Assembly (NCBI GenBank): GCA_030537525.1
Contig: JAUNVU010000009.1
Span: 1-35,442, forward strand
DNA: 35,442 nt
Direction of reading: 5' to 3'
DNA from: Eubacteriales bacterium
GTDB taxonomy: Bacteria > Bacillota > Clostridia > Saccharofermentanales > DTU023
Below are positions 1-35,442 of this stretch, one piece after another. The notes beneath the pieces were generated by a model that worked only from the letters and a program-made list of their open reading frames with translations, was not told the DNA's origin and made no database searches. Within the stretch, counting starts at the first letter, position 1. The number at the start of each line of letters is the position of its first letter. The position numbers and the translations under genes are program-made.

Positions 1-1
1 G

Positions 2-3000
2 TTTGATGTTGAGCTTGATGGTCCAATTATGTTAAAAACAAGTAGTGGTGATTTAGTAGACCCAAGAGATCATGGTTACAGGGTTTTATACTCAACACAA
101 CCACCGGTGCAAAAGGATATTAAAGCTAACTTAAATGCTACTTTTTCTGAAAATGTTATCGATTATCGTCAAGTTACCATGTATAAAATTATCATGGAAG
201 ATGACACAGAAATGCCAGCTCAACATACGAGCTACTTTGTTTTTCCTGCTCGAGCTAGCTCTCCTCTTGATGTTAAAAATGGCCAAAAAGCCTACAATAG
301 TTTTGCCGTAGCAGCAAGTACGGACAAAGATGCTACTTTTAGTCCTGTTTCTTATAATGAAACCACCAAGGTGGCAACCCCGGTTGGTGCCTATATCATT
401 AAAGGAAAAACCTACTTTGACTATAACTTTGATGATCACTATAACTATGGTGAGTTAAATCTAAGCAATATTAAATTAGGACTGTTTAATAAAGAAAATA
501 TACTAATTGACGAAACATGGTCTGATCAAGACGGAAATTATAGTTTAAGTACCAATCGTCTTGGTCAATATACCGTTAAGGTTTTAGAAAAACCTGATAA
601 TCTCCTGTTTGAAAACAATGTTGATCCAAGCCTTGTTTTTCCTAAGCGCGCAATCCATTCATCTTATATTTTGGAAGATGGCATGCCTATAGGTCATGAC
701 GTAAATGCTAGTGGAGAAAGCAAGTCGATAGATATCGTAGTTGAAGAAAAGATTCACTATGTACATGTTGGTTTAAAAGATAATCTAAAATCAGTTACAA
801 TAAACAAACAATGGAAGCGCAAAAATGCGACCGTTGATAAGGTTTCAGGTCTTCTCATTTACGGCAGTGATCAACCGCCAGTTTATGGAGAGCCTATTCG
901 TCCTCTAGAAAAAAAAGAGTTTACCATTTCTGAAGATCAGGATTGGTCAACGGAGATTGAAAATCTTCACGTTTTAGATATTGATCAAACTACTATTGAG
1001 TATAACGTCGAGGAAGTACCTGTTGATGGTTTTGATTATCACGTAGAGTTAGTTAACGGAGATGAATTTACCATCGTTAATACCTTTTTTGAAAGAATTG
1101 ATAAAACCGTTACGAAGGAGTGGATTTTTGAAAAACCAGGCTTTCGTGATATTTATACTTATGTTCAATTAGAGCGCTCTCTTGATAATAAAGTTTGGGA
1201 AAAGGTTGGTGAACCAAAGTATTTAGAACCAGAGATAGATGATTATGGCCTTGCCTATTCAATCCTGTACTTTTCTGCCAGCGAAACCTGGAAAAACTTA
1301 CCAAAAACAGACGAGGCTGGAAAGGCTTATATTTATCGATTCATAGAATCTGACACCTCTGGAAATCATAGTATACCTGATGGCTTTACCGTTGAATATG
1401 TTGGAGACAAAATAACAAATACAGAAAACGCAAATTCCACAAGCTTTACAGCCCTAAAGTATTGGGAAGGCGGACCAGAAGAGCACCCTACCATATACTT
1501 TAAATTAGTTAGAAAAATAGAGGATTATTCTTGGGTGCCAGTGTTTGATCCAACAGAGTATGAAGATGCTGGATATCCCCTTAAAGAGTTAAAACAAGGT
1601 GTTACAGAGGCCACCTGGTTGAATATAGAAAGATATTCAGATGAAGATGACCCATATGAGTATGCGGTTATTGAAGTAGATAAGGAAGGAAAGCCTTGGA
1701 AACATTCGAATTACCAGACTGAATACTACCCAGATGGCTACAACTATTTTAACTTAGACTATAATCTAAGAGCAAATCCTGAGTTTGGAGGCTTGTTTAC
1801 CGTTGTAAATTTCTATCGAAATACTCAGATGGACACAATAACAGCAAAGAAGATATGGGTTGGAGGTGAGGAACGTCCAACGGTATACTTCAGGCTTGAG
1901 GCTAGTATAGACAATGTGAATTGGGAACAAGTTCCAAGTGATATTGCTGATATTAAGCAACTTGAATTTCCTACGACTGAAGTACAATGGGAAAATATGC
2001 CAACAGAAGATGCATTTGCCAATGAGAAATACAAATTTTATTACAAAGTCATAGAAGTTGACGAAAATAATAAAAAATTCCAAGATGACAGATACACAAT
2101 TGTGCATAATGGCTTGGAAGTTACTAACATCTGGAAGCCAGAAATAGAAGAAGGAGATACAATCACTAAGCTTGCAACAAAGGTTTGGGAAGGCGGTGAA
2201 AATCATCCGACTGTATACTTTAGGCTTGAAAGAAAACTTGATACAGAAGAAGAGTGGAAACAGGTTCTCGATATAAAAGAGATTACAGCCGAAAAAACGA
2301 GCGTAAAATGGGAGGTAGAAAAGACGGAAGAAGCTTATAAGTATCGTGTCAGAGAGGTCGATAAAGATAATAATTATTTTGAGGATAAGAATTATATAAC
2401 TAAATATGATGACGATAACCTTATCGTTACCAATATCTATAAAGAAAATGAACCAGGACAGGTGACAAAGACAGCAAAAAAGGTCTGGAAAGGTGGTAAG
2501 GATCACCCAGTCATTTATGTTCGTTTGGAACGGAGTCTTGATGGCGATAAATGGGAAAAGGCTGCTGAAATTGAGAAGCTGGAATATCCTGAGCTTGAGG
2601 TCAATTTTACAGTAGACCAGTATAGTCCGCAGGGTTATGAGTATCGATATAGAGCAAGAGAGGTTGATGAAACCGATATTGAGACTGTTCCTGAAGGTTA
2701 CAAGGTAAGCTATAACGGGCTGGAGATTACCAATATTTATCAGTCTACAGAAGAGCCAGAACCAGAACCTGAACCCCAGCCTGAACCAGAAGAAACGACA
2801 AGCACGGAGACAGAAAATGAACCAACGCAGCCCTCACAGATGGAAGTGGTAATACCCCAGAAACCCCATGTAACGCCACCATCTAAAATTGGTAAGCCGC
2901 CGATGTCAGGAACTTCTATAACAGAGGTCAAAATACCAGTAACAGGTGTGAACGATAATCGTTATCTATTTGCTGTCTTCTTTGCCTTGAGTATTTTAGC

Positions 3001-3049
3001 TTTCTACCTTAGGAAAAGAGTACTAGGCGATGAGTGCAAGAAGCAGTAA
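2..3049 (+). CDS. Cna-B repeat surface protein, sortase-anchored (5' end outside window)
   Basis: The reading frame is open from base 2, before the first ATG at 29, so the gene starts upstream and its signal peptide is not visible. Residue numbers here count from that ATG. A CnaB/prealbumin-like module lies around residues 120-190. Repeated Cna-B-type units follow, starting near 257, 361, 474, 605, 716 and 815; the later ones open with a K-x-W-x-GG-x-x-x-P-x-(I/V)-Y-(F/V) signature and end in T-N-(I/V)-(Y/W). A Pro/Glu-rich wall-spanning stretch (about 910-925) leads to a sorting motif IPVTG (969-973), a hydrophobic segment and a basic tail, so sortase should anchor it to the cell wall. Cna-B stalk domains often form internal isopeptide bonds; that is family knowledge. 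Its base composition is clearly more AT-rich than the rest of the window. Probable role: adhesin or pilin-like stalk. The ligand cannot be inferred. Confidence 0.88.
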   Translation, partial: FDVELDGPIMLKTSSGDLVDPRDHGYRVLYSTQPPVQKDIKANLNATFSENVIDYRQVTMYKIIMEDDTEMPAQHTSYFVFPARASSPLDVKNGQKAYNSFAVAASTDKDATFSPVSYNETTKVATPVGAYIIKGKTYFDYNFDDHYNYGELNLSNIKLGLFNKENILIDETWSDQDGNYSLSTNRLGQYTVKVLEKPDNLLFENNVDPSLVFPKRAIHSSYILEDGMPIGHDVNASGESKSIDIVVEEKIHYVHVGLKDNLKSVTINKQWKRKNATVDKVSGLLIYGSDQPPVYGEPIRPLEKKEFTISEDQDWSTEIENLHVLDIDQTTIEYNVEEVPVDGFDYHVELVNGDEFTIVNTFFERIDKTVTKEWIFEKPGFRDIYTYVQLERSLDNKVWEKVGEPKYLEPEIDDYGLAYSILYFSASETWKNLPKTDEAGKAYIYRFIESDTSGNHSIPDGFTVEYVGDKITNTENANSTSFTALKYWEGGPEEHPTIYFKLVRKIEDYSWVPVFDPTEYEDAGYPLKELKQGVTEATWLNIERYSDEDDPYEYAVIEVDKEGKPWKHSNYQTEYYPDGYNYFNLDYNLRANPEFGGLFTVVNFYRNTQMDTITAKKIWVGGEERPTVYFRLEASIDNVNWEQVPSDIADIKQLEFPTTEVQWENMPTEDAFANEKYKFYYKVIEVDENNKKFQDDRYTIVHNGLEVTNIWKPEIEEGDTITKLATKVWEGGENHPTVYFRLERKLDTEEEWKQVLDIKEITAEKTSVKWEVEKTEEAYKYRVREVDKDNNYFEDKNYITKYDDDNLIVTNIYKENEPGQVTKTAKKVWKGGKDHPVIYVRLERSLDGDKWEKAAEIEKLEYPELEVNFTVDQYSPQGYEYRYRAREVDETDIETVPEGYKVSYNGLEITNIYQSTEEPEPEPEPQPEPEETTSTETENEPTQPSQMEVVIPQKPHVTPPSKIGKPPMSGTSITEVKIPVTGVNDNRYLFAVFFALSILAFYLRKRVLGDECKKQ

Positions 3050-3106
3050 GGTATGACAATAAACGGCACAGAGTTAAATTGAATTACTCTTGTATAAATT
3101 GAGATC

Positions 3107-3133
3107 AAAGAGCACCTCGATGAGGTGCTCTTT
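3107..3133. terminator. Bidirectional rho-independent terminator
   Basis: A perfect 12-bp stem (3107-3118 with 3122-3133, arms AAAGAGCACCTC and GAGGTGCTCTTT) has a 3-nt loop. A-run and U-run flanks let it work in both directions. It lies 58 bases after the adhesin stop. Confidence 0.8.
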
Positions 3134-3258
3134 GCAATCAAAAGACCAATAATTGGATATAAATTTGAAAATAAACATACTGTAAAAATATTTGGTGGTT
3201 TATATCTCAGACACAAAGAAACTTATCGTTAAGATACGAACCAGAATTCAGAACTAAC

Positions 3259-3289
3259 TTGACTTAGGACCCTGCCATTATGTTAAAAT
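3259..3289 (+). promoter_or_regulatory. Probable sigma-A promoter for secD
   Basis: A -35 TTGACT (3259-3264) is followed by an extended -10, TG at 3281-3282 and TAAAAT at 3284-3289. The 19-bp spacer is longer than ideal, but the TGn element compensates. The start codon is 34 bases downstream. Confidence 0.5.
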
Positions 3290-3322
3290 TACCCGTTAGT
3301 TAACATAAGAGAGGTATATTAG

Positions 3323-4636
3323 ATGGCAAAATCAAGTCGTGCCAGATTTGGTGAGCGTGCCAGCCTGATCCCATTTTTCAGTCTGTTGGCCCTGCTAATT
3401 CTGGCTACATTATTGTGTATCTTTGGCTGGACGACGCCTCTGAAGAATGCACAGGGAGAACGAATTCGCCTAAAGGGTGCACAAGAAATGCGCTACGGCA
3501 CTGATATTAGAGGTGGCGTTGAGGCGGTATTTGCACCACATAATTTCGATGTCAAACCAAGCCCAGAGCAGCTCGATGCAGCTGCGAAAGTCTTGAATTT
3601 CCGCTTAGATAAGCTGCAGATTCTAGACCGAGAGCTGACCACTAGTCCGAGTGCAGGTCGCCTAATCTTGAGGTTCCCCTGGCGTTCAGATGAAACAGAA
3701 TTTAAGCCAGAGACGGCACTGAAGGAATTGGGTGAAATGGCTTACCTGACCTTCAGGAAGCCTGATGGCACAGTGGCCATTGACGGTTCAGACGTCGAAG
3801 AGGCCTCTGTCGTCCTCGACCAGAGAACGAACACGCCAGTTGTTGCCTTGAAATTGAAGGAAGAAGGTGCCCAGAAATTCGCCGACGTCACAGGTGAGCT
3901 GGTAGGCAAGCCGCTGGCCATCTACCTAGACGAGACCATGCTCTCAGCACCTGTAGTCAGAGATCGAATCACTGGCGGTGCGGCGACCATTCAACGCGAG
4001 AATATGACTAGTGAAGAGGCCTTCGATTTAGCATCGAAGATCAATGGCGGTGCTCTGCCATTCGCTTTGAAGCCAATTTCCTCTTCATCCTTGAGTCCGA
4101 AATTAGGTCAAAACTCACTGCATCTAATGACTCTAGCGGGTGCTATTTCCTTCATCTTGATCTGCATTTACATGGTAGTTTTCTACAGATTGCCTGGTTT
4201 CATTGGCTGTATCTCATTAACCGCTCAGTTGGTTGGTGTATTACTGGCCATCTCACTACCGCAGCAGACTCTGACTCTTCAGGGTATAGCAGGTATTATT
4301 CTGTCGATAGGAATGGGTGTTGATGCCAATATCATCATCTCCTCGCGAATTAAGGAGGAGGCGAGGAAAGGTTTGACCTTGCCAAGCTTCTTGCACAATG
4401 GTTTCACCAAGGCTTTTTCCTCTGTTATGGACTCTAACGTAACTGTTGCTATTGCAGCCATAGTTTTGATGTTCTTCGGCTCAGGGACTATTCTGTCATT
4501 TGCCTATTCATTACTCGCTGGTGTCATTCTCAACGGTATCACTGGTGTCTGGATGACACGTAAGATGATTGCATCGCTGACGAAGATCGAAGCACTGCGC
4601 AAGCCCTATCTCTATGGCGCAAGGAGGAATGCCTAA
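3323..4636 (+). CDS. secD: Protein translocase subunit SecD
   Basis: The product is the SecD half of the SecDF accessory complex, which uses the proton gradient to pull exported proteins through SecYEG. It is 437 residues. One N-terminal membrane segment (about residues 17-37) is followed by a large extracytoplasmic domain carrying the DIRGG motif near residue 63, then a C-terminal block of about five membrane segments. The transmembrane-4 signature appears as GMGVDANIIISSRIKEE (around 331-347); the family usually has GMAVDANVLIFERIKEE. The length is normal for Gram-positive SecD. The ribosome binding site is modest (GAGAGG). The stop and the secF start share one base (TAATG), so the two subunits are translationally coupled. 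Confidence 0.95.
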   Translation: MAKSSRARFGERASLIPFFSLLALLILATLLCIFGWTTPLKNAQGERIRLKGAQEMRYGTDIRGGVEAVFAPHNFDVKPSPEQLDAAAKVLNFRLDKLQILDRELTTSPSAGRLILRFPWRSDETEFKPETALKELGEMAYLTFRKPDGTVAIDGSDVEEASVVLDQRTNTPVVALKLKEEGAQKFADVTGELVGKPLAIYLDETMLSAPVVRDRITGGAATIQRENMTSEEAFDLASKINGGALPFALKPISSSSLSPKLGQNSLHLMTLAGAISFILICIYMVVFYRLPGFIGCISLTAQLVGVLLAISLPQQTLTLQGIAGIILSIGMGVDANIIISSRIKEEARKGLTLPSFLHNGFTKAFSSVMDSNVTVAIAAIVLMFFGSGTILSFAYSLLAGVILNGITGVWMTRKMIASLTKIEALRKPYLYGARRNA

Positions 4637-5616
4637 TGGAAAAAGAACTTAAGCAAGGCCGCTTCGCACCACGGATGGTAGCAGGCCGGAAGATCTATCC
4701 CTTTATCGAGAATCGCCGTTACTACTTATTTATCGCTATTGGCTTGATAGTCCTCGGTTTCATCCTTGCCTTGTGGCGTGGTTTTGAATTAGATATTGAA
4801 TTTAAGGGCGGCTCAATGATCGACTACACCTATAGTGGCGAGATTGATCCAGATGAGGTAAATGCGATGCTCTCAGATGAATTCTCAGAACCAGTCAACT
4901 GTCAGATCTCCAGAGCTATTGGTTCTGGTGATTCCAATCTCAAGGTTTCGGTGGCTGGTAATGAGGCCCTGAGTCCAGAGCAGCTAGGTGAATTGACCGC
5001 GATTCTCAATGAACAGTATCCAGGACATGATTTTGAGATTTATGAAGCCAATCTGGTCTCACCATCAATTGGTCGTGAGCTTCTGAGAAATGGCCTCTTG
5101 GCATTAGTTATTGCCTCGCTCTTAATTATCGCCTATGTCTGGCTGTCGTTTAGAACTATGTCAGGTCCCTCTGCAGGTGTCATGGCTCTAGTTGCTCTCT
5201 TCCACGATACACTTCTGGCCTTCCTGGCCTTCGTCATCATGGGTTCGGCGATCAATGAGACATTAATAGCAGTCATCCTGACCATCCTTGGTTTCTCGAT
5301 TAACGATACCATTGTCATCTATGACAGAATCCGAGAAAACATTGGCCTATACAGAGAAGAGCTGTCTTTCGTGGACATTCTGGATCTCTCGATCAGCCAG
5401 TCTCTTGGCCGGACGATATCCACCTCTCTTTGTATTTTTGTCGCCGTTGTAACCGCTTATATTTTCGCTCTTTTATATAATTTGGAGAGTATTAAAGAAT
5501 TTGCCCTGCCTATCTTGGTGGGTGTAATCAGTGGTACTTTCTCTTCAATCACAATTTCTACACCGCTCTGGGCGGCCTGGAAAATGCGAGATGGTCGCAC
5601 TGGCCTAGAAGATTAA
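4636..5616 (+). CDS. secF: Protein translocase subunit SecF
   Basis: This is the partner of SecD, 326 residues with six predicted membrane segments. The first is near residues 28-46, and the rest are in the C-terminal half after the extracytoplasmic domain. The conserved FKGGS near the start of the external domain and the FSINDTIVIYDRIREN signature in the membrane block identify the family. An AAGGAGG site lies inside the end of secD, and the start overlaps the secD stop by one base. The next gene starts 19 bases downstream, so the exported proteins that follow are probably on the same transcript. No terminator is visible between them. Confidence 0.95.
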   Translation: MEKELKQGRFAPRMVAGRKIYPFIENRRYYLFIAIGLIVLGFILALWRGFELDIEFKGGSMIDYTYSGEIDPDEVNAMLSDEFSEPVNCQISRAIGSGDSNLKVSVAGNEALSPEQLGELTAILNEQYPGHDFEIYEANLVSPSIGRELLRNGLLALVIASLLIIAYVWLSFRTMSGPSAGVMALVALFHDTLLAFLAFVIMGSAINETLIAVILTILGFSINDTIVIYDRIRENIGLYREELSFVDILDLSISQSLGRTISTSLCIFVAVVTAYIFALLYNLESIKEFALPILVGVISGTFSSITISTPLWAAWKMRDGRTGLED

Positions 5617-5635
5617 GTTCAGAAAGTAGGAGAAA

Positions 5636-6130
5636 ATGCTCAGAGCTTTTAAGGAGAAAATTTGTAGATGCGGCAAGTCCCTTGCCCAAATTACGCTAGC
5701 TGTCTTGCTCACGACTACAGTTGCCATCAGCGCTAGCCCAAGGCTTGAAGCGGGCTGATGCACAAGGCCAGAGCTGGCAGTTGGCCAGAATGGAGAAGCG
5801 AGAGACATCAGAGCTAATAGAGCTTATTACAGCAGGAGGTATAGCAGACTGTTATACGGTCAAGTCTGGGATAAGTATAAATACAATCTAGCTCATAAGC
5901 AGTATATTTATTACAACTATCCTTACAATGATGAGCAGAATAGCAGATATACCGCCAATGCATTTAGAAAATTTGAATATGAAAATGCAAATTTAGGGTA
6001 TTATAAATATGAGCCAAGAGAGGAATCCAGAACTGTGGATTACGATCAATTAAGTAGTGATTTCATCAAGCAGTTGTGGAGCAACTTGAGTCGAAATAAG
6101 CATTTTGACTCAGGTCATCGTCACAGATAA
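5636..6130 (+). CDS. Exported protein of unknown function with in-frame UGA at codon 41
   Basis: A good ribosome binding site (AGGAG) precedes ATG 5636. The first 40 codons encode a signal peptide: a basic start, a hydrophobic core around residues 15-31, then SASPRLEAG. Codon 41 is UGA (5756-5758). The same frame then stays open for 123 codons to TAA at 6128-6130. That downstream part is rich in Tyr, Asn, Arg and Lys, is AT-rich compared with its neighbours, and has no recognisable domain. No start codon with a ribosome binding site follows the UGA, so the downstream part needs readthrough to be made. If UGA acts as a stop, the product is only a 40-residue secreted peptide. The signal peptide resembles that of the next gene, which also carries a UGA at the same place. 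A recent nonsense mutation is the alternative. Confidence 0.55.
5774..5788 (+). promoter_or_regulatory. Stem-loop downstream of in-frame UGA (SECIS-like candidate)
   Basis: CTGGC (5774-5778), loop AGTTG, GCCAG (5784-5788) form a perfect 5-bp stem. The loop starts 21 bases after the UGA at 5756-5758 and has G at its second position. Other pairings compete here, such as GGCCA 5766-5770 with TGGCC 5782-5786, so the fold is uncertain. Confidence 0.3.
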
Positions 6131-6143
6131 TTAGGAGAAAGCG

Positions 6144-7799
6144 ATGTTTAAGCATTTAAGAAATAATAAGAGCATAGCTCAGAAGCTCATGCAATTTGGC
6201 TTGGCCATATTGCTGAGCACGAGTATTGTGTTGTCCGCCAGCCCCAAGGCATATGGTTGAGGCCCGAGGCCGACGGACTGTAGTCCGTCAGATCAGGGTA
6301 AGAACCCAAGACCTCCAGTTAATATTGACTGGGAGAAGTACGTCGACACTACAAAGGACAATAGACCGGCCCAGACAACTACTAAGAAGGCAGAGACTAC
6401 AACTACCACTACCGCAACCACGACTACGACCACTACGACTGAGCAGACCTCTGAGAATCAGGAGCCTAGCAGCGCTGATCCAACGCCTTCAGCAAGCAAT
6501 ACTGAGCCCTCACAGAATGCTACGAATCCAAGTGAGACTAGTCAGCAGCCAGCTGATAATACTGGTGTAGATACTGCTTCTGGTCCAGTCTATCCCAGCC
6601 GTCAGGAGGTCTCTGCACAGGCCTACCTGGTGATTGACTTGGAAAATGGTCAGGAATTAACCAGCGAGAATGCCAATCTACCACTGTCTATGGCGGCCTT
6701 CGTACGTCTGATGACTCTGAAAACTGTTTTAGATGCAACTGACTACAGCCCAAGTCGACTGGTCACCATACCAGCGTCTGAGCGTCCAGAACAGACCTTC
6801 TTTGCAGGCGAGCAGGTCAGCACGGAAACGGCCATTTTCGCCATGCTCTTTGCCGATTCTGCAGATGCTGCCGAAGCTCTGGCCAATACCTACGGTCCTG
6901 GTCAAGAAGCCTTCGTTGCCGAGATGAATCGCAAGGCAAGCGAACTTGGTATGAACAGCGTCTCGTTTAACGATGCGACAGGAGAATCGCATGGTACTCT
7001 GATCACGGCTAAAGAATTGGCGACTCTGGTCAAGAGTTTGCGCAAGCATCCTGAGTACTCAGAGATCTATAGGCGTCAGAGCTACTTGATTCCGCAGAGT
7101 AATCTGCGTACGGCTACTAATATGACCGTTATAGATAATCCAGCGCGTGCTCTAGATTCCATGAGTTCACCGTACCTTTATCTACTGAAGGGTCTGATGG
7201 TTACTGCCAATGCCGACAATTGGTCATACGGTATAGCGGAAGCTGTTACCACTGGTGAACGCGAGGTCCTGGCCATTGTCATGGGCGCCTCAGCAAATAA
7301 CGAGGAGATCTCTGGCAATGCCAAGGCCCTCTACGCCTTGCGTGCTATGCTCGAGGATTCTGCTATTGCAGCGGGTGCAAGCCCGCAGGGTAAGTCGCTT
7401 CTAGCTGAGAAGAGCAGTGCTGCGCAGCCTTCGGAGACTGAGCCCAGTGAAGTAGAAGAGACAGCTGCTGTAATCGTCGAAACAACAAGTGAAACCACTC
7501 CTGTGATTACGACTACAGAAGCACCGGCTGAAGTCGACGTCAAGAAGAGCCCACGCCACTTCATCAAGATTCTGATGTATAGTCTGGGCGGTCTCCTATC
7601 ACTAGCCATCATCTTCCTGATTGTTGCCTTGATCCGTCAGCGCAATATTGAGAAACGCGAGATCACAGCGGTACGTCGTCCAAGCCAGCCACGACCACGT
7701 CGTCAAGGTAGACCTGGCCCACGTCGTCCAGAGAATCTGGATAGGAGAGGACAGAAGCGTCCTAACAGACCTCAGCCCAGACCTCGAAATCTCGATTAA
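6144..7799 (+). CDS. Membrane-anchored D-Ala-D-Ala carboxypeptidase-like pseudoenzyme with in-frame UGA at codon 39
   Basis: AGGAG precedes ATG 6144. Residues 1-38 form a signal peptide, codon 39 is UGA (6258-6260), and the frame continues to TAA at 7799 (551 codons). A Pro/Thr/Ser-rich linker (about 40-155, including 14 Thr in 15 codons at 6396-6440) leads to a peptidase S11 fold (about 158-385). A C-terminal membrane segment (about 475-498) and an Arg/Pro-rich cytoplasmic tail follow. The S11 match is clear, for example DATGESHGTLITAKELA. The catalytic motifs are not: SxxK reads AFVR (185-188), SxN aligns with DSA, and KTG is replaced. It therefore probably binds or scaffolds the cell wall without cleaving it. 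The first start after the UGA, GTG 6630, has its nearest ribosome binding site 20 bases away and would drop the signal peptide, so readthrough is the simplest route to the full protein. Confidence 0.7.
6272..6289 (+). promoter_or_regulatory. Perfect hairpin 11 nt after the in-frame UGA (SECIS-like candidate)
   Basis: GACGGAC (6272-6278), loop TGTA, GTCCGTC (6283-6289) form a perfect 7-bp stem. It begins 11 bases after the UGA (6258-6260), the same offset as the upper SECIS stem of E. coli fdhF. The loop has G at position 2 but lacks the E. coli GGUC loop and bulged U. Confidence 0.4.
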
Positions 7800-7849
7800 T
7801 CCATTAAATGGAAGTTAGAAATCATTAGATAATAAGAGAAAAATAGAGA

Positions 7850-7880
7850 AAAGGCGAGATTCATTCGGATCTCGCTTTTT
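7850..7880 (+). terminator. Rho-independent terminator
   Basis: GCGAGAT (7854-7860) and ATCTCGC (7869-7875) pair around an 8-nt loop, followed by five T. It closes the secD-secF-exported protein transcription unit. Confidence 0.85.
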
Positions 7881-7883
7881 CAA

Positions 7884-7912
7884 TTGACAGGGGCGATGCA
7901 GAACAGTAGTAT
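7884..7912 (+). promoter_or_regulatory. Promoter for rplM-rpsI
   Basis: TTGACA (7884-7889), a 17-bp spacer and TAGTAT (7907-7912) make a near-consensus sigma-A promoter, just after the preceding terminator. Confidence 0.75.
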
Positions 7913-7919
7913 TTACCGT

Positions 7920-7984
7920 GCAGTTTTGCAAGAGAGCTGAAGCCTAGGCTTTCGGCTTAGATATAGAAAGATTAGGAGCAACGC
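7920..7984 (+). promoter_or_regulatory. Possible structured leader of the L13-S9 operon
   Basis: The roughly 65-base untranslated leader has a hairpin CT-AAGCC (7937-7944, one bulged G) with GGCTT-AG (7954-7960) and a small GCA...TGC hairpin before it. L13 (rplM) leaders in Bacillota are known regulatory RNAs. I cannot confirm this one belongs to that family. Confidence 0.25.
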
Positions 7985-8413
7985 ATGAAAACACCAATTC
8001 TCAAAGCGTCAGAAATTGAACGCAAGTGGTATGTGGTAGATGCTGAGGGCCAGACCCTTGGTCGCCTCGCCAGCCAGGTCAGCGCAATCCTCAAGGGTAA
8101 GCACAAGGCTGAATACAGCCCCTTCCAGGATCATGGCGACTATGTAGTCATCATCAATGCTGAGAAGATTCACGTTACTGGTCGTAAGGCGGAACAGAAA
8201 CTCTATCGCCACCACTCCACCTATCCAGGCGGACTCAAGGAAGTACCTTGGAAGGAGATGCTGGCCAAGCATCCTGAGCGCATCCTCGAACGTGCTATAA
8301 AGGGCATGCTCCCGAAGAATTCGCTCGGTCGTCAGATGTACAGGAAACTTAAGGTCTACGCAGGTAGTGAGCACCCACACGCTGCCCAGAAGCCCGAGAA
8401 GCTGGAATTTTAG
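7985..8413 (+). CDS. rplM: 50S ribosomal protein L13 (uL13)
   Basis: Large-subunit assembly protein of 142 residues, the normal length. Recognisable blocks are [18 protein letters not shown] at the N terminus, the RHHSTYPGG segment in the middle and the [25 protein letters not shown] region. A TTAGGAG site sits 6 bases before the ATG. It is followed after 10 bases by rpsI, the near-universal L13-S9 pair, and is transcribed from the promoter at 7884-7912. Confidence 0.97.
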
Positions 8414-8423
8414 GAGAAGATAG

Positions 8424-8816
8424 ATGAAAGATTTTGCATACGGCACAGGTCGCCGCAAAGAATCCGTAGCCCGCGTTCGTCTAGTTCACGGCCAGGGCAA
8501 GATTGAAATTAATGGCAAGGAATTTGAAGAGTATCTACCTCTCGGCACCCTACGCTATATAGTTGAACAGCCCCTCCGTGCCTGTGGTGTCCGCGATAGC
8601 TTTGACGTCATTGTCAAGGTCCATGGCGGTGGTATCTCAGGTCAGGCTGGCGCAATCCGCCACGGTATTGCCCGCGCTCTCTGCGATGAGAACGCCGATG
8701 AATACCGCGCCACTCTCAAGAAGGCAGGCTTCCTCACTAGAGACGCTCGCAAGAAGGAGCGTAAGAAGCCAGGTCTCCGCAAGGCCCGTAAGGCTGGCCA
8801 ATACTCCAAGCGTTAA
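8424..8816 (+). CDS. rpsI: 30S ribosomal protein S9 (uS9)
   Basis: Small-subunit protein of 130 residues. The N-terminal [14 protein letters not shown] block, the central [19 protein letters not shown] segment and the basic C terminus ending in QYSKR are all typical. The C-terminal SKR tail reaches the ribosomal P site in characterised ribosomes. An AGGAGAAG site precedes the ATG. It is the second gene of the rplM-rpsI operon, which ends at the terminator at 8844-8870. Confidence 0.97.
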
Positions 8817-8843
8817 GCTGGCGGAGAGTCTAAGAAACAGAGA

Positions 8844-8870
8844 AGCCTCCGCTCTAGCGGGGGCTTTTTA
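8844..8870 (+). terminator. Rho-independent terminator after rpsI
   Basis: AGCCTCCGC (8844-8852) and GCGGGGGCT (8857-8865) form a 9-bp stem with one G-U pair and a TCTA loop, followed by T's. Confidence 0.85.
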
Positions 8871-8896
8871 TTAGGCAAAAGCCGAGAACAGAAATC

Positions 8897-9373
8897 GTGC
8901 GTACATTGTTTTCCGATAGTGAAGAGTCCACGCGTCGCCTAGCTGCGATGATTAGTGGGAATTTGTCTGAGCCAGTGACCATCCTTCTAGAAGGGGATTT
9001 GGGCGCTGGCAAGACCCATTTTGCCCAGGGTTTTGCCCAAGGACTAGGGGTTAGTGAGACTATAAGTAGTCCGACCTTTGCACTTTTAAATCGCTATCCA
9101 CTACCAGACCGACCAGCAAGTGAATTATTGCACTTCGACCTCTATCGCCTTGAAGATCCCTATTTAGAGTGGGAGCTGCTCGGCTTCGAAGAATTGGTGG
9201 AAGGTTCCAACTTCTGCCTTGTGGAATGGCCGCTGCGAATTGCCGAGTTCTGGTCAGCGAAGACGCCAAAGATTGAGATTCTGAGAGTTTCAGACCATGT
9301 TCGTAAATTACTGATACCAGCTGAATTGTTATCTGGTATAGATACAGCGGAGTGGCAAGGATGCGACAATTAA
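8897..9373 (+). CDS. tsaE: tRNA t6A biosynthesis ATPase TsaE
   Basis: ATPase of the TsaB-TsaD-TsaE complex, which makes N6-threonylcarbamoyladenosine at position 37 of ANN-decoding tRNAs. It is 158 residues with Walker A GDLGAGKT at 33-40, the SSPTFALL motif near 57-64 and a conserved HFDLYRL segment. Translation starts at a GTG (8897) with a weak ribosome binding site, 27 bases after the rpsI terminator, so its promoter must be very close or overlap that terminator. It overlaps the start of tsaB. The partner tsaD is not in the window. Confidence 0.92.
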   Translation: MRTLFSDSEESTRRLAAMISGNLSEPVTILLEGDLGAGKTHFAQGFAQGLGVSETISSPTFALLNRYPLPDRPASELLHFDLYRLEDPYLEWELLGFEELVEGSNFCLVEWPLRIAEFWSAKTPKIEILRVSDHVRKLLIPAELLSGIDTAEWQGCDN

Positions 9374-10077
9374 GTATTGAATTATCCAGCCCAGAGATTT
9401 CTTTGGCGCTTAGTGAAGGTTCAGAGATCAGGGCCTATCAAAAAGGCAGGGGACTGCGCCAACATGCTGAGACACTCTTTCCCATGCTCGAGTCCATCTT
9501 AAAGCAGGTCAAGTGGGAGCGCTCTGATCTTGAATTGATAGCGGTTGGTACAGGCCCAGGCTCTTTTACGGGAATTCGCATGGCGCTGACGGCAGCTAAG
9601 GTTTTGGCCTTCGGTTTAGGGGTCAAGCTGATAGGTGTTTCAGGCTTAGAGATCATGCAGGAACCCTATAGAGAGAGTCAGCTCTACCATCTGGCAACCA
9701 TTGATGCCCGTGGCGGCAGATTATATGCCGCCCTCTGGCACGGCGAGGAAGTATTATTGCCCGAAGGCAAGTACGAAGCTGAGACTATTTGGGCCGAGAT
9801 TTCAAACAGAATCAGTGGCAAGCCCCTCCTGATCTCTGGTACTGCCTGTGAGGCTATGGTGAGGGCACAAGAAGAAACTCGCCCCCTGACTTATTTTGTC
9901 GACTCGCATGGCAAGGGTTTGAATGCCGAAAATCTTGCTGCAGTGGCAGCTAGACGTGCTGATTTAGGGCAATTTGATTCACTTGTGGAACTAGCTGCTA
10001 ATTACTGTTCTCTAAGCCAGGCTGAGCGACTGCGTTTAGAGGCTGCTGGTCAAATCCAAAAAGGGCCGCTCCTATGA
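9361..10077 (+). CDS. tsaB: tRNA t6A biosynthesis protein TsaB
   Basis: Scaffold partner of TsaD in t6A37 synthesis, with an ASKHA fold but no ATPase activity of its own. I chose ATG 9361 because GGAG (9349-9352) lies 8 bases upstream and the protein then starts MRQLSIELSSP, the usual TsaB start; a GTG at 9352 would add three residues. The GTGPGSFTGIRMALTAAK signature near residues 62-80 is diagnostic. It is 238 residues, overlaps tsaE by 13 bases, and its TGA stop overlaps the rimI ATG (ATGA). The order tsaE-tsaB-rimI is common in Bacillota. Confidence 0.92.
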   Translation: MRQLSIELSSPEISLALSEGSEIRAYQKGRGLRQHAETLFPMLESILKQVKWERSDLELIAVGTGPGSFTGIRMALTAAKVLAFGLGVKLIGVSGLEIMQEPYRESQLYHLATIDARGGRLYAALWHGEEVLLPEGKYEAETIWAEISNRISGKPLLISGTACEAMVRAQEETRPLTYFVDSHGKGLNAENLAAVAARRADLGQFDSLVELAANYCSLSQAERLRLEAAGQIQKGPLL

Positions 10078-10520
10078 AGATAAGGCCGGCTCGTCCAAGC
10101 GATCTTTCTGCCATTGTTGCCTTGGAGCAAAGTTCGTTTACTGTTCCTTGGTCAAAGAAGTCCATTCGCTACGAGTTGGAGCACAATACGCTAGCCCATC
10201 TCTTTGTCGCAGAAGATAAGTATTTCGAGCTTCAGGCCTATGCTGGTTATCACGAGATTGTCGACGAGTGTGAGATAACTAATATCTGTGTGGCAAAATC
10301 CAGTCGCAAAATAGGATTGGGCACCCTGCTTTTAGAAACCTTGCTCACGGATGCCAGGCACCGAGGACTAAGGCGCGCGAGCTTAGAGGTACGCCCTTCT
10401 AATCATGCAGCCCTGGCCTTGTATCGCAAGTTCGGCTTTTGCCTTGTTGGTGTGCGGAAAAATTATTATCCTGATAATCGTGAGGATGCGCTAATTCTGG
10501 CCACTGATCTTGTCAATTAA
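10074..10520 (+). CDS. rimI: Ribosomal protein S18 N-alpha-acetyltransferase RimI
   Basis: GNAT-family acetyltransferase of 148 residues that acetylates the N terminus of ribosomal protein S18 in the family's founding members. The acetyl-CoA-binding block reads NICVAKSSRKIGLGTLLLETLL (about residues 75-95), followed by LEVRPSNHAALALYRKFGF, the classic RimI C-terminal motif. Its start overlaps the tsaB stop, which fixes it in the t6A operon. Some RimI proteins are active on other substrates, so the exact target is inferred. Confidence 0.9.
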   Translation: MKIRPARPSDLSAIVALEQSSFTVPWSKKSIRYELEHNTLAHLFVAEDKYFELQAYAGYHEIVDECEITNICVAKSSRKIGLGTLLLETLLTDARHRGLRRASLEVRPSNHAALALYRKFGFCLVGVRKNYYPDNREDALILATDLVN

Positions 10521-10570
10521 TGACTGTCTTATAGCGAGGTGACGGAATACTGTATAAGTACCTCTTAACC

Positions 10571-10599
10571 TTGCACCTGCACAGGTGCAAATCTATACT
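10571..10599 (+). promoter_or_regulatory. Promoter with overlapping inverted-repeat operator before the HPr-like gene
   Basis: TTGCAC (10571-10576), a 17-bp spacer and TATACT (10594-10599) form a good promoter. A 9-bp inverted repeat, TTGCACCTG-CA-CAGGTGCAA (10571-10590), covers the -35 and most of the spacer, where a dimeric repressor would block RNA polymerase. I do not recognise the regulator. Confidence 0.65.
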
Positions 10600-10624
10600 T
10601 GTTGTTAAGTAGGGAGGGCAGAAG

Positions 10625-10885
10625 ATGACCGAAAGAAGCCTAGCTTTCAATTCTCGACGCAATTTTGATATGAATGATTTGGCCAAGATTATCCAACTGG
10701 CCTCGAAATATAGTGCCAGCATATATTTAGAAGTTGGAGGTCGACAAGCCAATGCCAAGAGTCTTTTAGGCCTCATGTCTCTGCATCTCAATGAAGCGAC
10801 CGAGCTTCAGATTAAGAGCGAGGGACCTGATGCCGAGGCGGCAATAGAGGCTGTCGCAGCAGTCCTGGAACAGTCTAAACAGTAG
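10625..10885 (+). CDS. Crh-like HPr paralogue lacking the active-site histidine
   Basis: An HPr-fold protein of 86 residues. The regulatory block AKSLLGLMSL is intact, with Ser46 at exactly the HPr/Crh position that HPr kinase phosphorylates. The His15 site (GLHARP in HPr) is replaced; residue 15 is Asp. It therefore cannot carry phosphate from enzyme I in sugar uptake. By family analogy with B. subtilis Crh, it could act as a co-regulator of CcpA after Ser46 phosphorylation. A strong AGGGAGG site precedes the ATG, and the upstream promoter carries an inverted repeat. It leads the uvrC-yicC-remA-gmk-rpoZ cluster. In many Clostridia a Crh/HPr gene lies near uvrC or whiA. Confidence 0.8.
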   Translation: MTERSLAFNSRRNFDMNDLAKIIQLASKYSASIYLEVGGRQANAKSLLGLMSLHLNEATELQIKSEGPDAEAAIEAVAAVLEQSKQ

Positions 10886-10896
10886 GCGTATAGCGA

Positions 10897-12801
10897 GTGC
10901 AGGAACGGGATTTTAAGAGCCGACTAGCCCTCCTGCCGAAGTCGCCTGGCGTCTATTTGATGAAAGATGCCACAGGCGAAGTCATCTATGTCGGCAAGGC
11001 GAAGGACCTCCCGAAGCGCCTCTACAGTTATTTCAAACCCAATCCCCAGGGGAGTGCCAAGGTACTCTCGATGATCTCGAAGATCCACGATTTTGACACT
11101 ATTACGACGGAAAACGAGCTCGAGGCCCTGATTCTTGAAAACTCCCTGATTAAAAATTATCACCCAAAATACAATATCTTACTCCGTGACGACAAGGAGT
11201 ACCCTTACATCCGCGTTACACTTAACGAGGCTTATCCGCGCGTACTCAAGGCCTTTCGCCAAGGGCCAGATCGCGAGGAGGGAGCTCGTTACTTCGGCCC
11301 CTATCTCAGCTGGGAATTGAAAGAGGCACTCGATGCAATCTACAAGATTTTTCCTCTGAAGACTTGTAATCGGGTTTTTCCCCGAGATATAGGCAAAGAA
11401 CGTCCTTGTCTTAATTACTATATACATCGCTGTATCGCACCCTGTCGTGGTGATGTCAGCCAAGCTGAGTACCGTGCCCTAGTCCAAGAGGTGGTCGACT
11501 TCCTTAGCGGTCACTACGATGAATTGCTCAAGCGGCTTGAAGCAGAGATGCTGGCAAAGGCCGAGAAACTAGAATTTGAGGCTGCTGCCGAGATTCGCAA
11601 CCGTAGAGATGCCTTAGCGCGCCTGATGGAGCGTCAGAAAATCGACTTTGTCAGTGACGAAGATGCCGACATCATCGGTCTTGCTAGCAATGAAACAGAC
11701 CACTGCTTGCTTCTGATGCGTCTTCGACAGGGCCGCATAGTGCAGGCGGGCGCGCAGTTCTTTGAACTCGCCTCTGGCACTCAGACGGATATCCTGGAAG
11801 CCTTCATCTCCCAACACTATCATCGCTCCCAGGATTTGCCTCGGCTCATCCTCATCGGTCCCAAGCTTGCTGCTGAGCAGAGTCTTGTACTTGAAGAATA
11901 TCTACGAAGTGTTGCAGGTCATAAGATTGAGATCAGGCGTCCAGAGCGAGGCGATAAATTACGTCTCCTGGAGATGGCAGAAAGAAATGCGAAAGAGAGT
12001 CTGCGTCGTCATAGCCTGCTAGGCTCTAGTCGTCATGCCAGGCAGGCTAGTCTGGCGATTCTAGCAACTAAACTTGGCCTGGCCGAGGCGCCAGAACGCA
12101 TTGAGGCCATTGATGTTGCCAATTTAGGAGCGAGAGACAGGACGGCGTCCCTGGTAGTTTTTACGCGCGGCGAGCCCGACCGCCAGAGTTATCGGCATTT
12201 TAAAATTAAATCTGTCGAAGGTATAGATGACTATGCAGCTCAAGCGGAAGTCTTAAACCGACGCCTCAATCGCCTAGACGATCAGAGCTTCGGGGAGTTT
12301 CCAGATCTAATTTTGCTAGACGGGGGCAAGGGACACGTCAACGGCGCACTTGCAGTCTTGCGCTCCATGAATCTCGAGATACCCGTGGCGGGCATGGTCA
12401 AGGACGAGCGGCATAGAAGCCGTGGACTAGTCTTGCCAAATGGTGAGATAATAGAACTTTCAACAGCGGTTCCTGGCGAGGACCAGACTGAGCGAGCCGA
12501 GCGCATGGGCCTTTTGCGACTGATCACGGCTATCCAGAATGAAGCCCACCGCTTCGCCAATCGCCTCTTGCAAAAGAGTCATAAGGAGAGAAGTTTCAAA
12601 TACAGTCTAGAGGAGATCCCAGGTGTTGGACCAAGTCGTCGCCGGGCTCTCCTGAAGCAGTTCAAGACCTTAAAGGCGATATCAGAGGCCAGTCTTGAGC
12701 AATTAGCAGAGACGCCAGGCCTGCCACAACAGGTGGCAGAAGCAGTGTATTTGCACTTCCACAAGAAGGAGGCGGAAGATGGCCTTATTCGTAATAGCTG
12801 A
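10897..12801 (+). CDS. uvrC: UvrABC excision nuclease subunit C
   Basis: Endonuclease that makes both incisions around bulky DNA lesions after UvrAB loading. At 634 residues it is slightly longer than usual. The GIY-YIG 3'-incision domain is at the N terminus (GVY 18-20, YVG 31-33). A UVR helix for UvrB contact lies near 210-245, the RNase H-like 5'-incision domain includes Asp406 (AIDVANL) and Asp475 (LLDGGKG), and helix-hairpin-helix repeats follow near 575-625 (EEIPGVGPSRRRALL). Translation starts at GTG 10897 with only a weak ribosome binding site, 11 bases after the HPr-like gene, so coupling is likely. Its 3' end overlaps the next gene by 23 bases. Confidence 0.95.
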   Translation: MQERDFKSRLALLPKSPGVYLMKDATGEVIYVGKAKDLPKRLYSYFKPNPQGSAKVLSMISKIHDFDTITTENELEALILENSLIKNYHPKYNILLRDDKEYPYIRVTLNEAYPRVLKAFRQGPDREEGARYFGPYLSWELKEALDAIYKIFPLKTCNRVFPRDIGKERPCLNYYIHRCIAPCRGDVSQAEYRALVQEVVDFLSGHYDELLKRLEAEMLAKAEKLEFEAAAEIRNRRDALARLMERQKIDFVSDEDADIIGLASNETDHCLLLMRLRQGRIVQAGAQFFELASGTQTDILEAFISQHYHRSQDLPRLILIGPKLAAEQSLVLEEYLRSVAGHKIEIRRPERGDKLRLLEMAERNAKESLRRHSLLGSSRHARQASLAILATKLGLAEAPERIEAIDVANLGARDRTASLVVFTRGEPDRQSYRHFKIKSVEGIDDYAAQAEVLNRRLNRLDDQSFGEFPDLILLDGGKGHVNGALAVLRSMNLEIPVAGMVKDERHRSRGLVLPNGEIIELSTAVPGEDQTERAERMGLLRLITAIQNEAHRFANRLLQKSHKERSFKYSLEEIPGVGPSRRRALLKQFKTLKAISEASLEQLAETPGLPQQVAEAVYLHFHKKEAEDGLIRNS

Positions 12802-14443
12802 TACCCATTTGGGCATAGGCATAGATAAGACTATGGACAAGTTTGGCCCGCGTTGGCATGACCACACCAGGCGGCTCGCAGAGAATTGGCGTGCCGTGGT
12901 GAAGCCTAGTGACTGGGTCTTGGTTCCAGGAGATATCTCCTGGGCGCTAAATATAGCAGAGGCCAAGCCAGATCTCGCCTATCTAGATGCTTTGCCAGGC
13001 CAGAAATTACTCTTGAGAGGTAATCACGATTACTGGTGGCAAGGTCTCTCCAAACTACGCCGACAGTTTGCGGATTGGGGCTATGACAGCCTTCACCTCT
13101 TACAAAATGATGCCCATTATCTCGAGTCGGAGAAGGTAATTGTAGTTGGCAGTCGCGGTTGGCTTTTGCCAGGAGATCCAAAGGCAAAAACTGAAGATTT
13201 GAAAATCTACGAGCGTGAGCTTCATAGATTGGAGATTTCCCTACAGGCTGGAGCGAAGTTATTTGCCGAGCTCGGTGGGGTCGAGGCTGGTAACCGCTTG
13301 ATTGCCATGCTGCACTATCCGCCGTTTAAGACGGATTTGCGCCCGCTGCGAGTCTCTGAACTATGTGCCAAATACGGGGTGGAGAGAGTTTATTACGGTC
13401 ATGTTCACCAGCCTCATACGCCCTATAAGATCATGGAACAGAAAATAGCAGGAATTTACTATAGCCTAATTGCCGGCGATCACTTGGCTTTTAAGCCACA
13501 TCGGGTGCCGGCAGACGGACAGGAGCAAGAGATGAGTGATGTTAGATCGATGACAGGTTACGGCCGAGCCCAAAATAGTACTGAGCAGGGTTCGGTGCAG
13601 ATTGAATTAAGAGGAGTAAATCACCGCTATCACGAGCTCTATACGAGATTGCCTCAAGAGCTTCTATTTTTGGAATCTGAAATTCGTCAGACGGTGAAGG
13701 AAGTCGCAAAACGAGGGAAGCTTGAGCTCAAGCTGATTTACCAGCCAGGGGAGGGCCAGGGCGAAGAACCACAACTCAATCGTGAGAAATTGCAAGCCTA
13801 CCTTAGAGCTTATTCAGAATTGGCGGAATTTCTCGAGCTTCGCGAAGAGCCGACAATGGCTGATTTTTGGCAGCTCCCAGACATCCTAGACCTGCCTACG
13901 AGTTTGCTTGACGAAGAGCTTGGTGCCAAGGATCAGGAATTTAGGGAGCTAGTCATGCCCTGCCTAGAGCAGGCCCTACAGCAATTTGTGGCCAGCCGTC
14001 AGCGCGAAGGTGCCTTCTTGAAAGATGATCTTTTGGCCAATTTAGAAGAGCTCAATGCCTTGAGGTTGAAGATTGCTGAATTAGCACCTCGCCTCCAAGA
14101 GCATTTTAGAACCCGTTTGCTTAGGCGACTGGGTGAGCTATTGGCGGAAGAATATGAGGAATACTATCCAGAGCAGCGCCTTGCTACGGAGCTGGCTATA
14201 CTTGCAGATAAGGTGGCGATAGACGAAGAACTCAGCAGATTGGCAGCGCATTTTGCTGCCATGGAGAAGCATTTGTCGACTGGTGGTGTAATTGGCAAGC
14301 AGCTTGATTTTCTAGCTCAGGAGATGAATAGAGAAGTCAACACCATAGCTTCTAAGTCTGGTGATCTAGAAATTACGGAAGCCGCTCTTAAAATGAAGAA
14401 TTTAGTTGAGAAAATCCGCGAACAATTGCAAAATATAGAGTAA
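12779..14443 (+). CDS. Metallophosphoesterase-YicC fusion protein
   Basis: One uninterrupted frame of 554 residues joins two normally separate proteins. Residues 1-about 242 form a calcineurin-type metallophosphoesterase with DTH (8-10), GD (51-52), GNHD (81-84), HYPP (179-182) and GHVH (207-210), all metal ligands present. Residues 252-554 are a complete YicC endoribonuclease-family protein, from RSMTGYGRAQ to the conserved C-terminal REQLQNIE, covering YicC_N and DUF1732. Met252 (13532) has its own AGGAG site (13521-13525) six bases upstream, so a separate YicC may also be made by internal initiation. The ATG at 12779 lies inside the end of uvrC behind AAGGAGG. The downstream order remA-gmk-rpoZ is the classic yicC neighbourhood. 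Confidence 0.85.
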   Translation: MALFVIADTHLGIGIDKTMDKFGPRWHDHTRRLAENWRAVVKPSDWVLVPGDISWALNIAEAKPDLAYLDALPGQKLLLRGNHDYWWQGLSKLRRQFADWGYDSLHLLQNDAHYLESEKVIVVGSRGWLLPGDPKAKTEDLKIYERELHRLEISLQAGAKLFAELGGVEAGNRLIAMLHYPPFKTDLRPLRVSELCAKYGVERVYYGHVHQPHTPYKIMEQKIAGIYYSLIAGDHLAFKPHRVPADGQEQEMSDVRSMTGYGRAQNSTEQGSVQIELRGVNHRYHELYTRLPQELLFLESEIRQTVKEVAKRGKLELKLIYQPGEGQGEEPQLNREKLQAYLRAYSELAEFLELREEPTMADFWQLPDILDLPTSLLDEELGAKDQEFRELVMPCLEQALQQFVASRQREGAFLKDDLLANLEELNALRLKIAELAPRLQEHFRTRLLRRLGELLAEEYEEYYPEQRLATELAILADKVAIDEELSRLAAHFAAMEKHLSTGGVIGKQLDFLAQEMNREVNTIASKSGDLEITEAALKMKNLVEKIREQLQNIE

Positions 14444-14460
14444 TTCGAAGGAGACTAGAG

Positions 14461-14709
14461 ATGGAACTTCAATTTATTGAAATTGGTGAGGCAGGGATGG
14501 TTTCAGCAGCGCGTTTGATTGCCCTCCTAGCACCAGACTCAGCACCTGTTAGACGACTGATCCAGGAAGCCAGAGAACGCAATGTACTCGTGGACTGTAG
14601 CAGAGGAAATAAGACGCGCTCAGTGCTGATCATGGATAGTGACCACGTGATTCTCTCGGCGGAGGAGCCCGAGGTCATAGCTGCCAGATTGGCAGGAAAA
14701 GAGGATTAG
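14461..14709 (+). CDS. remA: Extracellular matrix regulator RemA (DUF370)
   Basis: Small DNA-binding regulator of 82 residues. The family signature is clear: FIEIGEAGMVSAARLIALLAPDSAP, then VDCSRGNKTRSVLIMDSDHVILS. In Bacillus RemA activates biofilm matrix and osmoprotection genes; in Clostridia its targets are mostly unknown. An AAGGAG site lies before the ATG. It sits between yicC and gmk, as in many Bacillota, and its stop is one base from the gmk ATG. Confidence 0.93.
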   Translation: MELQFIEIGEAGMVSAARLIALLAPDSAPVRRLIQEARERNVLVDCSRGNKTRSVLIMDSDHVILSAEEPEVIAARLAGKED

Positions 14710-14710
14710 G

Positions 14711-15343
14711 ATGAAGAAAATGCTTAAGTTAGAGTCCAAGGCGGGCCTAATTATCTGTTGTTCTGGCCCTTCTGGCGTTGGCAAGGATACCTTGATCACA
14801 GGTTTAAGAGAGCGTTTGCCACATCTCAAGCACTCGATCTCCTTGACGACAAGGGAACCTCGACATGGCGAGGTACCGGGTGTCGACTACCACTTCTGTG
14901 AGAAATCTGAATTTGAGGAAATGATCGCTGCAGGCGAAATCATCGAGTACGATATCTTCTGTGATCATTACTATGGAACCAGAGCTTCAGTAATCCGCGA
15001 GAGTGTTGCCAATGGACAGGATCTAATCTTGGATATTACGGTTGCTGGCAGCCTGCGTTTGAAGGAGTTAATTCCCGAAGCCATCCTGATCTTTATCTTA
15101 CCGCCTTCAGAGGAGGCTTTAATCGAACGTCTGAACTCCAGACGCACAGAATCCGCCGAGGTTATCAAGAAACGCGTGGCCAAGGCGCGAAGTGAAGTGG
15201 CAGAGGCCCGAAACTTTGATTATTTATTAATTAATGATAGACTTAAGGATGCAGTATCAGCACTTGAAGCTATCTTTATTGCTGAGCGTCTGCGTAGCAA
15301 ACACTATAATATCAGTCAGATAGATGAGGACCTGGAGGTTTAA
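14711..15343 (+). CDS. gmk: Guanylate kinase
   Basis: Phosphorylates GMP to GDP with ATP, an essential step in guanine nucleotide supply. It is 210 residues with P-loop GPSGVGKD at 19-26. The GMP-binding block is SLTTREPRHGEVPGVDYHF, and the lid region R-R-T-E-S lies near 136-140. ATG 14711 starts one base after the remA stop, with GGATTAGG just upstream as a weak site; the second Met at residue 4 is possible. It is followed immediately by rpoZ, the standard gmk-rpoZ pair. Confidence 0.95.
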   Translation: MKKMLKLESKAGLIICCSGPSGVGKDTLITGLRERLPHLKHSISLTTREPRHGEVPGVDYHFCEKSEFEEMIAAGEIIEYDIFCDHYYGTRASVIRESVANGQDLILDITVAGSLRLKELIPEAILIFILPPSEEALIERLNSRRTESAEVIKKRVAKARSEVAEARNFDYLLINDRLKDAVSALEAIFIAERLRSKHYNISQIDEDLEV

Positions 15344-15820
15344 ATGCTCGTAAAACCCAGCTTAGAAGATTTGTTGAAGAAAGTTGATAATCGATACATT
15401 TTAGCGATGTTTGCAGCCAGGAGAGCCAGACAGTTAACAGCTGGTGGCAAGCCCTTCGTCGAACGCAAGACCCCATCCAATGTGGCAGTTGCCGCCGAAG
15501 AGATAGCCAATTCAGATCTCGCACTACTAGAGGGTCAGCACCATGTGGATATCCCACTGCGCCCAGAAATTGAGGAAGCCAGACGTATTGAGGCCCTAGA
15601 GGCCGAAGCCAAGCGCCGCGAAGAAATGATAGAAGACAGTAACAATCGCCTAGCAGGCTCACTATCTCGTGAAATTTCGGAATACGTCGGTGGCGAAGGT
15701 GGTGTAGATTCTAACGAGATGATGGATTTCACCCGCCAGTTTATCAATCTCTTGGATCAGCAAGACGAGGCGAAAGATGCCAAGCAAGCAGCGGAGTCAA
15801 AGCAGACTAAGAGTGAGTAA
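15344..15820 (+). CDS. rpoZ: RNA polymerase omega subunit with long acidic C-terminal extension
   Basis: Residues 1-about 65 match the omega subunit (VDNRYILAMFAARRARQL, then the conserved N-V-A-V-A-A-E-E-I block), which helps fold and assemble the beta' subunit. The usual length is 65-90 residues; this one is 158. The extra 90 residues are highly charged, with a predicted helical, possibly coiled-coil stretch rich in Glu/Ala/Arg (about 82-105) and a Gln/Lys/Asp-rich tail. The extension has no recognised function. The ATG follows the gmk TAA directly, with GGAGG inside the gmk end. Confidence 0.88.
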   Translation: MLVKPSLEDLLKKVDNRYILAMFAARRARQLTAGGKPFVERKTPSNVAVAAEEIANSDLALLEGQHHVDIPLRPEIEEARRIEALEAEAKRREEMIEDSNNRLAGSLSREISEYVGGEGGVDSNEMMDFTRQFINLLDQQDEAKDAKQAAESKQTKSE

Positions 15821-15833
15821 AAATGTTAATACC

Positions 15834-15870
15834 GAGGCTTTGACCGCTAGCGGTCAAGGCCTCTTCGTTT
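15834..15870 (+). terminator. Rho-independent terminator after rpoZ
   Basis: A 13-bp stem (15834-15846 with 15851-15863, one G-U pair) is closed by a CTAG loop and followed by a T-rich run TTCGTTT. It ends the HPr-like to rpoZ cluster 14 bases after the rpoZ stop. Confidence 0.7.
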
Positions 15871-15885
15871 AAGAGGAGAAATTCT

Positions 15886-17328
15886 ATGAACCCACAAGAC
15901 AAGAGTATGGAGAAGATCGTTGCCCTCGCGAAGAATCGCGGTTTGATCTATCCCGGATCCGAGATCTATGGAGGTCTCGCCAATGCCTGGGATTACGGCC
16001 CCTATGGCGTTGAGCTCAAACGTAATGTCAAGGAGGCCTGGTGGCAGAGCTTCGTCCAGAAGAATCACTTAAATGTCGGCCTGGATGCAGGCATCTTGAT
16101 GAATCCTGAGGTCTGGGTTTCCTCAGGCCATGTTGGAGGCTTCTCCGATCCCCTGATTGACTGCAAGAATTGTCACGCGAGATTCAGAGCAGACCAATTG
16201 CTTGAAGATTATGCGCTGGCTAATTCGCTGGACTTAGAGATAGAAGGCATGGAGCCAGCACAGCTATCTGAAAATATTCAAGAGCTACAAGTCCCCTGTC
16301 CAGACTGCGGTAAATGCGACTTTACAGAGCCACGGCAATTTAACTTGATGTTCAAGACCTTCCAAGGTGTCACTGAGGACAATCAAGCACAGCTCTATTT
16401 GCGTCCTGAGACTGCCCAAGGTATTTTTGTCAACTTCAAGAATGTCCAGAGGAGCTCACGTCGCAAGTTGCCTTTTGGTATCTGTCAGATCGGCAAGTCC
16501 TTCAGAAATGAAATCACACCAGGTAATTTCATTTTCAGAACACGTGAATTTGAGCAGATGGAACTCGAGTTTTTCTGTGAGCCAGGTACAGATCTTGAGT
16601 GGTTCGAGTACTGGCGTGAGTTCTGTCGAGAATGGCTCTTATCACTTGGACTCAAGGAAGAGGAATTACGACTGCGTGACCATGGTCCTGAAGAGCTCTC
16701 CTTTTACTCCAAGGCAACCACAGACTTCGAATTTCTCTTCCCCTTCGGCTGGGGTGAGCTCTGGGGTGTGGCCGACCGTACAGATTACGACTTGGCCCAG
16801 CACCAAGAGGGCGCTAAAGAAGATATGCGCTACTTCGATCCCGTGAAGAATGAGAAATTCCTGCCTTACTGCATAGAGCCCTCACTAGGTGTCGAGCGGA
16901 TGCTCCTAGCCTTCCTGTGTTCGGCCTATGATGAAGAAGAGTTGGCCAATGGCGAGACGAGAACTGTCTTGCGCTTCCATCCAGATCTCGCACCAGTTAA
17001 GCTAGCCATCCTACCACTCTCAGCGAAGCTCAGTGAGCCCGCAACACAGCTCTTCAGAGAGCTTTCAGAAGATTTCGTCTGTGAATACGACGATCGCCAG
17101 TCCATTGGTAAGCGCTATCGCCGTCAGGATGAGATCGGCACACCATATTGCATAACTTATGACTTCGACTCCCTAGAGGATTCACAGGTGACTGTCAGAG
17201 AACGTGACAGCATGGAGCAGATTCGCCTTCCAATTAGCGAAGTCAGAGATTATATCAGAGAACAATTTGCCAAGCGTCGGGCTGCTAGTGCCATGAAGAT
17301 ACCAGCAGAACCCAAGCAAGAGGCATAG
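15886..17328 (+). CDS. glyS: Glycyl-tRNA synthetase, alpha2 type
   Basis: Class II synthetase that charges tRNA-Gly. At 480 residues and with the N-terminal [20 protein letters not shown] segment, it is the single-chain homodimeric form, not the two-subunit GlyQ/GlyS type. Cysteine pairs CKNC (about 90-93) and CPDCGKC (about 138-144) form a probable zinc site. Motif 2 includes FRNEITPG near 205, and motif 3 includes [10 protein letters not shown] near 335. The anticodon-binding domain occupies the C-terminal 110 residues. An AGAGGAG site precedes the ATG, just after the rpoZ terminator. The ppdK ATG follows 16 bases after the stop, so co-transcription is likely. Confidence 0.94.
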
Positions 17329-17344
17329 GTCAATAGGAGGAAAA

Positions 17345-20008
17345 ATGACTAAATTCGTCTATTTATTTAAAGAAGGTAACGCAAGCATGCGCAATCTGCT
17401 CGGCGGTAAGGGTGCCAACCTCGCCGAGATGACCACCATGGGTCTTCCAGTGCCAAGTGGCTTCACCGTAACAACGGAAGCCTGTAATGACTACTATCGT
17501 GCTGGTGAGCAGATCGCCCAAGAAATTATCGAAGAGATTTTCGAGGCTTTGAGAGCCACAGAAGAGATTACGGGTAAGGAATTTGGTAATAAGGACAACC
17601 CTCTGCTAGTTTCTGTACGATCGGGTGCTAGAGCTTCAATGCCTGGTATGATGGACACCGTTTTGAATCTCGGTCTCAATGATGAAGTCGTACAGGGCTT
17701 GGCCAAGATGACAAATAATCCACGTTTTGCCTATGACTCCTATCGTCGTTTCATCATGATGTTCTCCGATGTTGCCATGGGCATTGATAAGAATCTCTTT
17801 GAACGAGAGCTTGAGAAATTAAAGGAAGAGCATAATGCCAGCCTAGATACCGATCTCTCAGCAGAACAGATGCAAGAACTTGCCGAACACTTCCTTGAGA
17901 TCTATAAACGCGAGCGTGGTGAGGACTTCCCTCAAGATCCGAAGGAGCAGCTGATTCTGGCAATTACTGCCGTCTTTAGAAGCTGGAATAATGAACGCGC
18001 AATTTACTATCGTCGCATGAACAATATCCCTGCGGACTGGGGTACCGCCGTCAACGTCCAGGAGATGGTTTACGGTAACTCTGGCGAGAATTCAGGCACA
18101 GGCGTTGCCTTTACCAGAAACCCAGCCACAGGTGAGAACGTCTTCTATGGCGAGTATCTGATGAATGCGCAAGGTGAAGACGTTGTGGCGGGTGTCAGAA
18201 CTCCACATCCTATTTCTCATCTCGAAGAGCAGATGCCAGAAGTCTATAAGCAATTCCTAGATATCGCAGAGAACTTAGAACAGCACTACGGTGATATGCA
18301 GGATCTGGAATTTACAATCGAAGATGGTAAGCTCTTCATCCTCCAGACTAGAAACGGTAAACGTACCGCCACTGCCGCTCTACAGATAGCAGTTGACATG
18401 GTTGAAAAGGGCTTAATCTCCAAGGAGAAGGCTCTGATGCAGATCGATCCGAAGTCTCTTGATACCCTGCTGCACCCAACCTTTGACCAGAAGGCCTTGG
18501 CAGAAGCTGAGCCGATTGCCAAGGGTCTTCCAGCTTCGCCAGGTGCTGCCGCTGGTCAGATTGTTTTCACTGCCGATGCTGCAGAGGCCGCCAGTGAAGA
18601 GGGTAAGAAGGTCATTCTTGTGCGTCTCGAGACCTCACCTGAGGACATCCTAGGTATGAACGTCTCTGAAGGTATCCTCACCGTCCGCGGTGGCATGACT
18701 TCGCACGCTGCAGTCGTCGCTCGTGGTATGGGTAAGTGCTGTGTCACTGGTTGCTCAGAAATCATGGTTGATGAAGAGAAGGGCGAAATGAAGGTCAAGG
18801 GCCAGACTCTGAAAGAATTTGACACTATCTCCCTGAACGGCTCAACTGGGCAGGTCTACCTTGGTGAAATCCCAACCGTCGAAGCCGAAATGAGTGGCAA
18901 TTTCGCCAAGATCATGGATTGGACGGACGAGGTTCGCATGATGAATGTCAGAACCAATGCCGATACTCCACACGATGCCGAGGTTGCTCGCGAACTTGGT
19001 GCAGGCGGTATTGGTCTAGTCCGTACAGAGCATATGTTCTTCGATGAAGATAGAATCTTCGCCTTCCGCAAGATGATTCTCGCTGGAAGTGAGGAGCTAC
19101 GTCGTGCCGCTCTAGAGCAGATTATGCCCATGCAGAAAGATGACTTCGTCGGCATCTTCAAGGCAATGCGCGGTCTAAATGTCACTATCCGTCTCCTGGA
19201 TCCACCACTGCATGAGTTCTTGCCTACAGATCCCGAAGAGATTGCAGAATTGGCTGAGGCCGTTGGCATCTCTTTACATGATCTAGAAGCCAAGATCGCC
19301 GCCATGCACGAGCTGAACCCCATGCTTGGACACCGTGGCTGTCGCCTAGCTATCTCCTATCCAGAGGTTGCAGAGATGCAGGCAGAGGCCATCCTCCGCG
19401 CTGCCGTAGAGGAGAACTCTGCAGAAGCACCCATTGTGCCAGAAATCATGATCCCATTAGTTGGTGACGTCAAGGAATTTGTCTATGTGAAGAATTACAT
19501 AGATAGAGCTGCTGAGCGCGTCTTTGCTGAACTTGGCGACAAGGTTGAATACAAGGTCGGTACAATGCTGGAGATTCCAAGAGCTGCCCTGACCTCAGAT
19601 CAGATTGCTCAGGTTGCAGACTTCTTCAGCTTCGGCACTAATGACTTAACACAGATGATCTATGGTCTATCTCGTGATGATGCTGGTCCAATTCTCGACA
19701 TCTACTATAAGGAAGGCATCTATGAGGCAGATCCAACTGCGACTATTGACAGAGCTGGTGTTGGTCGCCTGATGCGAATCTCTGCCGAAGATGGTCGTGG
19801 CGCCAAGCCTGATCTGAAACTCGGTATCTGTGGTGAGCACGGTGGTGATCCCGCCTCCATCGAACTCTGCCACGAACTAGACTTTGACTATGTTTCCTGC
19901 TCCCCCTTCCGTGTGCCAATTGCCAAGTTGGCAGCCGCTCAGGCTCAAATCAAGAAGCCACGTGAATTCAAGAGCAAGGATCTCGAGCACGCTCTTAAAA
20001 ATATCTAA
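17345..20008 (+). CDS. ppdK: Pyruvate, phosphate dikinase
   Basis: Interconverts pyruvate + ATP + Pi and phosphoenolpyruvate + AMP + PPi. In anaerobes it serves glycolysis with PPi or gluconeogenesis. The full-length protein has 887 residues. The N-terminal ATP-grasp domain includes KGANLAEM and the R-S-G-A-x-x-S-M-P-G-M-M block. The phosphohistidine swivel domain has GGMTSHAAVVARGMG with catalytic His454. The C-terminal PEP/pyruvate TIM barrel has the FGTNDLTQM loop and catalytic Cys829 in GICGEHGGDP. An AGGAGG site precedes the ATG. A strong terminator lies 22 bases after the stop. Confidence 0.97.
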   Translation: MTKFVYLFKEGNASMRNLLGGKGANLAEMTTMGLPVPSGFTVTTEACNDYYRAGEQIAQEIIEEIFEALRATEEITGKEFGNKDNPLLVSVRSGARASMPGMMDTVLNLGLNDEVVQGLAKMTNNPRFAYDSYRRFIMMFSDVAMGIDKNLFERELEKLKEEHNASLDTDLSAEQMQELAEHFLEIYKRERGEDFPQDPKEQLILAITAVFRSWNNERAIYYRRMNNIPADWGTAVNVQEMVYGNSGENSGTGVAFTRNPATGENVFYGEYLMNAQGEDVVAGVRTPHPISHLEEQMPEVYKQFLDIAENLEQHYGDMQDLEFTIEDGKLFILQTRNGKRTATAALQIAVDMVEKGLISKEKALMQIDPKSLDTLLHPTFDQKALAEAEPIAKGLPASPGAAAGQIVFTADAAEAASEEGKKVILVRLETSPEDILGMNVSEGILTVRGGMTSHAAVVARGMGKCCVTGCSEIMVDEEKGEMKVKGQTLKEFDTISLNGSTGQVYLGEIPTVEAEMSGNFAKIMDWTDEVRMMNVRTNADTPHDAEVARELGAGGIGLVRTEHMFFDEDRIFAFRKMILAGSEELRRAALEQIMPMQKDDFVGIFKAMRGLNVTIRLLDPPLHEFLPTDPEEIAELAEAVGISLHDLEAKIAAMHELNPMLGHRGCRLAISYPEVAEMQAEAILRAAVEENSAEAPIVPEIMIPLVGDVKEFVYVKNYIDRAAERVFAELGDKVEYKVGTMLEIPRAALTSDQIAQVADFFSFGTNDLTQMIYGLSRDDAGPILDIYYKEGIYEADPTATIDRAGVGRLMRISAEDGRGAKPDLKLGICGEHGGDPASIELCHELDFDYVSCSPFRVPIAKLAAAQAQIKKPREFKSKDLEHALKNI

Positions 20009-20030
20009 GAGTAAATTATTAGGGTTAACG

Positions 20031-20057
20031 GGGCCGCCGTGGCTGGCGGCCCTTTTT
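20031..20057 (+). terminator. Strong rho-independent terminator after ppdK
   Basis: GGGCCGCC (20031-20038) and GGCGGCCC (20045-20052) form an 8-bp GC stem with a 6-nt loop, followed by TTTTT. It ends only 7 bases before the next start codon. Confidence 0.9.
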
Positions 20058-20064
20058 CTAATTA

Positions 20065-21033
20065 ATGAACAGAGCTATATTCTTAAATTCCAAAGATACG
20101 GCGAGAAATCTTGCAACCGAGGCCTATTTTTATGAAGAGGCCCTGGGAAGTGACGAGGCGTTGGCTCTCCTCTACGTAGACAGCCCTAGTCTAGTCTTTG
20201 GTCGTTCGCAAAATCCCTATCGTGAGTTAGATTGGCTGGCTGCTGCTGAGCGGCAGATACCGATGTACAGGAGAATTTCTGGTGGTGGCGCAGTCTATCA
20301 CGATCTGGGAAATTTAAATTACTGCTTCATCGTACCGCGGAATCCAGAACTAGTCTTGAACTATGCCTACTTCCTAGAGCCGCTGAGCAATTACCTTGAA
20401 AAACTTGGTTTACAGACAGAAATTTTAAGAAAGTCCAATCTCTACTTGAGAGGCAAGAAGATCTCCGGTAATGCCATGGCGCTTGGCAGGGATAAGATTC
20501 TGGCCCACGGCACCGTACTCTTCAATTCGGAAATTGAGCCTATAGAAGCACTTTTGCATCGCACAACAGAAGGCTTGTCGGTAACCACGGTAGCTTCGGA
20601 CATAGCAGAAGTACAGACAATTAGCGAGTTGCTCCCCGAACTCTCTTTCAGTGATTTTTGTAGTGGGCTGGGAGCAGAAATAATTGGCAACGGGCTCCGT
20701 GACTATGACTTTACGGCCAGCGGGCTTTGGCCAGAAGAGGAATTGGCAATAGAGCGTGACTATGTGCCGCGTTTTAAGTCCTTTGAGTGGAATTTCAAGC
20801 GCGGTCCCGAATTTTCTTTAAAGAGAGAAAATGCGAGTTGGCTTGCGCAGCTCAAGGTCAAGGGGGCAGAGATTATAGAAATTAGCTTCGAGCCTGTGGC
20901 TTGTGATTTGGATTTGGGAAGGATTGCGCAGGCACTAGAGGGTAGACGCCTGGAACGAGCAGAGCTGTTGGCAGCACTGTCCTTTCTAGGAGATGCCAGG
21001 GCGGCAGATTTCTTGAAGGAACTTTTTGCTTAA
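20065..21033 (+). CDS. Lipoate-protein ligase A family protein (first copy)
   Basis: Attaches lipoate or octanoate to lysines of lipoyl domains. It is 322 residues with a biotin/lipoate ligase catalytic core: SLVFGRSQNPYRE, RRISGGGAVYHDLGNLNY (about residues 70-90), then KISGNAMALGRDKILAHGTVLF with the expected lysine. A C-terminal accessory domain (about 235-322) suggests a true ligase and not a LipB-type transferase. ATG 20065 is 7 bases after the T-run of the ppdK terminator, and no ribosome binding site is visible, so translation may be leaderless or very weak. No better in-frame start was found. The second copy at 22433 is only distantly similar. Confidence 0.85.
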   Translation: MNRAIFLNSKDTARNLATEAYFYEEALGSDEALALLYVDSPSLVFGRSQNPYRELDWLAAAERQIPMYRRISGGGAVYHDLGNLNYCFIVPRNPELVLNYAYFLEPLSNYLEKLGLQTEILRKSNLYLRGKKISGNAMALGRDKILAHGTVLFNSEIEPIEALLHRTTEGLSVTTVASDIAEVQTISELLPELSFSDFCSGLGAEIIGNGLRDYDFTASGLWPEEELAIERDYVPRFKSFEWNFKRGPEFSLKRENASWLAQLKVKGAEIIEISFEPVACDLDLGRIAQALEGRRLERAELLAALSFLGDARAADFLKELFA

Positions 21034-21153
21034 ATTCCTGTGAAATATTCTCAGATAGCTTATTTCGTATTTTATTTTACTGAATTTTTCGCCTGCTTCC
21101 CTTAATATGGAGATTGTGAGTTAGAATTTTTGCTTGAAAGAGAGGATATAAAT

Positions 21154-21396
21154 ATGGCTAAAAGAGAGATTAGAGTTCCAAGACTCGCCCCCAATATGGA
21201 ATCTGGCGTAATAGTTGCCTGGCTGAAGGAAGAAGGCGAGGCTGTGGAGAAGTCCGATGTCCTATACGAGATCGAGACTGATAAGGTTGTAAGCTCTATT
21301 GAAGCTGACGCTCCTGGTCGCCTAGCACAAATCCTGACACCCGTTGGTGAACAAGTTGCAGTGGACCAAGTCGTAGCTGAGATTGAAGTTGATTAA
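21154..21396 (+). CDS. Free-standing lipoyl/biotinyl carrier domain protein
   Basis: An 80-residue protein that is nothing but one lipoyl domain of the kind found at the N terminus of 2-oxoacid dehydrogenase E2 subunits. It runs from MAKREIRVPRLAPNME through G-x-I-V-A-W-L-K-E-E-G-E-A-V, with the modified lysine at position 44 in E-T-D-K-V, to the C-terminal G-E-Q-V half-motif. There is no E2 catalytic core and no peripheral-subunit binding domain, and no dehydrogenase or glycine cleavage gene is nearby. I chose ATG 21154 (GAGAGG about 10 bases upstream) over the ATG at 21130, which would add eight residues with no family match. The next base but one after its stop starts lipA, so the substrate and its modifying enzyme are coupled. 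Confidence 0.85.
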   Translation: MAKREIRVPRLAPNMESGVIVAWLKEEGEAVEKSDVLYEIETDKVVSSIEADAPGRLAQILTPVGEQVAVDQVVAEIEVD

Positions 21397-21397
21397 A

Positions 21398-22417
21398 ATG
21401 AGCCTAGATGAGAAGAATTTGAATTCTGCTGAAGTGGTGAAGACAGAGGTTTCACACTGTGGTGGTGGCTGTCACAGCGGAGGAGCAGCTAAGCGCGATA
21501 TGCGTGATCGGCGCCAGGATCCCAATGCCTTTCCGACTATTGCCAAGCCCAAGTGGCTGAAAGTTAGCTATAACTCAGCTGAGACCCAAGAGGTTGTCGA
21601 ACTCATGGATCGCTACAATCTCAACACGGTTTGCAAAGAGGCTAACTGCCCCAATCTCGGCGAATGCTACAAGGCTGGAACTGCAACCTTCATGATTTTG
21701 GGTGATATCTGCACGCGAGTCTGTCGCTTCTGTAATATTTGCTATGGCAGGCCACGCGCAGTCGATATCTACGAGGCGAAGAATCTCGCCGCAGCTGCGA
21801 AGAAACTTGGTCTCTTGCACGTCGTCATCACTTCGGTGACGAGAGACGACTTACCAGATGGCGGTGCTTCGCAATTTGTTCGTGTTGTTGAAGAATTGCA
21901 TAAGGCACTACCAGAATCTACTGTCGAGTTATTAATCTCTGACCTCATGGGCAACTGGGAGGCGCTGGAATCTATACTTGAAGCAGGTCCCGATGTTTTA
22001 AATCACAATGTCGAGACAGTACCAGAACTCTATGCCGATATTCGTCCACAAGGCATCTATGAACGCTCATTAGAAATGCTGGAACGCGCCTCTAAGTGGG
22101 CTCATGCGAACCCGCTTCCCCAAGGCAGAATGCTAGTTAAAACAGGCTTGATGCTAGGCCTCGGTGAAACTGATGAGCAACTCAGAAGAGTGTTCCATGA
22201 CCTTGTTGAGCGAGGAGTCGACGTCTTGACCTTAGGTCAGTATTTGAGACCCACACCGACTCATGCACCAGTCAAGCGCTATGTCAGCCCAGAGGACTTC
22301 GACCGCTATAAGGAAGAAGCCTTGGCAGCTGGTCTGCGCTTCGTTGCCTCATCTCCCTTCGTTCGCTCATCATACAGAGCAGAAGAGGCTTTGAGAGCAG
22401 TGCGAAATCAGGACTGA
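21398..22417 (+). CDS. lipA: Lipoyl synthase
   Basis: Radical SAM enzyme that inserts two sulfurs into protein-bound octanoate. Counting from ATG 21398 it has 339 residues. The sacrificial auxiliary cluster ligands are Cys79, Cys84 and Cys90 (CKEANCPNLGEC), and the radical SAM cluster ligands are Cys105, Cys109 and Cys112. The C-terminal SSPFVRSSYRAEEA contains the conserved RSSY serine ligand. The N terminus carries an unusual short Cys/His/Gly-rich segment (HCGGGCHSGG, 20-29). A TTG at 21383 could add five residues, but ATG 21398 starts one base after the lipoyl-carrier stop. The gene ends in TGA. Confidence 0.95.
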   Translation: MSLDEKNLNSAEVVKTEVSHCGGGCHSGGAAKRDMRDRRQDPNAFPTIAKPKWLKVSYNSAETQEVVELMDRYNLNTVCKEANCPNLGECYKAGTATFMILGDICTRVCRFCNICYGRPRAVDIYEAKNLAAAAKKLGLLHVVITSVTRDDLPDGGASQFVRVVEELHKALPESTVELLISDLMGNWEALESILEAGPDVLNHNVETVPELYADIRPQGIYERSLEMLERASKWAHANPLPQGRMLVKTGLMLGLGETDEQLRRVFHDLVERGVDVLTLGQYLRPTPTHAPVKRYVSPEDFDRYKEEALAAGLRFVASSPFVRSSYRAEEALRAVRNQD

Positions 22418-22432
22418 GGAAGGTAGGAGACT

Positions 22433-23443
22433 ATGTCTCGTAAACAGATTAATTATTTGAGGCTGCCAGAGCCAAGAGAGCTCTCGGCGGCCTTCTACTT
22501 TGGCCTCGAGCGAGCCATCCTAGAAGATAGGGAGGGCACCTATCTTTTTTTCTGGCAGACTGCGCCAACCGTGATGCTTGGTAAATATCAAGAGCTCATA
22601 GCCGAAGTCAACTTAGAGACAATGCAGGAACGCGATATTACTGTTGTGCGACGACAGTCAGGTGGAGGTGCAATTTATACAGATGAGGGAACAGTACAAT
22701 TCTCGCTAATTACGCCAATTGGAGATGAGCGCTTGGCGATCGAAACTTTCAGTAAGCCTCTTCTACAAGCTGTACAAGAACTTGGTATTCCAGCAAGTTT
22801 CAATGGCCGAAATGACCTCGTCGTGGGGGAGCAAAAATTTTCTGGTCAGGCAGAGTATCGTCACCAGAGCAAATTGGTGCACCACGGCAGCATACTCATA
22901 GACACGGACTTGGACTTCCTCGAGCGAATCTTAAAACCAAATCCTCTGAAATTGAACTCCAAGGGTATTGCTTCAGTGCGTCAGAGAGTGACTAATCTTT
23001 ACGAGCATAGACAATTCAGCCTGGCCGAGTTGATCGCAGCCATGCAGGCTGCATATGAGGCAGGTGGCTACGAATTTATTAGCCAGGACTTAGACGAAGC
23101 CTTGGAGAGCAGGGCCCGTACTATCAGCAAATCACTATTCGCTCCTGTGGAAGCACTTTTCAGCCTACAACTGCCAAGCGAGATTAAAACCAGCAGGCGT
23201 TTCAAAGCTGGTACAGTGGAGCTGACGGTGACAGTTAGAAAAGGCAAGATCGAGACGGCAAAACTTAGAGGTGACTTCTTTACCAATGGCGACATAAACA
23301 CTCTTGAATCAGCTCTAATAGGTCTCAGTTATGACAGAGAGACTGTCAGGAGTGTTTTGTTGAATCTTCCCGAGCAAGAGATAATTGCGGGCCTTAGTAA
23401 TGCGGAGCTGAGTTTATTGATAGCCGATAGTAAGAATAACTAG
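22433..23443 (+). CDS. lplA: Lipoate-protein ligase A (second copy)
   Basis: The product is a 336-residue lipoate ligase. The core contains PTVMLGKYQE, VVRRQSGGGAIYTDEGTVQFS (about 65-86), NDLVV, KFSGQAEYRHQSKLVHHGSIL with the catalytic lysine, and the LKLNSKGIASVRQRVTNL segment. The C-terminal domain (about 245-336) is the accessory domain of two-domain LplA enzymes, which activate free lipoate with ATP. A GGAAGGTAGGAG site precedes the ATG. It lies 15 bases after lipA. Having ligase and LipA together suggests both salvage of lipoate and conversion of attached octanoate. Confidence 0.9.
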   Translation: MSRKQINYLRLPEPRELSAAFYFGLERAILEDREGTYLFFWQTAPTVMLGKYQELIAEVNLETMQERDITVVRRQSGGGAIYTDEGTVQFSLITPIGDERLAIETFSKPLLQAVQELGIPASFNGRNDLVVGEQKFSGQAEYRHQSKLVHHGSILIDTDLDFLERILKPNPLKLNSKGIASVRQRVTNLYEHRQFSLAELIAAMQAAYEAGGYEFISQDLDEALESRARTISKSLFAPVEALFSLQLPSEIKTSRRFKAGTVELTVTVRKGKIETAKLRGDFFTNGDINTLESALIGLSYDRETVRSVLLNLPEQEIIAGLSNAELSLLIADSKNN

Positions 23444-23496
23444 CAGCTCTTCATCTAAAAGCTCACTCTGTTAAGATATAGAGGCTAGGAGGTCTT

Positions 23497-24399
23497 ATGA
23501 ATATTGCCATTATCGATATCGGCTCAAATACTATTAGACTGAACGTTTATCAAACTGAGGGAGAGAGTTTCCGCCTCTTGATCACCAAGAAGCACACGGC
23601 AGGGCTAGCCTCTTATATTGAGGATGCAGAGCTCAGCCTTGCGGGTGAGAAGAAGCTCCAACAAATTCTCATGCGCTTAAAACGCATTCTCTCAGTAGTT
23701 GATATAGACGCCTGTTACGGTTTTGCAACAGCTTCTTTGCGGAAGGTGTCAAATGGTCAAGAGATTATCACCAGACTTGCTAAAATCACTGCTCTGAATT
23801 TACAGGTGCTTTCAGAGGATGAAGAGGCGAGGCTTGGAAATTTGGCGATTAAGAAGAACTTTGAGCTAAAAAAAGGTGTCAGTGTAGACATCGGTGGTGG
23901 CTCTACGGAGATAGTTTACTTTAATAAGCAAAACAGCAGAACCTACCCTCTAGCAGAAGGTTCCTTGTCTCTTTATTTGAGAGGAGTCTCGGGAATCTTC
24001 CCAACCGCCAAGGAAGCAAAGAAACTCAGTAAGTTCATCAGATCTGAATTGCCCAAGCTGGCCCCTGCCAGTGAAATTTTGGCCATTGGTGGCACGGCTA
24101 GAGCAGCAGGCAAGATTGTCGCTGCACTGCGTTCAGATAGTGGTGAAGAAGATAGGCGAAGCTATAACAGGCGAGAGCTTAAGGCCCTAATCCAGCGTCT
24201 GATAGACAATGAACAGCAAGCCGTACAGGCTCTCTTGAAACACGCACCAGAGCGAGTACACACCCTAGTACCAGGCCTTCTGATTTTGGTTGAAATATTA
24301 GAGGCTACTGAGTCGAAGCAAGTTAGAGTGTCTACAGAAGGTGTCAGAGAAGGTTACTTGATAGATAAAATTAAGAAGCTGGAAAAAACTGCTAAATAG
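23497..24399 (+). CDS. ppx: Ppx/GppA-family phosphatase (exopolyphosphatase)
   Basis: A 300-residue ASKHA-fold phosphatase that removes terminal phosphates from polyphosphate or from pppGpp. DIGSNTIRLNVY (7-18) and SVDIGGGSTEI (about 128-138) are the two phosphate loops, and ATASLRK and LAIGGTARA are further conserved blocks. It is the short type without the C-terminal HD domain of E. coli Ppx. The ribosome binding site is TAGGAGG. It pairs with ppk 9 bases downstream, giving a synthesis and breakdown operon for polyphosphate. The pairing favours exopolyphosphatase over guanosine pentaphosphatase. Confidence 0.88.
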   Translation: MNIAIIDIGSNTIRLNVYQTEGESFRLLITKKHTAGLASYIEDAELSLAGEKKLQQILMRLKRILSVVDIDACYGFATASLRKVSNGQEIITRLAKITALNLQVLSEDEEARLGNLAIKKNFELKKGVSVDIGGGSTEIVYFNKQNSRTYPLAEGSLSLYLRGVSGIFPTAKEAKKLSKFIRSELPKLAPASEILAIGGTARAAGKIVAALRSDSGEEDRRSYNRRELKALIQRLIDNEQQAVQALLKHAPERVHTLVPGLLILVEILEATESKQVRVSTEGVREGYLIDKIKKLEKTAK

Positions 24400-24408
24400 G
24401 AGTTTGAG

Positions 24409-26583
24409 ATGAGCAAGAAGAAGCGCAAGACAGAAAATTTACTGGAAATACCCAAGTACCTGCAAAATCGTGAATTGTCCTGGCTACGCTTCAATGAGCG
24501 CGTACTCGAAGAAGCGGCAGACCCTAAGGTACCATTGTTAGAACGCTTAAAATTCATCTCGATCTTCACTTCGAACCTAGATGAATTCTTCATGATTCGA
24601 GTGGGCAGCTTACACGACTTGACGAGGTTAAAGAAGACCTTGCGCGATCCCAGAACAGGTCTTAGCGCTGAGGAGCAAATTGCTGCTATTGTTGAAATAA
24701 TGCCCGCCATGTACGAAAAGCGCGATAAGCTCTATCGCGAAGTCATGAGCGAGCTGGCCAAAGAAGATATTGAGGAGCTGCAATTCAAGGACCTCAGTCA
24801 GAGCGAGCAGAAGGCGGCAAGACGCTTCTTTAGACGTGAGATCCAACCTCTACTATCACCACAGATTATCGATATCCACCACCCCTTCCCCTTCTTAGAG
24901 AATAAGAAAATATACATCTTTGCCGAGCTCTTACGTTCAGAACAGAAGATGTTTGGGCTAGTGCCAATTAGGAAGAGCTTCCCTCAATACTTCATCTTGC
25001 CAGGAGTTAAATTTCGCTATATCCTTCTTGCCGATTTGATGACGGCTTGTCTTGATGAGATCTTCCCAGAAAGTAAGATTAACAAGAGCTACTGTCTCAG
25101 TATTACGCGAAATTTCGACATGACAGACAGTCTTGATACCAAGGATGAATTTGAGGACTATCAAGAGTACATGAAACTGATCCTCAAGAAGCGCAAGCGC
25201 CTATCTCCTGTACGCCTAGAGGTCCAATCCAAGCTCAATAAGGAGGCTAGGGAGTTCTTACTCGACAAATTGGAATTAGAGCGAGATTACATCTTTATCA
25301 GTGAGGCACCACTGAGACTGAACTACGTATTCAAACTAATCTCAGAAATACCTTCCGCTAGATGCCATGAACTCAGCTATCCAGCCTTCCAGAGCTATGA
25401 CCCGCTTGCAGAATATCGCTCATCTACACTTGCCATTCGCCAAGGTGATAAATTGCTCTCTTATCCATATGAAGACATTGCGGGCTTCGTACGCCTTCTA
25501 GAGGAAGCTGCGGCGGATCCCGACTGCGTAGCGATTAAAATTACCATTTACCGATTAGCAGAAAACTCTAAGATAGTACGAGCGCTGGTCCAGGCAGCAG
25601 AGAACGGCATAGAAGTCACAGTATTTATGGAGCTCAAGGCCCGCTTCGATGAAGAGGCAAATATTCATTATTCAAATATTCTCTATGAGGCTGGTTGTCA
25701 AATCATTTATGGTTTTAGAGATTATAAGATTCACTCGAAACTACTTCTCATTACTTATAATAGAAGACAGGGCGGACTCAGTTATATCACCCAAGTCGGG
25801 ACGGGTAATTACAATGAAAATACCGCAAGACAGTACACTGATTTCTCATTAATGACAGCTGAAACAGGCTTCGGTCTCGATGCTAGGGACTTCTTCCACA
25901 ATATGGCGATCGGCAAGTTAGACGGTAAGTATAAATACTTTCTCCAGTCGCCAACGAGCTTCAAGGCGAAAATTTTAGAACTCATAGAAAGAGAGAAGAA
26001 GAAAGGGCCAGAGGGCTATATATTCTGCAAGCTAAACTCACTGACCGACAAGGATATTTGCGAAGCCCTGGCGAGCTTCAGCCAAGCTGGCGGTAGAGCT
26101 CGTCTGATAATTCGAGGCATAGCCTGCTTATTACCAGGAATTCCTGAATTTACGGAAAATATTGAGATCCGTAGCATAGTCGGCCGCTTCCTCGAGCATG
26201 GCAGAGTTTATATCTTCGGCCAAGAACAGCCAGATATCTATATTGCTTCAGCTGACCTCATGACGAGAAACACAGAACGCCGTGTGGAGATAGCAGTGCC
26301 GATACTCAGTACAGAAATCAAAGAGCGACTCACTACTTATCTTGAGCGGCAATGGCATGACTGCGAGAAAGGCAGACAGCTGCAGCCAAATGGGCGCTAT
26401 GCCAAGATTGCTTGTGACGGTGAAACAGAAAACTCTTCACAGGATTACTTCTTGGCAGAAGCAAGGGCAAAAGCCCAGCTTAGCAAGCCCTATCCCCAAT
26501 TAAAAACTGCCAGAAAGAGAGAATCCTTCTGGCAGCGTCTGCGCTATAAATTAGCTGATCTACTGATTGGGAAAGAGCGGTAG
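24409..26583 (+). CDS. ppk: Polyphosphate kinase 1
   Basis: Makes long-chain polyphosphate from ATP. The 724 residues carry the N domain (NRELSWLRFNERVLEEA near 17-33; NLDEFFMIRVG), the head domain and two PLD-like catalytic domains. The autophosphorylated histidine is His442 in KIHSKLLLI, and the second is His597 in FLEHGRVYIF. VGTGNYNENTARQYTDF is a conserved active-site block. A weak AGGAG site precedes the ATG. Its last 24 bases overlap the 3' end of the convergent phosphoribosyltransferase gene on the other strand, with no terminator between them. Confidence 0.95.
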   Translation: MSKKKRKTENLLEIPKYLQNRELSWLRFNERVLEEAADPKVPLLERLKFISIFTSNLDEFFMIRVGSLHDLTRLKKTLRDPRTGLSAEEQIAAIVEIMPAMYEKRDKLYREVMSELAKEDIEELQFKDLSQSEQKAARRFFRREIQPLLSPQIIDIHHPFPFLENKKIYIFAELLRSEQKMFGLVPIRKSFPQYFILPGVKFRYILLADLMTACLDEIFPESKINKSYCLSITRNFDMTDSLDTKDEFEDYQEYMKLILKKRKRLSPVRLEVQSKLNKEAREFLLDKLELERDYIFISEAPLRLNYVFKLISEIPSARCHELSYPAFQSYDPLAEYRSSTLAIRQGDKLLSYPYEDIAGFVRLLEEAAADPDCVAIKITIYRLAENSKIVRALVQAAENGIEVTVFMELKARFDEEANIHYSNILYEAGCQIIYGFRDYKIHSKLLLITYNRRQGGLSYITQVGTGNYNENTARQYTDFSLMTAETGFGLDARDFFHNMAIGKLDGKYKYFLQSPTSFKAKILELIEREKKKGPEGYIFCKLNSLTDKDICEALASFSQAGGRARLIIRGIACLLPGIPEFTENIEIRSIVGRFLEHGRVYIFGQEQPDIYIASADLMTRNTERRVEIAVPILSTEIKERLTTYLERQWHDCEKGRQLQPNGRYAKIACDGETENSSQDYFLAEARAKAQLSKPYPQLKTARKRESFWQRLRYKLADLLIGKER

Positions 26584-27102
26584 ATCTTCTAGGTAAATAA
26601 TATCTTCGCGACCTATAGCATCGCCTTCGGCGAGGAGGGCTGCCTTGCATACCAATTCACCACCAGCAGCGGCTAGCAGTTCCTCGAGGGCTTTTAATGA
26701 ATTTCCAGTAGAAATGACGTCATCAACTATGGCGACTTTCGCCCCCTTGAGCCTGTCGGCATCGCTACGATCTAAATATAGAGACTGCTGATGGCCTGTA
26801 GTTATCGAGTCGACTAATACCTCGACAGGGTTTTCCATATAAAGTTTCAAGCCCTTCCTCGCTACAACGTAGCGCTGGTGTCCAAGCTGTCTGGCAAGCT
26901 CGTGAACCAGAGGAATTCCCTTGGCTTCTGCAGTCAGCAGGATGTCAACCTCTGGCAGCTTAGTGACTAGCTCGGCAGCCGCTGTGGTCACTAATTCCTG
27001 ATCGCCTAGAATGACGAAGCTCGCAATAGAGAGCTCATCGCTGATATTTAAAATTGGTAGTTGGCGTTCTAGACCAGCAATTTTTAATTTATAGTAATTC
27101 AT
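26560..27102 (-). CDS. Phosphoribosyltransferase, adenine-type (purine salvage)
   Basis: A type I phosphoribosyltransferase of 180 residues. The PRPP-binding motif VAIVDDVISTGNS is at residues 123-135, preceded by the LLTAEAKGIPLVHELARQ block typical of Apt/Xpt-like enzymes. It should condense a free purine base with PRPP to form a nucleotide; the base cannot be decided from sequence. AGGGGAGG precedes the ATG. The gene lies 11 bases after a purine permease-like gene on the same strand, suggesting an uptake-and-salvage pair. It overlaps the end of ppk by 24 bases in convergent orientation. Confidence 0.82.
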   Translation of the reverse strand: MNYYKLKIAGLERQLPILNISDELSIASFVILGDQELVTTAAAELVTKLPEVDILLTAEAKGIPLVHELARQLGHQRYVVARKGLKLYMENPVEVLVDSITTGHQQSLYLDRSDADRLKGAKVAIVDDVISTGNSLKALEELLAAAGGELVCKAALLAEGDAIGREDIIYLEDLPLFPNQ

Positions 27103-27113
27103 CCATACCTCCC

Positions 27114-28181
27114 CTAAATCAGATGGATAATAGCCTTTACAACCAGGCCTGCTAGCAGACCCAGGAAGGGATCTAAACCTGCGGTTACAGCCATGCTGAC
27201 ACCAGCCAGAAGAGCTTCATCAGAGCTAGCACCATTGAAGGCCAGACCAGCGTTGACTGGCACGGTGACAACGGCCCCTAGTATAAAAAGGAAGCCATAA
27301 ATCGATGCACTTGGAACGTACTTGCCAATCTTAGGTAAGAGCTTCATGAAGAGAATGATTGCCATCAAGCTCATCATCATGATACCGGCCAAGACAGCAT
27401 GAGGGGCTGCGGCAGTTGCCGAGATAATAGCTTCTACAGGCCCGCCGCCGAAGAGTGCAGAGAGTGCATCGGCAGCACCAGAATAGGCAGTGAGATGGTC
27501 GACATTGGCGGTGCCACCAGCCATGGAAGCAGTAATCTGGCCAAAAGCGATATTGGCGCCTATGGTCAGGCAGGCTAGGGCCGCGGCTCCTCTGGCAGTG
27601 CGCCAGGTAAGTTTCGGTTTTACTAATTTAAGACGGCGGGATTCGTCATAGACTTCACCTTCGATTTTACCGTTTTTATAGTAATTAATAGCGCTTGAGA
27701 GCACGACGGAAATAATTATGGTGTAGACGAGGTTACCCTTGCTCAAGACATAGGTCACGCAGGCAATGAGAATAGAGGAGTAGGTGACCAAGGGCATCTC
27801 CTTTGCTCCCTGCAAGGCGATTCTGGCAAGCATCAGGCCGACACCTGCCATCATACCAGTGATAATGCGATCACCAGCGAGTTCGACAATGAATCCGAGA
27901 CCCCCAGTGAGGCCAAGGACGAGCATTAGCAGACCGGCGAAGAAGACCATGGAAGTACGTTCTGACCTATCCTTACCCATGCTACCAGCGAGCACAATGG
28001 TTTCTGCCTGGAAGGAGATGGGCACAGTCGAGCCGAGAGCAGCACAAGAGGCAGCTCCAACGGCGAAGCCTAGGGCGGTTGGCACTGAGGCAAATCCATA
28101 AGAAAGAGCCAGGAGGCCCTGAGGTAGGCCGTTCAGGATAACGCCTAAAGCGGCAAGGAGATCTTCTAGAAATTCAAGCAT
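27114..28181 (-). CDS. Membrane permease, probably NCS2-like purine transporter
   Basis: A very hydrophobic protein of 355 residues with about 10 membrane segments and one hydrophilic loop (about 170-200). The small-residue-rich segments and overall layout resemble the NCS2 xanthine/uracil/guanine permeases, but it is shorter than the usual 430 residues and I do not see the full signature motifs, so the family is a moderate guess. ATG 28181 is preferred over a GTG two codons earlier because AGAGG lies at the right distance. The downstream phosphoribosyltransferase supports a purine substrate. Confidence 0.55.
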   Translation of the reverse strand: MLEFLEDLLAALGVILNGLPQGLLALSYGFASVPTALGFAVGAASCAALGSTVPISFQAETIVLAGSMGKDRSERTSMVFFAGLLMLVLGLTGGLGFIVELAGDRIITGMMAGVGLMLARIALQGAKEMPLVTYSSILIACVTYVLSKGNLVYTIIISVVLSSAINYYKNGKIEGEVYDESRRLKLVKPKLTWRTARGAAALACLTIGANIAFGQITASMAGGTANVDHLTAYSGAADALSALFGGGPVEAIISATAAAPHAVLAGIMMMSLMAIILFMKLLPKIGKYVPSASIYGFLFILGAVVTVPVNAGLAFNGASSDEALLAGVSMAVTAGLDPFLGLLAGLVVKAIIHLI

Positions 28182-28212
28182 AGACACCTCTTCTGTATGT
28201 ATTGACTTAATG

Positions 28213-28242
28213 AAAACAGCTAGACTCTTCTGAGACTAGCTG
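28213..28242 (-). terminator. Rho-independent terminator after the DUF438 gene
   Basis: CAGCTAG (28217-28223) pairs with CTAGCTG (28236-28242), extended by CTC/GAG across an A-A mismatch, with a 4-nt loop. On the minus strand TTTTC follows. It lies 24 bases beyond the stop at 28267. Confidence 0.7.
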
Positions 28243-28266
28243 CTTAATTTTAACCCAAATTGAAAT

Positions 28267-29838
28267 TTATTGATATCTTGCTATTAATCGCTTGAGTCCA
28301 GTTAAAATTTCCTCGAGTTCCAATCCTGATCTTTCGGCCATGTCGGCGACCTTGGCCTTCGGGATCATAATCCTAGCTAGGGGTGTCTTCAGCATTTTGA
28401 AGGCAGGTGATAGCTCCACCAAGTCATCTTTCAAACTAGGATAGTCGGCCAAGAGGTCCTTTAGGCGAGTTTCGGCAGAGATGTTTTCAATATCGACAAC
28501 GAACTTAGCTTTGGCATTATTAGCCTCTTTTGCTGGGGTGTCTTGAGAGCTTATTTCAGCATTCTCTTCTGCGGGTTCCGCTTTACCCCAGTTGAGCAGA
28601 GTTTGTGAGCCTTTTAAGGATCGAATATGTGTACAGTCTTGCATCATTTCGAGTACGCCGCGGAATTTACCTTCGTCATCGCGGACAGCAGTATAGAAGA
28701 TGTAGATGAAGAGGTCAGGCTTATTGATCCAGAATTCTGCTGTATCTTGCTCACCGCTGCGGAATTTTTCAATAATCTCTTCAACGATATGAACGCTCTT
28801 TCGAGGATGACAATTTTTGACATCACGGCCGATGACATTTTTACTGCGTGGGAAGACGCGATGGGCTGTATCTGAGTAGAAGCGGACAATTTCGTTTTCA
28901 TCGACATAGGAGAGGTCGACTGGTAAGTGCTTATAGATCAAATTGATCTGCTCAAGTGTCAATTCACCCTGAGCAACCTTGAGCTTACTGTCTTTTGCTG
29001 CGATTTCACCAACTCCATACTTCTCAAAGACGGTCAAGAGCTCACTGAGCATGGCGTCGGATTTCTCATTGTAAGCTGGAGTGCTGTCTGGCTGGCCTTG
29101 AACTGCAAGCTCTGTCTGTTCTGGATCAATCCAAGCATAGCCAATTTCGCGATCTCCCTCCTTCATCACCTCAAATTCCGCTTCTGGAATCAAGACGAGA
29201 GAGGTCGGGTAGAGGACTTGCTCTTCCTTGGAAATTAGGTCGCGGAGATCTGCAACTAAGGTCGCCTGCTGGGCAATAAATTCTTCCTCATCAGTATCAA
29301 TTAGTTCTCTGAGCTCCTTAATTTCATCGCGAATGAAGTCGTCGAGTGTCCACATCGTGGTCGAGGGACGGTCGAAACCCTTCTGCTCCAGAACTGGATA
29401 AAGTTGATTTTGCTTCCTAGCCAGGTGAATTCGATAGTCATGCAGTTTGTCGTAGAGTTCATACCATTGATTTTTAATTACTGGGTATTGAACAAGATCC
29501 TCAATTGCCAGGCAGAGCTTCTCAAGTTCAGCATTTTCAGCGTAATAATTGTTGAGGGGATGACCGAAGGGTAACTCAGGCCGGCTAGTATCATACAAAC
29601 CTTGATATAGTTTCAACATCTGTTGAATGTCTTCCTTCTGGCATTGGTCGTCGGAGTAGGCCTCGAGCTTCTGCTCGGCTAAAGCTATCTCGTAAGGCTT
29701 GATCGAACTCACACGTTCCCGCAGTTTTGCCTGCGCCTCTTCGAGAGAGAGCTCTCCCTGCTCATAGGCTTCCTTAATGGAGAGAATATATTTCATCTTC
29801 TCAAGATCTAAATTAGGTATATTGTCTTGCATACTCAT
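28267..29838 (-). CDS. DUF438 / hemerythrin-like / PAS / DUF1858 multidomain protein
   Basis: A cytoplasmic protein of 523 residues with no membrane segments. The N-terminal DUF438 region (about 1-90) is followed by a hemerythrin HHE-type four-helix domain (about 90-235), with candidate metal ligands in FGHPLNNYYAENAELE, DYRIHLARKQNQLYPVLE and SKEEQVLYP. A PAS domain comes next (about 300-415, including LSYVDENEIVRFYS and RDVKNCHPRKSVHIVEEI). A Pro/Glu linker leads to a DUF1858-like C terminus (about 443-520). This set is known in anaerobes and suggests a sensor of oxygen, NO or redox state, but no output domain is present. GGAGGTG precedes ATG 29838. Confidence 0.82.
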   Translation of the reverse strand: MSMQDNIPNLDLEKMKYILSIKEAYEQGELSLEEAQAKLRERVSSIKPYEIALAEQKLEAYSDDQCQKEDIQQMLKLYQGLYDTSRPELPFGHPLNNYYAENAELEKLCLAIEDLVQYPVIKNQWYELYDKLHDYRIHLARKQNQLYPVLEQKGFDRPSTTMWTLDDFIRDEIKELRELIDTDEEEFIAQQATLVADLRDLISKEEQVLYPTSLVLIPEAEFEVMKEGDREIGYAWIDPEQTELAVQGQPDSTPAYNEKSDAMLSELLTVFEKYGVGEIAAKDSKLKVAQGELTLEQINLIYKHLPVDLSYVDENEIVRFYSDTAHRVFPRSKNVIGRDVKNCHPRKSVHIVEEIIEKFRSGEQDTAEFWINKPDLFIYIFYTAVRDDEGKFRGVLEMMQDCTHIRSLKGSQTLLNWGKAEPAEENAEISSQDTPAKEANNAKAKFVVDIENISAETRLKDLLADYPSLKDDLVELSPAFKMLKTPLARIMIPKAKVADMAERSGLELEEILTGLKRLIARYQ

Positions 29839-29890
29839 TATGCACCTCCGGCACCTCCCCCTTAGAACACTATTCCAGCATAACGCAAAT

Positions 29891-29930
29891 AATAAAATAA
29901 GGAGAATAGCTCTGCCAAATAGCCATTCTC
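29891..29930 (-). terminator. Rho-independent terminator for the trpB-GNAT unit
   Basis: A 9-bp stem with one G-U pair (29902-29910 with 29922-29930) and an 11-nt loop is followed on the minus strand by CTTATTTTATT. It lies 28 bases past the GNAT stop. Confidence 0.65.
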
Positions 29931-29958
29931 TTGAAAGCTAGGTTACGAATTAGAAGAT

Positions 29959-30732
29959 TTATCTCTCGAAAACGAAATTTGCGTAGCGAGCAATCTCAGT
30001 ATAGCCGTGGTGGCGATAGACAAATTCACCAAGACTAGAAGCTTGCAAAATTACGCTCTTAGCTCCTTTGGCAAAGGCCCGATTCGTCAGATATGCCACT
30101 AAGTCTTTCGCCAGTCCTTCTCCTCTATGAGCTGAGTCTGTTGCAATGTAGTAGAGGCCATATATGTCACTGTCCGCAGTACCAGTCAGCAGACCTAGGC
30201 AGCGAATCTCTCTATCTTCTGCGATATAAGCTAGCAGATTTTCGCGATCCTCAAGAAAGAGCTTCTCGCTAATTACCAGTTTTGCAGTTTTCTTTTCCAG
30301 CTTAAACACCTCTGCCAGCAGTGCTTGGCAGGGTTCTAATACAGAGGTTTCAGATGCTTCGCTTACGGCGTGTTTATAAGTCCAATTGATCGGACTGTTC
30401 CTGGTCATGATGGGATAGGTATCGGGTCCAACGAAGCCAGCTGCCTGGAGAAGAGTGTTTATGGAAGAGCTAATCGCGGGATGACATCTAACGGACCACT
30501 TGGCCCTCTCCTCCTTCTTGAGTCTAGTCAGCAACGCCTTAAGAGCTTCTTCTTCAGACTTCTTAAAATTAGCATTGATCGTAATACCCCTGAGGTGAGT
30601 ATCGTTTTCTGGCGTCTGCAAGTCGTAGAAGATGAATCCACCGTGGTCTTCAAAGCAGCCTCCACTAGCGGCCATCCGCTGTTGGATGGTCTTGATCAAC
30701 TGTTCATGTGCTTGTTCAATCATTTCAATCAT
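29959..30732 (-). CDS. GNAT-family N-acetyltransferase
   Basis: A protein of 257 residues. The C-terminal half (about 150-257) is a GNAT fold with the acetyl-CoA-binding block ATDSAHRGEGLAKDLVAYL and a later LGEFVYRHHGYTEIARY segment, the motif B region. The N-terminal half has no recognised family and may be a degenerate second GNAT domain. The ATG directly follows the trpB TAA with no gap and no clear ribosome binding site, so it probably depends on translational coupling to trpB. The substrate is unknown. Confidence 0.75.
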   Translation of the reverse strand: MIEMIEQAHEQLIKTIQQRMAASGGCFEDHGGFIFYDLQTPENDTHLRGITINANFKKSEEEALKALLTRLKKEERAKWSVRCHPAISSSINTLLQAAGFVGPDTYPIMTRNSPINWTYKHAVSEASETSVLEPCQALLAEVFKLEKKTAKLVISEKLFLEDRENLLAYIAEDREIRCLGLLTGTADSDIYGLYYIATDSAHRGEGLAKDLVAYLTNRAFAKGAKSVILQASSLGEFVYRHHGYTEIARYANFVFER

Positions 30733-31947
30733 TTATAACTTGTCTGCGTAATTTTCCAAGACGTAGTCTAAATCCTTATCCCCACGGCCGCTCAGATTGA
30801 CTAGGACAAAACCTGGGTTGTCCTCTTCTTTCGCCATGCGAATGGCTAGAGCCAGAGCATGGGCACTTTCAATGGCGGGAATGATCCCCTCTTTTCTCGA
30901 TAGTGCGAAGAAGGCATCAATTGCCTCATCATCACTGACACAGGCATATTTTGCCCTGCCAATTGCCTTGAGATAGGCGTGCTCTGGACCTGAAGAAGGA
31001 TAATCAAGACCGCTAGCTACAGAGTAGACTGGAGCAGCTTCACCAGCTTCGTCCTTCAACATCATGGACTTGAAGCCGTGCATAATACCAGGGCTTCCAT
31101 AGCTCAGGGAAGCGGCGTGGTCGCCAAGCTTCTCACCACGCCCCAATGGCTCGGCCCCGTAGAGCTCAACAGGATCATTGAGGAAGCCCGTAAAAATACC
31201 CATCGCATTACTACCACCACCTACAGAGGCAACAACGCGATCCGGTAGATAACCTGTCATTTCGAGAAATTGTTCGCGAGCCTCTTCACCGACTACTGCT
31301 TGAAAGTCTCTGACAATCATCGGGAAGGGGTGGGGTCCCACAACAGAGCCAATACAGTAGATCGAATCGTCGAAGTCCTTAATATAGGCTTCAAATGCCG
31401 AGTCGACAGCCTCCTTCAAGGTCTTCAAGCCGTGTTCTACAGAGACTACCTTTGCACCGAGTAATTTCATACGGGCGACATTAGGCGCTTGCTTGGCGAT
31501 GTCTACTGCACCCATGTGAATTTCACACTCCAAGCCGAAGTAGGCGGCAGCAGTGGCCAAGGCCACACCGTGCTGGCCTGCGCCTGTTTCAGCTATGAGC
31601 TTCTTCTTACCCATGAATTTCGCCAGCAAGCCCTCACCCATGCAGTGATTTAACTTATGAGCGCCAGTATGGTTTAGGTCCTCACGCTTCAGATAGATCT
31701 GCGTACTACCAAGCTCTCTTGACAGACGTTCGCAGTGGTAGACAGGGGTCGGCCGGCCCTGAAATTCTCGCCTTATGCGACGCAGTTCCGAAATGAAACG
31801 CGCCGAGTGGGCAATAGTTAAATAGGCTTCTGTAATTTCTTTAAAAGCAGGGACTAATTCTGGGGGCAGGTAGGCACCACCATAATCTCCAAAATAGCCT
31901 TTCTGGTCAGGAAAATCCTTCAAATAACGCTTAAAATCTGTATTCAT
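30733..31947 (-). CDS. trpB: Tryptophan synthase beta subunit (no alpha subunit nearby)
   Basis: PLP enzyme that condenses indole with serine to make tryptophan. It has 404 residues with PLP lysine Lys98 in HTGAHKLNH, catalytic Glu120 in ETGAGQHG, the phosphate-binding GGGSNAMG loop and C-terminal SGRGDKD. These mark a classical TrpB fold, with some unusual positions such as [10 protein letters not shown] in place of the common HKINNxLGQ. No trpA or other trp gene lies nearby; the only operon partner is a GNAT gene. It may salvage indole alone, or trpA may be elsewhere. AGAGGGG precedes the ATG. Confidence 0.9.
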
Positions 31948-32039
31948 ACAACCCCTCTTGTTTAAATATTAATGGCTAGATTATGAGTTAATCGGATGAT
32001 AAAATCAAATTTCTATATTATTAATCAGCCCTGCAGTTA

Positions 32040-33227
32040 TTACTCTTCATCTCTTGATAGCAGGCGTTGATAGGTCAACTCAATGGCAAAAGCCCCGAGA
32101 GGCGCTGTCACCAAGATTGCCAGCACAGCAAGACTAAGGATGACCTGTCCGCAAGCCAGGCCATAGGCGAGCGGAACAGCTCCAATAGCTGCTTGCACCG
32201 TGGCCTTCGGCGTATAAGCGATAGCAGAAAACAGACGTTCCCGACGATTGAAATTGGAGATCCTTAGTAGTAAATATACCGCCAAACAGCGCCAGAAGAG
32301 TGCCAGGGCGATGAGGATGAAGCCAGGCCCAGCATAGGCTGGCGCTGCCTTCAGATCTACTGCCGCACCGACTAAGACGAAAAGTATGATCTCTGCAGCC
32401 AACCAAATTTGACTGTGGCTGTTTGCGAGTTTTTCGGCGCGCTCAGGTGCTCTGTGGCGCAGCATCAGGCCAGCGCTCATAATGGCCAAGAGTGCAGAGA
32501 CTGGAATGTAGGCTGCCAGATATTTCTCGAAGGTCAGGAGCAAGAAGGCGGTGGCGAGTAAGACGATGACGCGTTCACCATTGCGCAAGGTAATAATTCT
32601 AAAGACCCAGTCAAGCACATAGCCAACGAAGAGACCGAGTGCAATACCAGTGATGATGGAAATCGGTATGGCAGCGAGGGCGGCAGGTTTGAAATCCCCA
32701 CCACTCAGTAGACCAAGAAAGGTTGAAAACAAGACTATAACGTAGATGTCATCCAGGGATGCGCCCGCAAGAATTAACTGTGGAACGCCCTTCTTAGTCC
32801 CATAGTTGGCAGTCATCAGATTGAGCATCTTTGGCACAATGACGGCTGGTGAGACGGCTGCGAGCACAGCACCGAGCAGAGCTGCTTCGAGATAGCTGAG
32901 ACCGAGCAAGTATGGAGCGATCACAACAATTGCGAAAATCTCGACACTAGCAGGCACGAAGGACATGAGAATAGCTGGCTTACCTATTTTCTTTAGATCT
33001 GTATGGGATAGCGACAGACCAGCTCTGCAAAGAATTACGACTAAGGCAAACTGACGCAGTTCGGAAGCTATATTAAGTAGCTCATCTGATAACAGATTCA
33101 GGACGGATGGTCCAATTATAATACCAGCAAGCAACATGCCAAATAGCGGCGGCAAGCCAATTTTATAAGCTAACTTACCGAAAATTAGACCAATTAATAA
33201 AATTAAGGCGATACTAGTTAAGAACAT
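32040..33227 (-). CDS. Cation:proton antiporter (CPA family)
   Basis: A membrane protein of 395 residues with about 12 hydrophobic segments, resembling Na+/H+ exchangers of the CPA1/CPA2 type. The N-terminal LAYKIGLPPLFGMLLAGIIIGP segment, the AVLAAVSPAVIVPKM loop and GASLDDIYVIVLFS (a paired-acid region likely to carry the ion-binding Asp) fit the family. I chose ATG 33227 because GGAGG (33234-33238) lies six bases upstream and the first membrane segment begins there; an upstream in-frame start at 33260 would add 11 polar residues and invade the folded leader. The leader RNA suggests direct regulation. The ion (Na+, K+ or Li+) is not determined. Confidence 0.85.
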   Translation of the reverse strand: MFLTSIALILLIGLIFGKLAYKIGLPPLFGMLLAGIIIGPSVLNLLSDELLNIASELRQFALVVILCRAGLSLSHTDLKKIGKPAILMSFVPASVEIFAIVVIAPYLLGLSYLEAALLGAVLAAVSPAVIVPKMLNLMTANYGTKKGVPQLILAGASLDDIYVIVLFSTFLGLLSGGDFKPAALAAIPISIITGIALGLFVGYVLDWVFRIITLRNGERVIVLLATAFLLLTFEKYLAAYIPVSALLAIMSAGLMLRHRAPERAEKLANSHSQIWLAAEIILFVLVGAAVDLKAAPAYAGPGFILIALALFWRCLAVYLLLRISNFNRRERLFSAIAYTPKATVQAAIGAVPLAYGLACGQVILSLAVLAILVTAPLGAFAIELTYQRLLSRDEE

Positions 33228-33257
33228 AAGAAACCTCCACAAGTTATTTGTAGAAGT

Positions 33258-33343
33258 CATCAGCCAGGTGGCGGTTTCGTCAATAGACGGGGGAGAACCT
33301 CATTCCCAGCAAGGATCCTAACATGAGTTTGGTCGGCTGACAA
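33258..33343 (-). ncRNA. Structured leader RNA of the antiporter gene, candidate riboswitch
   Basis: On the minus strand three helices enclose one another. P1 pairs TCAGCC with GGCTGA (33335-33340 with 33260-33265). P2 pairs CTCAT with ATGAG (33323-33327 with 33299-33303), extended past one mismatch. P3 is CGTC-TATT-GACG (33289-33278). The closing strand of P1 is 33 bases from the start codon, and a CCAC in the junction could pair with GTGG beside the ribosome binding site. Known Na+ and Li+ riboswitches sit before such transporters. I cannot assign this RNA to one of them. Confidence 0.45.
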
Positions 33344-33437
33344 GCTCGAAGAATTCGTATGTAAACTACTACAGCTCCTTGACTGCCTACTGTGCAGAAT
33401 TAATTTTCTTGTAAATTAATCTTTTGCTAAATATAAA

Positions 33438-34067
33438 TTAATGTGTACTTCCGTGAATTGCCTCGATATCTACAGGCTTATCGACAATTGCCTGGATAGC
33501 TGCCTGCACCGCTTGGATCTGTAGATTTAGAGCCATACTGGGAAATTTTGGCTTGTTTAGCACTTGCTCTGGCAGATACGGAAGGTGGATGAAGCCAGCT
33601 TGTAAGTCACGTTTTGCAGCCAAATGTAGAGCTTCAAACATCAACTGATTACATAGGTAGGTACCAGCTGTGTAGGAGAGTGTGGCTGGAATCCCAAGGT
33701 CTAAGATTGCCTTCGTCATTGCCTTCACGGGTAAATTGGAGAAATAAGCGGCAGGTGCAGCTTCGACCACCGCTTGTTCAGCTGGCTGATAACCAAGGTT
33801 GTCAGGTATAGGTGCGGCGATCAAGTTGATCGCTACACGCTCGATCGAGATAGCTGGTCGAGATCCCGCCTGGCCAAGACAGAGAATGGCATCTGGTGAG
33901 GTTAGGGCAACAGCTCGCTGCAAATTACTCCTGAGACTGGCAAATTCACAAGGTATAAGAGCAGTGCTGACGGCCTCATGCTTATGTGAAATTGCTTCAA
34001 TTATTTGCTGGGCAGGATTAATTGTCTCACCGCCGAAGGGCTCGAAGCCCGTCAATAAAATATTCAT
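33438..34067 (-). CDS. pcp: Pyroglutamyl-peptidase I
   Basis: Cysteine peptidase that removes N-terminal pyroglutamate from peptides. The 209 residues include TGFEPFGGETINP at the start and the catalytic triad Glu76 (SIERVAIN), Cys139 (AGTYLCNQ) and His161 (FIHLPYLPEQ). Length and motifs match C15 peptidases. It overlaps the upstream exonuclease gene by four bases (ATGA), so the two are co-translated. It is probably used in peptide or amino acid catabolism. Confidence 0.94.
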   Translation of the reverse strand: MNILLTGFEPFGGETINPAQQIIEAISHKHEAVSTALIPCEFASLRSNLQRAVALTSPDAILCLGQAGSRPAISIERVAINLIAAPIPDNLGYQPAEQAVVEAAPAAYFSNLPVKAMTKAILDLGIPATLSYTAGTYLCNQLMFEALHLAAKRDLQAGFIHLPYLPEQVLNKPKFPSMALNLQIQAVQAAIQAIVDKPVDIEAIHGSTH

Positions 34068-34612
34068 CGATTTAGCTCCTGAATTTTCGAAACTATTATG
34101 CCGCAGGCCATGGCATCCGAGTCCGCACGGTGATGATGCAAGTTAAAGCTAGGATCACAGTGAGCAAGGACTGTCGGCAATTTGTAATTGTAGAGACCTG
34201 GTAGGAACTGTCTTGCCAAGTTGCAAGAGCAGTAGAAACGTCTGGGCAGAGAATTCTTAAAATAGTATTTATCAACTGCAGCCCAAACTCGAGAATCAAA
34301 ACTGGCGTTGTGAGCATAGACAGGACAATCGCCGATTAAGCTGGTCAATTTATCAGCTAAGTCCAGCCAAGTAGGTGCCTGTGCTACATCAGGCTCAGAA
34401 ATCCCATGTAGGTAGGTGAATTCGAAATGCCCATAAGCTTGAGGTGGCTTGATAAAACTGACGAAATCCTCAATGGGCTTACTGTTTTCAAAGCGCACTA
34501 GAGCTATTTGACAAGCCGAAAGAGGCGAACGATTGGCTGTTTCGAAGTCAACAGCAACGAAGGATTTGAGCGCAAGCTCTTCTCTATTTGGCATGAATTT
34601 GTATCTGCTCAT
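34064..34612 (-). CDS. DEDDh-family 3'-5' exonuclease (DnaQ-like)
   Basis: An exonuclease domain protein of 182 residues. Exo I is VAVDFETAN (Asp22, Glu24), Exo II is VYAHNASFDSRV, and Exo III includes HHHRADSDAMACG with the catalytic His and Asp. It lacks polymerase or helicase parts, so it is a stand-alone exonuclease of the kind often annotated as a Pol III epsilon homologue or a BRCT-less DnaQ. The start may be residue 1 or Met7; neither has a strong ribosome binding site. The stop TGA overlaps the pcp ATG. It is divergent from the ZinT-like gene. Confidence 0.85.
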   Translation of the reverse strand: MSRYKFMPNREELALKSFVAVDFETANRSPLSACQIALVRFENSKPIEDFVSFIKPPQAYGHFEFTYLHGISEPDVAQAPTWLDLADKLTSLIGDCPVYAHNASFDSRVWAAVDKYYFKNSLPRRFYCSCNLARQFLPGLYNYKLPTVLAHCDPSFNLHHHRADSDAMACGIIVSKIQELNR

Positions 34613-34707
34613 ATAAATAAGTATAGCAGCAGCTGAAAAAGAGAAAAGAGCTGCAAAGGGCGATTTTGACTAGTTTTGACTGCGCCCTAATTTCTAAAAT
34701 TTTGCAC

Positions 34708-34760
34708 TTGCCAAGACAGAATAATTAAGTATACTTGATAAATAGTTAGCATATGCTAAC
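34708..34760 (+). promoter_or_regulatory. Promoter plus perfect palindromic operator for the ZinT-like gene
   Basis: TTGCCA (34708-34713), a 16-bp spacer and TATACT (34730-34735) form the promoter. A perfect 16-bp palindrome, GTTAGCATATGCTAAC (34745-34760), sits at or just after the expected transcription start, a typical repressor position. The TTAG...CTAA arms recall DtxR/MntR-type metal-regulator sites, but the match is only partial. Confidence 0.6.
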
Positions 34761-34795
34761 AATATGCCCTAGAGCATACTCAAAGGAGGAAAAAT

Positions 34796-35442
34796 TTGAA
34801 AATTAAACGTATTTTTGCGCTACTGATGGCGCTCAGCCTGCTAGTATTCTTTGCAGGATGTGAAACCAAGGAAGTTCTCAACGAAGAGAAACCAACGGAA
34901 GTTGATGTAGAAAATGATGTTGAGGATGAAGAAAGCGACGAAATTTCTATCGCAGACTGGGAAGGTGAATGGAACAGCCTCGGTGCCTATCTAGAGGATG
35001 AGGGTTTGCAAGATACCTTCGCCCACATGGCAGAAGAACACGGTGAATCCGTTGAAGAAGTCAAGGCAGAGATCGCTGAGGATTACGGTCTGCCATTTGG
35101 TGCCATGAAGATCGAAGGCAAGCAAGTTACCTTCATCGATGGCAAGGCTGAAGACGGTAAGGAAATCGAAACTGTCAGCTATAATTTCGTCAAGTCTCAC
35201 GAGATGAGCCATGGCGGTCATTCCTTCTTCTGGCATATCTTCGAAGCAGAAGGTGATGCAAGCTATAAGATCCTCTTCATGATGCCAGTACACGGTGAAG
35301 AGTCAGTTGCCCACCTCCATATGCGCTTCGGTGATGATATTGCAGAACTTTTGGCCAAGGAAGAATGGTATCCAACCTTTGTCAAGCCAAGCACCACCAC
35401 TGAGCAGCTGGCAGAAGTATTCGCCCATCACGACCACGATCA
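34796..35442 (+). CDS. ZinT-like zinc-binding lipoprotein (3' end outside window)
   Basis: Translation starts at TTG 34796, five bases after a strong AAGGAGGA; the in-frame ATG ten codons later would destroy the signal peptide. The N terminus (KIKRIFALLMALSLLVFFAGC) is a lipoprotein signal ending at Cys22, then an acidic linker (about 25-47). The rest is a ZinT/YodA domain: DWEGEWNSLGAYLED, a middle H-x-x-x-H-G-G-H segment, FWHIFEAE, VAHLHMRFGDD and WYPTFVKP. The last visible residues are His/Asp rich (HHDHD). ZinT proteins bind zinc and pass it to ABC importers. The palindrome at its promoter suggests metal-dependent control. The final codons lie past base 35442. Confidence 0.88.
   Translation, partial: MKIKRIFALLMALSLLVFFAGCETKEVLNEEKPTEVDVENDVEDEESDEISIADWEGEWNSLGAYLEDEGLQDTFAHMAEEHGESVEEVKAEIAEDYGLPFGAMKIEGKQVTFIDGKAEDGKEIETVSYNFVKSHEMSHGGHSFFWHIFEAEGDASYKILFMMPVHGEESVAHLHMRFGDDIAELLAKEEWYPTFVKPSTTTEQLAEVFAHHDHD

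Follow-up and report, generated by a model that had tools for sequence, protein, structure and literature searches.

Two adjacent genes whose signal peptides run into an in-frame UGA, predicted to encode exported selenoproteins, between secDF and rplM-rpsI in a clostridial genome

The DNA analysed here (the window) is a stretch of 35,442 nucleotides from a metagenome-assembled genome of a Eubacteriales bacterium (assembly GCA_030537525.1, contig JAUNVU010000009.1; lineage Saccharofermentanales, DTU023). The gene at the start of the contig (29-3049, forward strand) encodes a product of 1006 aa that carries a Cna_B (surface protein) domain. On the same strand, secD and secF (3323..5616) lie directly upstream of gene 1 (5636..6130), which is followed by gene 2 (6144..7799) and, directly downstream of the latter, rplM and rpsI (7985..8816). 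The order of these flanking genes is common to the sister species G001, whose genome (96% complete) is the one further member of the genus that we examined.

Gene 1 starts at 5636 behind an AGGAG-type ribosome binding site (TAGGAGAAAATG) and opens with a predicted signal peptide (5636..5755; MLRAFKEKICRCGKSLAQITLAVLLTTTVAISASPRLEAG) that has an n-region net charge of +4 and a hydrophobic core with a mean KD of 2.04. Codon 41 is UGA (5756..5758), after which 123 codons remain open up to a TAA at 6128-6130; the frame reads MLRAFKEKICRCGKSLAQITLAVLLTTTVAISASPRLEAG-UGA-CTRPELAVGQ.... With the UGA read as selenocysteine (U41), the product would be an exported protein of 164 aa in which the next residue is the sole Cys of the mature chain. 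Gene 2 starts at 6144, also behind an AGGAG-type site (TAGGAGAAAGCGATG). Its signal peptide (6144..6257; MFKHLRNNKSIAQKLMQFGLAILLSTSIVLSASPKAYG) runs into UGA at codon 39 (6258..6260), 512 codons follow with no further stop, and the frame ends with TAA at 7797-7799, reading MFKHLRNNKSIAQKLMQFGLAILLSTSIVLSASPKAYG-UGA-GPRPTDCSPSDQG...; the predicted product is an exported, membrane-anchored protein of 551 aa with U39. Both signal peptides, of 40 and 38 codons, terminate in Gly-UGA. An earlier note on this DNA had described this arrangement, and our analysis confirms it. It had also held that the genetic code is not globally altered, and we concur: a changed code is rejected, with UGA serving as an ordinary stop in 4 of the 28 main genes of the window and a tRNA-Sec present in the genome. 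Scanning the window for UGA codons with a start-containing segment of at least 25 codons before them and at least 90 open codons behind them in frame returned genes 1 and 2 and three sites without gene character.

The two UGA codons cannot be counted as two independent events, as the earlier note had done, because the modules that carry them look duplicated. Aligned at the DNA level, the signal peptide/UGA regions of genes 1 and 2 score 6.0, against -11.2 +/- 4.4 for shuffled sequences (0 of 1000 as high), and the signal peptides are 41% identical. To judge from this similarity, one module is probably a duplicate of the other, and the real independence of the UGA evidence comes from the sister species, not from the two window genes.

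In G001 an ortholog of gene 2, about 50% identical (about 51% over the S11 parts), lies between secF and rplM. Contig C33 of that genome carries secF (82% identical) and then MLNKNARKNLAKKFTRFGQILLALTLALTIQLTAIPEASA-UGA-GTPWPPGPGATSDCDTPDYQK..., and the UGA falls exactly at an Ala-Ser-Ala site (L073: ...PEASA-UGA-GTPWPP...), a textbook signal-peptidase-I site. The contig ends 294 nt into the ortholog, inside an EESKRAEE repeat; contig C26 of G001 begins in the EESKRAEE repeat and continues through the S11 domain into rplM and rpsI, and we joined the two parts by frame and synteny. The EESKRAEE/Q-rich linker of the sister protein (L061 1-220, L073 2400-2515) is unrelated to the Thr-rich linker of gene 2, and from the signal peptide to the domain the two proteins have little in common except the selenocysteine and one Asp-Cys. 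The search of relatives that the earlier note had suggested thus finds the UGA of gene 2 kept in the sister species; gene 1 has no counterpart at the G001 locus. The family of gene 2 is restricted to the two genomes of the genus among 188 genomes of the order, where no other close member was found (E 1e-236, then 1e-32). A model built from the three N-termini brought up no additional member among the family's 38 genomes (best other match E 0.002, without a stop), and scans of genome contigs and of viral contigs gave no close relative. Neither UGA nor Cys stands behind the signal in the other S11 proteins inspected, and no Cys form of the UGA-encoded residue occurs among the relatives inspected.

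Downstream of the UGA, gene 2 encodes an S11-like domain (6594..7148, residues 151-335; Pfam PF00768, E 1.7e-23), with PDB fold matches as good as E 3.7e-15. In the structural model, a disordered region (about residues 32-147), in which the linker from the selenocysteine to the S11 domain would span about 108 residues, precedes the well-predicted domain; after the domain come another linker, a C-terminal helix that holds the membrane anchor (470-509; 7551..7670) and a basic tail. The protein shares fold, export and C-terminal anchor with S11 D-Ala-D-Ala carboxypeptidases (PBP5/PBP6 and B. subtilis DacB; PDB 3mfd, 3it9), but differs from them in its long disordered N-terminal linker with selenocysteine and in lacking SxxK, SxN and KTG. 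As an active S11 D,D-carboxypeptidase it passes on sequence and fold homology and fails on the catalytic motifs. The SxxK position reads A185-F-V-R188, SxN reads S239-A-D241, and KTG reads V-T354-A, near residue 354 and just outside the Pfam match. The altered residues are alike in the two species (AFVR/GFVR, SAD, VTA/FTE), whereas the three motifs are intact in S11 proteins of other genera. Because all three are lost alike in both species, carboxypeptidase activity of the gene 2 domain is very improbable, as far as motifs can tell, although binding to partners in the cell wall or to other proteins is still possible.

Loss of the active site is also what one would expect if the genes were decaying and the UGA codons had arisen by nonsense mutation or assembly error. 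However, the same UGA is found in two separately assembled species, 512 codons follow without another stop, and the active-site residues have changed alike in both. Past the UGA, mismatches between gene 2 and the sister ortholog at the three codon positions amount to 0.40/0.32/0.67 (secF, 0.20/0.08/0.57). Since the mismatch rate at third positions is twice that at second ones, the frame is under coding constraint and purifying selection, as had been proposed together with the S11 assignment and the anchor. We give almost no credence to decay or assembly error, a reading already contradicted for gene 2.

The part of gene 1 behind the UGA is less certain as coding sequence and has no known homologue: none was found in 78 genomes searched, and no Pfam or NCBIfam family matched. 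Its codon score is the highest of the six frames, yet lies 1.9 SD under typical genes, and GC is flat across codon positions. An AlphaFold model, run without an alignment, is unusable (pLDDT 39). The frame ends 13 nt upstream of the gene 2 start, abutting the gene 2 ribosome binding site, which fits a translated gene.

A search of the genome for selenocysteine genes, which the earlier note had recommended, found the complete set. The same metagenome-assembled genome encodes SelA, SelB and SelD (NCBIfam scores of 551, 350 and 384 bits, all over the cut-offs) and a tRNA-Sec with anticodon UCA. These genes are clustered with a glycine reductase operon on its contig C26 (L066 1-20000), where grdA/B/C/D/E, trxA (with a CVPC motif) and trxB lie beside selA, selB, selD and tRNA-Sec. 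In-frame UGA codons stand at the known selenocysteine positions of selD, grdA and grdB, and the genome decodes UGA as selenocysteine.

Hairpins of the required kind follow the UGA codons. The bSECIS model calls for a loop of 3-9 nt that has G (often G[G/U]) among its first two nucleotides and lies 16-37 nt behind the UGA, with an MFE of -7.5 or lower (PMC13188914). The predicted element of gene 1 (5768..5793) has the core stem CUGGC-AGUUG-GCCAG at 5774-5788, its loop 20 nt past the UGA; the predicted core of gene 2 (6272..6289) is GACGGAC-UGUA-GUCCGUC (18 nt), and the sister ortholog has CACCCG-GUC-CGGGUG (19 nt). All three loops fit an N(0-1)GU form. With MFE values of -9.8, -17.9 and -12.4 kcal/mol for gene 1, gene 2 and G001, the distance, loop G and energy criteria are met at all three UGA codons, gene 1 being the weakest. 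The selD and grdB genes of the same genome have AGGGCC-GGA-GGUCCU (17 nt) and CGUUGC-GGU-GCAACG (18 nt). Among 3859 background UGA codons, 3.6% score as high as gene 1, 0.34% as high as gene 2 and 0.78% as high as G001 within 16-37 nt; within 16-21 nt the figures are 1.0%, 0.08% and 0.16%, which are indicative only, as this spacing was set after selD and grdB had been seen. By energy alone, 23% of random UGA codons reach -7.5, and only gene 2 clearly stands out. The stems of gene 2 and the sister ortholog have no common sequence and lie at a like distance; on the predicted pairings, it is the structure of the hairpin and not its sequence that is kept between species. The grdA gene of the same genome does not fit the simple model, and a subset of bSECIS elements is known to fall outside it (PMC13188914). 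A search with SECIS_1 (RF00031) gave no match, but none in any control either.

Programmed readthrough by an ordinary tRNA, with the hairpins as stimulators rather than SECIS elements, has to be weighed at this point. UGA is the leakiest stop codon, and downstream hairpins can increase readthrough. Against this stand the complete selenocysteine system, with other UGA-selenocysteine genes in the genome, and the agreement of the G[G/U] loop and its distance with selD and grdB; we regard readthrough as scarcely credible. Among the options named at the outset (readthrough, selenocysteine or a regulatory stop), the machinery, the UGA of the sister species and the SECIS-type hairpins favour selenocysteine.

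In genes 1 and 2 the UGA lies at the predicted signal-peptidase site. Placed according to the -3/-1 rule, without SignalP, the likely cuts are PEASA|U in the sister protein, PKAYG|U in gene 2 and PRLEA|GU in gene 1, with a proline five residues before the cut in all three; the exact site is inferred. The predicted mature N-terminal peptides are U-GPRPTDCSPSDQGK, U-CTR or GU-CTR, and also PELAVGQNGEAR. Each of the three mature chains has exactly one selenocysteine and one Cys, spaced U-C in gene 1, U-x6-C in gene 2 and U-x13-C in the sister species. A selenocysteine placed right where the signal peptide ends, preceded by Gly or Ala as in a lipobox, could also replace the lipobox Cys of a lipoprotein, a selenol being in principle able to stand in for a thiol: diacylglycerol would be attached to selenium, signal peptidase II would cut before the selenocysteine and the N-terminus would be anchored. 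We consider this very unlikely. Charged residues (K, E and E, at position -4 or -3) break the lipobox, and selenocysteine stands where a lipoprotein has Cys at +1, whereas a likely true lipoprotein of the same genome (L066 17105) has a clean LGILGC box; moreover, the sister protein has the signal-peptidase-I site ASA, and gene 2 is already anchored at its C-terminus.

Our preferred explanation is that both genes encode selenoproteins exported by the Sec pathway with selenocysteine at or near the mature N-terminus, where a redox role is the best reading; as a whole we give this a probability of roughly 0.88. By inference, SelB and Sec-tRNA would read the UGA as selenocysteine because a SECIS hairpin lies 18-20 nt downstream. 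Signal peptidase I would then cut at or beside the encoded residue, leaving selenocysteine as the first mature residue in gene 2 and the first or second in gene 1, and the single selenocysteine and single Cys could join in a selenenylsulfide. The Se/S pair of gene 2 would sit at the end of a long disordered tether on a membrane-anchored S11 domain outside the membrane, as a tethered extracytoplasmic redox centre for thiol/selenol exchange or peroxide reduction. Selenocysteine insertion, for which there is no protein-level or chemical evidence, is highly likely overall, more strongly so for gene 2 and somewhat less so, while still probable, for gene 1. The redox role at the cell surface is inferred by analogy with most selenoproteins, and we put it at about even odds. 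The evidence is limited to two species and to metagenome-assembled or draft genomes, with no reads behind the UGA calls.

In another genus of the same family (g7), SecD, SecF and an S11 D,D-carboxypeptidase are encoded in one open frame of 1220-1245 aa (L062 4507-8244, forward strand; L076 4098-7760, reverse strand), the counterpart of the secDF/gene 2 locus. Pfam recognizes SecDF_P1_head, SecD_SecF_C twice and Peptidase_S11 in this fusion, and its S11 active site is intact. An S11 enzyme fused to SecDF ties the gene 2 protein to the export machinery; that exported proteins are its substrates, given its place beside SecDF, is a guess.

The UGA might instead be mainly a regulatory checkpoint, with translation stopping after the signal peptide when selenium is low and the residue itself mattering little. 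The codon is met at about 40 residues, just when the signal comes out of the ribosome, and is kept in two species; if so, synthesis and export would be coupled to selenium supply. The lone Cys paired with selenocysteine in each mature chain suggests a chemical role, however, and we think a primarily regulatory function unlikely; it is compatible with selenocysteine insertion and can hold in addition. Equally improbable in our estimation is attachment chemistry, in which the free amine and selenol of an N-terminal selenocysteine would fix the protein covalently after cleavage, by a bond to lipid or by Se-S or Se-Se to the product of the adjacent gene or to some other surface protein. This would amount to selenium-based anchoring or cross-linking of envelope proteins beside the Sec translocon.

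Genes 1 and 2 share the in-frame UGA and the SelA/SelB/SelD/tRNA-Sec system with known bSECIS selenoproteins such as SelD, GrdA and GrdB of this genome, and with selD and grdB also the hairpin with a G[G/U] loop, which lies 17-20 nt from the UGA across these genes. Unlike in these, the selenocysteine would lie at the N-terminus of an exported mature protein rather than inside a folded redox domain as part of a UxxC/CxxU motif, and no Cys homologues were found. Cys-containing homologues are known for most selenoprotein families. A 2026 catalogue of prokaryotic selenoproteins lists 119 families (PMC13188914), none an S11 relative, and neither it nor PMC12013277 contains an S11, carboxypeptidase or signal-peptide selenoprotein. 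Its entries include SaoB/SaoX binding proteins, DsbG-like proteins, TlpA-like UGC proteins, DUF1573 and, as another selenoprotein family, DUF1858 (PMC13188914). The window gene at 28267-29838 (reverse strand), whose product combines hemerythrin, PAS and DUF1858 domains, has no in-frame UGA. The SaoB/SaoX, DsbG-like, TlpA-like and DUF1573 entries are, presumably and judging by family name, exported or envelope selenocysteine proteins, but they are listed by motifs within domains and include no S11 relative. In the open-access literature we found no earlier statement on N-terminal selenocysteine in exported bacterial proteins, and nothing relevant by title or abstract on signal peptidase and selenoproteins together; the one paper in it that links selenoproteins to D-Ala-D-Ala carboxypeptidase describes a genome.

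Selenoproteins as such are known; what is new is the predicted selenocysteine at the mature N-terminus, without known Cys forms and on a non-catalytic S11 carrier. Annotation splits such genes into a peptide of 40 residues and a protein that lacks its beginning, so the class is discarded, and searches based on Cys homologues cannot find them. Most catalogued selenocysteine residues belong to redox motifs of folded domains with Cys counterparts, and genes 1 and 2 suggest a cell-surface use of selenium that has not been described.
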